Position numbers and translations under genes: made by a program
The notes under the pieces: generated by a model
The model's input: only the letters and a program-made list of their open reading frames with translations
The model's database searches: none
Told to the model about the DNA's origin: nothing
NCBI RefSeq assembly: GCF_038595005.1
Contig: NZ_CP151997.1
Location: 558,001 to 622,000 of the forward strand
Direction of reading: 5' to 3'
DNA length: 64,000 nt
Source of the DNA: Chryseomicrobium sp. FSL W7-1435
Lineage (GTDB): Bacteria; Bacillota; Bacilli; Bacillales_A; Planococcaceae
Shown here: positions 1 through 64,000 of the stretch, piece after piece
Numbering within the stretch: position 1 is the stretch's first letter
How the letters are laid out: each line of letters opens with the position of its first letter

Positions 1-174
1 AAGTAAAGCAGCTGCTACAAGTCCGAGCATAATAAAAGGCAATGTGTTTTCGTCATTCATATAGCTGAAGGCCTCGATCGCTAGTAGTGGCATTGCATAA
101 AAACAGATGACAGCAACAGGCAAAGCAATCACAAGAAGAGCGATTTTTAAGAAGAATGTAGTTCCTTTTTTCAC
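1..174 (-). CDS. DUF2975-like membrane protein, partial (C-terminus outside window)
   Basis: The reverse strand reads an open frame from a GTG at 174 down to the window edge: 58 residues, N-terminal VKKGTTFFLKIALLVIALPV. A Shine-Dalgarno AAAGGAGC lies about 8 nt upstream. A charged N-terminus is followed by one hydrophobic helix, a loop and the start of a second helix. The opening resembles DUF2975 membrane proteins of Bacilli, which usually sit beside a small Cro-type regulator. The family call rests on the N-terminus only, and no function can be given. Confidence 0.6.
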   Translation of the reverse strand, partial: MKKGTTFFLKIALLVIALPVAVICFYAMPLLAIEAFSYMNDENTLPFIMLGLVAAALL

Positions 175-314
175 TAAATTTGCTCCTTTCTTCTTTGAAT
201 TAAATTTAGAATACATGAAAACTTATCGTTTATCAATAAATATATATTAATTATCAACAATTTATAGTGCGCAAACAATAAGTTCTTTCTGTCCCTAATA
301 AATTCCCGATACGT

Positions 315-329
315 TATACTAGAAGTATA
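315..329 (+). promoter_or_regulatory. -10-like dyad upstream of the GGDEF gene
   Basis: TATACT-AGA-AGTATA is a perfect 6-3-6 inverted repeat whose left arm is a good -10 hexamer, ending about 25 nt before the GGDEF start. A clear -35 is not visible. It may be the -10 of the promoter combined with a regulator site. The rest of 175-353 is AT-rich and holds no gene. Confidence 0.35.
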
Positions 330-353
330 CTTTTTGTTGAACGGAGGTCCAGT

Positions 354-1295
354 ATGAACTCAGTAGACCAAGAATTTCGTCTGTATCAAAACTTCGATGA
401 GCTAGCGGAAGATGTTTTGGATCTAGCTAAAGAAATCCTGCCTGACAAATTAATCTATTTGACGTCTTTTAGTGCATCAAAACAACTTGTCCTAAGAGTG
501 TCCGAGGAACGTGAAGATATTGCTATCTCAGAAGGAATGGATATACCATTAGAAAATTCCGTCTGTCACCGAATCAATTTTAACAAAATGCAGCCTTTAG
601 TATATCCTGATGTAGAAGTCCATACAGAATCGTTACCCCTTAGGAACTTACTATTGGATGTAAACATCAAATCCTATCTAGGGTTGCCGATTGCTAAGCT
701 TAATGGAGAACGGTTTGGTACTCTCTGTGTAGTAGATAGCCAAGCAAGTGAGTATGATGATCATACAATTGAATTATTGCAGCGAATTGTTCGGATGTTT
801 TCCTATTATTTAGAACTGGAGCGCCGCGCGTATAGAGATCCATTGACGGACCTCTACAATCGTCATTATCTTATGAGATTTTTCGAAACGGAGAAACTTA
901 CTACAGGAAGTTTGTTTTTCTTAGACCTTGATGGCTTCAAGAAGGTTAACGATACATTCGGTCATGACCGTGGAGATGAAGTACTAAAAGAAGTGGGAAA
1001 TCGACTTCGTCACTTCGTGATGAACCAATCCCAAACCTTTGCGGTGCGACTAGGTGGAGATGAGTTCATCGTCCATCTATCAGGTAAATTAGCAGAAGAG
1101 GCTATTGACCAACTGGCAAATGAGCTCTTACAGTCGATGAGTGAGTGGAAGCAAGATGAGCAACTGTCGACGAGTGTAGGTATAGTACTATACGATGCTT
1201 CGGAACCAATTCTGTTAACGGAGTTGCTTCGCCAGGCGGATCAAGCACTTTACAAGGCAAAAGCGGCTGGTAAGAACCGCTACTATTGCTGTTAA
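354..1295 (+). CDS. GAF-GGDEF diguanylate cyclase
   Basis: Predicted cytoplasmic sensor that makes cyclic di-GMP from two GTP. Residues about 10-155 form a GAF-like domain (the stretch around LPIAKLNGERFGTLCVVD is typical) and about 160-313 a GGDEF domain. The catalytic motif GGDEF is intact at 234-238, and the metal-binding segment DLDGFKKVND at 191-200 is complete, so activity is expected. The allosteric I-site RxxD is absent: the equivalent residues are QSQT. There is no signal peptide or membrane helix. The start follows ACGGAGG with good spacing. It is one of three GGDEF proteins in the window. The ligand of the GAF domain cannot be told. Confidence 0.9.
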   Translation: MNSVDQEFRLYQNFDELAEDVLDLAKEILPDKLIYLTSFSASKQLVLRVSEEREDIAISEGMDIPLENSVCHRINFNKMQPLVYPDVEVHTESLPLRNLLLDVNIKSYLGLPIAKLNGERFGTLCVVDSQASEYDDHTIELLQRIVRMFSYYLELERRAYRDPLTDLYNRHYLMRFFETEKLTTGSLFFLDLDGFKKVNDTFGHDRGDEVLKEVGNRLRHFVMNQSQTFAVRLGGDEFIVHLSGKLAEEAIDQLANELLQSMSEWKQDEQLSTSVGIVLYDASEPILLTELLRQADQALYKAKAAGKNRYYCC

Positions 1296-1319
1296 AAGTT
1301 AGAAGAAGGAGCTAGTTTT

Positions 1320-1691
1320 ATGAAGCAGCCTAACCAATTTAAGACGGTATTTGAAGAACAAAAAGGTTCCTACAAGATCCAAGTCTACTATCAAGGTGAC
1401 CATGATCTATATAATCAGATGATCACCATGGCTACAAAAGACGAGGCTTTCTTATCCTATAAGCCAACACCTACTTTGATGAAGCTCCTATGGCGGGACA
1501 AGTTCTTTTTCTTCTTTGAAAAAGGAGACAACCCGACAGCGAAGTTTCCTCGTTGGAATGTTGCCAAGCTTTTAAAGAATGAAGTGGACGGTGTCTTAGT
1601 AGAAGATCCACTAGAAATTCCTACTCTTGAACGAGGTATTACAGAGCATCTTGAGGTCTTTGCTCGTGAAGTGGCAAAGGCTCATCAGTAA
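1320..1691 (+). CDS. Hypothetical protein, 123 aa
   Basis: It lies 24 nt after the GGDEF gene on the same strand with its own site GAAGGAG, and is followed by a terminator, so the two are probably one transcript. The protein is soluble, with an aromatic cluster near residue 62 (KFFFFFEKGD) and a helical C-terminus. I do not recognise the family. Coding is supported by the ribosome binding site, full occupancy of the gap and regular codon use. Confidence 0.75.
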   Translation: MKQPNQFKTVFEEQKGSYKIQVYYQGDHDLYNQMITMATKDEAFLSYKPTPTLMKLLWRDKFFFFFEKGDNPTAKFPRWNVAKLLKNEVDGVLVEDPLEIPTLERGITEHLEVFAREVAKAHQ

Positions 1692-1702
1692 TCATCTAAA
1701 CG

Positions 1703-1739
1703 AAACCCATCCATCTCGAATTGAGGTAGATGGGTTTTT
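1703..1739 (+). terminator. Rho-independent terminator after the GGDEF operon
   Basis: Inverted repeat AAACCCATC ... GATGGGTTTTT, with an extra inner pairing of ATCTC and GAGGT around the loop, ending in a run of five T. It starts 12 nt after the stop of the 123-aa gene. Confidence 0.75.
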
Positions 1740-1925
1740 GAATTACGGCGTATAACTGAAAAATTGTTTCCTATGTTAATCCTCTGAAGTATCAGAAATA
1801 GACCATCTCACCAGTTCTACTGGCAATTTTAATTTCCGAGTTCTTTTCCTCACTGATTTTTTATCCTACATGATAGAATGATGAAAACTCATTCAAAATT
1901 CAGAACTTAAGCAGGAGTGGTTAAG

Positions 1926-2681
1926 ATGATACAAGAAAAATTAGACTCAAAAGTAATTACGGCACTACAAGAAAAAATTCAATTCATCCATAGAGAGGAA
2001 GGAGCTATTTACTTAGTAGGCCCGATTCGCCTTCCTGTGAATCTATACGGGGAAACCGTTGTATTTCAGTGGTATTGCTGGTTGAACTGTGATGAAGTGA
2101 CAGACGATGTAAATCGCATCATTGAAAAACTATCTTCTTCCAATTTAGCTGAACTGCAACAATCAAGCGTCCTAGCCTATGGAGACTTTGCTAATGGAGA
2201 AGACGCCATCATCCGCATGCATTCGATTTGTCATACAGGAGATATCTTTGGTAGTAAACGATGCGACTGTGGCTATCAATTGAAAGAATCGATGAAAATG
2301 ATTGTGGACCATGGCACAGGGGCTTTATTCTATCTAGCCAATCACGAAGGCAGAGGAATTGGTCTCTTTAGTAAAGCGATGGCCTATATCCTCCAAGAAA
2401 ATGGCTACGATACCGTCGATGCCAATGAAAGTCTAGGTTTTGTAGATGATTCACGTAACTATAGTGATGCCATTCAGGTGCTGAAGGCACTTCGCTCAAA
2501 ACCGATCAAACTGATGACGAATAACCCGAAAAAATTACAGGCGTTACAAGAAGCAGGTCTAGAAGTATCAGACCGCCAGCCGTTATGGGGCGATTTATCC
2601 GAGTTTAATGAGATCTACCTGCAGACAAAAGTAAAACGTTCAGGTCATATACAGGAAGAAGGGACACCTGTCCATGACTGA
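1926..2681 (+). CDS. ribA: GTP cyclohydrolase II (RibA-type), monofunctional
   Basis: Opens GTP to the diaminopyrimidine, formate and pyrophosphate, the first step of riboflavin synthesis. The zinc site is visible as SICHTGDIFGSKRCDCGYQL (three Cys), and the catalytic region continues with NHEGRGIGL and DDSRNY (Asp and Arg conserved). The usual QEGRGIGL has His for Gln. There is no DHBP synthase (RibB) domain, and 251 residues is slightly long for RibA. ATG 1926 is chosen because AGGAG ends at 1917, right spacing for 1926 but overlapping an upstream in-frame GTG. The gene overlaps ribD by 8 bp. No FMN riboswitch consensus is seen upstream. Confidence 0.88.
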   Translation: MIQEKLDSKVITALQEKIQFIHREEGAIYLVGPIRLPVNLYGETVVFQWYCWLNCDEVTDDVNRIIEKLSSSNLAELQQSSVLAYGDFANGEDAIIRMHSICHTGDIFGSKRCDCGYQLKESMKMIVDHGTGALFYLANHEGRGIGLFSKAMAYILQENGYDTVDANESLGFVDDSRNYSDAIQVLKALRSKPIKLMTNNPKKLQALQEAGLEVSDRQPLWGDLSEFNEIYLQTKVKRSGHIQEEGTPVHD

Positions 2682-3768
2682 TCATACATTTTACATGGAA
2701 CTGGCGCTTAAAAATGCGCAGGCCATGAAAGGACAGACAGATCCGAATCCGTTAGTGGGCGCTATCATTGTCAATGACAACCGAATTGTGGGAGTCGGCG
2801 CTCATTTAAAAGCGGGGGAACCGCATGCTGAAATCCATGCTCTCCGCATGGCTGGTGAATATGCAAAAGGTGGCACCATCTACGTAACACTCGAGCCGTG
2901 TTCGCATCACGGTAGAACGGGCCCATGTGCGGAAGCTATCGTTGCAGCTGGACTCAAACGAGTGGTAATTGCCACATTAGACCCCAACCCCGTAGTTTCA
3001 GGGAATGGCGTAAAAATCTTGCAGCAAGCAGGTATTGAAGTCATTACAGGCGTATGTGAGGAACAGTCTCAGCAAATGAATGAAGTGTTCAATAAATTTA
3101 TCGTGCACAAGACCCCGTTCATTACTATGAAATCAGGGATTACGCTAGACGGTAAAATTGCCACGCATACATCTGATAGCAAATGGATTACTTCAGAAGA
3201 ATCCAGAAGAGATGCCCATCACTTGCGAAATGAACACCGGGCCATTATGGTCGGCGTGAATACTGTGTTAAAAGATGATCCCGAGCTAACCACTCGAATT
3301 CCGAATGGGCGAAATCCAATCCGAGTACTTATAGATTCCCACCTGAACGTTCCGTTAACAGCTAAAGTAGTTGTCGATCAACAAGCGGAAACGTGGGTAT
3401 TCACAAGTCAGAATGCAGATTCTGAGAAAGAAGCACAACTGCGGTCTCGAGGCGTTCAAGTGTTTCGGACGGACAGCTCAGAACATGTCAATGTACAACA
3501 AGTCGTTGACATTCTTGGTGAGAACCTCGTCTCTTCTGTACTCCTTGAAGGAGGAGGAACGATCAACGCGTCTTTCCTCGAGCATCAACTGATTGATAAA
3601 GTGGTGGTATATGTGGCTCCGAAACTGATTGGCGGAAAAGATGCACCTACGTTTTTAGAGGGCACAGGCTTCGCCAAAATGAATCAAGCCATTGAATTGT
3701 CCGCCACTCAAATCGAAAAAACAGGCAAAGACTTTAAAATAAGCGGTTATCCCGTCTATCTTACGTAA
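2674..3768 (+). CDS. ribD: Bifunctional pyrimidine deaminase/reductase RibD
   Basis: Second and third steps of riboflavin synthesis: zinc-dependent deamination of the pyrimidine, then NADPH-dependent reduction of the ribosyl side chain. The N-terminal deaminase (about 1-145) shows HAEIHAL and the PCSHHGRTGPC zinc motif; the C-terminal reductase (about 146-364) shows GITLDGKIAT and LLEGGGTINASFLE. The length of 364 residues is normal. Translation is probably coupled to ribA through the 8-bp overlap. The usual neighbours ribE and ribH are absent, so this is a separate branch or a split operon. Confidence 0.93.
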   Translation: MTDHTFYMELALKNAQAMKGQTDPNPLVGAIIVNDNRIVGVGAHLKAGEPHAEIHALRMAGEYAKGGTIYVTLEPCSHHGRTGPCAEAIVAAGLKRVVIATLDPNPVVSGNGVKILQQAGIEVITGVCEEQSQQMNEVFNKFIVHKTPFITMKSGITLDGKIATHTSDSKWITSEESRRDAHHLRNEHRAIMVGVNTVLKDDPELTTRIPNGRNPIRVLIDSHLNVPLTAKVVVDQQAETWVFTSQNADSEKEAQLRSRGVQVFRTDSSEHVNVQQVVDILGENLVSSVLLEGGGTINASFLEHQLIDKVVVYVAPKLIGGKDAPTFLEGTGFAKMNQAIELSATQIEKTGKDFKISGYPVYLT

Positions 3769-3780
3769 AGGAGTTACATC

Positions 3781-4350
3781 ATGAAATTTGGTTTCGATAT
3801 TGACGATACATTGATTGATCTGCGCAAGCATGCGTTTGACATCTACAATCAAAAACTAGGAAAGAACGTGCCGCTCGACCAGTTCACGAAGCTCGAGCGC
3901 GTTGAAATCCATGAGTTGTTTGACATGACAGACGAACAAGGCGGCGAGATGTGGAAATCGTCTTTAGAAGACATTTACTACACGACTTGCCCCGTTTACC
4001 CAAATGCCTTAGAAACATTGGTAGAGCTTGATCAACAAGGCCATGAGATTTATTACATTACAGCAAGACCAAAGGAACATGGGGAGCGAACAAAAGAGTG
4101 GATGAAAGCACAAGGATTCCCGGTTCATGATGAGCGTTTCTTCTATGGCATGAAAGATGATGAAAAAGTACAAATCATCAAACGCCTAGATCTAGATTAT
4201 TATTTTGATGATAAACCGGATGTAGTAAATACGTTGATGAAAGAAGAAAATCTCAAAGTCATCCTCAAAGACCAGTCCTATAACCGAGATTTGACGTTCA
4301 CACGTCTAGTGAACTGGACAGATATTCAGCAGATTTTAGAAGCAAGGTAG
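3781..4350 (+). CDS. HAD-superfamily phosphatase (5'-nucleotidase NT5C/YqfW-like)
   Basis: A 189-residue HAD hydrolase: motif I DIDDTLID at residues 6-13, motif II in ITARP, and motif IV in YYFDDKPDVV. It resembles the NT5C/YqfW group of small nucleotidases. It begins 12 nt after ribD with its own site (AAAGGAG) and ends the operon before a terminator. The riboflavin pathway needs a HAD phosphatase to dephosphorylate the RibD product, so that role is a reasonable inference, but a general nucleotidase is as likely from sequence alone. Confidence 0.82.
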   Translation: MKFGFDIDDTLIDLRKHAFDIYNQKLGKNVPLDQFTKLERVEIHELFDMTDEQGGEMWKSSLEDIYYTTCPVYPNALETLVELDQQGHEIYYITARPKEHGERTKEWMKAQGFPVHDERFFYGMKDDEKVQIIKRLDLDYYFDDKPDVVNTLMKEENLKVILKDQSYNRDLTFTRLVNWTDIQQILEAR

Positions 4351-4372
4351 GTATAACTAGAAAAGTAGGCCG

Positions 4373-4405
4373 AGGCCCTCTGGATTTATTCCGGGGGCTT
4401 TTTAT
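4373..4405 (+). terminator. Terminator after the rib-HAD operon
   Basis: An imperfect hairpin GCCCTCTGG-attta-TTCCGGGGGC is followed by TTTTTAT, 24 nt after the HAD stop. Confidence 0.6.
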
Positions 4406-4515
4406 TTGGTTTGGCTAATAAGTAAGGATCTAGAGTAGAAAAACATATCATAGTGTATCCTCCGAATCACTTAAACATCTCTGAAATATAACAAAAGGAA
4501 TTACATCAAATAAGT

Positions 4516-4540
4516 GGTTCATCACCATAAGTCGTGGTTG
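4516..4540 (+). repeat. IRL of the ISL3 element
   Basis: Left terminal inverted repeat, 25 bp, starting GGTTCATCACCATAA. It pairs with 5801-5825 with one mismatch at its 16th base (G here, C in the right copy). Confidence 0.9.
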
Positions 4541-4636
4541 ACACTTGAACAGCTTAATTATGTAAATAAATAGAAAAAAGCGAAAACACCTGTATCGTAA
4601 TTGTTGTCTAGACAAACCACGATAGGAGTTTTCGCC

Positions 4637-5800
4637 TTGTCCCAACAGTTTATCAAATTAGTCCTTCCACTTCCATCATTTTTTACAATTCATCCGTCAT
4701 CCGACAACGAACCAAACGTGTTTCGAATTTCTACGCTGAACCGTCCAGTCTCATGTCTTGTCTGTTCAAGTCAGACAGTCCGCCACTCAAAGGAACGTCG
4801 CCGTTTTAGACATTCCTACGCCTGGGGCGTAGGGACGATCTGGATCGAGATAGATGTCCCACGCCAGGTCTGTAAAGAATGTGGTATCACGTTTGTTCAT
4901 GACTTTGGCTTAGGCCTAGTTCGTTCTTCCACCAGACATTATAGAGTGGAGATTGCAAAACGTTGTCATGGTAGGACAATCTCTGATGTCTCGCGTGAGT
5001 ATGGTGTTCCGTACACGACCGTTGAAAGGTGGTTCTATCAATACGCTTCGCGCCAGTTGGAGACTAAAACCGCAAGGCATGTCTTGGTCGATGAGTTCGC
5101 TACGCGCAAAGGTCATCATTACGCGACAGTGGTCCTTGATGCGAAATCCGGGTGCGTCCTTTCGATAGTTGAAGGTAGAGATGAAGCTGCAATCTCTTTG
5201 GCTCTCTCTCAAGTGAAGAGCTCTATTCAAACAGTAGTCAGTGACTTTGCGCCAGCCATGTCGAAGGCCACAAATTCTGTGATACCAGATGCGACCCATG
5301 TGCTCGATCGTTTCCACCTGATCCAGTTTTTTACGGATGCGCTGCGACGCCGTCGGCGTTTTCTGGATGAAACTAAACGTCACTATCACGTACGTACAAT
5401 AGATCGTTCCCTAGCATGTCGTCCAGAACAATTAGACGATGCAGACTTAGAGGTCGCACGGGCATGCCTTCGCGAAGACGAGTTCATCAAGGACATCTAT
5501 TACGGATTACAACATATGCGATTTGTATTGAAGTCGACTACATCTGGACAAGCTTCTCGTCGTCTAAAAGAGTGGATCGACCGTTTCATGTTTCATCCAT
5601 GTGGGCCGCTGGCCAAGATTGCAAAAGCTGTGATAGTGCGTCAACGTGAGATGGAAAACACAATACTCTCGCCTCTCTCTAACGGGAAAATAGAAGGTAC
5701 AAACAATAAGATCAAACTGATCAAACGAAGAGCTTTCGGGTATCGTAATCTGAATAACTTCTTCACAAGGTTAAAACTTGAACTAGGAAGCTCAAAATAG
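4637..5800 (+). CDS. tnp: ISL3-family transposase
   Basis: DDE transposase of 387 residues. An N-terminal zinc finger is seen in CLVCSSQTV ... VPRQVCKECG. Catalytic acidic residues are visible in HVLVDEFATRKG (D), VVSDFAPAMSK (D) and SNGKIEGTNNKIK (E), the ISL3 signature. TTG 4637 is chosen because AGGAG at 4624-4628 is 8 nt upstream; a frame extension to 4601 has no site. There are no stops or frameshifts, so the enzyme may be active. Confidence 0.93.
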   Translation: MSQQFIKLVLPLPSFFTIHPSSDNEPNVFRISTLNRPVSCLVCSSQTVRHSKERRRFRHSYAWGVGTIWIEIDVPRQVCKECGITFVHDFGLGLVRSSTRHYRVEIAKRCHGRTISDVSREYGVPYTTVERWFYQYASRQLETKTARHVLVDEFATRKGHHYATVVLDAKSGCVLSIVEGRDEAAISLALSQVKSSIQTVVSDFAPAMSKATNSVIPDATHVLDRFHLIQFFTDALRRRRRFLDETKRHYHVRTIDRSLACRPEQLDDADLEVARACLREDEFIKDIYYGLQHMRFVLKSTTSGQASRRLKEWIDRFMFHPCGPLAKIAKAVIVRQREMENTILSPLSNGKIEGTNNKIKLIKRRAFGYRNLNNFFTRLKLELGSSK

Positions 5801-5825
5801 CAACCACGAGTTATGGTGATGAACC
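5801..5825 (-). repeat. IRR of the ISL3 element
   Basis: Right terminal inverted repeat, 25 bp, beginning with the base directly after the transposase stop codon. It is complementary to 4516-4540 at 24 of 25 positions. Confidence 0.9.
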
Positions 5826-5960
5826 TATTTATTGGAAAAGTCCTTTAATTTAACATGTAAACCTATCTTTACACTTCCGTTTGGAAAGCAGGACTGGGTG
5901 TTTCTTATTGCCTATTTGCTGATCAGTGACATTGGAGCACTGATAGTCAGCAAACGTTAA
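5826..5960 (+). pseudogene. Gene remnant (hydrophobic C-terminus) cut by the IS
   Basis: From the outer edge of IRR an open frame of 44 codons runs to TAA at 5958-5960 with no start codon of its own. Its end, GKQDWVFLIAYLLISDIGAL followed by IVSKR, looks like the last membrane helix and basic tail of an integral membrane protein. No matching N-terminal half is recognisable left of the IS, so part of the gene was probably lost. It could be a chance frame. Confidence 0.35.
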
Positions 5961-6005
5961 TCTACCCATCTATAGATTTAAAAGGAAAAAACACTGAAGA
6001 AATCT

Positions 6006-6033
6006 TTGTTATTTTTCAAAAATATGCTATCCT
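6006..6033 (+). promoter_or_regulatory. Promoter upstream of the small protein at 6.1 kb
   Basis: TTGTTA (6006-6011) and TATCCT (6028-6033) are separated by 16 nt, and the -10 is preceded by TGC, an extended -10. A Shine-Dalgarno AGGAG follows at 6050-6054. Confidence 0.4.
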
Positions 6034-6063
6034 ATAACAAATTAAGTTTAGGAGTGAACATGT

Positions 6064-6294
6064 CTGAAACGTTTTAATTGCTATAATGGCTGGTACATAG
6101 AGATGTACGAAGGAAACGATATCTACTTGAACACGAACAGAATCGCTGTGATTGATTATGACAATTCCTTGATAGCACTGATCGAATTCAATGACAATGA
6201 AGTTGATTTTATTGAAAGCGGATATGCCTTACGACCAAAAATTCGATTCGCTGATAAAACCATCGTATTTCCTGATATGCCGGAAGAAGACTGA
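6064..6294 (+). CDS. Small hypothetical protein with possible CTG start
   Basis: The frame is clearly coding from ATG 6103 (63 aa, beginning MYEGNDIYLNTNRIAVIDYD), but that ATG has no ribosome binding site. The same frame is open back to CTG 6064, which stands 9 nt behind AGGAG (6050-6054) and adds LKRFNCYNGWYIE, a protein-like stretch. An ATG at 6060 in another frame closes after five codons. Either CTG is the start or a one-base change separates the ATG from the gene. The soluble product is acidic and beta-rich in appearance. The family is not recognised. Confidence 0.55.
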   Translation: MKRFNCYNGWYIEMYEGNDIYLNTNRIAVIDYDNSLIALIEFNDNEVDFIESGYALRPKIRFADKTIVFPDMPEED

Positions 6295-6366
6295 GTGTGA
6301 CTACCAAAAGAACAACAAAGAACCCTATAAAGTATTGAATTAATAGCATTCTGCTTGAAATGCCAA

Positions 6367-6403
6367 AACCTGATCTGTCTTACGGCAGAACAGGTTCTTT
6401 TTC
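6367..6403 (+). terminator. Rho-independent terminator
   Basis: AACCTG-a-TCTG pairs with CAGA-a-CAGGTT around a short loop and is followed by CTTTTT. It ends the transcript of the small gene at 6.1 kb. Confidence 0.75.
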
Positions 6404-6484
6404 TATACTAGAGGAATGCAGTGGATTTTTTGAGCGGAGGGGGCAAGGTGGGCGACAGCCCGCCGCAGCCCCGTTCCTCATTCC

Positions 6485-6595
6485 GGGGACAGACAGCGAT
6501 ACCATTCTGGATTTGGGACAGACACCATTGGAGGCAACGCCGAACAATTGTGGCTGTATCAAATCCGCGGTAGAATTGTGGCGATGCCTGTCCCC
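6485..6595. repeat. 111-bp palindrome-bounded intergenic element (REP/MITE-like)
   Basis: The element starts GGGGACAGACAGCG and ends with the reverse complement of GGGGACAGGCATCG, giving 14-bp imperfect terminal inverted repeats. Inside, GGGACAGACA with CCATT occurs again near 6514. It is GC-richer than its surroundings. Elements with GGGGACAG ends are common around REP-associated (Y1) transposases in Bacillales, but none is present here. Open frames across it are not credible genes. Confidence 0.55.
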
Positions 6596-6640
6596 ACTAA
6601 CAATGACTTTTAATTAATCCGAGCTACTGGAGGATTCACT

Positions 6641-6856
6641 ATGAAAAATACCACATTTAGAGTTGCCTGGATTATTCCTAATATCTTTCTATATCTGATG
6701 GTTATTGGATTAGCAAGTTTTATCATAATCAACGCAGAAGGTTTGCGAGAAATTGACCGAATGGGTATCTGGGCTTTATATCTGATGCTATTACTAGCGG
6801 TAGCAATTTTCGGTAGTTTTCGCATTTGGACTTGGATAAAGCAAGGGGAGATGTAG
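6641..6856 (+). CDS. Small two-helix membrane protein, 71 aa
   Basis: A good site (TGGAGG, 7 nt from ATG) precedes a 71-residue protein with two hydrophobic segments at about 8-28 and 42-62 and a short charged tail. The family is not recognised. It converges with the SRPBCC gene, leaving only 7 nt between them. Confidence 0.7.
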   Translation: MKNTTFRVAWIIPNIFLYLMVIGLASFIIINAEGLREIDRMGIWALYLMLLLAVAIFGSFRIWTWIKQGEM

Positions 6857-6863
6857 ATGAACT

Positions 6864-7331
6864 CTATTTATCATTGTTTAAATTTTCTTCCGCAATTTTT
6901 TTCAATCCTTCAGCACGGTTCACTATAAACTCCCGCATATATCTTTCTAAAAACAATTTATCAGCTATAATGCCTAGAACACCTAAAGGGGATTTATATG
7001 AAAAGGTATCTTTCATAATGGTTCCTGTCCCACTTTCTACAAATTCATGTATATGAGTAAACGAGTGGAATGCGCCATTTACCATAGTATCTACGAATCT
7101 ATAAGGTCTTTCCAAATCGATAATTTTAGCTGTTAACTTTTGTCGAACCCCAAGATGGGTAGCTTCCCAAGTAACAGTTTGTCCGTTCTCAATGAGACCA
7201 CTCGTAACTCCCGCCACTGCTCGTTCATTAGTGGTGCCAGTAGTTTGTATATGTACATCGATATTTCGTGCAAGATCAAAACAAACAGCGATAGGGGCTT
7301 GAATGAATATCTCATGGTGAATTGTAGGCAT
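6864..7331 (-). CDS. SRPBCC (START-like) family protein
   Basis: 155 residues with the pattern of SRPBCC/polyketide-cyclase-like proteins: an N-terminal strand HEIFIQAPIAVCFDLARN, the middle strand pair WEATHLGVRQKLTAKI, and the long C-terminal helix FIVNRAEGLKKIAEE. These are small helix-grip proteins that bind hydrophobic ligands; the ligand cannot be told. The start has AAGGAAGAG upstream. It is the last gene of a three-gene reverse-strand set (8191 to 6864) with gaps of about 6 nt. Confidence 0.8.
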   Translation of the reverse strand: MPTIHHEIFIQAPIAVCFDLARNIDVHIQTTGTTNERAVAGVTSGLIENGQTVTWEATHLGVRQKLTAKIIDLERPYRFVDTMVNGAFHSFTHIHEFVESGTGTIMKDTFSYKSPLGVLGIIADKLFLERYMREFIVNRAEGLKKIAEENLNNDK

Positions 7332-7337
7332 CTCAGT

Positions 7338-7784
7338 TCACTCTTCCTTTACTATTCTTTCATTAGTACCGTTTCTCGGATTTGCAGAGAACCATTCCGT
7401 CTCTCCTGAACTGTTCACTGCCTTAAAAACATAGACGTGATTCGAAGAAAATGGATGAAATGAGTTCATATCTCTACTTTCACTCCATGATTCTTCCACT
7501 CTCACTTGGTATATCGCTTCAATATCATTTTTGGCCATTCCTGTCGTGACAGCTGGCAATGTAAGTACAACAGCGGCAATTAGGACTCCTAAATAAATAG
7601 CATAAGAAAGAATATTTTTAGACTTCCTATAGTGGATGAACATAGCATAGTGCAAAACAATCAAGGCGGCGACAAGCGCAGTATTCATGGCAAATGAATA
7701 AAACAGATAGTTTGTTAGAAATAAAGTTGCAAGCATCGCTACAGATAAAGCAATTCCGACTTTGTTGAGTCTTATAGATTTCAA
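7338..7784 (-). CDS. Membrane protein of unknown function, about 148 aa
   Basis: Four hydrophobic segments in the first 90 residues are followed by a polar C-terminal part with a strand-rich look (VYVFKAVNSSGETEWFSAN). TTG at 7784 is preferred because GAGGAGG (7795-7801) is 10 nt away. TTG 7793, which overlaps the upstream stop, would leave 1 nt. Translation is probably coupled to the DUF4362-like gene upstream. The family is not recognised. Confidence 0.7.
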   Translation of the reverse strand: MKSIRLNKVGIALSVAMLATLFLTNYLFYSFAMNTALVAALIVLHYAMFIHYRKSKNILSYAIYLGVLIAAVVLTLPAVTTGMAKNDIEAIYQVRVEESWSESRDMNSFHPFSSNHVYVFKAVNSSGETEWFSANPRNGTNERIVKEE

Positions 7785-7789
7785 TCTTC

Positions 7790-8191
7790 TCAATCCTCCT
7801 CAGAAGGCAGTGGGTACGACGCTAATTCTAAATGCCCCGTAACATCTCCGGTGCAATCTTTCAGGTAGAAAGAAATGCTTTCCTCAATACCTTGTTGTTC
7901 AGCAGAAGCACAAGTGAACTTTTCGATGGTCCGCCAACCCAAATATGTCCCAACGTCAATTTCAGTGCCATCGAATCGAAGTTTAGTAACGATTTCTTCT
8001 CCTTCTTCCCCATAGCGAATATAATCTAATTGATCAGAGGTACCTGCTTCTATACTTTCAACAAATGTCTCAAAATACTCTTCATTCTTAAATCCTCCAC
8101 CTTGGTTCTCCACTACGTCCTCGATATTCTCGAATTGGCAGTCTATTAGTAGACTGGTCGAAAGAATACCTACTCCTATAAATTTTTTCAT
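7790..8191 (-). CDS. DUF4362-like putative secreted/lipoprotein
   Basis: 133 residues with an N-terminal signal-like helix (MKKFIGVGILSTSLLIDCQF). The Cys would fit a lipobox, but the residue before it is Asp, not Gly/Ala/Ser, so lipid attachment is doubtful. The body (NQGGGFKNEEYFETFVESIE ... LDYIRYGEEGEEIVTKLRFD) matches the pattern of DUF4362 proteins of Bacillus. ATG 8191 follows AAGGAA. A 20-codon upstream extension of the frame has no site. Confidence 0.72.
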   Translation of the reverse strand: MKKFIGVGILSTSLLIDCQFENIEDVVENQGGGFKNEEYFETFVESIEAGTSDQLDYIRYGEEGEEIVTKLRFDGTEIDVGTYLGWRTIEKFTCASAEQQGIEESISFYLKDCTGDVTGHLELASYPLPSEED

Positions 8192-8287
8192 ATGACACTT
8201 CCTTGAATTAAGATATGCTAAAGTTATCTTTAGTACTATATTCGTTAACATCTATGGGAAATCCTTCAATGTAAAAGGAGAGAGCTA

Positions 8288-8482
8288 ATGGCAGGACAGA
8301 TTTTCGGTATAATTATTCTTTGGATTTTAGGGCTTTTGGTCTTACATTTTGTGATTTTTACAGCTGTCAGGGAGGGCATCAATAAATCGGTTGTAGGTCA
8401 ATACTTTAATGACAAGACAGGGAATAAAGTCGATAAAAAAACGTTCATAAATAAGGATTTGGATAATGACGGGGAAGTATAA
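8288..8482 (+). CDS. Small single-helix membrane protein, 64 aa
   Basis: AAAGGAGAG stands 8 nt before ATG. Residues 4-28 are one hydrophobic helix, and the remaining hydrophilic tail ends KDLDNDGEV. It is transcribed away from the DUF4362 gene. The function is unknown. Confidence 0.65.
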   Translation: MAGQIFGIIILWILGLLVLHFVIFTAVREGINKSVVGQYFNDKTGNKVDKKTFINKDLDNDGEV

Positions 8483-8590
8483 GGTCACAAGAAAGAAGTT
8501 GTTTAAACATTAACCTATTTATTTCTTATAATCTTAGTGACAAGTGCCTCAACAGTAATTTGATGATTTTAAATAGAAATGGAGAGCAAT

Positions 8591-9559
8591 ATGGCTAAAA
8601 CAGAACTAATTTTCTTTGAGCGGACATTTCCTAGTGCAAATATGATTTTAATTAAAAAGAAAAATCCTATTTTAATCGATAGTGGGTTCGGAAGTGACAT
8701 TGCTGAAACAGAGAGATTGATTGAATCTGTAGGTGTTTCACCAAGCGAAATTTTATTGATTTTAAATACACATTCTCACAGCGATCATGTTGGGGGGAAT
8801 CATCATTTTCAAACGAAGTATGGAGCTGAAATAGTAGCGCATCAATGGGATGCGGAACTCATTAACTCTGGACATCCTGAAGCATGTACAGCGGAATGGC
8901 TTGATCAACCAGTAGAATCCTATAAAGTTCAGGGGAAGTTAGGTGATCATTATGAAATTAAGGCAAAAGGGATGAATTTAGTGGCACTCCATACGCCTGG
9001 TCACACACAGAATCATTTATCTTATTACGAATCAAAAACAAAAACACTTATTAGTGGAGACTTAATGCACCGTGATGATGTCGGTTGGATCAATCTTTTT
9101 AGAGAAGGAGTCACTTCTCTTCAACAATCTCTGCAGAGCCTTGATAAAATTTCACAGCTAAAATTGAAGAGAATATACCCAGGCCATGGGCCAATGATAG
9201 AGAAACCATATGAAGCAATTGATGTTGCTAGAGCACGCCTTGAAAAATGGATGAGTCATCCTGAAAAGGTTGCTTGGCATGCATGCAAACGCATTTTTTC
9301 ATTTACTTTGATTATTAAGAATGGATTACATAAGCAAGAACTAGAATCATACCTATTGGGTTGTGGGTGGTTTCAAGACTTCGCACGTCATGCTTTTCAC
9401 ACCTCACCCCATCAATTCATCTCAATCTTGATTGAAGAAATGATTCGGTCTGGTGCGGGTAAGTGGGATGGAGATCGACTAGTCGCAACTGTTCCATACC
9501 ATGCTCCACATAAAGAGTGGAATCCCGAAAAATCTAAGCCAAGACACTGGTATGCTTAA
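8591..9559 (+). CDS. Metallo-beta-lactamase-fold hydrolase
   Basis: 322 residues. The MBL metal ligands are all visible: THSHSDH (HxHxDH), the His in LHTPGHT, the Asp in ISGDLMH and the His in YPGHGP. The C-terminal 90 residues form a separate helical domain, as in LACTB2/glyoxalase II-like proteins. The substrate is unknown. ATG 8591 is chosen: GGAG at 8581-8584 is 6 nt upstream, whereas the in-frame ATG at 8579 overlaps that site. Confidence 0.85.
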   Translation: MAKTELIFFERTFPSANMILIKKKNPILIDSGFGSDIAETERLIESVGVSPSEILLILNTHSHSDHVGGNHHFQTKYGAEIVAHQWDAELINSGHPEACTAEWLDQPVESYKVQGKLGDHYEIKAKGMNLVALHTPGHTQNHLSYYESKTKTLISGDLMHRDDVGWINLFREGVTSLQQSLQSLDKISQLKLKRIYPGHGPMIEKPYEAIDVARARLEKWMSHPEKVAWHACKRIFSFTLIIKNGLHKQELESYLLGCGWFQDFARHAFHTSPHQFISILIEEMIRSGAGKWDGDRLVATVPYHAPHKEWNPEKSKPRHWYA

Positions 9560-9565
9560 AAAAGT

Positions 9566-9594
9566 TGTGACTTCATCGTCACAGTAGTTTTATT
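9566..9594 (+). terminator. Possible terminator after the MBL gene
   Basis: TGTGAC-ttcatc-GTCACA is a perfect 6-bp stem 7 nt after the stop codon; the T tract that follows (AGTAGTTTTATT) is weak. Confidence 0.4.
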
Positions 9595-9706
9595 AGACGT
9601 TATATTTCTATTATCCATTTTCATATTCGTTCGCAAAATAGTAATTATAATTATTCGCTAAGTAATAAATAATTCAATTCATTCCAGGTGAAGTGGGGGG
9701 ATCTTG

Positions 9707-10052
9707 ATGAAGGTTGCCTTTTTTGAAGCTGAGTGGTTACATTCATTCCTATGATTGGACTCAAAATGAGCGTGCTAATTCTTTAGAGGATCTAGCTACT
9801 ATCGGGGAGCTTGAGAAAGCAGCGGTAATTGATTCGGATTTTGTTGTCATCCTGCTACCTGGTGGGAAAGGGAGTCATATTGAACTAGGAATTGCGATTG
9901 GCCTTGGCAAGAAAGTCTATCTCTATTCACCGACGGATGAAATTTATGAATTCGATAAGACCAGTACTTTTTATCACATTCAAGGTGTGGAGAAGTTCGT
10001 GGGAACATACGATTCGTTTACACACTATCTACTAGAAATGGAATTGAACTAA
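9707..10052 (+). pseudogene. Nucleoside 2-deoxyribosyltransferase-like gene with internal deletion
   Basis: The long frame (from TTG 9714) starts abruptly with LKLSGYIHSYDWTQNERANS and continues with the typical SDFVVILLPGGKGSHIELGI, matching the C-terminal two thirds of this family. The strong site GTGGGGGG instead serves ATG 9707 in another frame, giving MKVAFFEAEWL, the expected family N-terminus MKV-A, then a stop after 15 codons. So about 20 residues that normally follow MKVxxA are missing and the frame is shifted. It is probably non-functional; a short product from TTG 9714 cannot be excluded. Confidence 0.6.
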
Positions 10053-10083
10053 TTCAATAAAGTGTAGTCATAAAAATAAGTGA

Positions 10084-10118
10084 GAGTGAAAGAGATTAAA
10101 AGTAGGGATCTTTCACTC
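10084..10118. terminator. Hairpin between convergent genes
   Basis: GAGTGAAAGA pairs perfectly with TCTTTCACTC around a 15-nt loop, between the deoxyribosyltransferase remnant and the Nudix gene. T runs are short on both sides, so termination is probable but not certain. Confidence 0.5.
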
Positions 10119-10152
10119 TTAACTCTATAGTCAACTAAATGCATACAAACTG

Positions 10153-10605
10153 TTATACATTATGTAACTGAAGTTCTTTTACTTTTTCTTCAGCTAACAA
10201 CAATAGGTCTCGCCTTTTAGTAACACCAGGTTCTAACTTGGGGACCATGTGCTTGGCTGTTTCAAAGTTAAAAATGACGTGCCCGGATTTTTCAAAGTCA
10301 AACGAGTATGGAAGGAGTTCGTGCACCCGGACTAAAAACCAGACAGTATAAGAATCGGTCGATTCCCAGTACCAACTCGCAAACGGAATTCTCTCCGGCC
10401 CGATAATCAATCCTACTTCCTCCATCGCCTCACGAGCAAGGGCTTCCTCGATACTTTCATCTCCTTCAAGTCTTCCTCCAATGGTCGTTAATAAGTCTTC
10501 TTCTTTATCCCACGCCATTACAAGAGAACCATTTTCGGTGATGGGTACGCAATGAACTCCAGCTGTCTTTTTATCTTCAGGTAAAACATTGATGGATTTT
10601 AACAT
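10153..10605 (-). CDS. Nudix hydrolase
   Basis: 150 residues with a complete Nudix box, GGRLEGDESIEEALAREAME followed by EVG (G-x5-E-x7-REUxEExGU). It hydrolyses a nucleoside diphosphate linked to another group; the substrate is unknown. ATG 10605 is chosen because ATAGGAG lies 8 nt upstream and falls inside an in-frame extension to 10629. Confidence 0.85.
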   Translation of the reverse strand: MLKSINVLPEDKKTAGVHCVPITENGSLVMAWDKEEDLLTTIGGRLEGDESIEEALAREAMEEVGLIIGPERIPFASWYWESTDSYTVWFLVRVHELLPYSFDFEKSGHVIFNFETAKHMVPKLEPGVTKRRDLLLLAEEKVKELQLHNV

Positions 10606-10665
10606 GATGGCAACTCCTATTCGATACAAGCCTTATGAGACTACAAACCGTCTACCAAGGCATTT

Positions 10666-10854
10666 TTATTTATCATTCATTGTTGACTTGTTTTCTCGAA
10701 GATCTAAATAGTACAATACAGTTGAAAGTAAAGCGTAGAGAGTGACGAATGCGGCAGATACTTTTAAGGAGACAAGATCACGAGTGAAAATTTCTGACGC
10801 CATAAAAACGGTAGCTACTATGCCGAAAGCTAAACGAATCTTCTCACCCATCAT
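10666..10854 (-). CDS. Small membrane protein, 62 aa
   Basis: Two hydrophobic segments are followed by a charged tail (DLRENKSTMNDK). AAAGGAGTGA is placed well before ATG 10854, with a second ATG at 10851. The function is unknown. Its ribosome binding site overlaps the stop of the tiny frame at 10858-10965. Confidence 0.65.
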   Translation of the reverse strand: MMGEKIRLAFGIVATVFMASEIFTRDLVSLKVSAAFVTLYALLSTVLYYLDLRENKSTMNDK

Positions 10855-10857
10855 TTA

Positions 10858-10965
10858 TCACTCCTTTATTACTTCAAATAACAATTCTAATGTCTTTAAA
10901 GTTCGCTGGAAATCCTGAAAGCGATGATAAAGCGTGTATAAAACCCCTCCGAACGCAACAATCAT
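10858..10965 (-). CDS. Possible 35-aa peptide between grpB-like gene and membrane gene
   Basis: Reads MIVAFGGVLYTLYHRFQDFQ and then a helical end (RTLKTLELLFEVIKE). Its TGA overlaps the next gene's Shine-Dalgarno. The frame continues straight on from the grpB-like stop. The site before it (TAGGAC, 12 nt away) is poor. The composition is protein-like, so a short coupled peptide is plausible, not certain. Confidence 0.35.
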   Translation of the reverse strand: MIVAFGGVLYTLYHRFQDFQRTLKTLELLFEVIKE

Positions 10966-10992
10966 ATGAAGCTTTTTCGTCCTACAGACTAC

Positions 10993-11526
10993 TTAATCAA
11001 TTTTCCGTTTTTCAAAAATCTCTTGCACAAACGCCTCTTTAAACGCCGTATATTCCTGGATCCCAGAAGAAGACGTCTTTAAATAGTCCAGCTTTATAGT
11101 CAAATACTGCTGCCGAGCTTCCTCATTGGCATTTAAATAATCTCGGAAAAATATCAAGTTATGCCAAACCTCACCCCCGTATTCGACAAGATGAATATAA
11201 TGCGTCTTCACGGCATATGTATCATCCGCAAACTTCGCCAGCACTATCTCATTCGGACGTTCTACACGCAAGCGTAAGAAACCGACAGACTGTAACGCCT
11301 TTAAAAACTCGCGATTAACCGATTCAATGGAGTCTATTCCAACCACCATATCTAAAATTGGCTTAGCTGCCATACCGTGAATGGCTGTACTTCCAACATG
11401 TTCGATTTGATGGGGAAGAAGAGAAGTTGCCTGCAGAAGTTGTTCTTTCATACGTGAGAATTCTTTCTGCCACTCCGTTGTGTACTCCACCAATCGTACT
11501 TCATTGTTCTCCAAGCCTAATGTCAT
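10993..11526 (-). CDS. GrpB-like (UPF0157) nucleotidyltransferase-fold protein
   Basis: 177 residues typical of the GrpB/UPF0157 family: VRLVEYTTEWQKEF at the start, the HVGSTAIHGMAAKPILDMVV core with the nucleotidyltransferase-like GS and D-x-V, and HNLIFFRDYLNANEEARQQY at the C-terminus. The function of the family is not established. TTAGGAGTGAACTGA precedes the ATG. Confidence 0.88.
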   Translation of the reverse strand: MTLGLENNEVRLVEYTTEWQKEFSRMKEQLLQATSLLPHQIEHVGSTAIHGMAAKPILDMVVGIDSIESVNREFLKALQSVGFLRLRVERPNEIVLAKFADDTYAVKTHYIHLVEYGGEVWHNLIFFRDYLNANEEARQQYLTIKLDYLKTSSSGIQEYTAFKEAFVQEIFEKRKID

Positions 11527-11551
11527 TCAGTTCACTCCTAAACAGTATGTT

Positions 11552-11728
11552 CTAGTTTCGTTTCTCTTGCCTCATCATTAAAATCACTTGCGTAGTGATC
11601 AAAAGGCCAAATGCAATAGTGAAAAACGAAGAGACTTTAACCGACCAGGGCTCTCGTATAAACGCTTGATAAACCATAAATGCTGTAAAAGAGATAGCTA
11701 TAAACAAAAGAATTTTTAACCGGATCGT
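11552..11728 (-). CDS. Small two-helix membrane protein with non-standard start
   Basis: The frame reads TIRLKILLFIAISFTAFMVY, continues with QAFIREPW and a second hydrophobic helix, and ends RQEKRN. No ATG/GTG/TTG lies near the strong site AAGGAGAGG; the codon at normal distance is ACG (11728), then ATC. The first standard start, TTG 11707, is inside the first helix. The layout (basic N-terminus, two helices, basic tail) is that of a real small membrane protein like its neighbours. Confidence 0.5.
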   Translation of the reverse strand, partial: TIRLKILLFIAISFTAFMVYQAFIREPWSVKVSSFFTIAFGLLITTQVILMMRQEKRN

Positions 11729-11741
11729 AAACCTCTCCTTA

Positions 11742-12413
11742 CTACTTCTGATTAATACTCTCTATGTACGCAACGGCTTCCTCCACACTCTCAACAGCAT
11801 GAATTTCAATCGCAAGATCTTCACGTTCCTTTGTAGCCATTGCTTCTTCAAAATTCTCTGTAGGGACGAGCATATACGGAAATCCACTCTCCGCTGCAAT
11901 CAGCACCTTTTCATTGACCATACCAATCCCGCTCACCGCTCCATTATCACCAAGAGCTCCCGTGACACCAATTTCAAACGCATTCTGTACTCCTTCTTCA
12001 CTGAGTAAATCAGAAAGAACAAGAGCTAGCCCCATACTATTGCCTGTGATGATTGTCGTGTCCATAAAATCGCGTACTGAAGAGGACGGATCCGTCAGAT
12101 AGGTGGTCACTGCACGCGTCATGACATCAAACTCATTCGTATCGAGCCGTAACTTCCGGGCCAGTTCTTGATTTTTACTAAAGTACCGTTGGGCATTCGT
12201 CACTGCATACAGCTCAATGACGCCAATGTCTTCTTGTGAATATTGCTCGCGAAGATTGGCTTCATCGGTGAGGTAGAAGACTTCAAATGTACTGACGACC
12301 ATCAAATGAATCCCCGAATCCTCCACGACTTCAACGGGATCTGCATACTGGCTCACTTGAAATGTATAACTTTCAAATTCAAGCAGCTGGAACTCAAAGG
12401 CTAGAAGTACCAT
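11742..12413 (-). CDS. Lon-like (S16) serine protease domain protein
   Basis: The C-terminal half matches the Lon/S16 proteolytic domain: the nucleophile serine in TGNSMGLALVL (family G-x-S-x-G) and the lysine of the dyad in GIGMVNEKVLIAAESG, with LVPTENFEEA after it. The N-terminal 130 residues are family-unspecific. Related Bacilli proteins usually have an N-terminal membrane helix; here the start ATG 12413 has no ribosome binding site and the frame runs upstream without a start to the previous stop codon, so the 5' end may be eroded. Confidence 0.7.
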   Translation of the reverse strand: MVLLAFEFQLLEFESYTFQVSQYADPVEVVEDSGIHLMVVSTFEVFYLTDEANLREQYSQEDIGVIELYAVTNAQRYFSKNQELARKLRLDTNEFDVMTRAVTTYLTDPSSSVRDFMDTTIITGNSMGLALVLSDLLSEEGVQNAFEIGVTGALGDNGAVSGIGMVNEKVLIAAESGFPYMLVPTENFEEAMATKEREDLAIEIHAVESVEEAVAYIESINQK

Positions 12414-12431
12414 CTGTGCAACTGCAACAAC

Positions 12432-12632
12432 TTACAAGCCACTCAATTTAGAATGGTCATTGCGCACTTTAAAGAGAATCCCCAGCGAAAGGACAAGGCT
12501 AACGAGGAGAAGAGCTATGTAGACATAGCCATTAAACAGATCATTTACATAACCTGCCAATAAGGCTCCGTGCAGTACAAGGAAGCCAATTACAATCAAA
12601 CTTGAAAATTTCCAATCAATTTTTTTCTTCAC
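12432..12632 (-). CDS. Small two-helix membrane protein, 66 aa
   Basis: GTG 12632 (MKKKIDWKFSSLIVIGF) is chosen since AGGAG is 7 nt upstream; the longer frame from TTG 12659 would place that site inside the gene. There are two hydrophobic helices and a basic tail. It lies just before the Lon-like gene. The function is unknown. Confidence 0.65.
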   Translation of the reverse strand: MKKKIDWKFSSLIVIGFLVLHGALLAGYVNDLFNGYVYIALLLVSLVLSLGILFKVRNDHSKLSGL

Positions 12633-12651
12633 GTGGTCACTCCTAAATGAT

Positions 12652-12981
12652 TTACTCAATTGTTGGTTGGTTGTGCTTTATCTCTTTTACATAGTTACGG
12701 ATGTCTCGAATGAATAGAAGCACTAGAAGTAAACTTAAGATACCTACAAATAGTAGTTGGGTAGGAAAGTTCGCCTGCATATAGGTGAACTGAGACGCTG
12801 TAAAGTAACCAATGATAAGAAGTGAAAAAATGTCACTTAATACAGCAATCAATGTTCGTTTTGACTTTACCAGAATAATACCGACCACTGTTAAAAATTG
12901 TACGGTGGCTAATGACCAAAGGAATGAAGTGACTGCATTTTCGAAATCCAGAATGATCATCCTTTTCCAATAGTTTACCAT
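12652..12981 (-). CDS. Membrane protein, about 109 aa
   Basis: Three hydrophobic segments (about residues 15-38, 43-62 and 72-92) are followed by a charged tail RDIRNYVKEIKHNQ. No good ribosome binding site precedes ATG 12981; ATG 12960 directly follows AAAAGG. The start is therefore uncertain. The function is unknown. Confidence 0.6.
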   Translation of the reverse strand: MVNYWKRMIILDFENAVTSFLWSLATVQFLTVVGIILVKSKRTLIAVLSDIFSLLIIGYFTASQFTYMQANFPTQLLFVGILSLLLVLLFIRDIRNYVKEIKHNQPTIE

Positions 12982-13063
12982 CTTATTACTACTATACTTT
13001 ATTTTGGGTGAGGGGGTTTCGGGAATTTATAGCAAAATAGAAAATCATAAAAACAAATAGATC

Positions 13064-13092
13064 AGTATCAATAACTCCTATATAATGATACT
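13064..13092 (+). promoter_or_regulatory. -10 and flanking dyad before the DUF262 gene
   Basis: TATAAT at 13081-13086 is enclosed by a perfect 7-bp inverted repeat, AGTATCA (13064-13070) and TGATACT (13086-13092), 15 nt apart. No convincing -35 is seen. The dyad over the -10 is what one expects of a repressor site controlling the defence-like gene. Confidence 0.45.
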
Positions 13093-13116
13093 CAACATGA
13101 GCAAGGAGGTAGGGGC

Positions 13117-14919
13117 ATGAAGTATAAAATTGAGTTGATGAAATATCCTGAATTAAAAAAGAATGCTTCCATTCCAAAATTTCAACGGAGGTTAGTGTGG
13201 AGTGACGCTCAGAAGAGCGAGTTTATCGAGACTTTAAAGAAGGGATACCCTTTTGGCTCTATATTAGTTTACAAGTACACTGATAATGAGACTATAAGTA
13301 TTATTGATGGTTTGCAACGTTATTCTACAATGAACGAATATAGCGCAACTCCAAACAAATATTTTCCAATTGATGATTATGTAGAAAAGGCGTTAGACAT
13401 AGTGTTTAAGAATCAAATACTAAGTGACTCTGAGTTAAGATTAAATACTAACAAGATTGAGAGCATTATAAGAAATATATTAGGGAAGAAAAATGTTCAA
13501 AATTCGGTAAACCCAATGGACTTGAATGATGATCTTTATAAAGAATTCAATCACCTATTCTCAGAAAATATAAATCGAAAGTTAGTTGACCTTCAAGCGG
13601 ATTTATTTATTGCTCTTGATCAATATTTGGACATCGATGAGATTCAAATACCAGCTGTAATTTTTCAAGGGGATGAAAGCGAATTAGCAGATGTATTTCA
13701 AAATTTAAATAGAGGTGGTAAAAAACTTTCTAAGTACCAAGTGTTTGCTGCACAATGGAGCGAATTTGAACTGCAGTTAAATTCGGATATCTATAATGAG
13801 AAGATATTAAATAAAGTCGTTAGAAGATACAACGTTTTAAACGCATCGAGAAACATAGAGATTATTGATTTTGATGAGCAAAAAATGAGAGAAGAGAAGA
13901 AGATTAACCTTTCAGAATTCTGCTATGCTTTAGGGTCAATAATTATTGAAACTATGGATTCTTTTTGGAGTCAACAAGATAGAAAAAAAGAAGATCTAGC
14001 AAACGAGATTGGCTACTCGACAATCGGAATAGTTTTAGGCGTTTCTAATAATAAATTGCATGAAATAATTAGGCACAGAGATATATTTCATAATGCCGAA
14101 TTACTTGAAGAAATGATTAGTAATATAATCGATACATACAGTAATATTAACGCAAAATTTTCGATTTATCTTAGACATCCTGGAACTACAGGTAAGACAG
14201 AAGGGAAAAGTGCTACTAACTTCCAAATACTTTCTTTCTTTGCATCTTTATGGACTATTAAATATGAAAAGCTAACATTACATAATGGAGTAAAGGTTCG
14301 TTCAAAGTATATCAATAGCTATGAAGCAGCTTTGAACAATTTTATTTACTACTATATCCATGATATTATTTCTAAACGTTGGTCTGGAACGGGAGATAAA
14401 AAATTAAATGAAATCTACATAAATGATAATAATAGATATCTTTTATCATTGGAAAAATCCAACTTGGAAAACAAATTGATGGAGTGGCATGATGAAATGG
14501 TTTCTAAGGGGTCAATCTTGTTTGATGGTTCAGCAAAAACTATTTATACAATATTTTCATCATTCGAAAGGACAAGATATGGTTCAATTAATTATGACTT
14601 TGAACACGTGGTGTCAAGGAAGAAGTTGAAGTCTGTCTATAAAATTGAGAAAGTCCCTGCAGGATCTTTGGGTAATATTATGTTTCTTCAAATGAATAGC
14701 AATAGAAGTAAAAAGGAATTAAATTTATATGAAGCTTTACAACCTGGAATGGTGTTAGAGCAAAACTTTGTGGAGATAAATGTTTATCCTACAAAAGGTG
14801 AAATGGAACAAATAGAAAATGCCATTAAATCTAAGAACTATGGCTTAGTTACTAAAAAGATTGTAGACCGTGGCAAAGCTATAATTAATTTAATGCTAAA
14901 TGACCTTTATAAGAAATAA
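13117..14919 (+). CDS. DUF262 (ParB/GmrS-like) and HNH-like protein, putative defence nuclease
   Basis: 600 residues. The N-terminal DUF262 domain has IPKFQRRLVWS (19-29), FIETLKKGYPFGSILVYK and IIDGLQRYST (62-71), the ParB-like ATPase/nuclease signature found in GmrSD- and BrxU-type modification-dependent restriction systems. Near the C-terminus EHVVSRKKLK (from E496) and LGNIMFLQMNSNRSK (from L518) resemble the DUF1524/HNH pattern. AAGGAGG precedes ATG 13117. The gene is distinctly more AT-rich than its neighbours, a sign of transfer. It converges on the helicase/PLD gene. A role in anti-phage defence is inference. Confidence 0.8.
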   Translation: MKYKIELMKYPELKKNASIPKFQRRLVWSDAQKSEFIETLKKGYPFGSILVYKYTDNETISIIDGLQRYSTMNEYSATPNKYFPIDDYVEKALDIVFKNQILSDSELRLNTNKIESIIRNILGKKNVQNSVNPMDLNDDLYKEFNHLFSENINRKLVDLQADLFIALDQYLDIDEIQIPAVIFQGDESELADVFQNLNRGGKKLSKYQVFAAQWSEFELQLNSDIYNEKILNKVVRRYNVLNASRNIEIIDFDEQKMREEKKINLSEFCYALGSIIIETMDSFWSQQDRKKEDLANEIGYSTIGIVLGVSNNKLHEIIRHRDIFHNAELLEEMISNIIDTYSNINAKFSIYLRHPGTTGKTEGKSATNFQILSFFASLWTIKYEKLTLHNGVKVRSKYINSYEAALNNFIYYYIHDIISKRWSGTGDKKLNEIYINDNNRYLLSLEKSNLENKLMEWHDEMVSKGSILFDGSAKTIYTIFSSFERTRYGSINYDFEHVVSRKKLKSVYKIEKVPAGSLGNIMFLQMNSNRSKKELNLYEALQPGMVLEQNFVEINVYPTKGEMEQIENAIKSKNYGLVTKKIVDRGKAIINLMLNDLYKK

Positions 14920-14927
14920 TGTGATTA

Positions 14928-14970
14928 GAAGGCAATTTGGAAGATTTCATCATCCAAATTGCCTTCTTTT
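14928..14970. terminator. Bidirectional terminator
   Basis: A perfect 14-bp stem, GAAGGCAATTTGGA with its complement TCCAAATTGCCTTC around an 11-nt loop, is followed by TTTT. It lies between the convergent DUF262 and helicase genes and overlaps the helicase stop. Confidence 0.8.
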
Positions 14971-17860
14971 ATTCATGCGTCAAATAATGATACAAATTAA
15001 ACTCCACAGGCTGCTGTAATTTGAAGATCATAGTGACAACTGGCTTTAACTCCCCGTATTTATCAGGCATGATCTCTTGTTGTAATGAAGACAGGTCCAC
15101 TGTGACTTCACCGATATAGTAAAGGTCTTTGCCTTCGATATTGTCCTTCTTAATAAATAAATGAGGTCGTAACCCGTCTTTAAAAGCTTGAAGAAATCTC
15201 TTGATTGATGGAGAGTCTAATCTAAAGTTTACTTTGGTGTACCATTTGAAATTTTGATCATCAATAAAAGAGTCACCATATTGAAGAGTTTCAATAGTAT
15301 CGGTTTCTTTATGATAATTAACAAAAATAGGCATACTAGAATGCTTGAATTGATAGCCATACATTGTAGAATGATCGCCTTCATCCCAATTCAAAAGTTT
15401 GGCTACATCACGTCGAGAATACTTTTTATAAAGGGTAAATATATTCGCCGAATCAAATGTTTGAGATTTTAATATGGCAACGGCCAATATATCCTTTACA
15501 CGATGAGCAAAGAGAGGGTTACTTGTTAAAGATTTCTTCCAAGTGAAACTTAAAGCGTACATTCCGTGTTGAAGTTCTATTGGTGGTAGGTTCATATACT
15601 TTCTCTTTGTCTCTGAAGTGAAAAATGAATAATCCAAAACTCGGAGTGCTGAGTTAATTGATCTTTCATTCGCATTCAAATTCGATTCAGAAATCAATTG
15701 AATGACGTCATTTTTTGAAAGCTGAGCGTCGGACATCAAATCTTTCAGAATAACAATTTCGTGTAGTCTTTTCCCAGCAAGTAATTCCTGTGAAAGAAAA
15801 GTCAGCATTCCAACTTCATAATTAGAGAAAGGTAACTTCTCCCGTTTAATTCTATTAACAAAAGCATCATAATGGGCGTTACTTTCCATGATAGTCACGG
15901 GATCAATTGAATGATTTTCAACAAAATCAAGTAGGTCAGGTTCTCTACCTAATCGATTGTAAAGAGCTAGAAATGTTTCTTTAAGATATTTAAAATTATC
16001 AATACGTGCCGTATTAATCGATCGATAAATTTGTTCTTTCGCAACCTGTTCAAAAATAACTGTTGATGCACCTTTAATATAGCTAGTATCGGCGACCGAG
16101 CGACGAATCGTATCTTTATTTAACGACGAGTCTTCGGACAAAGCCATAGGAATTAAATAGTTATTTTTGTAGTTACCAATGAAATCAATAATGGTCACGT
16201 AGTCTTTAGACGGATGTTTCCGTAATCCACGTCCCAATTGTTGAATAAAGATAATACTGGACTGCGTCTGACGAAGCATGACTACTTGATTGATACTTGG
16301 AATGTCGATTCCTTCATTGAAAATATCGACAGTAATAATATAGTCGAGATGACCATTCTCCAATTCATCAACTGTCTCTAAGCGTTGCTCCATAGAATCA
16401 GAGCCAGCTAATGCTTTTGTCCGGTAACCACGGAGATTTAATTGCTCAGAAATTTCTTTTGCTTCTTCAATACGACTACAGAACATAAGTCCTCGAACCG
16501 AATCTCCCGCATAACCATAGTAAGTGATCTTCTCCACAATATGATTAATGCGTAAATCAGACACTAAAGAACTGAACGAAACATTTTCATCGAGTAATAG
16601 TCCATCTAGTTCAATATCTGTTACACCGAAGTAATGGAAGGTACTCAGTAAATCTTCTTCAAGAGCTTCTTGAAGTCGAATTTCATAGGCTACGTTGTAC
16701 TGAAATAGCTCGAAAATGTTCCAAGCATCTGTTCGCTCTGGAGTCGCTGTCATTCCAAGTAAAAAATCTGGCCTGAAATAGTCGATTACACGTTGATACG
16801 ATTCGGCACCAGCTCGGTGAACTTCGTCGATAATTATGTAATCAAAGTGATCTTTAGCTATTTGACTGAAAACATTGGGTTTAGAGAGGGTTTGAACCGT
16901 TGCGAAAACGTACTTCGCATCCGTGTTTTTCTCTGAACCTGTTAAGAATCCAAACTGTTCATCGTGTGCACCGAGTACACGCATGAAATCTGCTTTTGCT
17001 TGTTTTAGGATTTGTTCTCTATGCACGATAAATAACATGCGTTTCGGAGCAGCAGCCCGCACGTCAAATGCAGAAAGATATGTCTTTCCTGTACCAGTTG
17101 CAGATACTACTAATGCACGATTTTCTTGTTGTCTCATACTAGCAAGGCTTTCAAGGGCACGAGTTTGCATTTTGTTTGGCTCGATTTGAACAGCTACTTC
17201 TAAAGGGTTGGTTCTATAGATCTTTTCATCAGGCTCAATAGCAGTCAGGAGCTTCTGGCGTTCTACAGTTTCTACATAACGTTCGGTGTATCTTTGAATC
17301 CATTCTGTTGAAAGTGGAGCTGCTGAATCCCATACGTCCTTAAATTGATGGACGAAATGACGAATTAAGTCTCCGTTTTCGTTAGAGGTTAACCGGACGT
17401 TCCACTCATAGTTTACTTTTAAAGCATTGGCAGTTAGATTTGAGCTACCTACAATCATCGAGTACGTATGAGCGTGTTCAAATATGTAACCTTTTGCATG
17501 AAAACCTTTGAGTGATGTTAAGCGTACTTCGACATTCGGAAGTTTCAGGAGCTCTTCGAAGACTTTAGGCTTATTAAATTCTAAGAAAGTAGAGGTGAGA
17601 ATTTTCCCTGAGATTCCTTTTAAATGCAAATCATGAAGAGCGGCTTTTAATGTTGCGAGCCCGGACTCAGTAATGAATGCTACTGAGAAGAAGAATGACT
17701 TACAAATTTGCAGATCCTCTAACAGAGTTGTTAAAACAGCCTCGCCACCACTTGTTTGGTTTAAAAGTAATTGTGGTTTTAAAGTGTCATGGGCAGCGAT
17801 TTGATGGTTAATAAATCCTTTTTCTAAGGACTGCTTAAGTTGCGCATCTGAATAACTCAT
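14969..17860 (-). CDS. PLD-nuclease / DEAH-helicase / DUF3427 protein
   Basis: 963 residues. The N-terminal phospholipase-D-type nuclease (about 30-190) has FHAKGYIF (H121, K123) and GSSNLT (138-143). The SF2 helicase core has motif I SATGTGKT (253-260), motif II DEVH (345-348), TATPERTD (from 371) and QQLGRGLRKH, followed by the DUF3427 C-terminal region. This matches the COG3886-COG1061 architecture of putative restriction/defence helicases. ATG 17860 overlaps the Nudix stop (ATGA), so the two are translationally coupled. The retron reverse transcriptase lies upstream on the same strand. A role in nucleic-acid degradation is inferred. Confidence 0.88.
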   Translation of the reverse strand: MSYSDAQLKQSLEKGFINHQIAAHDTLKPQLLLNQTSGGEAVLTTLLEDLQICKSFFFSVAFITESGLATLKAALHDLHLKGISGKILTSTFLEFNKPKVFEELLKLPNVEVRLTSLKGFHAKGYIFEHAHTYSMIVGSSNLTANALKVNYEWNVRLTSNENGDLIRHFVHQFKDVWDSAAPLSTEWIQRYTERYVETVERQKLLTAIEPDEKIYRTNPLEVAVQIEPNKMQTRALESLASMRQQENRALVVSATGTGKTYLSAFDVRAAAPKRMLFIVHREQILKQAKADFMRVLGAHDEQFGFLTGSEKNTDAKYVFATVQTLSKPNVFSQIAKDHFDYIIIDEVHRAGAESYQRVIDYFRPDFLLGMTATPERTDAWNIFELFQYNVAYEIRLQEALEEDLLSTFHYFGVTDIELDGLLLDENVSFSSLVSDLRINHIVEKITYYGYAGDSVRGLMFCSRIEEAKEISEQLNLRGYRTKALAGSDSMEQRLETVDELENGHLDYIITVDIFNEGIDIPSINQVVMLRQTQSSIIFIQQLGRGLRKHPSKDYVTIIDFIGNYKNNYLIPMALSEDSSLNKDTIRRSVADTSYIKGASTVIFEQVAKEQIYRSINTARIDNFKYLKETFLALYNRLGREPDLLDFVENHSIDPVTIMESNAHYDAFVNRIKREKLPFSNYEVGMLTFLSQELLAGKRLHEIVILKDLMSDAQLSKNDVIQLISESNLNANERSINSALRVLDYSFFTSETKRKYMNLPPIELQHGMYALSFTWKKSLTSNPLFAHRVKDILAVAILKSQTFDSANIFTLYKKYSRRDVAKLLNWDEGDHSTMYGYQFKHSSMPIFVNYHKETDTIETLQYGDSFIDDQNFKWYTKVNFRLDSPSIKRFLQAFKDGLRPHLFIKKDNIEGKDLYYIGEVTVDLSSLQQEIMPDKYGELKPVVTMIFKLQQPVEFNLYHYLTHE

Positions 17861-18273
17861 ACCTGAATACCTTTAGTATTAAACTGCTTTTGGATTTTAT
17901 GAACGGCAGGAATATCTGCAGGTGCCCATTCTAAATTAAAAAGCTCTTCGGCAGATAACCATTTATAATCAGCATGTTCAGTTAAAATAGGTGTACCTGA
18001 TTGGATCTTTGTATAGAAGGTAGTAAGTTGAATAGTAAACGAATCATATTCATAGTAAGTACTTTCAACTTCTTCTCCCACAGTTACTTCGATTTTTAGT
18101 TCTTCCATTAATTCACGCTTCAAGGTCTCTTCGGGAGATTCTCCAGGTTCAATCTTCCCACCTGGAAACTCCCATAAGTTTGGAAGGCTCATTTGAGGAG
18201 AACGAAGTGCACAGAAGATCTGCTTCGTTTCATTAACTAGTACAGCCCCAACAACATTCACATGTTTTTTCAT
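17857..18273 (-). CDS. MutT/NudG-type Nudix hydrolase coupled to the helicase
   Basis: 138 residues with LPNLWEFPGGKIEPGESPEE and ELMEEL completing the Nudix box. It looks like the (deoxy)nucleoside triphosphate pyrophosphohydrolase (MutT/CTP pyrophosphohydrolase) branch. GGGGTGG precedes ATG 18273. Overlaps the PLD-helicase by 4 bp and starts 83 nt after the reverse transcriptase. Nudix plus PLD-helicase pairs occur elsewhere. A nucleotide-depleting or nucleotide-cleaning role in defence is only inference. Confidence 0.88.
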   Translation of the reverse strand: MKKHVNVVGAVLVNETKQIFCALRSPQMSLPNLWEFPGGKIEPGESPEETLKRELMEELKIEVTVGEEVESTYYEYDSFTIQLTTFYTKIQSGTPILTEHADYKWLSAEELFNLEWAPADIPAVHKIQKQFNTKGIQV

Positions 18274-18356
18274 GATTCCACCCCGTTAGCTACTTTTTCT
18301 TAAGTCTAGCAGCCAAATGAGGCAGGGGCCATAGTTTTTGTGAAATCGTGACAATT

Positions 18357-19241
18357 TCATTTTGTTGGAGGGTGATAATGCTGGACATAATTAATTCTAC
18401 CAATTAGTTGATTTATATATTTTGTAGAGGAGATAGACCGCCGTGTGGCTCCTAAATGCCTCTCAACTCCATACTTTTCACAGTAATAGAGCTCTTGGCG
18501 AAGTTTTCTACGATAGTCTCTAGAAACACTCAATTTATCGTTCACAACTAATCCCGTGACCATCTGTGTCGAATATCTACGCATGAGACGCGTTTTCTTA
18601 TTATTAATTCGAAGTCTTTGAGGAGCCAAAACACTATGCAATTTGGCTAGCAAACGTTTAATTGAAAAGTCACCAGAGAACACAAGATCATCTGCATAAC
18701 GGGTATAGCGTATTTTATTCTCTGTACAATACTTGCCAACTTTTTCATCAACTTTTAGCATGAGTATATTAGACAAAGTTGGACTTGTTGGAGCACCTTG
18801 TGGAAGCCGGCCTTTGTAAGTTGTTAACTTCGTTAAGATGACTGTCACAGCTTCCGAATACCCTTGTTGGCAAAAGAAGCGGAATACAGAAACTTCTTTT
18901 AAACTTCCAAAAAAGTCTGTGAGATCTATACGAACCACCATATGTTGCCCTACATGAAAACGTGCCATTTCTTTTAAAGTTGAACCTTTTTTATAAGCTT
19001 TCGCAAAACGACTGACTGGATGTGGTTCTAAAAAGTTTTCTAAGATTTGCTGCTGAATTTTCTTCAGTAACGGAGTGGGCGCCTCAATTGTTCGGTAGCC
19101 CCCAGTACGTTTGGGAATCGAAAAGGTTCGGTAATAGTGTTTTGGACGATTGGTTAATTTATATAGATTTCTTTCTGAGAGTTGAAAAAGAGTAAGTAAA
19201 TCCTGAACTGTTAAGGTTGTAGGATTATGATTTAATTTCAT
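18357..19241 (-). CDS. Retron-type reverse transcriptase
   Basis: 294 residues, only the RT fold with no fused effector. Seen: FSIPKRTGGYRTIEAP (domain 1), RIDLTDFF (D106, D109), RLPQGAPTSPTLSN (from 146), RYTRYADDLVFSG (catalytic YADD at 182-185) and TQMVTGLVVN (VTG at 228-230). VTG is the retron hallmark. The other retron motif, NAxxH, appears as MARFH (92-96), with Met for Asn. ATG 19241 follows AGGAGG by 6 nt; a longer frame to 19280 runs into the RNA gene and is not used. The msr-msd RNA lies directly upstream. It makes branched RNA-linked DNA (msDNA). Confidence 0.93.
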   Translation of the reverse strand: MKLNHNPTTLTVQDLLTLFQLSERNLYKLTNRPKHYYRTFSIPKRTGGYRTIEAPTPLLKKIQQQILENFLEPHPVSRFAKAYKKGSTLKEMARFHVGQHMVVRIDLTDFFGSLKEVSVFRFFCQQGYSEAVTVILTKLTTYKGRLPQGAPTSPTLSNILMLKVDEKVGKYCTENKIRYTRYADDLVFSGDFSIKRLLAKLHSVLAPQRLRINNKKTRLMRRYSTQMVTGLVVNDKLSVSRDYRRKLRQELYYCEKYGVERHLGATRRSISSTKYINQLIGRINYVQHYHPPTK

Positions 19242-19266
19242 ATTAGACCTCCTCGTATCCAACAGG

Positions 19267-19468
19267 TTCCCTTCCATCACTTAATTCGCGTAAGCTGATC
19301 GTTTATGATCGGCACGGACGAACGTAGCTTCGTCCCAGTCATGATCAAAGAAGTGCAAATTCCTATTTGTGCTTCGTGTGAATGACTGGTGAATACAATA
19401 TTACTTACGGACCACGTGTACTGGCGACTCGCCATACATTTCTCATTTGCTAATCTGACGGAAGGGAA
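19267..19468 (-). ncRNA. Retron msr-msd RNA
   Basis: Between the promoter and the RT gene, the transcript begins with a1 TTCCCTTCCGTCA (19468-19456) and ends with a2 TGATGGAAGGGAA (19279-19267); they pair over 13 bp with one G-U. Six nucleotides after a1 comes TTAGC, the retron branch context, with the likely branching G at 19450. Then follow a TGGCG-AGT-CGCCA hairpin (msr), an 8-bp pair CCAGTCAT/ATGACTGG (19389-19382 and 19342-19335), a GGACGAA-gctacg-TTCGTCC hairpin (19335-19316) and a GATC-ataaac-GATC stem. The msr/msd boundary and the cDNA ends cannot be fixed by eye. No credible protein frame fills this 200-nt stretch. Confidence 0.88.
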
Positions 19469-19490
19469 AAGATCCCAATTGGATAGTGAT

Positions 19491-19520
19491 ACTATAGCGA
19501 TCAACTATACCGATCGACAA
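19491..19520 (-). promoter_or_regulatory. Retron promoter
   Basis: On the reverse strand TTGTCG (19520-19515) and TATAGT (19496-19491) are 18 nt apart. The start point would fall near 19484, about 16 nt before a1. A perfect dyad ATAGT-gat-ACTAT (19483-19495) overlaps the -10 and could bind a regulator. Confidence 0.6.
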
Positions 19521-19527
19521 GCCTTTT

Positions 19528-19555
19528 TTGAAAAAAGGGATCATTTTCCTATAAT
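19528..19555 (+). promoter_or_regulatory. Promoter of the helicase-nuclease-LexA gene, back to back with the retron
   Basis: TTGAAA (19528-19533) and TATAAT (19550-19555) are 16 nt apart. Only 7 nt separate this -35 from the retron -35. A CCTTTTTT-g-AAAAAAGG palindrome spans the -35. No GAAC-N4-GTTC LexA box is seen here. Confidence 0.6.
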
Positions 19556-19620
19556 TCCTTGCTAATCCGCCCAAACATTCATAAAATTAAGGAAACTGTA
19601 AGTATGGACGGAGAGAAACT

Positions 19621-22053
19621 ATGAAATTAAATGTCGAACAACGGAGAATTGTCGAACTCGAGCCGACGGGACAAATGTTAGTCAAGGGCGTTGCAGGGTC
19701 TGGAAAGACGACAGTGGCTATTCGCCGTATTAACTTTCTAAAGACAAACTATTGTCATGAAGCGGATGATCAGATTTTGTTAGTGACCTATAACAAAACA
19801 CTTCTAAACTACATCAAGTTCCAATATGAACGCTTAGCAGATGCAGAAGATGAGGACTTTCAACAGTTCTTTGCTTCAAATGCGAACGTGGAAATTTCAA
19901 CGATTGATGCGCTCATGTTTAAAGCATTTGTAGATTACAATCGTCGAACCAGAAAGAGGTTAAATATTGCAGATAAGCAAATGGAGCGACAAATGCTGAT
20001 TGATGCCATTCATGAAGTGAAAAAATCGTATCCAAATGTGAAAGTGCTGTCGCCAAAGAATAGCGCGTTTCTTCTAGATGAAGTGTTATGGATGGAGTCC
20101 TGTCTGATTGAAGACATCGAAGCCTATCAAAGTGTAGACAGAATCGGGCGTGCTTCCGGCGATAGTTCCACCCCTCAAAAGCTACTAAAAAACTCTGAGT
20201 TGCGGGAAGCTATTTTTGAACTTTGGCGCGTTTTCACGGACAAAATGGAGAAGCAGGGGTTCGTCACGTTTAAACGGATGAATGTACTAGCACTTCGCCA
20301 AGTCCATGAAGTGAAGTCAAAACGCTATACCCACGTCATTATTGACGAGAGCCAGGATCTGACGCGTGTACAACTGGAGTTTTTGAAGGCGCTTTATAAA
20401 GAAAAGCCTTATTCCTCGTTATTGTTTGTGGCAGATAACACACAAAGCATTTATGCGCATTCGTGGCTGGGAAAAGGTAGACCGTATACAACGATCGGCT
20501 ACGACATGAGTGGGAAGGCACGTGCACTCAGCAAAAATTACCGGACGACGACAGAAATTTCAACGGCAGCATTTGATTTGATTGAAGCGGATGAGACGAT
20601 TCGTTCGAATGTGGATTTTGTGAAGCCAGCGTTAATTGATCGTCATGGCCACCAGCCGATCTACCGATTCTTCACGACACCGCAGAAGCAACTAGCGTTT
20701 CTAGTGGAAGAGATTCGGATACTTCAAAACGATTATGACTTGCGCGAAATTTGTCTGGTTGCGCGGAGCAATCGCTTATTAGAGAGTCTAGCGACTGGAC
20801 TAGAAGCATCCGGTATTCCGACAGAGGTGCTCCAAAGTAGTGAGCCGAACTTTGAGTCGGACAAGGTCAAGCTTGTGACTATGCATTCTATCAAGGGATT
20901 AGAGTTCAAAGTCATCTTCCTTGTCGATTTAAACCAAGGTGTTATTCCGAATGATCGTTATACAGATCTAGAGGATCAGAAGACTGTGGATTCAGATGAG
21001 CGGAAATTGTTGTATGTAGGTATGACGCGAGCGAATGAACTTCTGTATATGTCATCCGTAAAGAAGCCATCAAAATTTATTAAAGAGATAGAACGCAAAC
21101 ATCTGCGTATGAAGAAAGATTGCGCACTGCGACCATTTGAATCCATTAGCATGAGCCACTATCAGTTTACAGATCAACTGAGTGATCTCCATTCTAGGGA
21201 AGAGGTTGTGCGCCAGTGGATGCTGCGAGAACTTCATGAAACCTATGGATATCCGTATGAGCTATTGGAGCTTGAATATCCCGTACAGAAGTTTTCACAA
21301 CGGGGCTATTGTGATATCGCGGTTACGATTTACTCCGGAGAAGAGGCAATGCCGCTGCTCTTTATCGAAGTGAAACAATTTGGGGCGGGTATTGAAGAGG
21401 GCCTTAAGCAATTGAAAAGTTATTTAGAAGCAAACAGTACCGTGCGCTACGGGCTTGTGACGGACGGATTAGAGATTAAAATCATTGATCGCAATGGGGA
21501 AGAAGTACAAGACATTCCAAAATGTCGTTCTCAGTTCTTACCAGAGACAAAGAATACAAAACGCTACTTGAACCTAAAGAACGGCCGGACGTATTCCTAT
21601 GCGACAGCTCTTGATGATGAAGAGCAAATCGAGATCCGAGAAGAACATTCCGAAGTGTATTTGCAGGTGCATGAGAAGGCGACTGTTCCGATGATTGGAA
21701 ATGTAGCAGCTGGCATCCCGACTCTTGCAATCGAGGAGTACGATGCACGAATTGTTGTGCCAACGGACTGGGTGTTTTCAGCGAAGGATTCGTTCGCTCT
21801 GACCGTAACAGGCGACAGCATGACAGGGGCAGGCATTGATAAAGGGGATACAGTCCTTGTCCATCAGCAGATGTCTGCCCAACCGAATGACATCATCATT
21901 GCAGTGATTGATGATGAGGCCACGATGAAAAAGTATATGCCAATGGGCAATGATGTTTTACTGATGGCTGAAAATCCAAATTATGAGCCAATCCTCATGC
22001 GCAGTGAGGATGTCCGGATTAATGGGAAAGTGATTGGTGTGTTGAAAAAATAG
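19621..22053 (+). CDS. UvrD-like helicase / HsdR_N-like nuclease / LexA-type protease fusion
   Basis: 810 residues. SF1 helicase: GVAGSGKT (23-30), IIDESQDLT (D242 E243), FVADNTQSIY, VTMHSIKGLEFKVIFL and YVGMTRANE. Then a PD-(D/E)XK-type domain like type I restriction R-subunit N-termini: RGYCDIAV (D565) and FIEVKQFG (E583, K585). Last, an S24 LexA/UmuD domain: cleavage-type site A697-G698 in NVAAGIPT, serine S733 in TGDSMTGAG, lysine K770 in TMKKYM. The S-to-K distance of 37 residues equals that of E. coli LexA. There is no HTH domain, so it is not a classical repressor. GGAGAG precedes ATG 19621. It shares a divergent promoter region with the retron. Confidence 0.88.
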   Translation: MKLNVEQRRIVELEPTGQMLVKGVAGSGKTTVAIRRINFLKTNYCHEADDQILLVTYNKTLLNYIKFQYERLADAEDEDFQQFFASNANVEISTIDALMFKAFVDYNRRTRKRLNIADKQMERQMLIDAIHEVKKSYPNVKVLSPKNSAFLLDEVLWMESCLIEDIEAYQSVDRIGRASGDSSTPQKLLKNSELREAIFELWRVFTDKMEKQGFVTFKRMNVLALRQVHEVKSKRYTHVIIDESQDLTRVQLEFLKALYKEKPYSSLLFVADNTQSIYAHSWLGKGRPYTTIGYDMSGKARALSKNYRTTTEISTAAFDLIEADETIRSNVDFVKPALIDRHGHQPIYRFFTTPQKQLAFLVEEIRILQNDYDLREICLVARSNRLLESLATGLEASGIPTEVLQSSEPNFESDKVKLVTMHSIKGLEFKVIFLVDLNQGVIPNDRYTDLEDQKTVDSDERKLLYVGMTRANELLYMSSVKKPSKFIKEIERKHLRMKKDCALRPFESISMSHYQFTDQLSDLHSREEVVRQWMLRELHETYGYPYELLELEYPVQKFSQRGYCDIAVTIYSGEEAMPLLFIEVKQFGAGIEEGLKQLKSYLEANSTVRYGLVTDGLEIKIIDRNGEEVQDIPKCRSQFLPETKNTKRYLNLKNGRTYSYATALDDEEQIEIREEHSEVYLQVHEKATVPMIGNVAAGIPTLAIEEYDARIVVPTDWVFSAKDSFALTVTGDSMTGAGIDKGDTVLVHQQMSAQPNDIIIAVIDDEATMKKYMPMGNDVLLMAENPNYEPILMRSEDVRINGKVIGVLKK

Positions 22054-22106
22054 GAAACTTTTTAGAACCCAGCATCGTAGAATTACTTACAAAGGAGTGA
22101 CGCACG

Positions 22107-22346
22107 ATGAAACCAAAATTGTCCCATATCCTCGCACCCGGCATAGTAGCAATTGTGGTGTCGATTGCTCTCTATACTATAGGGAATGCATTTGAGATTT
22201 CTTGGCTGCGTTTTTACTACGAACAGACTGTTTCAACAGCAGGTGGCTTTGAACTAGAGACAGGTGGCTCGATGATTCCGCTTCTGATCGGAATCGCATC
22301 TGGTTTTGTAGTAGAGCGACTTCTTAAGAAACGAGCGATGAATTGA
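22107..22346 (+). CDS. Small membrane protein, 79 aa
   Basis: AAAGGAGTGACGCACG leads to the ATG. There are two hydrophobic helices (about 8-28 and 52-70) with a basic tail VERLLKKRAMN. It follows the helicase gene by 53 nt and overlaps the next gene by one base (TGATG). The function is unknown. Confidence 0.7.
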   Translation: MKPKLSHILAPGIVAIVVSIALYTIGNAFEISWLRFYYEQTVSTAGGFELETGGSMIPLLIGIASGFVVERLLKKRAMN

Positions 22347-22564
22347 TGGCTAGTTGTACGAATTGTGGACACAAGTGGTCGGCACGTGAAATTTGGAAAC
22401 TTGGCTGGTCAAAAGAAGGCAGACTTTGCAGTAATTGCGGAGAGAAGCAGTATCTTTCTGAAGAAACACAGAAGCTACTGACACTGGGCTATATTAGTTT
22501 GGCATTTCTTATTATCATGCCGTTTAAAATTAAACTTAGTAAGAAGCCGTATGAGCAGCTCTAA
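22346..22564 (+). CDS. CXXC-20-CXXC small protein (TIGR04104-type)
   Basis: 72 residues. CTNC, exactly 20 residues, then CSNC: the pattern that defines this small Bacilli family, probably a zinc knuckle. A C-terminal hydrophobic helix (about 48-62) is followed by a basic tail. ATG 22346 overlaps the previous stop by one base, so translation is likely coupled. The function is unknown. Confidence 0.8.
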   Translation: MASCTNCGHKWSAREIWKLGWSKEGRLCSNCGEKQYLSEETQKLLTLGYISLAFLIIMPFKIKLSKKPYEQL

Positions 22565-22573
22565 AACGTAAAG

Positions 22574-22601
22574 TGACCATGGAATCCCATGGTCATTTTT
22601 T
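22574..22601. terminator. Bidirectional terminator
   Basis: TGACCATGG-aatc-CCATGGTCA followed by TTTTTT. It ends the forward genes and touches the stop codon of the reverse-strand gene at 22600. Confidence 0.8.
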
Positions 22602-22791
22602 ATAAACCGAACAAAGTAGATACGGTATCGGCGCTATCTGGTGTGAACATATAAAGGGAGATTCCGATTAAAATTGTACCGGCCATCAGGACAGAAATTT
22701 TGCGGAACGGTGTTTTTTTAGAAGATTGCATGATTCCGTATAGTAGTAAACCAATTCCGATGAGTAGGCCAAGCATGTACCAAAAGCCCAT
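22600..22791 (-). CDS. Small two-helix membrane protein, 63 aa
   Basis: ATG 22791 (MGFWYMLGLLIGIGLLLYGI) is 9 nt from AAGGAG. Upstream in-frame starts at 22809 and 22797 overlap or crowd that site. It has two helices separated by a KKTPFRK loop. The function is unknown. Confidence 0.65.
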   Translation of the reverse strand: MGFWYMLGLLIGIGLLLYGIMQSSKKTPFRKISVLMAGTILIGISLYMFTPDSADTVSTLFGL

Positions 22792-22846
22792 GGTCATCAA
22801 CTCCTTCACTAGACAAAACGCTAGCTGTCACGAGAAGGTTGCATGA

Positions 22847-22963
22847 TTAATCAAAAATCATGCGAACGAGCTGTGCGATTGCACGAGGAAGAGCAAGAAC
22901 AATATCCACTAGGTTAACCCAGAGAGATTTTGACTCATCTTTACGCACTGTTGACTTTGTCAT
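22847..22963 (-). CDS. 38-aa small protein
   Basis: Starts MTKSTVRKDESKSLWVNLVD and ends in an amphipathic helix (LPRAIAQLVRMIFD). GGGAGG lies 7 nt before the ATG at 22963. Charged first half and amphipathic second half suggest a membrane-surface peptide. The family is not recognised. Confidence 0.55.
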   Translation of the reverse strand: MTKSTVRKDESKSLWVNLVDIVLALPRAIAQLVRMIFD

Positions 22964-23034
22964 AACAACGCCTCCCATTTTCTTTCATTTTACCATATAT
23001 TGTAGAAAAATATACTTGATTTGGAGCTGATGAA

Positions 23035-23595
23035 ATGCCTGAATGTACATGGCCGGGAACAAATGAATTGATGCAAGACTATCATGATAACGAGTGGGGA
23101 AAATCGTCGAAAGGGGACGACCGCTACTTGTTTGAAATGCTTTCTTTAGAGGGGGCACAAGCGGGTCTTTCCTGGATCACAATTTTGAAAAAGCGTGAAG
23201 CGTATAAAGAAGCTTTTCATGATTTTGATATTGCAGCCTGCGCGGCTCTTACTGACGAAGATTTCGAGCGCATCCTTACGAATTATGAAATCGTGCGCAA
23301 TAAGCTAAAAATCAAGTCAGTTCGCACTAACGCACAAGCTCTACAGCGTATCCAAGAAGAGTTTGGCTCATTCTCTGATTTTCTTTGGAGTTATGTGGAC
23401 CACACGCCAATTGTTCATACACCAAAGGGAAATGCAGATGTCCTAACCGAAAACGAGCTTTCAAAGAAGCTCAGCAAAGACTTAAAGAAACGTGGCTTCA
23501 CATTTGTGGGGCCAGTTATCATCTATACCTATATGCAGGCGGTCGGGATGATTGATGATCATTTGGTTGGGTGTCCGGCTAAGACTACGGAATAA
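23035..23595 (+). CDS. tag: DNA-3-methyladenine glycosylase I
   Basis: Removes 3-methyladenine from alkylated DNA (base excision repair). 186 residues. The family zinc site is complete: Cys in MPECTWPG, His in DYHDNEWG, and HLVGC near the end (His and Cys). The core contains LEGAQAGLSWITILKKREAY and GFTFVGPVIIYTYMQAVGMI, which are diagnostic. GGAG precedes ATG 23035. Confidence 0.95.
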   Translation: MPECTWPGTNELMQDYHDNEWGKSSKGDDRYLFEMLSLEGAQAGLSWITILKKREAYKEAFHDFDIAACAALTDEDFERILTNYEIVRNKLKIKSVRTNAQALQRIQEEFGSFSDFLWSYVDHTPIVHTPKGNADVLTENELSKKLSKDLKKRGFTFVGPVIIYTYMQAVGMIDDHLVGCPAKTTE

Positions 23596-23605
23596 GGAGG
23601 CTACA

Positions 23606-23674
23606 ATGATTCAAATTGTAGTTTGGTTGATAGTAGCGGCAAGTCTATTATTTGGTTGGTACTACACGAAATAA
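23606..23674 (+). CDS. 22-aa membrane micropeptide
   Basis: AAGGAGG, 5 nt, then ATG: a 22-residue peptide that is almost one membrane helix (MIQIVVWLIVAASLLFGWYY, then TK). It follows tag by 10 nt. The strong site and helix-only content support a real small protein. A 7-bp inverted repeat CTACAAT/ATTGTAG spans the start codon and could hide it. Confidence 0.5.
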   Translation: MIQIVVWLIVAASLLFGWYYTK

Positions 23675-23737
23675 TTAGAGGTTTTTAAAGTAATAATATG
23701 AATAAGGAAAATTAGTAGTGAAGAAAGAAGGAGAATA

Positions 23738-24541
23738 ATGAGTATAGACATAAACAATTTCTGTGAAAAATATAAGTTGTATCAAGAGGATGCTATTCAA
23801 AAGGTCCAATTGCAGCACCGCTTTCAATTAGCAAAAGCTTTCGAAATTAAAGAAGGTATGCGAGTTCTGGAAATCGGTTGTGGTCAAGGTGATATGACGG
23901 TTGTACTCGCTGATCAAGTAGGGGCAAGCGGACATGTGACAGCAATTGATGTGGCGAGCGGTGAATACGGTGCTCCACTGACGTTGAGTCAAGCACATGA
24001 AAAGATCAAAAATACGAAACTCGGGGAACGCATCAGTTTTCATCTCGAGACAGATTTTCTTACATTTCCAGTAGAAGAGCATTACGATTGCGTAGTATTT
24101 GCACATTCCAGTTGGTATTTTCATTCGCCCGAAATGCTGAGCAGCTACTTTGAAAAGGTTCGAATGATTAGTTCTAAACTTCTATTTGCAGAATGGGATG
24201 TTCACTATACAAAAATATCTCAACGTGGCCATTTCTGCGCAGTCACATTACTCGCTTTACATTCAGCACTTACAGAAAATGATGGAAACATCCAGCATGT
24301 CTTCAGTCGCCAAGAAATTATAAAGTTACTAGAAGTAGCAGGATTTACGATTCAAAAAGAAGATGTGGTTGCTTCTTCCTATCTACAAGATGGTCAATGG
24401 GAAATTGACTACGCGTCAGAAGTCTATCGGGAGTTCTCTACGGATTCGACCCAGTTCCACACGCTTGCAACATCGCTCTACCATATGATGAACGAGTCGG
24501 TAAAAGACTCCTTAGATACGTTTGTTGTTGTAGCGATGTAA
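23738..24541 (+). CDS. Class I SAM-dependent methyltransferase
   Basis: 267 residues. SAM-binding motif I at about 45-55 (VLEIGCGQGDMTVVLADQVG), the acidic end of strand 2 (TAIDVAS) and the motif in YDCVVFAHSSWYF. The C-terminal half is less typical. The substrate is unknown. AGAAGGAGAATA precedes ATG. Confidence 0.85.
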   Translation: MSIDINNFCEKYKLYQEDAIQKVQLQHRFQLAKAFEIKEGMRVLEIGCGQGDMTVVLADQVGASGHVTAIDVASGEYGAPLTLSQAHEKIKNTKLGERISFHLETDFLTFPVEEHYDCVVFAHSSWYFHSPEMLSSYFEKVRMISSKLLFAEWDVHYTKISQRGHFCAVTLLALHSALTENDGNIQHVFSRQEIIKLLEVAGFTIQKEDVVASSYLQDGQWEIDYASEVYREFSTDSTQFHTLATSLYHMMNESVKDSLDTFVVVAM

Positions 24542-24564
24542 ACAAACCACTAGGAGGCGGAATT

Positions 24565-24960
24565 ATGTCTAAAGGAGTACTACACCATATAGAGCTCTAT
24601 GTATCTGACTTAGAGCAATCAACAGAGTTTTGGGGTTGGCTACTAGAAGAGCTAGGGTATGAACTGTTTCAGTCTTGGGAGAGTGGGCGGAGTTGGAAGC
24701 TAGGAGAGACCTATCTTGTTTTTGTGCAAACAGAAGAACGATTTTTAGACGTTCCTTACCATAGATGCCGAGTTGGCCTAAATCACTTAGCCTTCCACGG
24801 AACTTCTCGCCAGCATATCGATGAGATGACAGAAAAGCTGAAAGAAAGAGGGGTGTCCATTCTGTATACGGATAAACATCCTTATGCTGGAGGAGAAAAC
24901 TATTACGCTGTCTTCTTTGAAGATCCTGACAGACTGAAAGTTGAACTTGTGGCACCTTGA
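24565..24960 (+). CDS. VOC (glyoxalase/dioxygenase) superfamily protein
   Basis: 131 residues. The fold pattern is clear: LHHIELYVSDLEQSTEFWGW at the start, LNHLAFHGTSRQHIDEMTEKL in the middle, YYAVFFEDPDRLKVELVAP at the end, giving metal ligands His, His and Glu. It may act on a small metabolite or antibiotic; the substrate is unknown. TAGGAGGCGG precedes the ATG, 24 nt after the methyltransferase. Confidence 0.87.
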   Translation: MSKGVLHHIELYVSDLEQSTEFWGWLLEELGYELFQSWESGRSWKLGETYLVFVQTEERFLDVPYHRCRVGLNHLAFHGTSRQHIDEMTEKLKERGVSILYTDKHPYAGGENYYAVFFEDPDRLKVELVAP

Positions 24961-25034
24961 AGAAGATCACTTTGATGGTACTCACCTAGAACACGGCGGT
25001 ACATAGTTTATCCATATAAGAAATGAGGACTCTT

Positions 25035-25313
25035 ATGACCATACTCGCTTTCTTCGTATGGCTTACTTTCTTCGCAACGACCGACTATCTTGTCGTGAAG
25101 AAGAATCTCCGAAGCACTGATATCCGCTATTTAGTGTTTTGTCTTACAGCTACATTAGCTATGTCGCTGTTTCAGTTCTACGTGCTCGAATTTTCATTAG
25201 AAGTAAGGGATGATCTGATTTCAATAAGTGCGATAGCTACTGCGCTGCTTGTATTCCTAATAGCCTATCCTAAAGTAAGAAATCTCTTGAAGAGTGAACA
25301 AGGTGTAATATGA
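25035..25313 (+). CDS. Membrane protein, 92 aa
   Basis: Three hydrophobic segments. ATG 25035 is chosen since GAGGA ends 5 nt before it; the in-frame ATG 25023 overlaps that site. It ends with a 4-bp ATGA overlap to the next small frame. The function is unknown. Confidence 0.6.
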   Translation: MTILAFFVWLTFFATTDYLVVKKNLRSTDIRYLVFCLTATLAMSLFQFYVLEFSLEVRDDLISISAIATALLVFLIAYPKVRNLLKSEQGVI

Positions 25314-25458
25314 GCCATTATGAAATGATGTATAGGAAGTATAAATATAAACAACAAGAGTTGATTTTTACTAAAGAACAATTGTAGACAGATTGATTTC
25401 AAAATATAGAGCGCAAGAATTTGAAAAGGAACTAGTCTTGGGTTTTTGGAGAGATTGA
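25310..25458 (+). pseudogene. Small gene split by a frameshift
   Basis: ATG 25310 (ATGA overlap with the previous gene) gives MSHYEMMYRKYKYKQQELIF, then TKEQL and a stop at 25385. At that point a second frame opens at 25384 and reads VDRLISKYRAQEFEKELVLG, then FWRD and a stop at 25456, just before the next gene's TTG at 25460. Together they make a continuous helical protein of about 50 residues. A one-base indel or a recoding site at CAATTGTAG explains it. Confidence 0.5.
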
Positions 25459-25459
25459 G

Positions 25460-25654
25460 TTGGTTGATATTCGCAACTATAAGATGATTGATATATTACC
25501 AGATGACATCTTGGCATACTACCAAGAGGAACACGAGAAAGGTAGAAGGTTCGGCATGTTTGCTTACATTCCTCATTTATTAAGTCTAGGAGAAGTTGAT
25601 ATTTCGCGGGCTGAAGTCATTAACTGGAGTGACTGTGCAGAAGTAAACGAATGA
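25460..25654 (+). CDS. Hypothetical protein, 64 aa
   Basis: TTG 25460 with GGAGAG 6 nt upstream. Soluble and acidic; starts MVDIRNYKMIDILPDDILAY. It is the last of three closely packed small genes. The family is not recognised. Confidence 0.6.
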   Translation: MVDIRNYKMIDILPDDILAYYQEEHEKGRRFGMFAYIPHLLSLGEVDISRAEVINWSDCAEVNE

Positions 25655-25682
25655 CTTCAAGTGATTTTAGGAGGAGAATGAA

Positions 25683-26021
25683 ATGATGGTATTTTCAATT
25701 ATTGAAAAAGAGGGGGATCTCATCACAGCGTTCGAATCAAATTTTCATCTGACACGATTAGTTAAGACCACCAGTGCAACTCATATAAGCATGGTTTCTC
25801 TTGAACCAGGGACTAAAATTGGGTTTCATAAGGCGGTTGTCCCCCAGGTTCTTCTTGTGATTGATGGCGAAGGTTTCGTTAGAACTGATACACAAGACAA
25901 TCAGCCAATTAAGAAGGGACAGGCTGTCAGCTGGGATAAAGATGAGGGCCATGAGACAATTACAGAAACAGGGTTAGCGGCGATAGTAATCGAAGCAGAG
26001 GAGTTAAATCTTCATTACTGA
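25683..26021 (+). CDS. Cupin-fold protein, 112 aa
   Basis: A single cupin-like barrel: MVSLEPGTKIGFHKAVVPQV, LLVIDGEGFVRT and IKKGQAVSWDKDEGHETIT. The metal-binding His set is partial (one His in each motif), so it may be a binding protein rather than an enzyme. AGGAGGAG precedes the twin ATG at 25683/25686. Confidence 0.8.
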   Translation: MMVFSIIEKEGDLITAFESNFHLTRLVKTTSATHISMVSLEPGTKIGFHKAVVPQVLLVIDGEGFVRTDTQDNQPIKKGQAVSWDKDEGHETITETGLAAIVIEAEELNLHY

Positions 26022-26037
26022 ATAACTAATAAAATTT

Positions 26038-26068
26038 TAAAAGGACCTCCAAATGGAAGTCCTTTTTT
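26038..26068 (+). terminator. Rho-independent terminator
   Basis: AAAAGGACcTCC-aaat-GGAaGTCCTTTTTT, 16 nt after the cupin stop. Confidence 0.85.
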
Positions 26069-26125
26069 GTGAATGAAGTGTATAGATGACAAAGCAACTT
26101 TTGGGATCTGTTTCCGTTTTAGCGT

Positions 26126-26779
26126 CTACTCAATGGTTTTAGATATATCATCTTTTAACCAGACCGTGAAGTCATGATAAACTGGCTCGGAGACAAAATG
26201 ACCATCAGTATAGGAATGAAAGGACACGTCGGCTCCTTGATCAACCAAAAAATCACGCGCTTCTTCACCCCATTGGTAAGGCAAAACAGGATCTTGCTGA
26301 CCATGAGAAATAAAATAACGTGGACCACTTGTCTTCAACCCAATTGAATTTTCTTGCATGAACGCTGGAATATAACCACTTAAAGCTATTACGCCGCGTA
26401 TACGTTGTGGAATCCGTAAGCTGAGAGAAATAGAAGAGATGGCACCTTGACTGAACCCCATAAAATAAACGGATTTAGTATCGACCGGATAGGTAGTAGT
26501 AGCATAATCTAAAAAGCTCTCTAATCCTGTCATAGCTTGTTCGAATATAGGGCGATGTGGTTTTCCAAAACCTTCAATTGTAAAAAATGCAAAACCAGGT
26601 GGCTGAGCGATAGGGCCACGCAAACTAAAGATGAAAAATTGGTCGGCTAATTTTTCTACAAGTGGCAACAAGTCCTGTTCATTGCTTCCCATGCCGTGTA
26701 ATACAAAAAGAGCTGGGTAACTCTTCTCGGGCTCAAGGTTTGAAGGTTTACGTAATTCATAATGAAGTGGAGCGTTCAT
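26126..26779 (-). CDS. Phospholipase/carboxylesterase-type alpha/beta hydrolase
   Basis: 217 residues. Nucleophile Ser in MGFSQGAISS, Asp in HGQQDPVLPY and His in YTDGHFV complete the triad, and LFVLHGMGSNEQDLLPL is the oxyanion region of the Abhydrolase_2 (carboxylesterase/lysophospholipase) family. It is cytoplasmic (no signal). ATAGGAGGAAGATTGA precedes ATG 26779. The 224 nt upstream (26780-27003) hold no gene that I can support. Confidence 0.87.
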   Translation of the reverse strand: MNAPLHYELRKPSNLEPEKSYPALFVLHGMGSNEQDLLPLVEKLADQFFIFSLRGPIAQPPGFAFFTIEGFGKPHRPIFEQAMTGLESFLDYATTTYPVDTKSVYFMGFSQGAISSISLSLRIPQRIRGVIALSGYIPAFMQENSIGLKTSGPRYFISHGQQDPVLPYQWGEEARDFLVDQGADVSFHSYTDGHFVSEPVYHDFTVWLKDDISKTIE

Positions 26780-27003
26780 TCAATCTTCCTCCTATTAGTT
26801 ACATAATTATAGTAACTTACAATTAGTAATTAAAAGTATACGATTGATTTTGTTTGAATACAAGCTAAATAAATGGAAATGAAAAACGTAATTGTTTGGG
26901 TACCAGGTACCTTTTGGGGGTTGTTTCCATTTCATGTGTCTAGCAATTAGTTTGAGAATAAATAGCAGTATAGAGAACGAAAAAATCGCTTGGAGATGAC
27001 TCA

Positions 27004-27297
27004 ATGGATCAAAATCAAGGATATACTACTTTCAAACCTACTGGTATAAAAATTAAGTATACAAATGTTGATTTAGTTAAGAAGCAAGTTACAGCAATAA
27101 TTTCATTAAATGGTGAAGTTCAAATGACAGTAGTGACAGATTTAGATGTACATCAGGTCAATAAAGAAGGGTCTCTTCGAAAGGTACTTGATGTATTACC
27201 CGATGTTGATGAAGAGTCCTATATTGAACAGATTGTTGCTTGGTCCAAAATCTTTATTGAGAAGAAAATCACAGATCCTGAGCAGTATTTTGAATAA
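27004..27297 (+). CDS. Hypothetical protein, 97 aa
   Basis: GGAG 9 nt before ATG. A soluble protein with alternating strands (IKIKYTNVDLVKKQVTAIIS) and a helical C-terminus. It has no known domain that I recognise. It converges with the toxin-antitoxin pair. Confidence 0.65.
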   Translation: MDQNQGYTTFKPTGIKIKYTNVDLVKKQVTAIISLNGEVQMTVVTDLDVHQVNKEGSLRKVLDVLPDVDEESYIEQIVAWSKIFIEKKITDPEQYFE

Positions 27298-27323
27298 AGC
27301 ACTAAAAGACTTAGTGGACAGAT

Positions 27324-27360
27324 AAAAAAGCGCCCAATCCATCAAACCGGATCTGGGTGC
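27324..27360 (-). terminator. Terminator of the toxin-antitoxin operon
   Basis: On the reverse strand GCACCCAGATCC ... GGATTGGGCGC is followed by TTTTTT. It is nearly the same sequence as the terminator at 28064-28097. Confidence 0.8.
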
Positions 27361-27369
27361 TTAGTAGTT

Positions 27370-27588
27370 CTATTTTATACGATTAAACTCTTCCTCAGTA
27401 ACCTGCAACTGCTTCTTCAAAATCTCTTTCCAAAGATGGCCTTTTACTTCGCCTGTTCCTCGAGAAACTTTCGTTCGTTTTACTGTACCGTCTGGCATAA
27501 CTTTGCGGAAATAGATGTGATGAGTAACCTTATATTCTTCCCATCCATCTTTTCTACAAAACCGTTCTATTTCACGCCAGCTTGGCAC
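27370..27588 (-). CDS. HicA-like toxin
   Basis: 72 residues, MPSWREIERFCRKDGWEEYK ... HHIYFRKVMPDGT ... SRGTGEVKGHLWKEILKK: the double-stranded RNA-binding-like HicA fold with the His in the THH position and a conserved end. HicA toxins cleave mRNA. It overlaps the antitoxin by 22 bp and lies after it, the reverse of the usual hicA-hicB order. Confidence 0.72.
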   Translation of the reverse strand: MPSWREIERFCRKDGWEEYKVTHHIYFRKVMPDGTVKRTKVSRGTGEVKGHLWKEILKKQLQVTEEEFNRIK

Positions 27589-27992
27589 GTGATCAATTGA
27601 CGCACATTCTCAGGATGATCTTGAGCCACTACGTTCAAAATATAAGGAAAGTGAGCTTTTCGATTCGGTGAATGAAAATAAAGCTTAAAGTTTTCCATGT
27701 ATTCTTGAGAGTACTCGATTAATTCATATGTCAACGCCTCTAAAACTTCCTTCTCAGAAGAGCCATTCTCGACGAAATCAAATTGATCCAGTGTAGCTGT
27801 GATAGTGCCATCATCCTCTTGTACCAAATGCGCATGGAACGTAAAATTTGAAAAAGCTGCTTTCAATTGTTCTGTGCTCATAGCGACCCATTCATCACGA
27901 TTGCGCTTCACAAACTGTGGCCCTTCCCGAACAATATCATCATTGAATTGACTCCAGTTTCTTCTCACATCTGTAGCACTTAAACCACTCAT
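27567..27992 (-). CDS. Antitoxin partner (Phd/HicB-like), 141 aa
   Basis: The N-terminal part, MSGLSATDVRRNWSQFNDDI and FVKRNRDEWVAMSTEQL, resembles the Phd/YefM DNA-binding antitoxin fold. The central part, DGTITATLDQFDFVENGSSE ... ALTYELIEYSQEYMEN, resembles the HicB partial RNase-H-like domain. ATG 27992 is chosen: AAGGAGG is 7 nt upstream; an ATG at 27998 is too close to that site. It forms one operon with the toxin and probably represses it through the TGTAC repeats upstream. Confidence 0.72.
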   Translation of the reverse strand: MSGLSATDVRRNWSQFNDDIVREGPQFVKRNRDEWVAMSTEQLKAAFSNFTFHAHLVQEDDGTITATLDQFDFVENGSSEKEVLEALTYELIEYSQEYMENFKLYFHSPNRKAHFPYILNVVAQDHPENVRQLITCQAGVK

Positions 27993-28027
27993 GATCATCC
28001 CTCCTTACCTCCTATTTTACCATTCTA

Positions 28028-28051
28028 TGTACATAATGTACACTTTGTACG
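28028..28051. promoter_or_regulatory. Triple 9-bp TGTAC repeat upstream of the toxin-antitoxin operon
   Basis: TGTACA at 28028 and 28037 and TGTACG at 28046: three copies with a regular 9-bp step. Each TGTACA is itself a palindrome. They lie 36-59 bp upstream of the antitoxin start and abut a possible -10 (TAGAAT on the reverse strand), as expected for an autoregulatory operator. Confidence 0.55.
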
Positions 28052-28063
28052 TTTCTTAAACAT

Positions 28064-28097
28064 AAAAAAGCACCCAATCCAAACCGGATGTGGGTGC
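28064..28097 (-). terminator. Terminator of the metNPQ-like operon
   Basis: On the reverse strand GCACCCACATCC-ggttt-GGATTGGGTGC is followed by TTTTTT, 10 nt after the lipoprotein stop. Confidence 0.85.
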
Positions 28098-28106
28098 TTC
28101 CATGTA

Positions 28107-28934
28107 TTATTCGAAAGCTGGAATAGCCGTCTCGTCATAGTTTTCTTCTAAGAATTCACGTACTGCATCGCTCGTCATGACTTCCGCAAGCTTTTGAATC
28201 GCTTCGTCGTCTTTGTTGTCTTCACGAGCAACTAGAGTAATAGCGAAATCATTTTCCGTACCTTCTGTCAGTAGAGCATCTGATTTAGGTGTTAAGCCTA
28301 GTGGTGATGCATAAGCTGGAGTCATGAGGACTGCATCTGCATCGTCATATGTGCGTGCTAACATCAAGAGATCCACTTCTTCGAACACTAAGTTTTTTGG
28401 GTTCTCTGTGATATCTGCTTGTGTGTAATAATTGTCTTGCTTCTCGCCGAGCGTGATTACGCCGTGCTGTGCAAGTAGTGACAATGAACGGTCGATATTT
28501 GAAATGTCATTGGCAATTGTTACTGTTGCACCATCTGGCAATTCATCGATAGAAGCGAACTCTTTTGAATAGACGCCATAGTTCGCGAAATAGATTGGTG
28601 TGATCGGGACAAGGTTGGCATCATTTGAACGGTTGAATTCTTCCATGTACGGCACGTGTTGGAAGAAGTTTGCGTCCACCTCTTCAGCTGCAAGTGCTGC
28701 ATTTGGCTGCACATTGTCACCAAGGACAACCACTTCTAATTCAATGCCTTCTTCCGCAAGCGTTGGTTTCACAAGCTCAAGGATTTCTGTCATTGGTGGG
28801 ATGAGTGAAGCCACTTTTAGAGTTGTTGTTTCAGTTGTTTCTTGTGTTTCTTCTGCTGGAGCTGCTTCGTCAGTGTTTCCACATGCTGCTAGAAACAGGA
28901 CAAGGATGGCTACTAGAGCGAATAATTTCTTCAT
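28107..28934 (-). CDS. metQ: MetQ/NlpA-type substrate-binding lipoprotein
   Basis: 275 residues with signal peptide and lipobox LAAC (Cys18), then the NLPA family pattern: LKVASLIPPMTEILELVKP, DANFFQHVPYMEEFN, GATVTIANDISNIDRSLSLL. It binds the ligand outside the membrane for the ABC transporter encoded upstream (28955-30353). Methionine is the usual ligand of the family, but see the ATPase gene for doubts. Confidence 0.85.
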   Translation of the reverse strand: MKKLFALVAILVLFLAACGNTDEAAPAEETQETTETTTLKVASLIPPMTEILELVKPTLAEEGIELEVVVLGDNVQPNAALAAEEVDANFFQHVPYMEEFNRSNDANLVPITPIYFANYGVYSKEFASIDELPDGATVTIANDISNIDRSLSLLAQHGVITLGEKQDNYYTQADITENPKNLVFEEVDLLMLARTYDDADAVLMTPAYASPLGLTPKSDALLTEGTENDFAITLVAREDNKDDEAIQKLAEVMTSDAVREFLEENYDETAIPAFE

Positions 28935-28954
28935 GGGTGTTCCTCCTAGGTGAT

Positions 28955-29617
28955 TTAGCGTTTATCGAGCCATCTCGCAAGCGTCATGCCACTGAACTGG
29001 ATGAGCTGCACGAGGATGACCATGATGATGATCATATACGTCATGAGGTCGGTCTTGAATTGCTGATAGCCATAACGAATCGCAAAGTCTCCGATACCGC
29101 CACCTCCGACGACGCCCATGATGGTCGAATACGAGATGAAACTGATGATGGATGTCGTGAGCCCCATCACAAGACTAGAGCGTGCTTCCACGTACAAGAA
29201 CTTGGTGATGATTTCTCGCACCGAAGCGCCCATAGAAACCGCTGCTTCAAGTACGCCGCGTGGCACGTCGAGCAACGATTGTTCCACTAACCGTGAATAA
29301 TGCGCAATCGCAATGATAGCAAGGGGCACTGTTGCAGCCGTAGTTCCGATAGCCGTCCCGATAATGAGTCTTGTGAACGGAATTAAAAAGACGACGAGCA
29401 ACAGGAACGGGAAGGAGCGTGTGATGTTCACGAGCAAGTTCAGTGTCGAGAACACAGCTTGGTTCTCCAACAACTGGCCTTTCCGACATAAGAACAAGAA
29501 CGTTCCAACCGGAAGTCCGATCAATACGGCGAACAGAATCGAGACACCGACCATATAAAACGTCTCGCCGATCGACTGAATGATTTCTCCTTGATACTGC
29601 ACGAGAACGTCAGGCAT
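28955..29617 (-). CDS. metP: MetI/MetP-type ABC permease
   Basis: 220 residues, five or six membrane helices, with the family start of an outer helix and the EAA-like loop EAAVSMGASVREIITKFLYV. It forms the channel of the transporter. ATG 29617 has AAAGGAG upstream and overlaps the ATPase gene by 8 bp. Confidence 0.87.
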   Translation of the reverse strand: MPDVLVQYQGEIIQSIGETFYMVGVSILFAVLIGLPVGTFLFLCRKGQLLENQAVFSTLNLLVNITRSFPFLLLVVFLIPFTRLIIGTAIGTTAATVPLAIIAIAHYSRLVEQSLLDVPRGVLEAAVSMGASVREIITKFLYVEARSSLVMGLTTSIISFISYSTIMGVVGGGGIGDFAIRYGYQQFKTDLMTYMIIIMVILVQLIQFSGMTLARWLDKR

Positions 29618-30353
29618 CGCGTTTCGCTCCTTTCAACTGCTCCACAAAATACGCAGAAGAGCTGCCAGGTGCTTTGATACCATGTGGTTCATGTGTGAAC
29701 GACTCATATATGTGCCCGTTCTCAAGGACGGTCACAGCTGTGCAGATACTTTTGATGACTTCCATCTCATGACTGACAATCACAATCGTGATCCCGAGCC
29801 GTTCGTTGATATCCTGTAAAACGGCAAGCACTTCTGAAGTCGTCTGAGGGTCGAGAGAGGAGGTCGGTTCGTCGCAAAGCAGCACAGACGGGCTCGTTGC
29901 AAGAGCTCGTGCAATCGCTACGCGTTGCTTCTGACCGCCACTCAGTTCCGCAGGATATTTGTCTGCCATCTCGTGAAGTCCTACAAACTGCAAGCATTCC
30001 TGAACACGCGCGAGTTGATCACGCTTTGGGTAACGAGCAAGCTCTAGTGCGACGCGCACATTGTCTCTTACTGTTTTGTTCGCCACAAGATGAAAATGCT
30101 GAAAAATCATCCCGATGGATTTCCGCGCTTCCCGAAGACCTTTGCCTGAGAGAGCAGTGAGGTCTTGACCACCCACTTGAACACGCCCCGTATCCGGCTT
30201 TTCCAATAGGTTCATCATGCGCAGCAGTGTCGACTTTCCGGCACCACTAGCTCCGATGATTCCGTAGATGGCACCTTTTGGAATCGTGAGGGTCACGTCA
30301 TCTATCGCTATAAACGCGCCGTAGCGCTTTGTGATGTGCTGCACATCAATCAT
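29610..30353 (-). CDS. metN: MetN-like ABC ATPase lacking the NIL domain
   Basis: 247 residues. Walker A GASGAGKST (about 33-41), signature LSGGQKQRVAIARAL, Walker B VLLCDEPTSSLDP and H-loop IVSHEM are complete. MetN proteins have about 340 residues because of a C-terminal NIL domain that senses methionine; it is absent here and the stop is natural (overlap with the permease). No S-box riboswitch is seen upstream. Transport of methionine, or of a related compound, is likely but not proven. Confidence 0.87.
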   Translation of the reverse strand: MIDVQHITKRYGAFIAIDDVTLTIPKGAIYGIIGASGAGKSTLLRMMNLLEKPDTGRVQVGGQDLTALSGKGLREARKSIGMIFQHFHLVANKTVRDNVRVALELARYPKRDQLARVQECLQFVGLHEMADKYPAELSGGQKQRVAIARALATSPSVLLCDEPTSSLDPQTTSEVLAVLQDINERLGITIVIVSHEMEVIKSICTAVTVLENGHIYESFTHEPHGIKAPGSSSAYFVEQLKGAKRDA

Positions 30354-30401
30354 GCTTCATGCTCCTATCACGTGTATGTATACTTCTACACAACGCCTCT
30401 A

Positions 30402-30440
30402 ATTATAGCCCACACCTTAATCCATGTAAAACAGTGGGCT
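30402..30440 (-). promoter_or_regulatory. Promoter of the metNPQ-like operon with flanking dyad
   Basis: On the reverse strand TTACAT (30429-30424) and TATAAT (30407-30402) are 16 nt apart. AGCCCAC (30440-30434 on the reverse strand) and GTGGGCT (30413-30407) form a 7-bp inverted repeat around the -35, a possible operator. Confidence 0.5.
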
Positions 30441-30519
30441 TTGAAGCATTCGACAGGCTTATGACAGACACTTTCGGGTACACTAGAAATAGGAAGAGTT
30501 TCAGAAGGGAGCGGGGGTC

Positions 30520-32139
30520 ATGAGTGAAGTCATCAAAACAGACGTACTGATTATCGGAGCAGGGCCAGCAGGGCTGATGGCAGCGAATGAGTTCCAAAAG
30601 AGAAACGTGAACTATATCTGCTTAGAAAAACGCTCCGGTCCAACCCAGTTATCTAAAGCACTCGGCATTCAAGCACGGTCTGTCGAGCTATTGGAGTTTT
30701 TAGGAATCCACGAACTATTTTTACGAAGAGGGTATCCGGGGCCAGGGATGAAGATGCATTTGGCAGGAAGAGAACCTTCATATGTCGAGTTAAATCATAT
30801 CAAGAGTCGCTATCCATACCTCTTCATTTTGCCGCAAAATGAGATAGAAGAGTTGTTTATCGCAAACCTTGCTGCACAAGATGCAGAAGTCTATATGGAG
30901 CACGAAGTCATCGAGGTGAAGCAGAGTGAAGAAGGCGTCTTTGTGACGGCCTTGCATCATGGTGTTGAAAAACGCTATTTTGCCAAGTATGCACTCGCTT
31001 GTGACGGCGTCCGAAGCCAAGTACGTCACTACTTGGATGTTCCCTTTATTGGAGCGGATGAAGGATACACATTCTTCACTTCTGACGTCGAGATTCCAGG
31101 GCTGAATGAAATTTTCATCAATATGCATTTGAATGATCGAGGTGCTGTGGCCTTATTCCCATACAAAGACGGTACGTATCGCGTTGTAGGGATGGACCGG
31201 GCTCGCCAAGGAAAGAATGCGCCAAAAGAAATGCCACTCGAAGCCTTACAAGAGAGTCTCGATCGTATACTAGATGTTCCGTATCGTGTAGAAGTCCCGC
31301 AGTGGATTCGTACATTTGAAACTGCTCACCGCCAAGTGCCCGATTACCGTGTTGGCAACGTGTTTTTCCTAGGCGATGCTGCGCATGTCAACAATCCACT
31401 TGGTGGTCAAGGGATGAATCTAGGGCTTGAAGACGCTTCAAATATTTGTTGGAAGATGGATCTCGTGTTGAAGGGGTATGCAAAAGATTCCTTCTTAGCG
31501 AGTTACAATGAAGAACGTTATCCGATTGCAAAAGAAGTTATTCGGGATACAACACTTGAATTGAAAGCCATTGAACAGACTGGGGTCATCGGAAAGCTTC
31601 GGAACTGGGCAGGAAAAGCCGTACTCAGTCAAAATTGGGTACAGCCACTTGTGGCAAACTACTACTCGCATATTCATCATGAATACCATAAAGTGAAGCG
31701 TAACAAAGAGTTTAAAGATAAACGATTGTCACGCAAGGCCATACAAGCTGGACAGCGTGTGCCTGACCAAAAATTGTTCTTTGAAGGCAAATCAACGGCG
31801 CGATTGTATCCGTTCGTACAAAAACATGAATTTGTTTGCCTGATTTACATTGACTGCTATGAACGCGAGCTGATTGACTATGCGCAAACCTTCAAGAAAC
31901 TGGTAGAGTCTGTGTATCCAGGAATGATGAAAGTGTTTGTCGTCGCGCGTGGCGGTACACTCCATTTAGAAGAAGAGGCTTTACCAATCATTTATGATGT
32001 CCACCGCCATCTGGATCTTGGTATTGGTATGGAAAAAGGAAGTACACTCATCTTACGCCCAGATGGACATGTCTTGTTCCATGACCTTTCAATGGATGCA
32101 CAAGTGATGATTGATAAATTAGGTGCTTATTTTCAATAG
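30520..32139 (+). CDS. FAD-dependent aromatic-type monooxygenase
   Basis: 539 residues. The FAD-binding motif DVLIIGAGPAGLMAANEFQK (from 8), the second motif FFLGDAAHVNNPLGGQGMNL and the GD region are those of flavin hydroxylases such as phenol 2-monooxygenase and PheA/TfdB types. The C-terminal 120 residues resemble their thioredoxin-like domain. NADPH-dependent hydroxylation is expected; the substrate is unknown. GGAGCGGGGGTC precedes the ATG. The gene stands alone. Confidence 0.87.
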   Translation: MSEVIKTDVLIIGAGPAGLMAANEFQKRNVNYICLEKRSGPTQLSKALGIQARSVELLEFLGIHELFLRRGYPGPGMKMHLAGREPSYVELNHIKSRYPYLFILPQNEIEELFIANLAAQDAEVYMEHEVIEVKQSEEGVFVTALHHGVEKRYFAKYALACDGVRSQVRHYLDVPFIGADEGYTFFTSDVEIPGLNEIFINMHLNDRGAVALFPYKDGTYRVVGMDRARQGKNAPKEMPLEALQESLDRILDVPYRVEVPQWIRTFETAHRQVPDYRVGNVFFLGDAAHVNNPLGGQGMNLGLEDASNICWKMDLVLKGYAKDSFLASYNEERYPIAKEVIRDTTLELKAIEQTGVIGKLRNWAGKAVLSQNWVQPLVANYYSHIHHEYHKVKRNKEFKDKRLSRKAIQAGQRVPDQKLFFEGKSTARLYPFVQKHEFVCLIYIDCYERELIDYAQTFKKLVESVYPGMMKVFVVARGGTLHLEEEALPIIYDVHRHLDLGIGMEKGSTLILRPDGHVLFHDLSMDAQVMIDKLGAYFQ

Positions 32140-32141
32140 TA

Positions 32142-32170
32142 AGACAACCCCAGGGGTTGTCTCACTTTTT
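32142..32170 (+). terminator. Rho-independent terminator
   Basis: AGACAACCCC-a-GGGGTTGTCT followed by CACTTTTT, directly after the monooxygenase stop. Confidence 0.8.
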
Positions 32171-32182
32171 AAGTTATCTTTG

Positions 32183-32214
32183 GTTTTGAGATAACCCAGG
32201 GATTGTCTCAAAAC
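32183..32214 (+). terminator. Second hairpin, a diverged copy of the terminator
   Basis: GTTTTGAGA pairs with TCTCAAAAC around an inner stem that resembles the first terminator (AACCCAGGGATTGTCTC against CCCCAGGGGTTGTCTC). It is probably a duplicated terminator. Confidence 0.45.
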
Positions 32215-32299
32215 AAATTTTGTCAGTTCTTGTTGTACAATCTTTGTCAAATCTGTGATAATACATAGTATAAAGTTTTTTACGAAGGAGGAATGACCT

Positions 32300-34204
32300 A
32301 TCCAACCATTGATCCATCACGCACGAGGGGCATTCCTTTTTGGTCTTTTGCTTGTAGCTGTAGTTATAGGTAAAACACTACTGGGCTTTCCAGATTCGAA
32401 TACAGAGGCACCCATATATTTGGTTGTCTATATCATTTTGACAGTCACAAGCTCCTTTATAGCTTTAATGATAGCTGTACAGGCATGGTTGTATACGCGT
32501 ATTGGTGATTCCTACAACAATATAATTTTAGCTGGAATTTTCTTGGCAATCGGCCTCTTCGATCTGTTTCATCTACTGACGTTCCCTGGAATGCCAGCAT
32601 CCTTTTTTACAACTCCTGAGATGTCCAGAGATTTTTGGTTTATTGCTCGAGTCACCGAGCTAGGTATGCTGTTGCTCTTGATTCTGCAACGACGACAACC
32701 GATTCAACTGCAAAACTTTAAAGGAGCAAGTATTCTTGTCACGATTTTCTATATTGTGTCAGTTGTTAGTCTCATTTTCGTACTTCAAGCTGTCTTGCCT
32801 GAACAGGTTGAGACACGTTACTACATCCGCATTGGACTGTTTCTTTTAGCTGTCGGTCATATTGGTGTAGTACTATGGTTGAAGTTTGGACGAAAAGAAC
32901 TCAAATTGACGACATTTGAGAATTCGTTCATCTTACCGATTGCCATCTACTATATGTTTTTCTATCTTGTACTCTTATCGGGAGCGCCCGGTCACATTAC
33001 CTATATCGGGGCACATCTTATGAAAATGGGAGCACTTGTCTATCTATTTATCTTGCTGTATATCCAGTTTGGTGAAAAACCGTACCGTGAGATTGAACGA
33101 CTTTCTAGCACTTATGAACGCTTCTTAAATACAGTGGGTGAGGGAATTTTTGGAGTGGATCCACAAGGTAGACTGACGTTTATCAATGACGCGGCTTCAA
33201 AAATGCTCGGATTTCGTCGAGATGAATTGGTTGGGCGATTAATACATCCGATCATTCATCATACACGAAAGAACGGGAAGCCTTACTATATGGAAGACAG
33301 TCCAATTTATTTGTCGCTAGAAACAGCAGAATTTTCTTTTGTCGCTGATGATCAGTTTTGGCGTAAAGATGGAACCTCCTTTCCAATCGAGTACTTTGTC
33401 CAACCGGTTTTTGAACAAGGCATCAATCAAGGTGTGCTTGTGACATTTAAAGATATAACAGAGCCTCTTAAATTGAAGGAGCTAGAAAGGGCTCACCAAG
33501 CAGTTCAAGTTGAAATTGGACTAGCTGCAAAAGTGCAACAAGACCTTTTCGAATCGATGGAGCGCACAAATTTACCTTTGGATATGGGAGTTGTTAGCCG
33601 AGCTTTTAAAGAGCTAAATGGTGATTTTTATACCGTAATCCCTCATGGCGAAGAAGTGATTTTCAGTGTCGCTGATGTTTCAGGTAAAGGATTACCGGCC
33701 GCGATTCAAATGACCATGATGCAATTTGCTATGGAAATGCGTGAATCGCCCGCCACTATGTTGGCAAAAATTAATGCTTTCTCCTATACCTATATGGAAG
33801 CAAGCCGGTTCATCACGATGTTTAAAGGACGCTACCATCAAAAAACTAGGACGCTCTGTTATGCATCAGCCGGTCATGAACCTGGTATTTTATACAATCG
33901 TTTGACAGCTACATTTAAAGAATTGATGCCTACGGGGCCCATTCTCGGGATTATCGAAGATGCCACTTTCAGGGAGCGCCATATTCAACTAGAGGAAGGC
34001 GATATTCTTGTGTTGTTCACAGACGGTTTGACGGAACGTAAGAAAAATAAAACAGATGACGGAGAAATTCTACGTCAAGCGCTTGAAGAAGTAGATCTCT
34101 CACTTCCAGCTGCCAGTCTCGCTCACTCACTATTTGAGCGAATCAATGCGCTCGAGCCGCTACCCGTAGAAGATGACCAGACCCTCTTCGTCTTGAAAGT
34201 ATAG
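32300..34204 (+). CDS. MASE3-PAS-SpoIIE/PP2C phosphatase
   Basis: About 634 residues: an N-terminal block of seven to eight membrane helices of MASE3 type (AGIFLAIGLFDLFHLLTFPG), a PAS domain (FLNTVGEGIFGVDPQGRLTF, FKDITE) and a C-terminal PP2C phosphatase of the SpoIIE/RsbU class (ELNGDFYTVI, VADVSGKGLPAAIQM, LFTDGLTERKK). It probably dephosphorylates an anti-anti-sigma-like protein in response to a membrane or PAS signal. The start is odd: AAGGAGG (32285-32291) puts ATC 32300 at the right distance, TTG 32309 is 17 nt away, and a nearby ATG is out of frame. Confidence 0.82.
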   Translation: MQPLIHHARGAFLFGLLLVAVVIGKTLLGFPDSNTEAPIYLVVYIILTVTSSFIALMIAVQAWLYTRIGDSYNNIILAGIFLAIGLFDLFHLLTFPGMPASFFTTPEMSRDFWFIARVTELGMLLLLILQRRQPIQLQNFKGASILVTIFYIVSVVSLIFVLQAVLPEQVETRYYIRIGLFLLAVGHIGVVLWLKFGRKELKLTTFENSFILPIAIYYMFFYLVLLSGAPGHITYIGAHLMKMGALVYLFILLYIQFGEKPYREIERLSSTYERFLNTVGEGIFGVDPQGRLTFINDAASKMLGFRRDELVGRLIHPIIHHTRKNGKPYYMEDSPIYLSLETAEFSFVADDQFWRKDGTSFPIEYFVQPVFEQGINQGVLVTFKDITEPLKLKELERAHQAVQVEIGLAAKVQQDLFESMERTNLPLDMGVVSRAFKELNGDFYTVIPHGEEVIFSVADVSGKGLPAAIQMTMMQFAMEMRESPATMLAKINAFSYTYMEASRFITMFKGRYHQKTRTLCYASAGHEPGILYNRLTATFKELMPTGPILGIIEDATFRERHIQLEEGDILVLFTDGLTERKKNKTDDGEILRQALEEVDLSLPAASLAHSLFERINALEPLPVEDDQTLFVLKV

Positions 34205-34213
34205 GAGGGGACT

Positions 34214-35467
34214 ATGGAATTTTTGGTTGCGGATTTATTATTAAATTTTTTATTGATCTTAACACCGCTTTATTTTTTTCAATTTGTAATCTCTAATTAC
34301 AACTCAATTGGTGCTCGTGTATTTCTTGGGTTACTGCTTGGTTTTGCTTCGATTCTCTGCATGCTGTTTCCTATGGTGTCGGGAGAAGGATTCTTATGGG
34401 ATCTTCGCTGGGTGGCATTGTTCATTTCGATTGTCTATGGAGGGATGTTGAGCGGAGGTATTACGGCAACATTAATAATATTGTTCCGTTTTTCTCTTGG
34501 AGGTTTTCAAGGAGCCTTGATTGTAGTTGGAGTTGCGCTTGCGCTCATTTTAATTTTTAGCTTTGTACGTCGTGGATTTTTACGGATGCCTTTCAAACGT
34601 CGTATCCTAGCAAGTGGTGGTCTGGGGGTCATTGCATGGGGCGTGGCAGTAGCAGGTATTATTTTGCATTTTTCATTAAACCAAGACTTAGTTTCTCTAC
34701 AGCAAATTGCATTACCAGTATTTAGTACTATGTTTATACTCTATATTGTCTCAAGTGTTGCATTCATCTATTTCTCAGAGAATATGCTTTATTATTCGAC
34801 TTTAAAGAACGAGGCATTAACTACTGAAAAGGTGAATTATATCACTGAGGTGGGGGAACTATTAGGGACACAATTAACAACACACATCGAACAGGCAGAA
34901 TTTTACGTAAGTGAATTGAAGGAAAAAGCAACTATAACTGACCGGGCAACACTGAATGCTATTGAAGGGGAACTTGAACAACTCAACCTGGCCCTTAGCA
35001 AGTATACTTCTGGACAAGATAGTTTGTTAACTGCGGATAAAAAGCCGCTTGCTGTCATTGCGGAGGAAGTTGCAGAAAGTCTACTTCCGTATACAAAACA
35101 GAAAGGCGTTCGCTTGACGCTAGATGTGGAAGTGCCGGTAGAATTAGAATTTACGTATTTACCGATGAAGCAGGTATTGGTGAACCTTGTAAAAAATGCA
35201 TTAGATGCTACACCTAAAGGTGGACAAGTGACCCTGTCGGCTCTGATTAAACGAAATTGGCTGTTCGTTTATGTGGATGATAACGGTATTGGAATTGCGC
35301 AAGATCAATTGATTAGACTGATGGATCTAACGTATGGCTCTGGGAATTCAATCGCTGGACAAGGTCTTCGTGTGACCCAGCAATTAGTCCGCGAGCTTGA
35401 AGGGACATTTTCTATCACAAGTGAAGTACAAAAAGGGACGACAATCACTCTCAAGTTCCCTATTTAA
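34214..35467 (+). CDS. Histidine-kinase-like membrane ATPase lacking the phospho-acceptor His
   Basis: 417 residues. The N-terminal half has five to six helices of the LytS/5TM type. The C-terminal ATPase is intact: N box VLVNLVKNALDATPKGG, G1 DDNGIGI, G2 GQGLRVTQQL. The DHp helix reads ITEVGELLGTQLTTHIEQ where kinases have SVAHEIRNP: the His is replaced by Thr. So it may be a kinase of another kind (RsbT/RsbW-like partner of the PP2C protein) or a non-catalytic sensor. It starts 9 nt after the phosphatase stop with TAGGAGGGG. Confidence 0.8.
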   Translation: MEFLVADLLLNFLLILTPLYFFQFVISNYNSIGARVFLGLLLGFASILCMLFPMVSGEGFLWDLRWVALFISIVYGGMLSGGITATLIILFRFSLGGFQGALIVVGVALALILIFSFVRRGFLRMPFKRRILASGGLGVIAWGVAVAGIILHFSLNQDLVSLQQIALPVFSTMFILYIVSSVAFIYFSENMLYYSTLKNEALTTEKVNYITEVGELLGTQLTTHIEQAEFYVSELKEKATITDRATLNAIEGELEQLNLALSKYTSGQDSLLTADKKPLAVIAEEVAESLLPYTKQKGVRLTLDVEVPVELEFTYLPMKQVLVNLVKNALDATPKGGQVTLSALIKRNWLFVYVDDNGIGIAQDQLIRLMDLTYGSGNSIAGQGLRVTQQLVRELEGTFSITSEVQKGTTITLKFPI

Positions 35468-35476
35468 TCAAAAAGA

Positions 35477-35521
35477 AGCACGTGGCCTCCTGTAAAAGGA
35501 AGTCACGTGCTTTTGTGTTTT
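35477..35521. terminator. Bidirectional terminator before katG
   Basis: AGCACGTGgCcTCCT-gtaaa-AGGAaGtCACGTGCT with T runs on both sides. It lies between the kinase-like gene and convergent katG. Confidence 0.85.
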
Positions 35522-37771
<2,250 letters not shown>

Positions 37772-37809
37772 TCAGATCGTGAAAAATGGTTGTCCTTCAA
37801 ATGACTCTA

Positions 37810-37837
37810 AGAGAATCATTCTCACTTTGTAATTATA
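37810..37837 (-). promoter_or_regulatory. katG promoter with Fur/PerR-family box
   Basis: TATAAT on the reverse strand (37837-37832), with TTCAAA 17 nt upstream as a weak -35. Downstream is the perfect 6-1-6 palindrome GAGAAT-g-ATTCTC (37823-37811), close to the 7-1-7 consensus TGATAATnATTATCA of Fur-family proteins. PerR controls katG in related bacteria, so PerR is the best guess. Confidence 0.65.
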
Positions 37838-37966
37838 CTAAATAAGACTTTGGATTTGAAGCGAGAAGGTCGTAAATCGAGATTTATTTTTAACTCTCAA
37901 ATTAAGGGAGTGAAATGGTATAATTAAGCAACTACATGCTAACACGAGCAGGAAGGCAGATGCATT

Positions 37967-38467
37967 ATGACAATTAGCATTCGTCGTATGAAAGATGAGG
38001 ACATTTCGGCTGTACAAGAAGTGGCAAAAACGTCTTGGAATACGACCTATGAAGCCATCATTCCCTTGGATGTTCAAGCCAATTTTCTAAAGGTAGCTTA
38101 CAATCCAGATCAGTTAAAGCGCCGGTTGAACCATTCATTGTTTCTCGTAGCAGAAGCAGAGGGGCGGATTGTCGGATTTGCCAACTATTCGAATGTACAG
38201 GACGATCACTCAGCCGAACTTGCCGCCATCTACTTGCATCCCCAGTACCAGGGCAAAGGTATCGGTTCGGCTCTTTTACACCGAGGCATTGCAGAACTCG
38301 ACGGCATTCAATCCGTGTTCATTAATGTCGAGAAAGAAAACTGGTCGGGCTTATCTTTCTACTCGGCAAAGGGCTTCCAAGTCGTGCGCGAGTTCGAAGA
38401 AGACTTCGACGGGCATTTGTTAAAAACCATTCGGATGGAACTACTAGTAGATGCAGAAGGCGTTTGA
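37967..38467 (+). CDS. GNAT N-acetyltransferase
   Basis: 166 residues with the GNAT core AAIYLHPQYQGKGIGSALLH (acetyl-CoA motif Q/RxxGxG/A) and the C-terminal VEKENWSGLSFYSAKGF. The substrate is unknown. AGGAAGG lies upstream of the ATG. It is transcribed divergently from katG. Confidence 0.9.
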   Translation: MTISIRRMKDEDISAVQEVAKTSWNTTYEAIIPLDVQANFLKVAYNPDQLKRRLNHSLFLVAEAEGRIVGFANYSNVQDDHSAELAAIYLHPQYQGKGIGSALLHRGIAELDGIQSVFINVEKENWSGLSFYSAKGFQVVREFEEDFDGHLLKTIRMELLVDAEGV

Positions 38468-38505
38468 TTAGAAATCTCATAAGCAATCCAATTCAATAGA
38501 GGAAA

Positions 38506-38542
38506 GCCTTAAGTTCCGGAGATGCGGCTTAAGGCTTTTTTT
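38506..38542 (+). terminator. Rho-independent terminator
   Basis: GCCTTAAG ... CTTAAGGC followed by seven T, 39 nt after the GNAT stop. Confidence 0.88.
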
Positions 38543-38560
38543 GATTAATTTAGAGGGTGG

Positions 38561-39006
38561 ACGCCGATAGTGGGGAAAAAGAGCCACGATACTTCCCACT
38601 AAGACGCCGATACTCGATAGAATCCCGCCGATAAAGCGGTAGCGGGCAAAGAAAACGCCGATAGTGGGGGAAAAGAGCCACGATACTTCCCACAAAGACT
38701 CCGATACTCGCTAGAATCCCGCCGATAAAGCGGTAGCGGGCAAAGAAAACACCGATAGTGGGGAAAAGAGCCACGATACTTCCCGCAAAGCCGCCGATAC
38801 TCGCTAGAATCCCACCGATACACCGGTCGCGGGCAAAGAAAACGCCGATAGTGGGAAAAAGAGCCACGATACTCCCCGCAAAGCCGCCGATACTCGCTAG
38901 AATCCCGCCAATACAGTGGTCGCTGAGAAAGAAAACGTCGATAGCGGGGAAAAGAGCCACGATACTTCCCGTAAAGCCGCCGATACTCGCCAAAACCCAG
39001 CCGATA
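38561..39006. repeat. Tandem array of 93/94-bp units, nearly five copies
   Basis: Units start at 38561, 38655, 38749, 38842 and 38935 with the word ACGCCGATAG (variants ACACCGATAG, ACGTCGATAG), giving steps of 94, 94, 93 and 93. The last unit stops short near 39006. Each unit contains CGATA four times (TATCG on the other strand). Long frames run through it on several strands because stops are rare, but the change from 93 to 94 breaks any one frame. I regard it as non-coding. It lies between the GNAT terminator and cadA. Confidence 0.85.
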
Positions 39007-39096
39007 ACTAGAAAAGCCCTTAACACTCAAGCCCTTGCTAGTAAAACCCCACTAAAAAAAGGATTCGCAATCAAGCGAACCCTTTTAAAACGCATG

Positions 39097-41208
39097 TTAT
39101 TCCTTCACCCGAAGCAAACGCATCGAATTCAATACAACCAAGACGGTCGATCCGACATCTGCAAGAACTGCCATCCACAGTGTGAGCCAGCCCGGAATGA
39201 TGAGTAGCAAAGCAATCACTTTGAGAGCCAAGGCAAAGCCAATGTTTTGTTTGATAATTGTGAGTGTCTTCCGGCTTAATTCCATTGTATAAGGCAACTT
39301 CGTTAAATCGTCAGCTAATAGAGCCACGTCTGCTGTCTCAAGAGCCGTATCGGTTCCGGCACCACCCATCGCAATTCCCACAGTGGCACTTGCCAACGCA
39401 GGGGCATCATTCACGCCATCTCCGACCATCGCAACGGAGCCGTGATCTTTTTGGAGAGCGCGAATTTTTTCGAGTTTTTGCTCAGGTAGTAAGTTGGCTT
39501 CGACTGTATCGAGGCCAAGTTTCCGGTTGATGGCTTGTGCCGTTACAGCGTTGTCACCTGTTAACATGACAAGTCGTTGCATACCCATGGCCTTTAACCG
39601 GCTTATGGTAGAGGCGCTGACTTCTCGAACAGGGTCTGCCACTGCTAGCAATGCGTAAATCTTGTCTTCACTTCCGAGTACGACAACTGTTTTTCCGTCT
39701 TGTTGTAAGGACAAAATTGTTTCGCATAATGACTGTGAGAGTTCCTCATGTTCGCCAAATAGTGCAGGACTACCAATCTTGACCTGTTGGCCGTCTACCT
39801 CAGCATAAGCTCCTCTTCCTGTCAGAGAGCGAAATCCAGTCGTAGCAACGGGAGCGATAGTTTGATCTGTCGCATACCGGACGATTGCAGAAGCTAGTGG
39901 GTGTTGAGAAAACTGCTCGATTCCAGCAGCTAAAGCGATAACTTGTTCAGTTGTATACGAATGAAAAGTGATGACGTCCGTTACTGCTGGACGACCTTCT
40001 GATAACGTTCCGGTCTTATCAAAAGCAATAGCTTGAATACGACCAAGCTCTTCGAGATAGACACCGCCTTTAATGAGAACACCATTCTTTGCGGCATTTC
40101 CGATAGCGGTGACAATGGCTACTGGTGTTGAAACAACTAGGGCACATGGACAGCCGACGACAAGAACAGTCAGCCCTCTGTAAATCCACTCTGACCAATC
40201 TCCGGAAAATGCGAGAGGAGGGAGTGTGGCCACGAGTAAGGCGACGAGCAAAATGGCGGGTGTGTAAAAGGCGGCAAAACGGTCGACAAATTGTTGAGAA
40301 GGAGCTTTTTCGGCTTGTGCTTCTTCTACTAAGTGAATGATTTTGGCGATAGTCGTATCTTGAACACGTTTGGTCACCGTCACTTCTAAAAATCCTTCTT
40401 CGTTCAAAGAGCCCGCAAATACAGCATCGCCGATTTGTTTGTGTTTCGGCATAGATTCACCAGTGATGGCCGCTTCGTTGATAGAAGATTCACCCACTGC
40501 TACAATTCCGTCCATCGCAATCTTTTGACCTGGTTTCACCAACATCGTATCGCCAATTTGAATGTCGTTTACATCTAAAGTGGCAAGTTCGGTGCCTCTT
40601 CGGACCGTTGCAGAATTAGGCGCGATGTTCATTAGACTGCGGATAGATTGACGTGCTTTGTCCATCGAGTAGCCTTCAAGTGCTTCACTGAGTGCAAATA
40701 ACAGCACGACAACTGCCCCTTCTTGCCATTCCCCAATAATCGCGGCACCAATAATCGCAATGGTCATCAACGTCTTCATATCAAATTCAAAACGGATCAA
40801 GTTGGCAAGGCCTGTTCGGAACAGAGAGAAGCCACCTATGGCGATTGCTGCTACATAGAATACAATTGGGACCCAACCTGGAGCTGCCGTGCCAAATTCA
40901 ATGAAAAGGGCGGCCAGTAGAAATACGAACGAAGAGACAGTTGCCCGGTTTTCACGGGAAGACCAAAATGAACGTTTTTCTCCAAGCTCGGGACGATAAG
41001 ATTCCTCGTATACACGTATACCATCGAAAGCACCGGCTTTTTCAAGCTGTTCGATGGTCACATTCCCTGTCACCGTCAATTTTGAGGCACCAAAATTCAA
41101 TTGAAGATCTTCGACAGAGGGTATCTCTTTAATATTTTTTTCGAACTTGGCTGCACAATTCGTGCAGGAAAGTCCTTCTAAACGGTAGATATGAGGTTGT
41201 GTAGACAT
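39097..41208 (-). CDS. cadA: CadA-type heavy-metal P1B-ATPase
   Basis: 703 residues. An N-terminal metal-binding domain with GLSCTNCAAKFE, the transmembrane metal site VVGCPCALV (CPC, Zn/Cd/Pb class), the phosphorylation site AFDKTGTLSEG, the actuator TGES and MVGDGVNDAPAL. Exports zinc, cadmium or lead. ATG 41208 follows AAGGAAG; an in-frame ATG at 41232 lies in the operator. The regulator gene cadC is upstream. Confidence 0.93.
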   Translation of the reverse strand: MSTQPHIYRLEGLSCTNCAAKFEKNIKEIPSVEDLQLNFGASKLTVTGNVTIEQLEKAGAFDGIRVYEESYRPELGEKRSFWSSRENRATVSSFVFLLAALFIEFGTAAPGWVPIVFYVAAIAIGGFSLFRTGLANLIRFEFDMKTLMTIAIIGAAIIGEWQEGAVVVLLFALSEALEGYSMDKARQSIRSLMNIAPNSATVRRGTELATLDVNDIQIGDTMLVKPGQKIAMDGIVAVGESSINEAAITGESMPKHKQIGDAVFAGSLNEEGFLEVTVTKRVQDTTIAKIIHLVEEAQAEKAPSQQFVDRFAAFYTPAILLVALLVATLPPLAFSGDWSEWIYRGLTVLVVGCPCALVVSTPVAIVTAIGNAAKNGVLIKGGVYLEELGRIQAIAFDKTGTLSEGRPAVTDVITFHSYTTEQVIALAAGIEQFSQHPLASAIVRYATDQTIAPVATTGFRSLTGRGAYAEVDGQQVKIGSPALFGEHEELSQSLCETILSLQQDGKTVVVLGSEDKIYALLAVADPVREVSASTISRLKAMGMQRLVMLTGDNAVTAQAINRKLGLDTVEANLLPEQKLEKIRALQKDHGSVAMVGDGVNDAPALASATVGIAMGGAGTDTALETADVALLADDLTKLPYTMELSRKTLTIIKQNIGFALALKVIALLLIIPGWLTLWMAVLADVGSTVLVVLNSMRLLRVKE

Positions 41209-41228
41209 GCCAGTCACTTCCTTTACAT

Positions 41229-41303
41229 TCAAATGAACGTTTGATTGACTTTAGTATATGCCTGTTCTTAGAATGTGTCAATGTCATTCAAATATCCGTT
41301 TGA
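41229..41303 (-). promoter_or_regulatory. cadA promoter with two CadC-type operators
   Basis: TTGACA (41281-41276) and TATACT (41258-41253) are 17 nt apart. Two copies of TCAAA-N6-TTTGA frame the promoter: 41288-41303 upstream of the -35 and 41229-41244 downstream of the -10. This matches the known CadC/CzrA operator type (TCAAAT...ATTTGA), so the metal-free regulator should block cadA. Confidence 0.8.
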
Positions 41304-41305
41304 AT

Positions 41306-41335
41306 GAAAAAACTCCAGCTTGTTTAAGCTGGAGT
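41306..41335 (-). terminator. Terminator after cadC
   Basis: On the reverse strand ACTCCAGCTT-aaac-AAGCTGGAGT is followed by TTTTT, so cadC and cadA are separate transcripts. Confidence 0.88.
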
Positions 41336-41340
41336 AATAA

Positions 41341-41706
41341 TTATTCGTTATGATGTTCAATAGCGATTTTCACTAAATCAGTAATGTGGTGATCTTTGAC
41401 CGAATAATAGACGAGTTTTCCTTGTTTACGATTTTTTGCAATGCCCATCGTGCGTAACAAACGCAAGTGGTGTGAAGCGGTAGCAGTGGAGATGCCAATG
41501 ATGGCAGCTACATCGCAGACGCAAAGTTCGTCTTCTTGGGTCAAGGCATAAATAATTTTCATTCGTGTTGCATCCGAGAGAGCTTTAAAAATCGTTTCAA
41601 CACCCTCTACTTGTGCTATGAGAGGCGAAACCCTTTTGACGACCTCGGGGTGTGTGCATTCTACTTCGCAGCTGTCGGGCGAAAGTTTCTTCAGTTGCTG
41701 GTTCAT
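41341..41706 (-). CDS. cadC: CadC-type ArsR/SmtB metal-responsive repressor
   Basis: 121 residues. A winged helix with TATASHHLRLLRTMGIAK as recognition region. The alpha-3/N metal site typical of CadC is present: ELCVCDVA in alpha 3 and SCEVECTH at the N-terminus. Binds Cd/Pb/Zn and then releases DNA. ATG 41706. It is close to cadA and its paired operators. Confidence 0.9.
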   Translation of the reverse strand: MNQQLKKLSPDSCEVECTHPEVVKRVSPLIAQVEGVETIFKALSDATRMKIIYALTQEDELCVCDVAAIIGISTATASHHLRLLRTMGIAKNRKQGKLVYYSVKDHHITDLVKIAIEHHNE

Positions 41707-41762
41707 TCCTAAATCGCATCCTTTTTATGACTCTTTCCATTAGTATAACAAAACAAGACGTG

Positions 41763-42038
41763 TTACTTGTTCCATACATCTTTATAAGCGGGCGTTTTCT
41801 CAAACTGACTTTTAACAAATGGACAAAGAGGGACGATTTTTAAATTTTGTTCACGTGCGTAATCTACGAGCTTTTCGACTAATTTTTGTCCGACACCTTC
41901 CCCGCGTAAGGAATCATCCACATGAGTATGGTCCGCGATGAGTTTTGTTGCACCAGTCGGAACATAATGAACTTCTGCTAATGTGTTCTCGCTGTCTTCT
42001 CCGACATAGAATTTATTGTTATCGTGTTTAATTTCCAT
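41763..42038 (-). CDS. YjdJ-like GNAT-fold protein
   Basis: 91 residues of the short GNAT family (COG2388): ADHTHVDDSLRGEGVGQKLV and KIVPLCPFVKSQFEKTPAY. ATG 42038 follows AAGGAG by 7 nt; a longer frame to 42059 contains that site. It lies 11 nt downstream of a YjdI-like gene, the same order as yjdI-yjdJ in E. coli. The substrate is unknown. Confidence 0.85.
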   Translation of the reverse strand: MEIKHDNNKFYVGEDSENTLAEVHYVPTGATKLIADHTHVDDSLRGEGVGQKLVEKLVDYAREQNLKIVPLCPFVKSQFEKTPAYKDVWNK

Positions 42039-42049
42039 CAAATCGCTCC

Positions 42050-42448
42050 TTATTGGCAACTGCCTTTTTTATCACAGAAAGGGGAATTTCCGGTCTGACC
42101 ACACCCGCACACGACGGCACGGTAAGTTACAATAGGTTGTTCATATTGAGTGAAGTGAAGATCTCCCCGCATTTCTAGCTGCCCATTGGTGTGAGCATTC
42201 ACAATTGTCGGAACTTCTGGCAATTCGCCGCGTACATTGTCATGCCGAATATATTGAAGAGCTCCGCTTGGACAGCGTTCAACAATCTCAGCAATAGCAG
42301 AAGCAACGCCATTCTCAGGATTAATCCATGGACGTTTCTTTGTGTTAAATACGGAGGGTAAGCCTTTCACACATTCAGCAGCATGGATACACAACCCAGG
42401 TGTGAAATACACATTGATGTCAGAGCTTACGTATTCTTTAGGTTCCAT
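42050..42448 (-). CDS. YjdI-like (4Fe-4S)-binding and CDGSH-like protein
   Basis: 132 residues. The N-terminal Fer4_19 domain has FTPGLCIHAAECVKGLPSVF and ERCPSGALQY (four Cys). The C-terminus resembles a CDGSH iron-sulfur motif, CGCGQTGNSPFCDKKGSCQ, but where CDGSH proteins have C-D-G-x-H this one has CDKKGSC, so the His ligand is lost or replaced by Cys. ATG 42448 is 8 nt from GAGAGG. Confidence 0.8.
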   Translation of the reverse strand: MEPKEYVSSDINVYFTPGLCIHAAECVKGLPSVFNTKKRPWINPENGVASAIAEIVERCPSGALQYIRHDNVRGELPEVPTIVNAHTNGQLEMRGDLHFTQYEQPIVTYRAVVCGCGQTGNSPFCDKKGSCQ

Positions 42449-42512
42449 TCTCGACACCTCTCATAGTCAGATTTTTCATACAATTAGTGTAGCATGTTTT
42501 GTTCTGACTATA

Positions 42513-42546
42513 CAAAAAGCCAGCAACCTCCAAAAGGTTGCTGGCT
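42513..42546 (-). terminator. Terminator of the HlyC/CorC operon
   Basis: On the reverse strand AGCCAGCAACCTT ... AGGTTGCTGGCT followed by TTTTT, close after the stop at 42551. Confidence 0.88.
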
Positions 42547-42550
42547 AAGA

Positions 42551-43885
42551 TTATTCTTGTTCTTCTGTTTGTTCAGATGTAGAAGGAAGATCAGGAAGAG
42601 TCATGAGAATACGTTCTACATGATTTTGTTCAAATTCAATGATACGAAGCTCGAATCCGGGTTCGACAAATGTATCACCTAGCTGCACTTCTAAAGAGCG
42701 AGCTTGAATCCAACCGGCAATCGTCTCAATGTCTTCAGAGTCTTGGAAATGAAGGGAGAAGCGTTCTTCTAAGTCAGAAAGTAACACGCGACCATCCACT
42801 TCGTATTGACGAGGCGCGACTTGATGAATGTCGTCGACTTCGTCTGCATCGAATTCATCCCGAATCTCGCCGACGATTTCTTCCAAAACATCTTCCAAAG
42901 TAAGCATTCCGGCCGTTCCGCCGTATTCATCCACTACAAGAACCATGTGCGCATGATTGGCTTTCATCGTGGCAAATGTTTTATCAAGTGGTGTGTTTTC
43001 AGACACAACAGGGAGTATTTTCACATAACTCGAGAAATCTTGAAGTGTCTCGGCTGCGATTTCAAGTAAAATTTCTTTTGCATTGATATAGCCAATAATT
43101 TTGTCTTTATCGTAATCTTCCGTGATGGCGTAACGCGTGAATTGATGTTCTTCAAACTCTTGAAGCATCTCTTCGTGTGTCGTTGTGATATCGATAGTTT
43201 CCATCTTTGTGCGAGGTACCATGAGATCACGTGCGATATGCTCATCAAAAGCAAAGATGTTTTGCATAAAAGCAAGCTCAGTTTGATTGAATTCGCCGCT
43301 CTTGAAACTTTGAGCCATCAAGATCTTGAGTTCTTCTTCTGAATGCGCTGTATCGTGGCCGGCTGGTTTGACACCGAACAAGCCCAATAATAAGCGACCA
43401 GATCCATTCAAGAACCAGATCAGCGGGAACATCACTTTACCAAACCAGTAGAGTGGGCGTGACAATAAAAGTGTCATGCGCTCTGCAAATTGAATGGCTA
43501 GAGTTTTAGGTGCTAATTCACCAACAACGACATGCAAAAATGTGACAAAGGAAAAAGCGAGCACAAATGAAATGATAGATATCAAGGAAGCAGGTAAGTC
43601 ATACTGTTGAAAAACTGGATAGAGAAGTAATTCAACTGTCGGTTTTCCTAAAAAACCAAGTCCTAAAGCTGTAACTGTGATACCTAATTGGCAGACAGAT
43701 AAATAATAATCTAAGTCTGAAGTTACTTTTTTGGCCAATACGGCGTTTTTATTTCCCTCAGCAATCAGCTGATCTAATCGGGATGAACGCACTTTGACAA
43801 CGGCGAATTTCGAACCGACGAAAAATGCGGTGGCAGCAATTAAAAAGACAATCATAAATAAGTTGAATGCTATGGCTAAGTCCAA
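42551..43885 (-). CDS. HlyC/CorC-family (DUF21-CBS) transporter, second paralogue
   Basis: 444 residues: a DUF21 (CNNM-type) membrane domain with about four helices (1-200), a CBS pair (about 215-335, with DLMVPRTKMETIDI and VVDEYGGTAGMLTLEDVLEE) and a CorC/HlyC C-terminal domain. These proteins are linked to Mg2+ (or Co2+) efflux, as MpfA in Bacillus/Staphylococcus. TTG 43885 lies behind a hairpin leader shared with the next paralogue. The gene is 41 nt downstream of that paralogue. Confidence 0.92.
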   Translation of the reverse strand: MDLAIAFNLFMIVFLIAATAFFVGSKFAVVKVRSSRLDQLIAEGNKNAVLAKKVTSDLDYYLSVCQLGITVTALGLGFLGKPTVELLLYPVFQQYDLPASLISIISFVLAFSFVTFLHVVVGELAPKTLAIQFAERMTLLLSRPLYWFGKVMFPLIWFLNGSGRLLLGLFGVKPAGHDTAHSEEELKILMAQSFKSGEFNQTELAFMQNIFAFDEHIARDLMVPRTKMETIDITTTHEEMLQEFEEHQFTRYAITEDYDKDKIIGYINAKEILLEIAAETLQDFSSYVKILPVVSENTPLDKTFATMKANHAHMVLVVDEYGGTAGMLTLEDVLEEIVGEIRDEFDADEVDDIHQVAPRQYEVDGRVLLSDLEERFSLHFQDSEDIETIAGWIQARSLEVQLGDTFVEPGFELRIIEFEQNHVERILMTLPDLPSTSEQTEEQE

Positions 43886-43911
43886 ATGGTCCCCTTTCGG
43901 GTGACACCTCC
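43886..43911 (-). promoter_or_regulatory. SD-hairpin-start element of the second HlyC/CorC gene
   Basis: On the reverse strand GGAGGT is followed by a hairpin GTC-a-CCC-GAAA-GGG-GAC (GNRA loop) and then the TTG start. The same arrangement precedes the other paralogue. The hairpin separates the upstream Shine-Dalgarno from the start, and its 3' arm offers a second weak site (GGGG). Confidence 0.6.
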
Positions 43912-43926
43912 ATTAAATGAAATTGA

Positions 43927-45255
43927 TTAAAGTTCCTCGGATAGTTCAGGTGCTTTCGGGATCAGCTGCAAACGGGCAGCCTCTATGTGATGTTGCTCCA
44001 CTTCAACGGCCTCTACAGAGAACGTCTCAGTTGCGATGACATCACCCATCTCTACATTAAGCTTTTGAGATTGCATCCAGCCAGAAAGTGTATCGATGTT
44101 TTCTGCATCTTCAAACTGTAGTTGGAAGCGTTCATTTAGTTCATCGAGCAAAACGCGCCCTTGTACTAAGTAAACATTCTCACCGATTTCCTGAATTTCA
44201 TCGACTTCATCTTCATCAAATTCATCCCGGATTTCCCCGACAATTTCTTCAAGTAAATCCTCAAGAGTGACAATTCCAGCAGTACCGCCGAATTCATCTA
44301 CAACTAACGAGATGTGGGATTGCTTTGTTTTCATTAAATCGAAAATCTCGACAAGCGGTGTCGTTTCGACTATAACGGGTATCTCTTTTATGAAATGTTC
44401 GATGCCATGCTCTTTTTTCGTAGCAAGTGCCGTAAGCATCTCTTTTACGTTCATGTAGCCGATAATATGATCTTTATCAAAGTTCTCAGTTACTGGATAA
44501 CGTGTAAACTGGTGTTCACTAAAGAAAGCAATTAATTCCTGACGTGTGGATTCAAGAGAAACGGTTTCCATTTTTGTGCGTGGAATCATTAAATCTTTGG
44601 CAACTCGTCCGTCGAATGAAAATACATTTTGCATGAAAGCCAGTTCTGTTTGGTTAATTTCACCACTTTGGTAACTGTGCGTCATAATGATTTTCAATTC
44701 TTCTTGAGAGTGTGCTAGCTCATGGGGAGAAGGTTTTACTCCAAATGCTCTCAATAACAGACGTGCTGAACCGTTTAATATCCAGATGAACGGGAACATA
44801 ATTTTTCCGAACCAATACAAAGGTTTTGCAAATAGCAGTGTCATTCTCTCAGCGTATTGAATGGCAAGCGTTTTTGGCGCAAGTTCTCCAATGACAACGT
44901 GTAAAAATGTTACCGATGCGAACGCAATCGTAAAGGATAAAACTGAGATAACGGGTTCGCCGATATCAAAGTTTTCAAATACGGGATGTAACAGTCTTTC
45001 AACTGTTGGTTCTCCTAACCATCCAAGTCCAAGTGCAGTCACGGTGATTCCGAGCTGACACGCAGACAAGTAGTAATCAAGGTCGATAGTTATGCGTTTT
45101 GCAAGTTCTGCGGTTTTATTACCTTCTGAAATTAATTGATCAAGTCGTGACATAGGAACTTTAACGACTGCGAACTCCGATCCTACAAAGAATGCTGTGA
45201 GTGCAATCAATAAAGCTACCAATCCTAAGTTTAGCCATAATATACTACTGTCCAA
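43927..45255 (-). CDS. HlyC/CorC-family (DUF21-CBS) transporter, first paralogue
   Basis: 442 residues with the same architecture and clear similarity to the downstream gene (for example FFVGSEFAVVKVPMSRLDQL and DLMIPRTKMETVSL). Possible Mg2+ exporter. TTG 45255 (LDSSILW) is chosen because its context ACCTATTGGAC matches the paralogue start; the frame stays open to 45309 but would swallow the leader hairpin. Confidence 0.9.
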   Translation of the reverse strand: MDSSILWLNLGLVALLIALTAFFVGSEFAVVKVPMSRLDQLISEGNKTAELAKRITIDLDYYLSACQLGITVTALGLGWLGEPTVERLLHPVFENFDIGEPVISVLSFTIAFASVTFLHVVIGELAPKTLAIQYAERMTLLFAKPLYWFGKIMFPFIWILNGSARLLLRAFGVKPSPHELAHSQEELKIIMTHSYQSGEINQTELAFMQNVFSFDGRVAKDLMIPRTKMETVSLESTRQELIAFFSEHQFTRYPVTENFDKDHIIGYMNVKEMLTALATKKEHGIEHFIKEIPVIVETTPLVEIFDLMKTKQSHISLVVDEFGGTAGIVTLEDLLEEIVGEIRDEFDEDEVDEIQEIGENVYLVQGRVLLDELNERFQLQFEDAENIDTLSGWMQSQKLNVEMGDVIATETFSVEAVEVEQHHIEAARLQLIPKAPELSEEL

Positions 45256-45282
45256 TAGGTCCCCTAAAAGGGTGACACCTCC
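45256..45282 (-). promoter_or_regulatory. SD-hairpin-start element of the first HlyC/CorC gene
   Basis: GGAGGT, then GTC-a-CCC-tttta-GGG-GAC, then CTA and TTG. The stem is the same as in the paralogue; only the loop differs (tttta against GAAA). Confidence 0.6.
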
Positions 45283-45593
45283 GTAAATGTATGTTGTAGT
45301 TTGAGCCACTTCAACTATGTACTACCGTGCCTAGCGTTCCGTGCGTAAATGGCAGGTGTCTGTTGAGAGCAGGCCGAATAAACGTGTTTGGTAAATGCGG
45401 GTTCGATTTAGTTTCGCCATTTCACCAGAACGGAAAATATCCTTCCCAAGTAGAGCACCCCCAATTTTTCAAATTAAGACTACTTTACCATATTCGAAAT
45501 TACGCGTACAGTAGAATGTCATGTATATATAAGGTGAAACCTTTATCTCAGAAAAACGTACACTCTAGTATCAATCTAATTGAGGTGAAAAAT
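45283..45593 (-). other. Long leader/intergenic region with structured RNA potential
   Basis: 310 nt between divergent genes without a credible gene. On the reverse strand it contains a long bulged stem, GGTGAAATGGCG with CGCATTTACC (45426-45390), and several smaller hairpins, upstream of the CorC-type genes. It does not match the M-box (Mg2+) or yybP-ykoY consensus as I know them. Confidence 0.4.
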
Positions 45594-45887
45594 ATGGTGA
45601 CTCTTATTCACGTTGCCAGTCTTGTATCAGTTATCACACTGTCGTTATTTAAAGATGTTTCGGACCGTGAAGTTCGAAAAAACATAGAAGCCTTGCGTCA
45701 AAAAATATGGTTTCAGTTGTATTGGAATGACGACCAATCACGACAACTCATTGAAACGGATGGGCAACTTCAAAAAGTAATCGGCTGTATGAACCGGGAC
45801 AAGTTGTCCAAGGACCGCTATGAAGCTTGGCAGCGAAAAAAGCTCGTGACATTATTGGAAAAAAAGCTTGAGGAGTCTAGTTTGTAG
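45594..45887 (+). CDS. Hypothetical protein, 97 aa
   Basis: ATG 45594 with GAGGTGAAAAAT upstream; the frame is open to 45327 but that part has no site and lies in the leader of the divergent gene. An N-terminal hydrophobic segment MVTLIHVASLVSVITLSLF is followed by a basic helical domain (KDVSDREVRKNIEALRQKIW). The family is not recognised. Confidence 0.65.
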   Translation: MVTLIHVASLVSVITLSLFKDVSDREVRKNIEALRQKIWFQLYWNDDQSRQLIETDGQLQKVIGCMNRDKLSKDRYEAWQRKKLVTLLEKKLEESSL

Positions 45888-45968
45888 AATTTTGAAAGTC
45901 TCTAGACATTCGTACTAACCTTCCGTATAATCAAAAGCAATAACTATACGGATAGGGGGGGAAGACGC

Positions 45969-46355
45969 ATGTGGAACGACTTTAAAGCTTTTGCATTCAA
46001 AGGGAACGTCTTGGAGCTAGCAATTGCTGTAGTAATCGGAGCAGCTTTTGGAAAAATTGTGGCATCCTTAGTGGAAAACATTATCACGCCTTTGATTGGG
46101 CTCGTGATGGGTGGCATTGATTTCTCAGGACTCGCGGTAACTGTTGGCGATGCTAAGGTTACTTATGGTGCTTTTATTCAATCCGTCATTGATTTCTTGA
46201 TCATTGCGTTCGTTATTTTCTTATTTGTCCGGATGCTCGGAAAGCTAAAACGTAAAGAGGAAATCAAACCTGAAGAGGGCCCAACTATTGATTCTAAAGA
46301 AGAATTATTGATTGAGATTCGCGATTTATTGAAGCAACAAAATACAATGCGTTAA
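45969..46355 (+). CDS. mscL: Large-conductance mechanosensitive channel MscL
   Basis: 128 residues: N-terminal helix WNDFKAFAFKGNVLELAIAV, TM1 with VIGAAFGKIVASLVENIITP, a periplasmic loop, TM2 and a charged C-terminal helix KEELLIEIRDLLKQQ. The length is normal. Releases solutes on hypo-osmotic shock. GGGGGG lies before ATG. Confidence 0.97.
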   Translation: MWNDFKAFAFKGNVLELAIAVVIGAAFGKIVASLVENIITPLIGLVMGGIDFSGLAVTVGDAKVTYGAFIQSVIDFLIIAFVIFLFVRMLGKLKRKEEIKPEEGPTIDSKEELLIEIRDLLKQQNTMR

Positions 46356-46361
46356 AAACTG

Positions 46362-46394
46362 CCGCCTGGAAAAAGACATCTCCAGGCGGTTTTT
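46362..46394 (+). terminator. Terminator after mscL
   Basis: CCGCCTGGA ... TCCAGGCGG followed by TTTTT, 7 nt after the stop. Confidence 0.9.
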
Positions 46395-46442
46395 CTATCC
46401 TGTTGAGAAAATCGACGTCCTAGATAAGTAAGAGGTGAAACG

Positions 46443-47138
46443 ATGAAAAAGCGCTATTTAGTAGTAGGAATTTTAATTACTCTTGTGTTGTTCAGTGTCA
46501 TGTTTCGGGGTGGGGTGATTTTACAAACGCTCGGCGTGACATTGGATAACCCATTTGCTCCTCGGGTAGAAGTGGAAGACCGAACAGTTTGGTCGGACCG
46601 AAATGGCAACGGGATCACGGATCAACTTGATATTGTGGCGGCTGCACGTGTCGAAGTAGAAAATCGCACAACTTACCAGAGCGCCTATTACGGAGGAGGC
46701 TATCCACCGGACGATGAAGGTGTGTGTACGGATGTTATTTGGCGCGGATTATTAGGTGCAGATATTGTATTGAAAGATGAAATGGATGCAGATATTGCTG
46801 CCAATGTAGAAGCCTATCCTCGAACGGAAGGAACTCCGGACCCGAATATTGATTTTCGACGTGTCCCGAATCAGTATGCATTCTTAGAAAGACATGCAGA
46901 ATCTTTGACGACCGACTTGATTGCAGGAGATCTCGACAATTTGGCTGAGTGGCAACCTGGAGACATTGTGATTTTCTTAGAAGGGACAGACCATGCGGGA
47001 ATTATATCAGATAAGCGTGCAAAAGATGGCACGCCCTATATGATTCATAACATGCCCCCATTTGCAGCAGAAATCAAGCTGTCGTCTTATAAACAGCCGA
47101 TTGCTGGACACTACCGTTGGAAGTTTGGAGCTGAATAA
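46443..47138 (+). CDS. DUF1287 protein (exported, papain-like fold)
   Basis: 231 residues. One N-terminal membrane helix (6-26), then a DUF1287 domain: GYPPDDEGVCTDVIWRGLLG with the Cys, DFRRVPNQYAFL, and DHAGIISD with the His. This Cys/His pair suggests a cysteine hydrolase of NlpC/P60-like fold acting outside the membrane. A DRNGNGITD segment (56-64) resembles a calcium-binding EF/dockerin loop. AGAGGTGAAACG precedes the ATG. Confidence 0.85.
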   Translation: MKKRYLVVGILITLVLFSVMFRGGVILQTLGVTLDNPFAPRVEVEDRTVWSDRNGNGITDQLDIVAAARVEVENRTTYQSAYYGGGYPPDDEGVCTDVIWRGLLGADIVLKDEMDADIAANVEAYPRTEGTPDPNIDFRRVPNQYAFLERHAESLTTDLIAGDLDNLAEWQPGDIVIFLEGTDHAGIISDKRAKDGTPYMIHNMPPFAAEIKLSSYKQPIAGHYRWKFGAE

Positions 47139-47139
47139 C

Positions 47140-47547
47140 TCATTTTCGTACAATAATATGCAACCCCTCTACTTGCAACTGCGGACGGTCGACAAGGAAC
47201 AGTCGATTGTAGTAGGCAAGCCGGGAGGGAATGTGACGTTGTTCTGACTGTGACCAGTAAGTGAGAGAAAGCCCAGATTCTAAACAAAAAGTTGTATCCT
47301 CGATGTACAGACAACCGTCTGAGCCACGCACTACTTCACCTGCATACAGTACAGGATCTACACCGTGCCGGATTAAAAGAGCTAATTCTTTGGTCTTTTC
47401 ACTTACAAGGCGATGAAAGGCAGCGGATGAGAAATGCGCTTCTTCATATGCATAGCTTTCAAACGAATTTGCAAGCTGGCGAAGCTCTTGAGCGATAGGT
47501 TTTAAAGCAGGATGGTGAACACGGTCAGTTGAATACAACAATTTCAT
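47140..47547 (-). CDS. SOS-boxed protein of unknown function, about 135 aa
   Basis: Soluble: MKLLYSTDRVHHPALKPIAQ, a helical first half, a strand-rich second half. I do not recognise the family. A palindromic LexA-type box lies 13 nt upstream of the start, so it probably belongs to the SOS response. The Shine-Dalgarno GAGGAG is only 2 nt from ATG 47547; TTG 47541 or 47538 would have better spacing. It converges with the DUF1287 gene (1 nt apart). Confidence 0.7.
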   Translation of the reverse strand: MKLLYSTDRVHHPALKPIAQELRQLANSFESYAYEEAHFSSAAFHRLVSEKTKELALLIRHGVDPVLYAGEVVRGSDGCLYIEDTTFCLESGLSLTYWSQSEQRHIPSRLAYYNRLFLVDRPQLQVEGLHIIVRK

Positions 47548-47559
47548 CACTCCTCAATA

Positions 47560-47573
47560 AGAACATTTGTTCT
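47560..47573 (-). promoter_or_regulatory. LexA (SOS) box
   Basis: AGAACAAATGTTCT on the reverse strand, a perfect GAAC-N4-GTTC palindrome agreeing with the Bacillus consensus CGAACRNRYGTTCG except at the ends. A promoter TTGTTG-N17-TAGAAT stands directly upstream, so LexA would block the start of transcription. It is almost identical to the box at 57370. Confidence 0.75.
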
Positions 47574-47618
47574 ATTCTATCACGAGGTTGCTAGAACAAC
47601 AAGTTCTTTCCCAGAAAA

Positions 47619-47648
47619 AAAGAGCAGTCCTCGTAGGATTACTCTTTT
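47619..47648 (-). terminator. Terminator of the MFS gene
   Basis: On the reverse strand AAGAGtAaTCC-tacga-GGAcTgCTCTT followed by TTTTT; its 5' arm overlaps the stop codon region. Confidence 0.7.
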
Positions 47649-49090
47649 GCTTGACGACCAACTTGGAACCCTGCAAACAAAGCGCCAATGACCAATGCGC
47701 CAGCGGTACTAGTGAACAGTACAGAAATGTCGGAGCTTACAACCGCTAGACCTGAAGAACCAAGTACGACTCCTAATGAAAAAAAGGCATAGAAATAGCC
47801 ATAAGCTCTTCCTCGATTGCAATTGGTCGTTCCTTTAAAAAGAAAGACATTAATAGCGGGAAATGTAAACGCAAAGCCAATGCCATAGATCATCAAAATG
47901 AGATAGAAAGCAACAATGTCATTTGCGACGCCCAGCGCAAATTGCGCCGCTGCAATCAGCAGGAGACCGATTCTGAAATTTACCACAGCTGGCCACTTGT
48001 CGAATAAGCGTCTTGCGGGAGAGAGAAATACCAGAACGGCTGTTAGGCCGAACGCGCTAAGTAATGTTCCGCTAACTCTAGAGCTGAATCCAAGCTCTTC
48101 AACACGTAAAGGCAAGAGATAGGCGAGAGCACCTTGCGAAAACATCAGTAAGAAAGCCCCACCAAACGCTACTACCAAAGCGGGATGAAAAGGCAAATGT
48201 GCTACACGTTCAGTAGTTCGAGCAAACAATTGTCCCCTTAGTAAAACTAGTGCAGCAAGTAACAAGATCCCTCCAAATAGTCCTACGGTGCGAAGGACAA
48301 AGGGAGCCGAAGTCTGTGCTGCCATAATGCCACTAAAGGCAGGTCCTAAAATGGCGGCTGCTCCCACAAAAGCTCCAGTGATGGCATTTTCACTTCCTGC
48401 CTCTTCTAAACGGCTTTGATTTGCTACAAATGTAAAGGCTGCTGGGACAATGAACCCTCCGATGAAACCATGAAGAAATCGTACAACCAATAACATCTCA
48501 GGCGTTTCAACAAAAGAGTAAGCGCCTAACATAACGGTTGTACCTGCAAGACCTATTAGTAGTAATCGATAGGGTCCAAATCGGTCCGTCAAAATGCCAG
48601 CGAGCAAATTTCCTCCTGTATTTGAGAAGGAATACATACCGACTGCAATACCGGCAATGAGTGTCGAGGCGCCTAAACTTGTCGCAAAAGTACTCATGAT
48701 GGGAAGTTGGGCAAAGAGGTCCATGAACGAGAAGAAAATAATAGCATAGACAATCCATAAGACAGGGAAAGCACGTATCTGAAAGGTGGCCTCTCGCTTT
48801 TTGACTGCACGATCCAATACAAAATTGGCACCTGGAACAAAAGCTGCAGCAACTGCGAGTAAACTCCAGTATACTTTCCAGCCAACTGTTAACTGAACGA
48901 TGACAATAGACACCGCGTAAGCAATAAAAATAGCTCCATGAATAGAGCCAACATAGGTGACGGCTAGTGGCATATCTGCGAAATATTTAAGTGGCACCGC
49001 AATGCCTAATAATATAAGTAAAGATACGCCATCGGCAAGACCTAAAAAACGGAATAGTCGAATGGGCAAATACGGTTTGTCTCGTAGCAA
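47639..49090 (-). CDS. DUF3817-MFS fusion transporter
   Basis: 483 residues. The first ~95 residues are a DUF3817 membrane domain (FRFLGLADGVSLLILLGIAV, MPLAVTYVGSIHGAIFIAYA). The rest is a 12-helix MFS transporter with GILTDRFGPYRLLLIGLAGT between helices 2 and 3 (GxxxDRxGRR-like loop). DUF3817 is normally a stand-alone protein. The frame is continuous with no start between the parts. TTG 49090 follows AAGAAGGG. The substrate is unknown; MFS drug/sugar efflux is a guess. Confidence 0.85.
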   Translation of the reverse strand: MLRDKPYLPIRLFRFLGLADGVSLLILLGIAVPLKYFADMPLAVTYVGSIHGAIFIAYAVSIVIVQLTVGWKVYWSLLAVAAAFVPGANFVLDRAVKKREATFQIRAFPVLWIVYAIIFFSFMDLFAQLPIMSTFATSLGASTLIAGIAVGMYSFSNTGGNLLAGILTDRFGPYRLLLIGLAGTTVMLGAYSFVETPEMLLVVRFLHGFIGGFIVPAAFTFVANQSRLEEAGSENAITGAFVGAAAILGPAFSGIMAAQTSAPFVLRTVGLFGGILLLAALVLLRGQLFARTTERVAHLPFHPALVVAFGGAFLLMFSQGALAYLLPLRVEELGFSSRVSGTLLSAFGLTAVLVFLSPARRLFDKWPAVVNFRIGLLLIAAAQFALGVANDIVAFYLILMIYGIGFAFTFPAINVFLFKGTTNCNRGRAYGYFYAFFSLGVVLGSSGLAVVSSDISVLFTSTAGALVIGALFAGFQVGRQAKE

Positions 49091-49211
49091 CGAAAACCCT
49101 TCTTTCTTGATCTGCTTTCAGTATTTCATAAAAAAAATGTTGGGGCAAGTTACGAAATTCAAACGTTTCTCCTGCGACTTTTGGTATGCTATAAAATAGA
49201 GGTGAACCCCC

Positions 49212-50810
49212 GTGAAAAGATCTAGAAAATTACATACATTGTACAGTCTTGTTTTTAGTTTGATGAGCTTGCTTATTATTGGAATCGTAATTAGTGTAGC
49301 AGGCTGGCAATCTTCCCAAAACTTACGTGAAGAAAGTGGCACCGCCTTAGTTGTAACAGCAGAAACTATGGGAGACCAACTGGATCAGCATATGTGGGCC
49401 CATTATGGTGAGGTGGAAATTTTAGCTCAACTAGAACCGTTCCGAAATCCTGAAAATATAACTCGTACGCGCGAGTTGATCAATCAGTTTAAAGAAACAT
49501 TTCCTATGTTTTCTTGGATTGGCTTAACGGACAGAGAAGGAACAGTTATTGCTGCGACAGATGAAATTTTAGAAGGAGCTTCTATCGCAGAACGTCCTGT
49601 TTATCAAGAGGCTCAACAACAACCTTTCATCGGAGATGTACACGAAGCCGTTTTATTAGCAGAGCTTTTACCTAACCCGACAGGAGAGGTCATGCAGTTT
49701 GTAGACATCAGCCTACCTCTGAGTGCACAGACACCAAGTCCTGTGCTTGCTACTCACCTTAGTTGGGAATGGGCACGTGGCGTAGAGGAGCAAGTGATGG
49801 CTCCCTTGGCTGCGGATAAGGGAATCGAATTGTTTGTTGTAAGTGGAAGAGATCAACTCATTCTCTTAGGTCCACAGCAATGGATAGGAAAGCGAATGCC
49901 TTTTACGGTACAGCAATTGAGCGATGATTCTGCCTTGTGGGGACAGGATGAATGGGAAGGGGAAGGAGAATATGTGACGGCAGTCATTAAAACAGATGGG
50001 TATCTCGATTATGAAGGGTTGGACTGGACGATTATTGCCAGACAGCCAACAGAAATCGCCTTTCAGCCCTCGAATGAACTGATTCGAAATTTGTTGTTGA
50101 TTGGGAGCTTGTTAGCGCTTCTGGCTGGGGCCTTTGGGTGGTTGTTCGCAAATCGCTTGATGCGACCGATTCGCGAGCTGTCCTTGGCGGCAGATAAATT
50201 GCGTTCGGGTGAACGTGAGGCCATTCCCGTGCAACAGGGAATCGCAGAATTCGAATCCCTGTCCTTATCGCTTAACAATATGGTAGAGCGACTCAAGGAC
50301 ACACATCAACAACTCGGGACTATGGAACAAGTGGCGTCTCGAGACTTTTTAACAGGTCTTCCGAATCGTAGAGCACTTGAATCCTTGAAACGAGGAGTCA
50401 CGCCAGAGAGCAAATATGTTTTTTATCTGGATTTGGATGGCTTTAAAGAGGTCAATGATACACTTGGTCACCACTCAGGAGACGAATTATTGATTCAACT
50501 TGCTGAAAGAGTAAAAGCCTTTTTGGTAGAAAATGATTTTGTCGCACGGATTGGTGGAGACGAGTTTGTTTTCATCACAGAAGGAACACTCTCACAGGTG
50601 GAAGAGAAAGCACGACACTTGATGAAGAAAATAACCGAACCCTATGAATTAGAAGGACAATTGGCTAAAGTGGGAGTCAGTGCAGGGGGACAAGAGTGGA
50701 AATCCAATGTGCCCCTCGAGAATGTCTTGGCCGAAGCGGATGCGGCTCTTTACCAAGTAAAAGAAAGTGGCAAGAATGACCTTCGCTTTTTCATTCCTAC
50801 TTCTCACTAA
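49212..50810 (+). CDS. Membrane diguanylate cyclase (dCache-HAMP-GGDEF)
   Basis: 532 residues: helix 1 (about 12-32), an extracellular Cache-type domain (about 35-285, with WIGLTDREGTVIAATDEILE), helix 2 (about 290-312), HAMP (LMRPIRELSLAADKLRSG) and GGDEF. The active motif GGDEF is intact in FVARIGGDEFVF; the I-site position reads VEND, not RxxD. Start GTG 49212 with GAGGTG upstream. An external ligand probably controls c-di-GMP synthesis. Confidence 0.9.
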   Translation: MKRSRKLHTLYSLVFSLMSLLIIGIVISVAGWQSSQNLREESGTALVVTAETMGDQLDQHMWAHYGEVEILAQLEPFRNPENITRTRELINQFKETFPMFSWIGLTDREGTVIAATDEILEGASIAERPVYQEAQQQPFIGDVHEAVLLAELLPNPTGEVMQFVDISLPLSAQTPSPVLATHLSWEWARGVEEQVMAPLAADKGIELFVVSGRDQLILLGPQQWIGKRMPFTVQQLSDDSALWGQDEWEGEGEYVTAVIKTDGYLDYEGLDWTIIARQPTEIAFQPSNELIRNLLLIGSLLALLAGAFGWLFANRLMRPIRELSLAADKLRSGEREAIPVQQGIAEFESLSLSLNNMVERLKDTHQQLGTMEQVASRDFLTGLPNRRALESLKRGVTPESKYVFYLDLDGFKEVNDTLGHHSGDELLIQLAERVKAFLVENDFVARIGGDEFVFITEGTLSQVEEKARHLMKKITEPYELEGQLAKVGVSAGGQEWKSNVPLENVLAEADAALYQVKESGKNDLRFFIPTSH

Positions 50811-50883
50811 CTATGGTATGATTGCACGAGTGAATTTTTAAGGTCTGACCTTTCACGAGTGATCAATAGAGGAGTAATGCCCC

Positions 50884-51483
50884 GTGGTTTGGGATGTATT
50901 GAATGTAATTGGAACACTGGCGTTTTGTATCAGTGGTGCGCTCGTTGCCATGGAAGTTAAATATGACATTATTGGTATTTATATATTAGGATTGATCACC
51001 GCTTTTGGCGGCGGAGCGGTACGGAACTTGATGATTGGGTTGCCTGTGGCAGATGTCTGGCAACAAACCTCTCTTTTCATTATTGCATTGATTGCTATGA
51101 CTCTTTTTATCCTGTTGCCAAAAAGTTTTATTTTTCATATGAAAGAATGGTCGATTTTTGATGCGATCGGTCTGTCAGCTTTTGCGGTACAAGGTGCAAT
51201 GGCGGCACAATCAATGGATATGCCGTTACTGGCGGTGATGTTCTCAGCTTCGATCACAGGAGCAGGGGGAGGAATCATTCGGGATGTCCTTGCTCAAAAG
51301 AGACCAAGTGTCTTCACGAAAGAAGTCTACTTACTGTGGGCGATCATGGCTGGCTTTATTATCGGAATGGACTGGATTACGACAGATATACAACTCTATT
51401 TTGTCTTTGGTGCAATATTAGCTTTGCGGCTACTTTCACAGCGCTTTAATTGGAATCTTCCTATCCGTAACTTATCAGCCTAA
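50884..51483 (+). CDS. TRIC-type cation channel (UPF0126)
   Basis: 199 residues with two repeats of three helices, each with a glycine-rich kink: ITAFGGGAVRNLMIG and ITGAGGGIIRDVLAQKRP, the signature of TRIC/UPF0126 proteins. It probably conducts potassium. GTG 50884 has GGAG 9 nt upstream. Confidence 0.9.
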   Translation: MVWDVLNVIGTLAFCISGALVAMEVKYDIIGIYILGLITAFGGGAVRNLMIGLPVADVWQQTSLFIIALIAMTLFILLPKSFIFHMKEWSIFDAIGLSAFAVQGAMAAQSMDMPLLAVMFSASITGAGGGIIRDVLAQKRPSVFTKEVYLLWAIMAGFIIGMDWITTDIQLYFVFGAILALRLLSQRFNWNLPIRNLSA

Positions 51484-51576
51484 ACTACGTAAAAGGGTTA
51501 AAAATAGTAAAAAGACCTACTTCATGGTAAACTTAGGTAGAATCTTGTCTAAGGATGCTGTAGAAGGAGTGGTTCG

Positions 51577-52050
51577 ATGCAAGCCCGTTTAGTAAAGCGA
51601 GAACGCAGTTACATGGTCGGAATTGCTGTATCGGTTCCTTCAGAACAAAGTCAACTCATCAAGTTAAATAAGGCAATCATGAAACAGCTTGTTTCTCTTC
51701 AGCGGTACCTGAGTCTTCAAGGGACTGAAGAAGTTATTGCTCTTAGTGCTCCAAATCAACAGGCGGATAGCGACCAGCAATGGGTCATCGGTTATCCTGT
51801 TCCTCATCGATTTCCAGTACATAAAGAATTTTCTCTTTGTGAATTGCCGAGCGGAACTTATTTTGTTGGAGAAAAAGGCGCAAAAATTGAATTAACTTAT
51901 AAAACAATGCGTCATCATTGGATTATGGCTGAAATGTATGATAGCCTGTCCACTATATTTGAACGGTACACGATTACAGGTGACGATAAGCGGGTTGAAG
52001 TATTTAGCCGCGTAAAACCAAAAATCGTAGATCAACAAATTTATGCATAA
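51577..52050 (+). CDS. Putative GyrI-like effector-binding protein
   Basis: 157 residues, no membrane helix. The middle and end (LCELPSGTYFVGEKGAKIEL, MYDSLSTIFERYTITGDDKR) resemble the AraC-effector/GyrI-like (SOUL-type) fold. There is no DNA-binding domain. AGAAGGAG precedes the ATG. The call is tentative; otherwise hypothetical. Confidence 0.55.
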   Translation: MQARLVKRERSYMVGIAVSVPSEQSQLIKLNKAIMKQLVSLQRYLSLQGTEEVIALSAPNQQADSDQQWVIGYPVPHRFPVHKEFSLCELPSGTYFVGEKGAKIELTYKTMRHHWIMAEMYDSLSTIFERYTITGDDKRVEVFSRVKPKIVDQQIYA

Positions 52051-52054
52051 TCAA

Positions 52055-52089
52055 AGTATTTCCTATCTAGCATAGGGAATGCTTTTTTT
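52055..52089 (+). terminator. Rho-independent terminator
   Basis: AGTATTTCCTAT-ctagc-ATAGGGAATGCT followed by seven T, just after the stop at 52050. Confidence 0.85.
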
Positions 52090-52152
52090 CGTTGACAAAG
52101 GGTTGTCAGAGGAGTACGGTATCTCTATTCAATGAACGAAGGTGGAACCCAT

Positions 52153-52818
52153 ATGAAAGATAGAGATTTGACATTCGCGGTATTCGGTCTAGGTCGATTC
52201 GGTGGAAGTCTTGTAAAAGAGCTTGCTGAAATGAAACAAGAGATATTGGCGATTGATTTAGATCCTGAACGAGTCGATTATTACAGTCAATTCGCCACGC
52301 ATGCGGTTGTGGCTAGTGGGTATGATGAGAAAACCTTACGCGCATTTGGGGTTCGAAATATTGACCATGCTTTTGTCTCTTTCGGGGAAGACATCCAAGC
52401 AAGTGTATTGACCACGATGGTGCTCAAGGAATTAGGGATTCCCAAAGTATGGGCAAAAGCACACGACGAGAATCACGGGAAAATTTTAGAGAAAATTGGG
52501 GCAGACCGCGTTATTCATCCAGAACGTGACATGGCAAAGCGTATTACGCACAATTTGCACTCTTCAAAGATCATTGATTTTATTGAATTGTCCAATTCCT
52601 TCAGTATTGCAGAAATCAAAGTCACAGACCGGTCCATTGGGAAGCGATTATCTGAACTGGATTTGCAGCGAAAGTACAACGTGAATTTGGTGGCCATACA
52701 ACGTGGTGATAAGACCATCTTAAGCTTTTCAGAAGAAGAACAAGTAGAGGCCAATGATTTAATAGTGGTCATTGGTAAAAATACAGATATAGAAAAATTT
52801 GATGAGCAGGGCTCATAA
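52153..52818 (+). CDS. ktrC: KtrA/KtrC-type potassium-uptake regulatory subunit
   Basis: 221 residues: RCK-N Rossmann domain with VFGLGRFGGSLVKEL and the ID at the end of strand 2, then an RCK-C domain (about 140-221), which binds c-di-AMP in relatives. It gates the KtrD channel encoded 23 nt downstream. ATG 52153 follows GAAGGTGG; the upstream in-frame ATG 52132 has no site. A consensus -35 TTGACA is seen at about 52095. No ydaO/c-di-AMP riboswitch is seen. Confidence 0.9.
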   Translation: MKDRDLTFAVFGLGRFGGSLVKELAEMKQEILAIDLDPERVDYYSQFATHAVVASGYDEKTLRAFGVRNIDHAFVSFGEDIQASVLTTMVLKELGIPKVWAKAHDENHGKILEKIGADRVIHPERDMAKRITHNLHSSKIIDFIELSNSFSIAEIKVTDRSIGKRLSELDLQRKYNVNLVAIQRGDKTILSFSEEEQVEANDLIVVIGKNTDIEKFDEQGS

Positions 52819-52841
52819 TTTATTAGAAGAAGGCGAACAGG

Positions 52842-54173
52842 ATGAAAATTTGGCAATTTATGAATTTGCGTGGATATTCACCAGCAGCTATTATTGCACT
52901 TAGTTTTCTAATTACTATTTTGATAGGCACTATCTTACTAAGTTTACCAATTGCTCATACAGGGGATTTAGGGATTATAGACGCACTTTTCTTTGCCACT
53001 TCTGCAACGACGGTAACAGGACTGGGTGTTGCAGATACAGCGGCGACATTCACAACCTTTGGAGAAGTCGTCTTAATGTTCTTGATGCAGTTTGGTGGCA
53101 TCGGTTTGATGACATTTTCTGTTGCCATTTTAATCGTATTGAAAAAGAAAATTTCACTGAAGCAGCGAATTTTCCTGCGAGATTCTTATAACCAATCTTC
53201 AGTGGGAGGTATGGTGCGATTAACAAAAGCGATTTTTGTTTTTGTGATCAGTGTTCAATTAGCCGCTTTTCTTTTATTGACGCTTCATTGGAGCCAACGC
53301 TTTCCGCTAGGAGAAGCAAGCTATTTGGCGGTGTTCCATGTCATCTCTGCTTTTAATAATGCTGGATTTTCACTATTCTCAGACAACCTCATAGGTTTTC
53401 AACAGGATCCGTTCACCCTATTTCTTATTAGCAGTCTATTTATTATTGGGGGTATCGGATTTATTGTCGTGTTGGAAATTGTGCAAAAGAAACAGTTTCG
53501 TCAATGGAGCTTACATACAAAACTAATGATCAGTGGAACGTTGGTCATTAACACAGGTGCCATGGTGCTATTTTATCTTTTAGAATTTAAAAACCCACAG
53601 ACGCTTGGTAGCTTAGCGCCACTTCATCAATGGAGTAACGCTTATTTTGCAGCGGTGACGCCAAGAACAGCTGGCTTCAATACATTAGATTACGCGACCA
53701 TTACCGATTCTTCTTTGATGCTTACCCTTTTATTAATGTTTATTGGGGGAGGAACTGCTTCTACCGCATCGGGAATTAAATTAACCACCTTTATTGTCTT
53801 GATTCTCGCCACATTAGCCTTTTTCCGGAACGATGAAGAACCCTTCATCTTTGGTCGAACCATTAAACGGGAAGTGGTCATGCGGTCATTTGCCATTACG
53901 GTCATCAGCCTATTCACAGTCGGCTTGTTATTTTTCTTACTAACAATTGTGGAGAAAAGTGCCTTTGATCCCCTGCTTTTTGAAGTCGTTTCTGCATTTG
54001 GAACAGTAGGATTATCGATGGGGATCACAGCAGACCTTTCAGATGCGGGAAAAATTCTTATTTCACTCGCCATGTTTATTGGACGAATTGGTCCTTTGAC
54101 GTTATTTTACTTACTCGCACGTCCAAAAGATCGCCATTACCGGTATGCATACGATCAAGTTTATACAGGTTAA
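52842..54173 (+). CDS. ktrD: KtrB/KtrD-type potassium channel subunit
   Basis: 443 residues with the four-fold pore pattern of TrkH/KtrB: SATTVTGLG, NNAGFSLF, PRTAGFNTLD and FGTVGLSMG, the central Gly of each filter preserved. It takes up potassium, with sodium dependence in relatives. In Bacillus subtilis ktrC and ktrD lie apart; here they form one operon. Confidence 0.93.
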   Translation: MKIWQFMNLRGYSPAAIIALSFLITILIGTILLSLPIAHTGDLGIIDALFFATSATTVTGLGVADTAATFTTFGEVVLMFLMQFGGIGLMTFSVAILIVLKKKISLKQRIFLRDSYNQSSVGGMVRLTKAIFVFVISVQLAAFLLLTLHWSQRFPLGEASYLAVFHVISAFNNAGFSLFSDNLIGFQQDPFTLFLISSLFIIGGIGFIVVLEIVQKKQFRQWSLHTKLMISGTLVINTGAMVLFYLLEFKNPQTLGSLAPLHQWSNAYFAAVTPRTAGFNTLDYATITDSSLMLTLLLMFIGGGTASTASGIKLTTFIVLILATLAFFRNDEEPFIFGRTIKREVVMRSFAITVISLFTVGLLFFLLTIVEKSAFDPLLFEVVSAFGTVGLSMGITADLSDAGKILISLAMFIGRIGPLTLFYLLARPKDRHYRYAYDQVYTG

Positions 54174-54431
54174 TAGGTCTATTGATTTACCTGTTTTCTA
54201 ACTTTGTAGTTATGAGGACTAAGAATAGGCATTTAAAACGATGGCTTTTGGAATTTTCTTAAAACTACTTCATTTGTTGGCCTTAAGTCTTTAGTTGTTA
54301 AGGTGGACGGTGACTGAACATAGTTCTAATTATTTGAATAGTAAGAAAAGTACATTTTGTGGAATGACTTTATTCGACATTATTCGTATGATAAGAGAGA
54401 CTAATACTTTGATAAGAAGGGTGGGCGTACT

Positions 54432-55583
54432 CTGAGATGGAAGCTATCACAACTTCAAACATATCTTTTAGTGGCGTTATTTGCCTTGCTTTTTACAAGT
54501 ATTTGGAGCTATATCGCATTTGTCAATATCGAACATCAAACGGATAAAGTGGCAGACGAAGCTATTCCGCTTTCCAATACAGCCAGTCAGCTCTATCCAC
54601 TCATGATAGATCAAGAGCTATCTGTTCGGAACTATGTTTACTTGCAAGATGCCCTTTCTCTGCAACAGTTTGAGATTTCGAATGCTCGTATGCATGACGT
54701 GCTGAATACAATTGAAGAACTCGATCAGTCCCATCCCATCATGAATGACATTATTTCGAATGAAGCGCTTCCTATTATTTCTGAAATGGAATCGTTTCAT
54801 AGAGAACAAATACTCCGGATTCAAAATGGCGAAGTGGATCGTGCCAATGAAGTACGGAATTCTCAAGTGCTAAATTTGAATAGATTGCGTATGGTTGACT
54901 CCAAAATACAGTCAGATAGTGATGTGATTATAGCGAATGCATTCGATGAAAGTGAAGCAGCCTCGAATTCAGCGCGTTGGGTAATTTTAATTGTGTCAGC
55001 CCTAACATTTTTAATCTTCTTCGCTTTTATGCATAGCTTCCGCGTAGAAAGAAGCCAGAAAGCGTTAATCTATAAATCGCTTCATGATGCGTTGACAGGA
55101 ATTCCAAACCGCCGAGCCTTTGATGAACGTCTAGAAGAAACATGGCGAGATGCCCGTCAGCAAAACAAGCCACTGTCGCTCATTCTGTTAGACATTGATG
55201 CATTCAAGTCGTTCAATGACACTTATGGACACCTTGAAGGCGACGCTTGCTTACGAAGAGTCGCTCAAGTGTTACAACGAGTTGTGAAGAGTCCGGCTAT
55301 GCCTGCGCGCTATGGGGGAGAAGAATTTGCGGTGATCTTACCTGTCGAGTCTGCTGCAGAGGCTAGGGAGTTGGCAGAAGAGATTCGTCATAAGATTATG
55401 GGACTTAACATTGAACATCTAGGGTATCACCCAGTCTGTAAATTAACTGTGAGTCTTGGGGTGTCGACGATGGTTCCTGGACTTTATGAAAGTGAAAAGA
55501 TTTTGATAGCCCGTGCAGATGAAGCACTCTACCAATCGAAAGATAAAGGACGGAACCGTGTCACTGTACAGAATTTAAAATAG
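54432..55583 (+). CDS. Membrane diguanylate cyclase with probable CTG start
   Basis: About 383 residues: one N-terminal helix, a helical external sensor domain (four-helix-bundle type, about 40-180), a second helix and a GGDEF domain with GGEEF in ARYGGEEFAVIL. The frame has no ATG/GTG/TTG between the upstream stop and GTG 54471, which falls inside the first membrane helix. CTG 54432, 6 nt behind AAGGGTGGG, gives RWKLSQLQTYLLVALFALLF, a normal basic N-terminus plus helix. The I-site is replaced: VKSPAMPARYGG. Confidence 0.85.
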   Translation: MRWKLSQLQTYLLVALFALLFTSIWSYIAFVNIEHQTDKVADEAIPLSNTASQLYPLMIDQELSVRNYVYLQDALSLQQFEISNARMHDVLNTIEELDQSHPIMNDIISNEALPIISEMESFHREQILRIQNGEVDRANEVRNSQVLNLNRLRMVDSKIQSDSDVIIANAFDESEAASNSARWVILIVSALTFLIFFAFMHSFRVERSQKALIYKSLHDALTGIPNRRAFDERLEETWRDARQQNKPLSLILLDIDAFKSFNDTYGHLEGDACLRRVAQVLQRVVKSPAMPARYGGEEFAVILPVESAAEARELAEEIRHKIMGLNIEHLGYHPVCKLTVSLGVSTMVPGLYESEKILIARADEALYQSKDKGRNRVTVQNLK

Positions 55584-55609
55584 TCACTTAACTTTTCAAG
55601 AGGTTGGGA

Positions 55610-55950
55610 CAAGCTATAGTAATAGAACTCACTAGTTAGAAAGTTGAGTGGAGTGTAGGGGTTGACTCCAGTGGGATCAAAAGTCGGAATGTGAGACCCC
55701 TCTTAGATGTGGAGAACGTCACGCTAGAAAGTCCGAGAAAATCAGGCGTGCCAAGTGAGGCGCTCTTGGCCTCGGTTGGTGCGACTGCTTTTGGAGCGTC
55801 TTTCTGACGTTCGCAACTCGATTCCATTGAGTTGTAGACACAGCGCGCCCACGGAACGCAGCCCCGGAACGGAACTCAATATAGACGAAAAATCAGCAAA
55901 TTCTCTGGAATTCACCCTAGAGAACTTGCTGATTTTTTTGTCTCGCTTTT
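55610..55950. repeat. Degenerate Bacillales intergenic repeat element
   Basis: About 340 bp without a real gene. It begins GGTTGGGACAA and ends in TTTTTTTGTCTCGC, and contains GGGGTTGACTCCAGTGGGAT, GAGACCCC and CGGAACGGAACTCAA, words of a repeat family often seen between genes of Bacillaceae and relatives. It is GC-richer than its flanks. Whether other copies exist in this genome must be checked. Short open frames here are not credible. Confidence 0.5.
55889..55939 (+). terminator. Strong hairpin/terminator at the end of the repeat element
   Basis: AATCAGCAA-a-TTCTCT pairs with AGAGAA-c-TTGCTGATT and is followed by seven T. It would stop transcripts of the GGDEF gene. Confidence 0.75.
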
Positions 55951-55966
55951 TTTAATTTTTATAAAA

Positions 55967-56012
55967 TTGACAAATGATGTGTGTCAACTTATAGTGTATG
56001 TAATACAGTATA
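55967..56012 (+). promoter_or_regulatory. padR promoter with two dyads
   Basis: TTGACA (55967-55972), 17 nt, TATAGT (55990-55995): a near-consensus promoter. A dyad TTGACA-N9-TGTCAA (55967-55987) covers the -35 and a dyad TATAGTGTAT-gta-ATACAGTATA (55990-56012, one mismatch) covers the -10 and start. One of them is probably the PadR autoregulatory operator. Confidence 0.75.
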
Positions 56013-56030
56013 GAGTAAAGGAGGTTTCCT

Positions 56031-56369
56031 ATGTCCGAACAGATCAGTCCTCTGGTAACAGAATTGCGCCGAGGGACACTAATCTTGGCCGTTCTTAGCC
56101 AGCTTAAAACACCCCAATATGGCTATTCACTTGTGCAGGCACTTGAACAAGCGTCCGTATCCATTGACCAAAGCACTTTGTATCCCTTACTTCGTCGTCT
56201 TGAAAAACAACAGCTTGTGTCAAGTACTTGGGATACGACCGAAGCCAGACCTCGCAAATATTATGTGCTGACCGAGCAAGGGCATCAAGTGCTGGAGGAG
56301 CTTTACAGGGAGTGGAAGCAGATGTCCTTGAATCTACAAAACTTACTAGAAGGAGGAACAAGCCTATGA
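56031..56369 (+). CDS. PadR-family transcriptional regulator
   Basis: 112 residues, a winged helix: GTLILAVLSQLKTPQYGYSL, SIDQSTLYPLLRRLEKQQLV, PRKYYVLTEQGHQVL, and a short C-terminal dimerisation helix. AAAGGAGG precedes ATG 56031. It is coupled by ATGA overlap to a HAAS-type membrane protein, a common pairing. The ligand is unknown. Confidence 0.93.
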   Translation: MSEQISPLVTELRRGTLILAVLSQLKTPQYGYSLVQALEQASVSIDQSTLYPLLRRLEKQQLVSSTWDTTEARPRKYYVLTEQGHQVLEELYREWKQMSLNLQNLLEGGTSL

Positions 56370-57355
56370 TGTACCGAGACGCTTACATCGCTGAAGTGAC
56401 TCGTCGCTTACCTCAAACGATGCGTGAAGACGTGGCGCTGGAGTTGGAATCGACTATAGCTGATATGACATCAGACACGCCTTCCCAGGAAGAATTGTTT
56501 GAAGCGCTCCGTCAACTTGGCGATCCAGTGCTACTCGCATCCCGTTATCTAGAAAGACCTCTTCATTTGATTGGACCGGCGCTGTATCCGACATTTATTT
56601 CTATCCTTAAAATTGTCTTGCCGATTGCGCTCATAGTGAGCGGACTCACTGCATTGCTCGGTGTGATTGTCGATTTCTCTGAGGAATTTTCATGGGGACA
56701 AGGAATCATTCAAGGGATTTTGCAAATCGTAGGTTCGATGCTGGCAGCTGGAATTCAATCTGTCTTCTGGGTAGGCCTCGTTTTTGCTTTGATTGAACGG
56801 TATAGTTCATCCCGTGATACGATTCCGTTATCCAAATGGGATCCCAGTCAATTAAAACCAGTCACTTTAAAAAAGCGTCAGATTTCACGTGCCTCTCTCA
56901 TCGGAGGCTTTGTCTGGACAGCTATTTGGGTAGGAATCTATCTCAATGCCTCTAATCTCATACGTCTCTACTGGGAAGACCAATCCCTGCCTTTATTAAA
57001 TGAAGAAGCGCTTCGATTCTTTTTACCAGCTGTGATTGCACTTGCTGCTGTGGAGGTAGGTTTCGGTATTTACAAATGGGTAAAAGGGTTTTGGACCATT
57101 CCAATGGCTTTCTGGAATCTTGTGTTTAATCTATTTTGGATCATCGGTACCGTGTTGTTCTTGACGCATCCAGAGCTGTTTTCACAAGAAGCACTTACCC
57201 AGTTCGGCGAACTCCTTGGTCAAACGACTGCAGAAACGGAATCGTTGAAACGTTGGGCTGTTTGGACACTGTTAATTAGTTTCATCGTAATTGCTACAAC
57301 AGATGTGGTAGATGGGTTCATGAAAACACGAGTACCTCGTCACCAGAAAAAATAA
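56366..57355 (+). CDS. HAAS-domain (DUF1700-like) membrane protein
   Basis: 329 residues. The first ~65 residues form a HAAS-like helical domain (VTRRLPQTMREDVALELEST ... LRQLGDPVLLASRYL); after it come about seven membrane helices. These proteins are usually co-encoded with PadR regulators and are thought to act in signalling or envelope stress. ATG 56366 (ATGA overlap; GAAGGAGG upstream) or the adjacent ATG 56369. The frame open upstream to 56228 overlaps padR and is not used. Confidence 0.85.
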   Translation: MMYRDAYIAEVTRRLPQTMREDVALELESTIADMTSDTPSQEELFEALRQLGDPVLLASRYLERPLHLIGPALYPTFISILKIVLPIALIVSGLTALLGVIVDFSEEFSWGQGIIQGILQIVGSMLAAGIQSVFWVGLVFALIERYSSSRDTIPLSKWDPSQLKPVTLKKRQISRASLIGGFVWTAIWVGIYLNASNLIRLYWEDQSLPLLNEEALRFFLPAVIALAAVEVGFGIYKWVKGFWTIPMAFWNLVFNLFWIIGTVLFLTHPELFSQEALTQFGELLGQTTAETESLKRWAVWTLLISFIVIATTDVVDGFMKTRVPRHQKK

Positions 57356-57358
57356 CCA

Positions 57359-57388
57359 TTGCATAAAAACGAACATTTGTTCTATACT
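57359..57388 (+). promoter_or_regulatory. Promoter with LexA (SOS) box
   Basis: TTGCAT (57359-57364), 18 nt, TATACT (57383-57388). The LexA box CGAACATTTGTTCT (57370-57383) fills the spacer and touches the -10. It controls the yolD-like gene. Confidence 0.85.
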
Positions 57389-57417
57389 GGTGGTGAATGA
57401 TGGAGGAGGTGACGAGG

Positions 57418-57768
57418 ATGGAAAGACCTGACCCTTCCCGGATTCGCGATCGGGGAAAAATCAAATGGACGGCTATGATGTTACCAGAGCATGTTGCTAT
57501 CATTCGTGACTACATTGCCAATGAAGGCAAGGTGAAACGACCTGAGTTGGATGAATGGGATTTGCGCCACTTAGAAGAATCCATTGGTCTCGCACTAGCA
57601 CAGGATGCAGAAGTGAAGCTGAAGTATTGGCGAAATGGAGAATTTCATATACGGGGTGGCAAGATCAAACATATTGATGCAGTGCGCCGCCAATTGTATG
57701 TTGAAGATCCTTTCAATACGACAGCCTATGCTCTTGAAGACATTGTGGATGTTACGTTGCTCGACTGA
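57418..57768 (+). CDS. YolD-like protein
   Basis: 116 residues, MERPDPSRIRDRGKIKWTAM and MLPEHVAIIRDYI, typical of YolD-like proteins that accompany UvrX/DinB-type polymerases in SOS regulons. No polymerase gene is next to it here. ATG 57418 is 8 nt from GGAGGAGG; an earlier in-frame ATG 57397 overlaps that site. Confidence 0.85.
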   Translation: MERPDPSRIRDRGKIKWTAMMLPEHVAIIRDYIANEGKVKRPELDEWDLRHLEESIGLALAQDAEVKLKYWRNGEFHIRGGKIKHIDAVRRQLYVEDPFNTTAYALEDIVDVTLLD

Positions 57769-57778
57769 CAAAGCCGTC

Positions 57779-57818
57779 AAAAAACCACTTCCTGCACAGA
57801 CGAGGAAGTGGTTTTTTT
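57779..57818. terminator. Bidirectional terminator
   Basis: AAAAAACCACTTCCT ... AGGAAGTGGTTTTTT between the convergent yolD-like gene and mrpG. Confidence 0.88.
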
Positions 57819-58176
57819 AGTTGTCTTTCGGTGATTTTTCAAGGTAAGGCTTCAGTGCATCTTCTCCAGAAGAAGAGGCCAGCTTCACTTTCGATCGGTA
57901 AGCAGCACGAGTGATAATATGTCCGGCTACTGGCGCTGTAATGAATACAAAAATAATGCCTAATAACAAACGTATACTAATAAACCCTTCGTTTGCCCAA
58001 AAATAAATAAAAGCACCAAGTAGCGAGAGCAGTACAGCGAGTGTCGAACTTTTAGTAGCGGCGTGGGAACGCGTATAGACGTCGGGCAAACGAAGAATGC
58101 CAAACGCACTAATCACGGCCATGATACTACCTGTCAAAATCAAAAATACACTAATCCATTCCATCATCGTGCTCAT
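57817..58176 (-). CDS. mrpG: Mrp antiporter subunit G
   Basis: 119 residues, three helices, pattern MMEWISVFLILTGSIMAVIS and LRLPDVYTRSHAATKSSTLA (PhaG/MnhG). Last gene of the Mrp operon. ATG 58176 lies inside mrpF (26-bp overlap); GAGAGGAGAG is upstream. Confidence 0.92.
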   Translation of the reverse strand: MSTMMEWISVFLILTGSIMAVISAFGILRLPDVYTRSHAATKSSTLAVLLSLLGAFIYFWANEGFISIRLLLGIIFVFITAPVAGHIITRAAYRSKVKLASSSGEDALKPYLEKSPKDN

Positions 58177-58441
58177 GTTCGACGATCTCTCCTCTCTCGA
58201 CAAAGCGGGCAAGACCCACTGTGCTGATAAATGCTAAGATTCCTACAATCAAAATGACTTCTAAATAAGCATGGGTATGAAGCACAATCGAAAAAACAGC
58301 TACTAGTGAGATCAGATTTACTCCAATCATATCGAGCGCAACGACGCGGTCTGGCATCGAAGGACCGACGATGATGCGGTAAAGGGCTATGAAAATTGCA
58401 CATGTGAACAGCATGAGGGAAATTGTTAATACGAGCATCAT
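58151..58441 (-). CDS. mrpF: Mrp antiporter subunit F
   Basis: 96 residues, three helices with PSMPDRVVALDMIGVNLISL in the middle and a histidine-rich tail (EHEHDDGMD). It overlaps mrpE by 4 bp. Confidence 0.93.
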   Translation of the reverse strand: MMLVLTISLMLFTCAIFIALYRIIVGPSMPDRVVALDMIGVNLISLVAVFSIVLHTHAYLEVILIVGILAFISTVGLARFVERGEIVEHEHDDGMD

Positions 58442-58923
58442 GCGCGAGTCACCTCCATAATCGCTTTCTCAAAGGTTTGAATGGATTTTAAGACAGCGTC
58501 TCGTGAGACTTCCATGTCCATGGCGTGAATGAAAAACGTCTTTCCGTCTGGTGAAACTTCCATGACGACGGAACCCGGTGTCAGCGTTAGTAGCAAAGCC
58601 AGAGCGGTAAGTTCATAATCACCTTGCATGTTATGGTCATAGGTAAAGATTCCCGGTTTGATGGAGAGGGTAGGGCTTAAAATTTGTTTTAAGATAATAA
58701 TGCTTGAATGGAACAGTTCGGAAGTGAAAATGAACACAAGCTTTAAGAGTGCATAAACACGTAATAAATAGAACTTGCTACCGAAGAAACGGTGCATGAA
58801 GAAAACGATGACCGCTCCAAAAATATAACCAGTCAAAAATGTGGGGAAGTAAAAAGCGTCTTCATCCATCAGAAACGTCCACAAGACAGCAATCATTAAG
58901 TTTGATAAAAATTGAGCGGGCAA
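58438..58923 (-). CDS. mrpE: Mrp antiporter subunit E
   Basis: 161 residues with two N-terminal helices and the soluble C-terminal part containing LTPGSVVMEVSPDGKTFFIH, the MrpE/MnhE mark. TTG 58923 with AAAGGTG upstream. Confidence 0.92.
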   Translation of the reverse strand: MPAQFLSNLMIAVLWTFLMDEDAFYFPTFLTGYIFGAVIVFFMHRFFGSKFYLLRVYALLKLVFIFTSELFHSSIIILKQILSPTLSIKPGIFTYDHNMQGDYELTALALLLTLTPGSVVMEVSPDGKTFFIHAMDMEVSRDAVLKSIQTFEKAIMEVTRA

Positions 58924-58949
58924 CGGAATTCACACCTTTCTAAAAGTTA

Positions 58950-60425
58950 TTACTTGCGTCCTAAGACAGCATCGATATAGGTACTCGGGTCTAGTAGTGA
59001 AGCGGCTTCTTGTACATAGGGAGCCATTACTTCTACGCCAAGTCCTAGGGCGAGTGTGATGCTCGCAAGCATAATGATCGGCATCAGACGCATGGCTGGA
59101 AGAGGACGTTGTTCTTCAGCGCTAATAATCGTCTCTCCCCAAAAACACTGACTAAAAATGCGAAGAAGTGAATATAAGACAGCGAGACTGGAAGCGACAG
59201 ATAAGAACAATAAGATGTACGAACCGTTTTCAAGCGCACCTTCCATGACAAGGATTTTCCCCATAAAGCCACTAAACGGAGGAATGCCCGCGAGTGACAA
59301 TGTCACAATAAAGAAAGACCAGCCAAGGACAGGGTAGTTCTTCAGCAGTCCACTCATTTCATGGATGTGCACCTTGTTCGTTAAGAAGATCATCGTCCCA
59401 ATTAGAAGGAAGAGAAGCGCTTTTGCAAACATGTCGTGAAGGATGTAGTAAATCGTTCCTTCGATAGCCAGTGTCGTGCCGATGGAAAGGCCTGCCAACA
59501 TGAACCCAACAGCAATTACGACGTTATAGGCAGCAATTTTTCGGATGTCTGTATAGGCGACTGCACCAAGACTACCGCCAATCAGCGTCAACCCGGCCAT
59601 AATGGCAATGAATGTCGGAATGACAGTGCCTTCATTGAAAATTAACGTGAAGACGCGAAAGAGAGCATAAACGCCGACTTTGGTTAAAAGGGCTCCAAAA
59701 AGTGCAGAAGTCACAGTTGGTGTAGAACTATACGAACCAGGTAACCAGACATAAAGTAAGAGACCTGCTTTTAAACTAAATACGGTGAGGAATACGATAC
59801 TGACCACTGTAAGAAGGGGATCCATACCGCTTGCTGCAACTCGCTCTGCAATGTGTGCCATATTCAATGTGCCGACAGAGCCGTAAACAAAAGCAATCCC
59901 TACCAAGAAGAACCAAGAAGACACGATGTTGATTGTCACATACTTCATTGCCTCACGTAATTGAATGCGATTTCCTCCGAGTGTAATCAAAACATACGAA
60001 GACAAGAGCATGACTTCAAAACAAACAAATAAGTTGAAAATGTCGCCTGTCATGTAAGATCCAATGATTCCGGCATTCAAAAATAACACAAGCGGGTAAA
60101 AGTAATAATTGATCATCTGTTCGCGTGGTGACAATGCAACATAAAGTAAACAGATGATGGTGACGAGAAGCGTAGTCAAGCTAAGTAATAAGGCAAACGT
60201 ATCGGCTACAAATAAAATGCCAAAAGGTGGTTCCCATCCGCCAAAATCCAATCGCATAATGCCGTTTTGTTGAACTTGTTGCAATATGTATAGACCTAAA
60301 CCAAACAGGGCGATCAATACACCGATACTAAACCAGCTTTGCAATTTTGGACTTTCTCTAAAGAAGATTAAGATAATCCCGACGATGATAGGGATCACCA
60401 TGAATAATACTAAACTATTGCTCAT
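58950..60425 (-). CDS. mrpD: Mrp antiporter subunit D
   Basis: 491 residues, about 14 helices, the complex I NuoM/N-like antiporter module: NLFVCFEVMLLSSYVLITLG (conserved Glu), LKAGLLLYVWLPGSYSSTPT (conserved Lys) and GLSIGTTLAIEG. It overlaps mrpC by 11 bp. Confidence 0.95.
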   Translation of the reverse strand: MSNSLVLFMVIPIIVGIILIFFRESPKLQSWFSIGVLIALFGLGLYILQQVQQNGIMRLDFGGWEPPFGILFVADTFALLLSLTTLLVTIICLLYVALSPREQMINYYFYPLVLFLNAGIIGSYMTGDIFNLFVCFEVMLLSSYVLITLGGNRIQLREAMKYVTINIVSSWFFLVGIAFVYGSVGTLNMAHIAERVAASGMDPLLTVVSIVFLTVFSLKAGLLLYVWLPGSYSSTPTVTSALFGALLTKVGVYALFRVFTLIFNEGTVIPTFIAIMAGLTLIGGSLGAVAYTDIRKIAAYNVVIAVGFMLAGLSIGTTLAIEGTIYYILHDMFAKALLFLLIGTMIFLTNKVHIHEMSGLLKNYPVLGWSFFIVTLSLAGIPPFSGFMGKILVMEGALENGSYILLFLSVASSLAVLYSLLRIFSQCFWGETIISAEEQRPLPAMRLMPIIMLASITLALGLGVEVMAPYVQEAASLLDPSTYIDAVLGRK

Positions 60426-60756
60426 CGTTAGACCCCCTCAGTTCATCCATTCGATCTGTACCGTATTCTTGGTAAACGCGGTAAGCAAGAACGAGACTGA
60501 ATGCCGTGACGGCAAAGCTAATGACGATGGCCGTTAAGATAAGGGCTTGTGGCAGTGCATCACTATAACGCTCGGCGTTTTCACCGAGAAGCGGCACAGT
60601 ACCAGATTTAAGGCCGCCCATTGTTAAAATTAACAGGTGGACAGCATGCGACAAGATCGCTGTACCTAAAATGATGCGTATCAAGTTTTTGCTGAGTAAC
60701 AAATAGATGGCTACGGAGGTCAAAATGCCGACAAGTACAATGATTATGCTTTCCAT
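60415..60756 (-). CDS. mrpC: Mrp antiporter subunit C
   Basis: 113 residues, three helices, NuoK-like: LSKNLIRIILGTAILSHAVH and DALPQALILTAIVISFAVTA. It overlaps mrpB by 13 bp. Confidence 0.94.
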   Translation of the reverse strand: MESIIIVLVGILTSVAIYLLLSKNLIRIILGTAILSHAVHLLILTMGGLKSGTVPLLGENAERYSDALPQALILTAIVISFAVTAFSLVLAYRVYQEYGTDRMDELRGSNDEQ

Positions 60757-61181
60757 TTATTCGACCCCTCGCTAATACTTAAAATAATGTTTACAACTAC
60801 ACCGACAACTGTCAGTGCAATCCCTGCTTCAAAAATGGTGACCGTGGCAAGTTCTGTTTTTCCGAAAATCGGTAGATCAAAATAGCCGAAGCTCTGACTC
60901 AAAAAAGGTTGGCCAAGAAAAATGGGGAATGTAGCACTTCCAACAGAAATCAACACACCGATGGCCGACATTTTTTTAAAGGAAATCGGAATCCCTTCAC
61001 TGACTGTCTCCACATCATACGTTAAGAAGAGAAGAACAAAGGCTGACGCCATAACGAGTCCGCCGATAAAGCCTCCACCTGGTGTATGGTGACCTGAGAG
61101 GAACAGATAAATACTGAAGGTCAAGATGATTAACACGACGCCTTTGACGACCGTCTTTAAAATAACATCATTGATTTTCAC
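60744..61181 (-). CDS. mrpB: Mrp antiporter subunit B
   Basis: 145 residues, four helices with SGHHTPGGGFIGGLVMASAF, the MnhB signature. Start GTG 61181 with GGAG close upstream. It overlaps mrpA by 14 bp. Confidence 0.94.
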   Translation of the reverse strand: MKINDVILKTVVKGVVLIILTFSIYLFLSGHHTPGGGFIGGLVMASAFVLLFLTYDVETVSEGIPISFKKMSAIGVLISVGSATFPIFLGQPFLSQSFGYFDLPIFGKTELATVTIFEAGIALTVVGVVVNIILSISEGSNKWKA

Positions 61182-63564
61182 GTGGCTCCGCTCCCTTCTT
61201 TTGGCGCATACGAATCAGCGTGAATACGCCAATGCCAGCGATAAAGAGGACCAGCCCCTCGAGCATTGTATCGAAGGCACGGAAATCCCCAAGAATGGCG
61301 TTCACGATATTGCGTCCGCCTGCAAGCTCATACGAATCTTCGTAGTAAGTAGAAATAGTATCAAATTTAGAATAGTTGTTTACAGCTAAACCAATAATCG
61401 TGACAGTCAGACCACCAAAAGCGGCAATCAGCCCGTTGCGTACTTTTTTTGTAAGGGACAACTTCTCTACTTTCCATTCAGGTAAGTAATTGAAGCACAC
61501 TAGGAATAAGACAGTGGTAACGGCTTCAATGACCAACTGCGTCAAAGCAAGATCAGGCGCTCGGAAGAATACAAAGAATATGGCTATAGAAAATCCGAGA
61601 ACGCCGTTCAGTAAAATAGCAGTGAGACGGGACTGGGCGAAGAGGATAGCAATCGCTGCCGCTGCCATCGCTACAGCCAACAATCCTTCATAAACCGTGA
61701 TAGAGGATGGGCTATCCATACTGAAACTGATAGGACCGACTAAGAACCATCCTGTCCATGTAGCAATAATAAAGAAGCTGAAAATGTACAAGAAGTAAGA
61801 AGGCAAGTTCCCATTCATATACCGTGTGGTAACGCGCTCCCCTAAACGCTCATAACCTGTGAGCGTGTTGCGGAACAACGTATTGAACGACCAATTGGAA
61901 GGAATGTATTGATAGTAAGGTCGCCATTTTTTAAGCAACAAATACGCTAGGCTACCAAGCAACACAATTCCAGCAGTTAAAAGTAGTTCAGTGTTAAACC
62001 CATGCCATGCATAGATTTTTGGTGCTAGTGCCGCACCGTCCACAACAAGCACTTCCAGTGCAGGTTTTAATAAATACTCACTTAAAATGTTCGGGAAGAA
62101 AAATAAGCCAATAACAAATGATGCCAAGATACTCGGGGAAATCAACATACCGATGGAAGCTTCTTGAGGCCTTTTGTACTCTTCATCGATAATAGGTCGG
62201 CCGGTAAATGTGCGGAACACAAGAATCATGCTATAAACAAAAGTAAATAGACTTGCTACCCAAGCGACAAGCACAATTAGCCAACCAATCTGTGCACCGC
62301 CGTAAATCGGGAGATCTCGAATAGACAATACGGCCGTCAAAAACATTTCCTTACTGAGGAAACCATTGAAGAACGGCAGTCCCGCCATAGCGAAGCTTCC
62401 AATAATCGCAAGAGCAAATGTAATAGGTAAAAAGCGCATCAGTCCACCGAGGCGACGCAAATCACGCGTCCCTACTTGGTGATCGACAATCCCGACGACC
62501 ATGAATAAAGCACCTTTAAATGTTGAATGGTTCACAAGGTGGAATAACGCTGTGAAGAGAGCAAATGTATAAAGTGCTTTTGCTTCACCAATTTCTGAAT
62601 TCAAACTCGCTGAACCAATCCCAAGTAGCGTCATGATCAAGCCAAGTTGACTGATGGTTGAGAACGCAAGCAATGCTTTCAAATCATTTTGTCGAACCGC
62701 ATTGAATGAGCCCCAGAACAGGGTGATTAAACCAATGATGGTGATGACCCAGAACCAGTAGATATCTCCGCCAAAACCAGGAGTGAAACGGGCAATTAAA
62801 TAGATCCCCGCTTTCACCATGGTAGCGGAGTGCAGATAGGCACTGACAGGAGTCGGAGCTTCCATTGCGTCCGGCAACCAAATATGGAATGGGAACTGGG
62901 CGGATTTTGTAAAAGCACCGATCAGTATCAGCCCCATCGCAGGATAAAAGAGTGCATGATCTGTCATCTGTGGGAGTTCGCTTAAAATAGTCCGCAAACT
63001 GAAGGAGTCGGTTATGACATGGAGCATTAAGAACCCCGCAAGCATCGCAAATCCACCTGCCATGGTGATCAATAATGATTTGATTGCGCCATTTCTTGAA
63101 TTCTTCCGGTGGAACCAGAAAGCAATCAGTAAGAATGACGAGATACTCGTAAGTTCCCAGAAAACGTAAAGTACGATGATGCTATCGGATAATACAACGC
63201 CGAGCATCGCTGTCATAAATAACAGAAGATATGTATAAAAGTGCGCAAATGAATCTGTAAGGGACAAATAAAAGATAGAGTATAAGATGACGAGGGCGCC
63301 AACGCCTGTGATCAGAAGTACGAAGATGAGGCTGAGGCCGTCTAAAATAAAAGTGAGGTCAATCCCGTAGGTTGGAATCCACGAAAATGTCGTCTCCATT
63401 GCACCAAACGAGGCAATTGTTGGAATGTGCCAAGCAAAAAGAGCAAATAAAATCACGGGGACAGCAAAAGCAATCCAGCCCAGTACATCTCGCCTGACTT
63501 TTGTTGAAAATAATGTAATCCCTACTGCCACAAGGAGCGGGAAGAATATGTAAAAGAACAGCAT
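61168..63564 (-). CDS. mrpA: Mrp antiporter subunit A
   Basis: 798 residues, about 20 helices. An NuoL-like antiporter core (YVFWELTSISSFLLIAFWFH, WLPDAMEAPTPVSAYLHSAT, FHLVNHSTFKGALFMVVGIV) with the C-terminal DUF4040/MrpB-like extension (RAPDLALTQLVIEAVTTVLF). With mrpB-G it makes the Na+/H+ antiporter for alkali and sodium tolerance. ATG 63564 is 9 nt from TAGGAGGA; the in-frame ATG 63603 would contain that site. Confidence 0.96.
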   Translation of the reverse strand: MLFFYIFFPLLVAVGITLFSTKVRRDVLGWIAFAVPVILFALFAWHIPTIASFGAMETTFSWIPTYGIDLTFILDGLSLIFVLLITGVGALVILYSIFYLSLTDSFAHFYTYLLLFMTAMLGVVLSDSIIVLYVFWELTSISSFLLIAFWFHRKNSRNGAIKSLLITMAGGFAMLAGFLMLHVITDSFSLRTILSELPQMTDHALFYPAMGLILIGAFTKSAQFPFHIWLPDAMEAPTPVSAYLHSATMVKAGIYLIARFTPGFGGDIYWFWVITIIGLITLFWGSFNAVRQNDLKALLAFSTISQLGLIMTLLGIGSASLNSEIGEAKALYTFALFTALFHLVNHSTFKGALFMVVGIVDHQVGTRDLRRLGGLMRFLPITFALAIIGSFAMAGLPFFNGFLSKEMFLTAVLSIRDLPIYGGAQIGWLIVLVAWVASLFTFVYSMILVFRTFTGRPIIDEEYKRPQEASIGMLISPSILASFVIGLFFFPNILSEYLLKPALEVLVVDGAALAPKIYAWHGFNTELLLTAGIVLLGSLAYLLLKKWRPYYQYIPSNWSFNTLFRNTLTGYERLGERVTTRYMNGNLPSYFLYIFSFFIIATWTGWFLVGPISFSMDSPSSITVYEGLLAVAMAAAAIAILFAQSRLTAILLNGVLGFSIAIFFVFFRAPDLALTQLVIEAVTTVLFLVCFNYLPEWKVEKLSLTKKVRNGLIAAFGGLTVTIIGLAVNNYSKFDTISTYYEDSYELAGGRNIVNAILGDFRAFDTMLEGLVLFIAGIGVFTLIRMRQKKGAEPRENQ

Positions 63565-63650
63565 GGGCAAAAATCCTCCTAAAAAGTCTGAAAAAACCTT
63601 CATGTATAAGAGTAACTGCTAGCGGATAGCTTGTAAAACTATAAGGATTG

Positions 63651-63679
63651 TTGCACAGTAGAAGAAAGTGTTATATACT
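63651..63679 (+). promoter_or_regulatory. Promoter of the Usp/KdpD-like gene
   Basis: TTGCAC (63651-63656), 17 nt, TATACT (63674-63679), about 48 nt before the ATG. Confidence 0.6.
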
Positions 63680-63726
63680 TTTGAGGTTTAAATTGGAAGT
63701 ACAAGAATTATTGGAGGTTTACAGAA

Positions 63727-64000
63727 ATGGGAGCAATCCGTGGGAAAATGGATGAACGTATTTTGGTATGTGTGTTTTATGGTCCGAACGGGGAGCGTTT
63801 AATTCGTCGTGGTCATCAGCTGTCAAGTATGTTGGGATGCCCTTTATATATTTTGACTGTAGATGCTCTGCCAATAGATGAATTTGATGCTGAGAAAACG
63901 GCTTATATGGATAAATGGAAAGACATGACGCAAGAGCTAGGTGCACAGGAATTCGTCATTCGAGACGATGAAAAACGTCCTACGGCGAAAGTGATTGCCG
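63727..64000 (+). CDS. KdpD/universal-stress-type protein, partial
   Basis: 91 codons to the window edge. ERILVCVFYGPNGERLIRRG and LGCPLYILTVDALP match the Usp domain of KdpD-type proteins; such a short Usp protein often stands beside Mrp or potassium systems. GGAGG is 9 nt before ATG 63727. It is divergent from mrpA. The 3' part lies outside the window, so a full KdpD kinase cannot be excluded. Confidence 0.75.
   Translation, partial: MGAIRGKMDERILVCVFYGPNGERLIRRGHQLSSMLGCPLYILTVDALPIDEFDAEKTAYMDKWKDMTQELGAQEFVIRDDEKRPTAKVIA

Follow-up and report, generated by a model that had tools for sequence, protein, structure and literature searches.

What is a LexA-type self-cleaving domain doing at the end of a helicase-nuclease? 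Known SOS control runs through repressors (LexA and phage CI) and through UmuD, all of which cleave themselves on RecA filaments; the gene studied here, found in a 64,000 nt stretch of Chryseomicrobium DNA (the window, meaning the whole stretch analysed), places such a domain in one chain with a DNA motor and a nuclease. Judging from this LexA-type domain, the enzyme is probably switched once the cell detects damaged or invading DNA.

The open reading frame begins with an ATG and runs for 810 codons with no internal stops. The features of the gene and its product, with the evidence for each, are:

19621..22053, + strand: whole gene, UvrD-like helicase, HsdR-type nuclease and LexA-type S24 domain, 810 aa (ORF, profiles, end-to-end conservation in relatives)
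19610..19615, + strand: RBS-like ggagag, 5 nt upstream of the ATG (read from the sequence)
19627..21063, + strand: compact SF1 UvrD/GajB-like helicase, residues 3–481 of a part spanning ca. 1–500 (PF00580/PF13361, GajB match, invariance, Foldseek)
21199..21516, + strand: HSDR_N_2 PD-(D/E)XK nuclease, residues 527–632 (PF13588 at 1.9e-21, invariant residues, fold match)
21541..21648, + strand: small beta linker module, residues ca. 641–676 (secondary structure of the model, paralog sequences)
21673..22050, + strand: LexA-type S24 domain, predicted to self-cleave, residues 685–810 (PF00717 at 1.8e-29, TIGR00498, LexA fold, identity to the organism's own LexA)
21709..21714, + strand: predicted scissile bond A697-G698, after the second A of V-A-A-G (alignment; A-G in 42 of 43 homologs)
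21817..21819, + strand: predicted nucleophile S733 (43 of 43)
21928..21930, + strand: predicted general base K770, 37 residues past S733 (42 of 43)

The initial annotation had proposed a helicase, a nuclease and an S24 domain in one protein, and this is borne out by Pfam, whose matches to UvrD-helicase (residues 3–279, 5e-23), UvrD_C (2e-26), HSDR_N_2 (2e-21) and Peptidase_S24 (residues 690–805, 2e-29) follow in that order and all exceed their curated cut-offs; for Peptidase S24 (PF00717) the score is 102 bits against 23.3, and the Ser-Lys dyad is present. The helicase carries Walker A (G26-T31), D242-E243-x-Q245 and the motif VI region (R470), and the nuclease D565, E583-x-K585 and Q597xxxY601. 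The catalytic residues D565, E583, K585, S733 and K770 and the A697-G698 pair lie at the positions originally named, with the Ser-Lys spacing of 37.

A model of residues 508–810, built with 33 input sequences, has a mean pLDDT of 87. Its C-terminal part, whose failure to model as an S24 fold would have counted against the initial annotation, superposes on LexA (3k2z) with a Z score of 16.3 and an rmsd of 1.8 over 118 residues, and its top structural matches include LexA on RecA filaments (8gms and 8s7g, Z ca. 16). The nuclease part matches BsaXI (Z 11.9) and an HsdR fragment (3h1t, Z 10.2), and a low-confidence loop (702–706) lies just past the predicted cut site. The full-length AlphaFold model is weak (mean pLDDT 68, pTM 0.45) and too poor for judging whether a lid covers the nuclease; used in Foldseek, it returned UvrD/PcrA, AddAB, RecBCD and LexA.

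LexA is the best match in both sequence and fold, and likewise has a C-terminal S24 domain, an A-G site and a Ser-Lys pair 37 residues apart. With phmmer, the S24 part ranked LexA (5e-18) before UmuD (7e-10) and lambda CI (6e-4), which indicates that it is LexA-derived; across 122 residues it shares 43% identity with the LexA of this organism. However, LexA has an N-terminal winged-helix DNA-binding domain where this protein has a helicase-nuclease of ca. 640 residues: Pfam gave no match to the winged helix, and the match to the NCBIfam lexA equivalog (TIGR00498, residues 683–810) begins at model position 73. Since that match scores 113 bits, above its cut-off of 110.95, automatic annotation can mislabel proteins of this family; the Ilyobacter homolog is annotated as 'S24 family peptidase'. 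In UmuD an S24 switch also acts on a DNA-processing activity and not on transcription, but UmuD is a small, separate subunit of Pol V, whereas here the switch is on the enzyme's own chain. RecB and AddA likewise join an SF1 UvrD-type motor to a C-terminal PD-(D/E)XK nuclease; in contrast, the protein described here is much smaller, with an HSDR_N_2-type nuclease, an S24 tail and no gene for a partner subunit at its loci, and scores 55 bits against AddA/RecB equivalog cut-offs of ca. 700. The SF1 motifs of UvrD/PcrA/Rep (Walker A, DExx and motif VI) are present, with 112 bits against a PcrA equivalog cut-off of 911. The best PADLOC helicase match was GajB of Gabija (5e-34), which differs from a protein with its own nuclease and S24 domain, and GajA was absent among the five window neighbors scanned. 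HsdR of Type I restriction shares the nuclease family (HSDR_N_2) and its fold, but has an SF2 motor preceded by the nuclease, whereas here the nuclease follows an SF1 UvrD-type motor. Nhi, a stand-alone, single-gene anti-phage protein with nuclease and helicase (PMC12904381), was compared by its description; a LexA-type switch does not figure in that description. By the features tested, the protein is neither LexA nor Gabija nor AddA/RecB, and it is plausibly a single-chain, RecB-like enzyme under LexA-type control.

The search for the three-domain architecture proposed at the outset found it repeatedly in Bacillota genomes and once on a Fusobacterium plasmid. The GTDB-based collection holds 36 loci, a few of them broken or cut by contig ends; strong matches occur in 18 of 398 Bacillota genomes, and in 7 of 291 genomes from the class of genome G452. 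Beyond Bacillota the sampling consisted of plasmids only, among which that of Ilyobacter carries a full-length homolog (38% identity) among housekeeping genes. Distribution is patchy also at close range, with eight intact full-length copies, one split copy and one remnant in 61 genomes of the genus and family. Across a sample of 61 Bacillota genomes, S24 matches fell in ORFs of up to 357 aa, except for four in ORFs of 820–836 aa; these four (in G000, G104, G109 and G151) are sites of the family described here, so that within this sample an S24 domain in a large protein means a member of it. Conservation was examined in 43 full-length members, all below 95% pairwise identity and reaching down to ca. 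29%, from Bacilli, Clostridia/Tissierellia and one Fusobacterium, with the domain order kept throughout. Residues K29, D242, E243, R470, D565, E583, K585, Q597, Y601, S733 and M734 are invariant, and A697-G698 and K770 have one exception each: L059 reads V-S-G-D for V-A-A-G, and in L060 a C is aligned with K770, followed directly by a K. Every domain is under strong purifying selection: between the window and its sister locus L004, dN is 0.019 and dS ca. 1.05 (dN/dS ca. 0.02 overall), and for the S24 domain alone 0.035 and 0.82 (dN/dS ca. 0.04). A phage origin found no support, with no full-length relatives in 50,697 phage records or in two scans of viral contigs. A full-text search of open-licence papers found no description of the fusion, and the protein is a real, conserved and apparently undescribed combination of known modules.

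No constant partner gene was found across the loci compared, and many copies, including many from Planococcus, sit among housekeeping genes. An SF2 helicase gene of PADLOC mREase_IV type nevertheless lies within ca. 6 kb (0.05–6.1 kb) at seven independent loci (the window with its sister, L020, L035, L062, L097, L098 and L099; PADLOC mREase_IV matches for the window, L062, L097, L098 and L099), against a rough expectation of ca. 0.1 loci among ca. 50, given ca. 0.35 such genes per Bacillota genome. At L063 (6980–13118) a DpdF-like gene and the Zorya genes ZorA/ZorB come right after it, and other loci have neighbors of AbiU-like (L097), Hhe/PDC-S37 (L096) or GmrSD/Orf5 (L065) type; these and the Zorya genes were picked by eye, the background comparison applying to mREase_IV alone. 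The patchiness and some of the neighborhoods suggest a role in defence, with defence-type neighbors at a minority of loci.

We also searched the 250 bp upstream of 44 homologs for LexA boxes. None scored above shuffled sequence except a borderline 8/10 box at L028 (shuffle P 0.05), whereas the same scan picked out three 8/10 boxes close in front of lexA in this organism. SOS transcriptional control was thus rejected, the boxes in the homologs being not above chance. The upstream sequences indicate that the gene is probably outside the SOS regulon, and any control by damage would have to be post-translational. In the window, one 9/10 match (19319–19332) lies ca. 290 bp upstream of the gene, within a hairpin of a likely retron RNA (see below), and two perfect LexA-box-like sites, GAACATTTGTTC, occur elsewhere (47561–47572 and 57371–57382).

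The reading that we tentatively favor is a stand-alone, probably constitutively expressed helicase-nuclease with its own LexA-type switch, whose RecA-triggered self-cleavage would most likely shut it off. We infer that the SF1 motor would load on DNA and pass it to the HsdR-type nuclease, and that the S24 domain would dimerize the protein, an expectation taken from LexA alone. On RecA filaments formed on ssDNA, the S24 domain would cut its own chain at A697-G698, separating the motor-nuclease (1–697) from the lid (698–810). Dimerization would then be lost and the new ...VAA C-terminus would be recognized by Clp proteases, so that the enzyme would be shut off; removing the nuclease once the host chromosome is damaged would amount to a built-in restriction alleviation. 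The predicted cut site is V/I-(A/S/T)-A-G across the family, and cutting before the G would yield a C-terminus in ...AA. Self-cleavage of E. coli LexA and of S. mutans IrvR exposes an end of this kind as part of a ClpXP C-degron immediately ahead of the cut (PMC5742171). For EcoKI, restriction alleviation through ClpXP proteolysis of Type I restriction complexes is known (PMC11109961). The degron analogy and the EcoKI case lead us to favor shutting off over activation, between which the initial annotation had not decided; given the predicted ...AA-COOH end, shut-off is no less likely than activation. A nuclease-helicase bearing its own sensor would connect RecA filaments directly, without transcription, to the destruction of DNA or its restraint, would allow a simple test of how cells escape damage from their own powerful helicase-nucleases, and would offer a single-gene system for RecA-driven proteolysis of an enzyme. 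Possibly, though we hold this with less assurance than the favored reading, it would be the first known enzyme with a LexA-type switch in the same chain: an anti-invader weapon under post-translational, RecA-filament-triggered control, released or withdrawn on ssDNA, with short Clostridia paralogs as modulators.

The opposite polarity, in which the S24 lid silences the nuclease or motor until RecA-stimulated cleavage after phage attack or DNA damage frees a DNA-destroying 1–697 fragment, for clearance or abortive infection, is the less likely of the two but the strongest competitor. Cleavage of the S24 domain can activate, as in UmuD, a precedent for this alternative that counts against shutting off. 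The missing LexA box would fit a pre-armed, latent enzyme, and the defence-type neighbors at a minority of loci would suit it as well. It also draws on the distribution of the domains, because in unbroken ORFs an intact nuclease always comes with S24, and S24 persists without the nuclease. The S24-less copies with an intact nuclease motif (L029, L031, L035, L054 and L055) are truncated at contig ends or broken. The single unbroken S24-less ORF that reaches the nuclease, L088 (1501–3468, + strand, 655 aa), has intact helicase motifs and has lost the nuclease ExK, and L089 (513 aa) is helicase alone. Nuclease integrity and S24 presence thus travel together, with few exceptions on which to test it, and the linkage would be expected to the same degree from an off-switch as from a lid. 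Against activation, the irreversible release of a nuclease at any SOS event would be costly for the host; a fragment ending in ...VAA should, by analogy with the ClpXP degrons, be short-lived; and the full-length model is too weak to reveal a lid over the active site.

A third and rather improbable explanation is that S24 is mainly a module for dimerization or for docking at DNA damage, or that its self-cleavage is slow or constitutive and independent of RecA, serving turnover and not a regulated switch. The LexA-like IrvR self-cleaves without RecA (PMC7101444), which speaks for this option and means that RecA dependence cannot be assumed here, and in the outliers L059 and L060, with their altered site and K770 column, cleavage may be lost. 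S24 is also kept on shortened paralogs that might serve as dimerization partners:

L090, 961–2490, − strand: shortened paralog
L092, 832–2466, − strand: shortened paralog
L057, 1501–2988, + strand: shortened paralog

In these (495–544 aa), the N-terminal half of the helicase is joined straight to the beta linker, which remains attached to S24; the Ser, Lys and A-A-G are retained and the helicase motifs are partly degenerate. Two of the three genomes (G708 and G452) also have the full-length gene, and the shortened S24-bearing paralogs are possible modulators. On the other side stands the near-perfect conservation of the Ser, the Lys and the A-G pair (42–43 of 43), which points to selected catalysis rather than to mere dimerization.

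Divergently adjacent to the gene, in the window and in L004, is a retron-type reverse transcriptase gene, with an SF2 helicase gene beyond it:

18357–19280, − strand: retron-type reverse transcriptase (PADLOC RT_III-A, 9.5e-109, Ec107-like; NCBIfam St85)
ca. 19255–19470, − strand: likely retron ncRNA (strong folding, z −2.5; ends pair, CCCUUCCGUCA...UGAUGGAAGGG)
14969–18273, − strand: DUF3427/PLD SF2 helicase (mREase_IV, E ca. 1e-269), overlapping a MutT-like NUDIX gene (PDC-S07)

That the reverse transcriptase, the ncRNA and the helicase-nuclease form one system, the last as effector, is very improbable. Besides this adjacency, its case consists of a broken copy at L029 (7863–11875), a truncated S24-less helicase-nuclease beside a reverse transcriptase gene, and of a deletion in the congeneric G003 (L113, 9264–9268) that took most of both genes at once, its scar joining window positions 18402 and 21886 so that the ends of the reverse transcriptase and S24 remain. 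However, a reverse transcriptase is nearby only at L004 and L029 among the 36 GTDB-based loci, that of L029 is of another kind (retron XI RT-protease), and no gene accompanies the helicase gene constantly; the retron was thus rejected as a conserved partner. No type III retron effector was recognized among the scanned neighbors of the reverse transcriptase, and the likely ncRNA had no match in Rfam. A chance fusion, or an error of assembly or gene calling that put unrelated genes together, is practically negligible as an explanation, as the architecture recurs in several classes and in tens of genomes, each sequenced independently.

Two repeats were noted around these genes. A 19-nt inverted repeat (95%) has one arm in the reverse transcriptase gene (19024–19042) and the other, 3 kb away, at the helicase stop codon (22051–22069), and may be due to chance. 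Where the GmrSD_N and DUF3427 genes converge, a near-perfect hairpin (14927–14967) lies between them and is likely a two-way terminator. The mREase_IV/NUDIX pair persists in G003 despite the loss of the reverse transcriptase and helicase-S24 genes.
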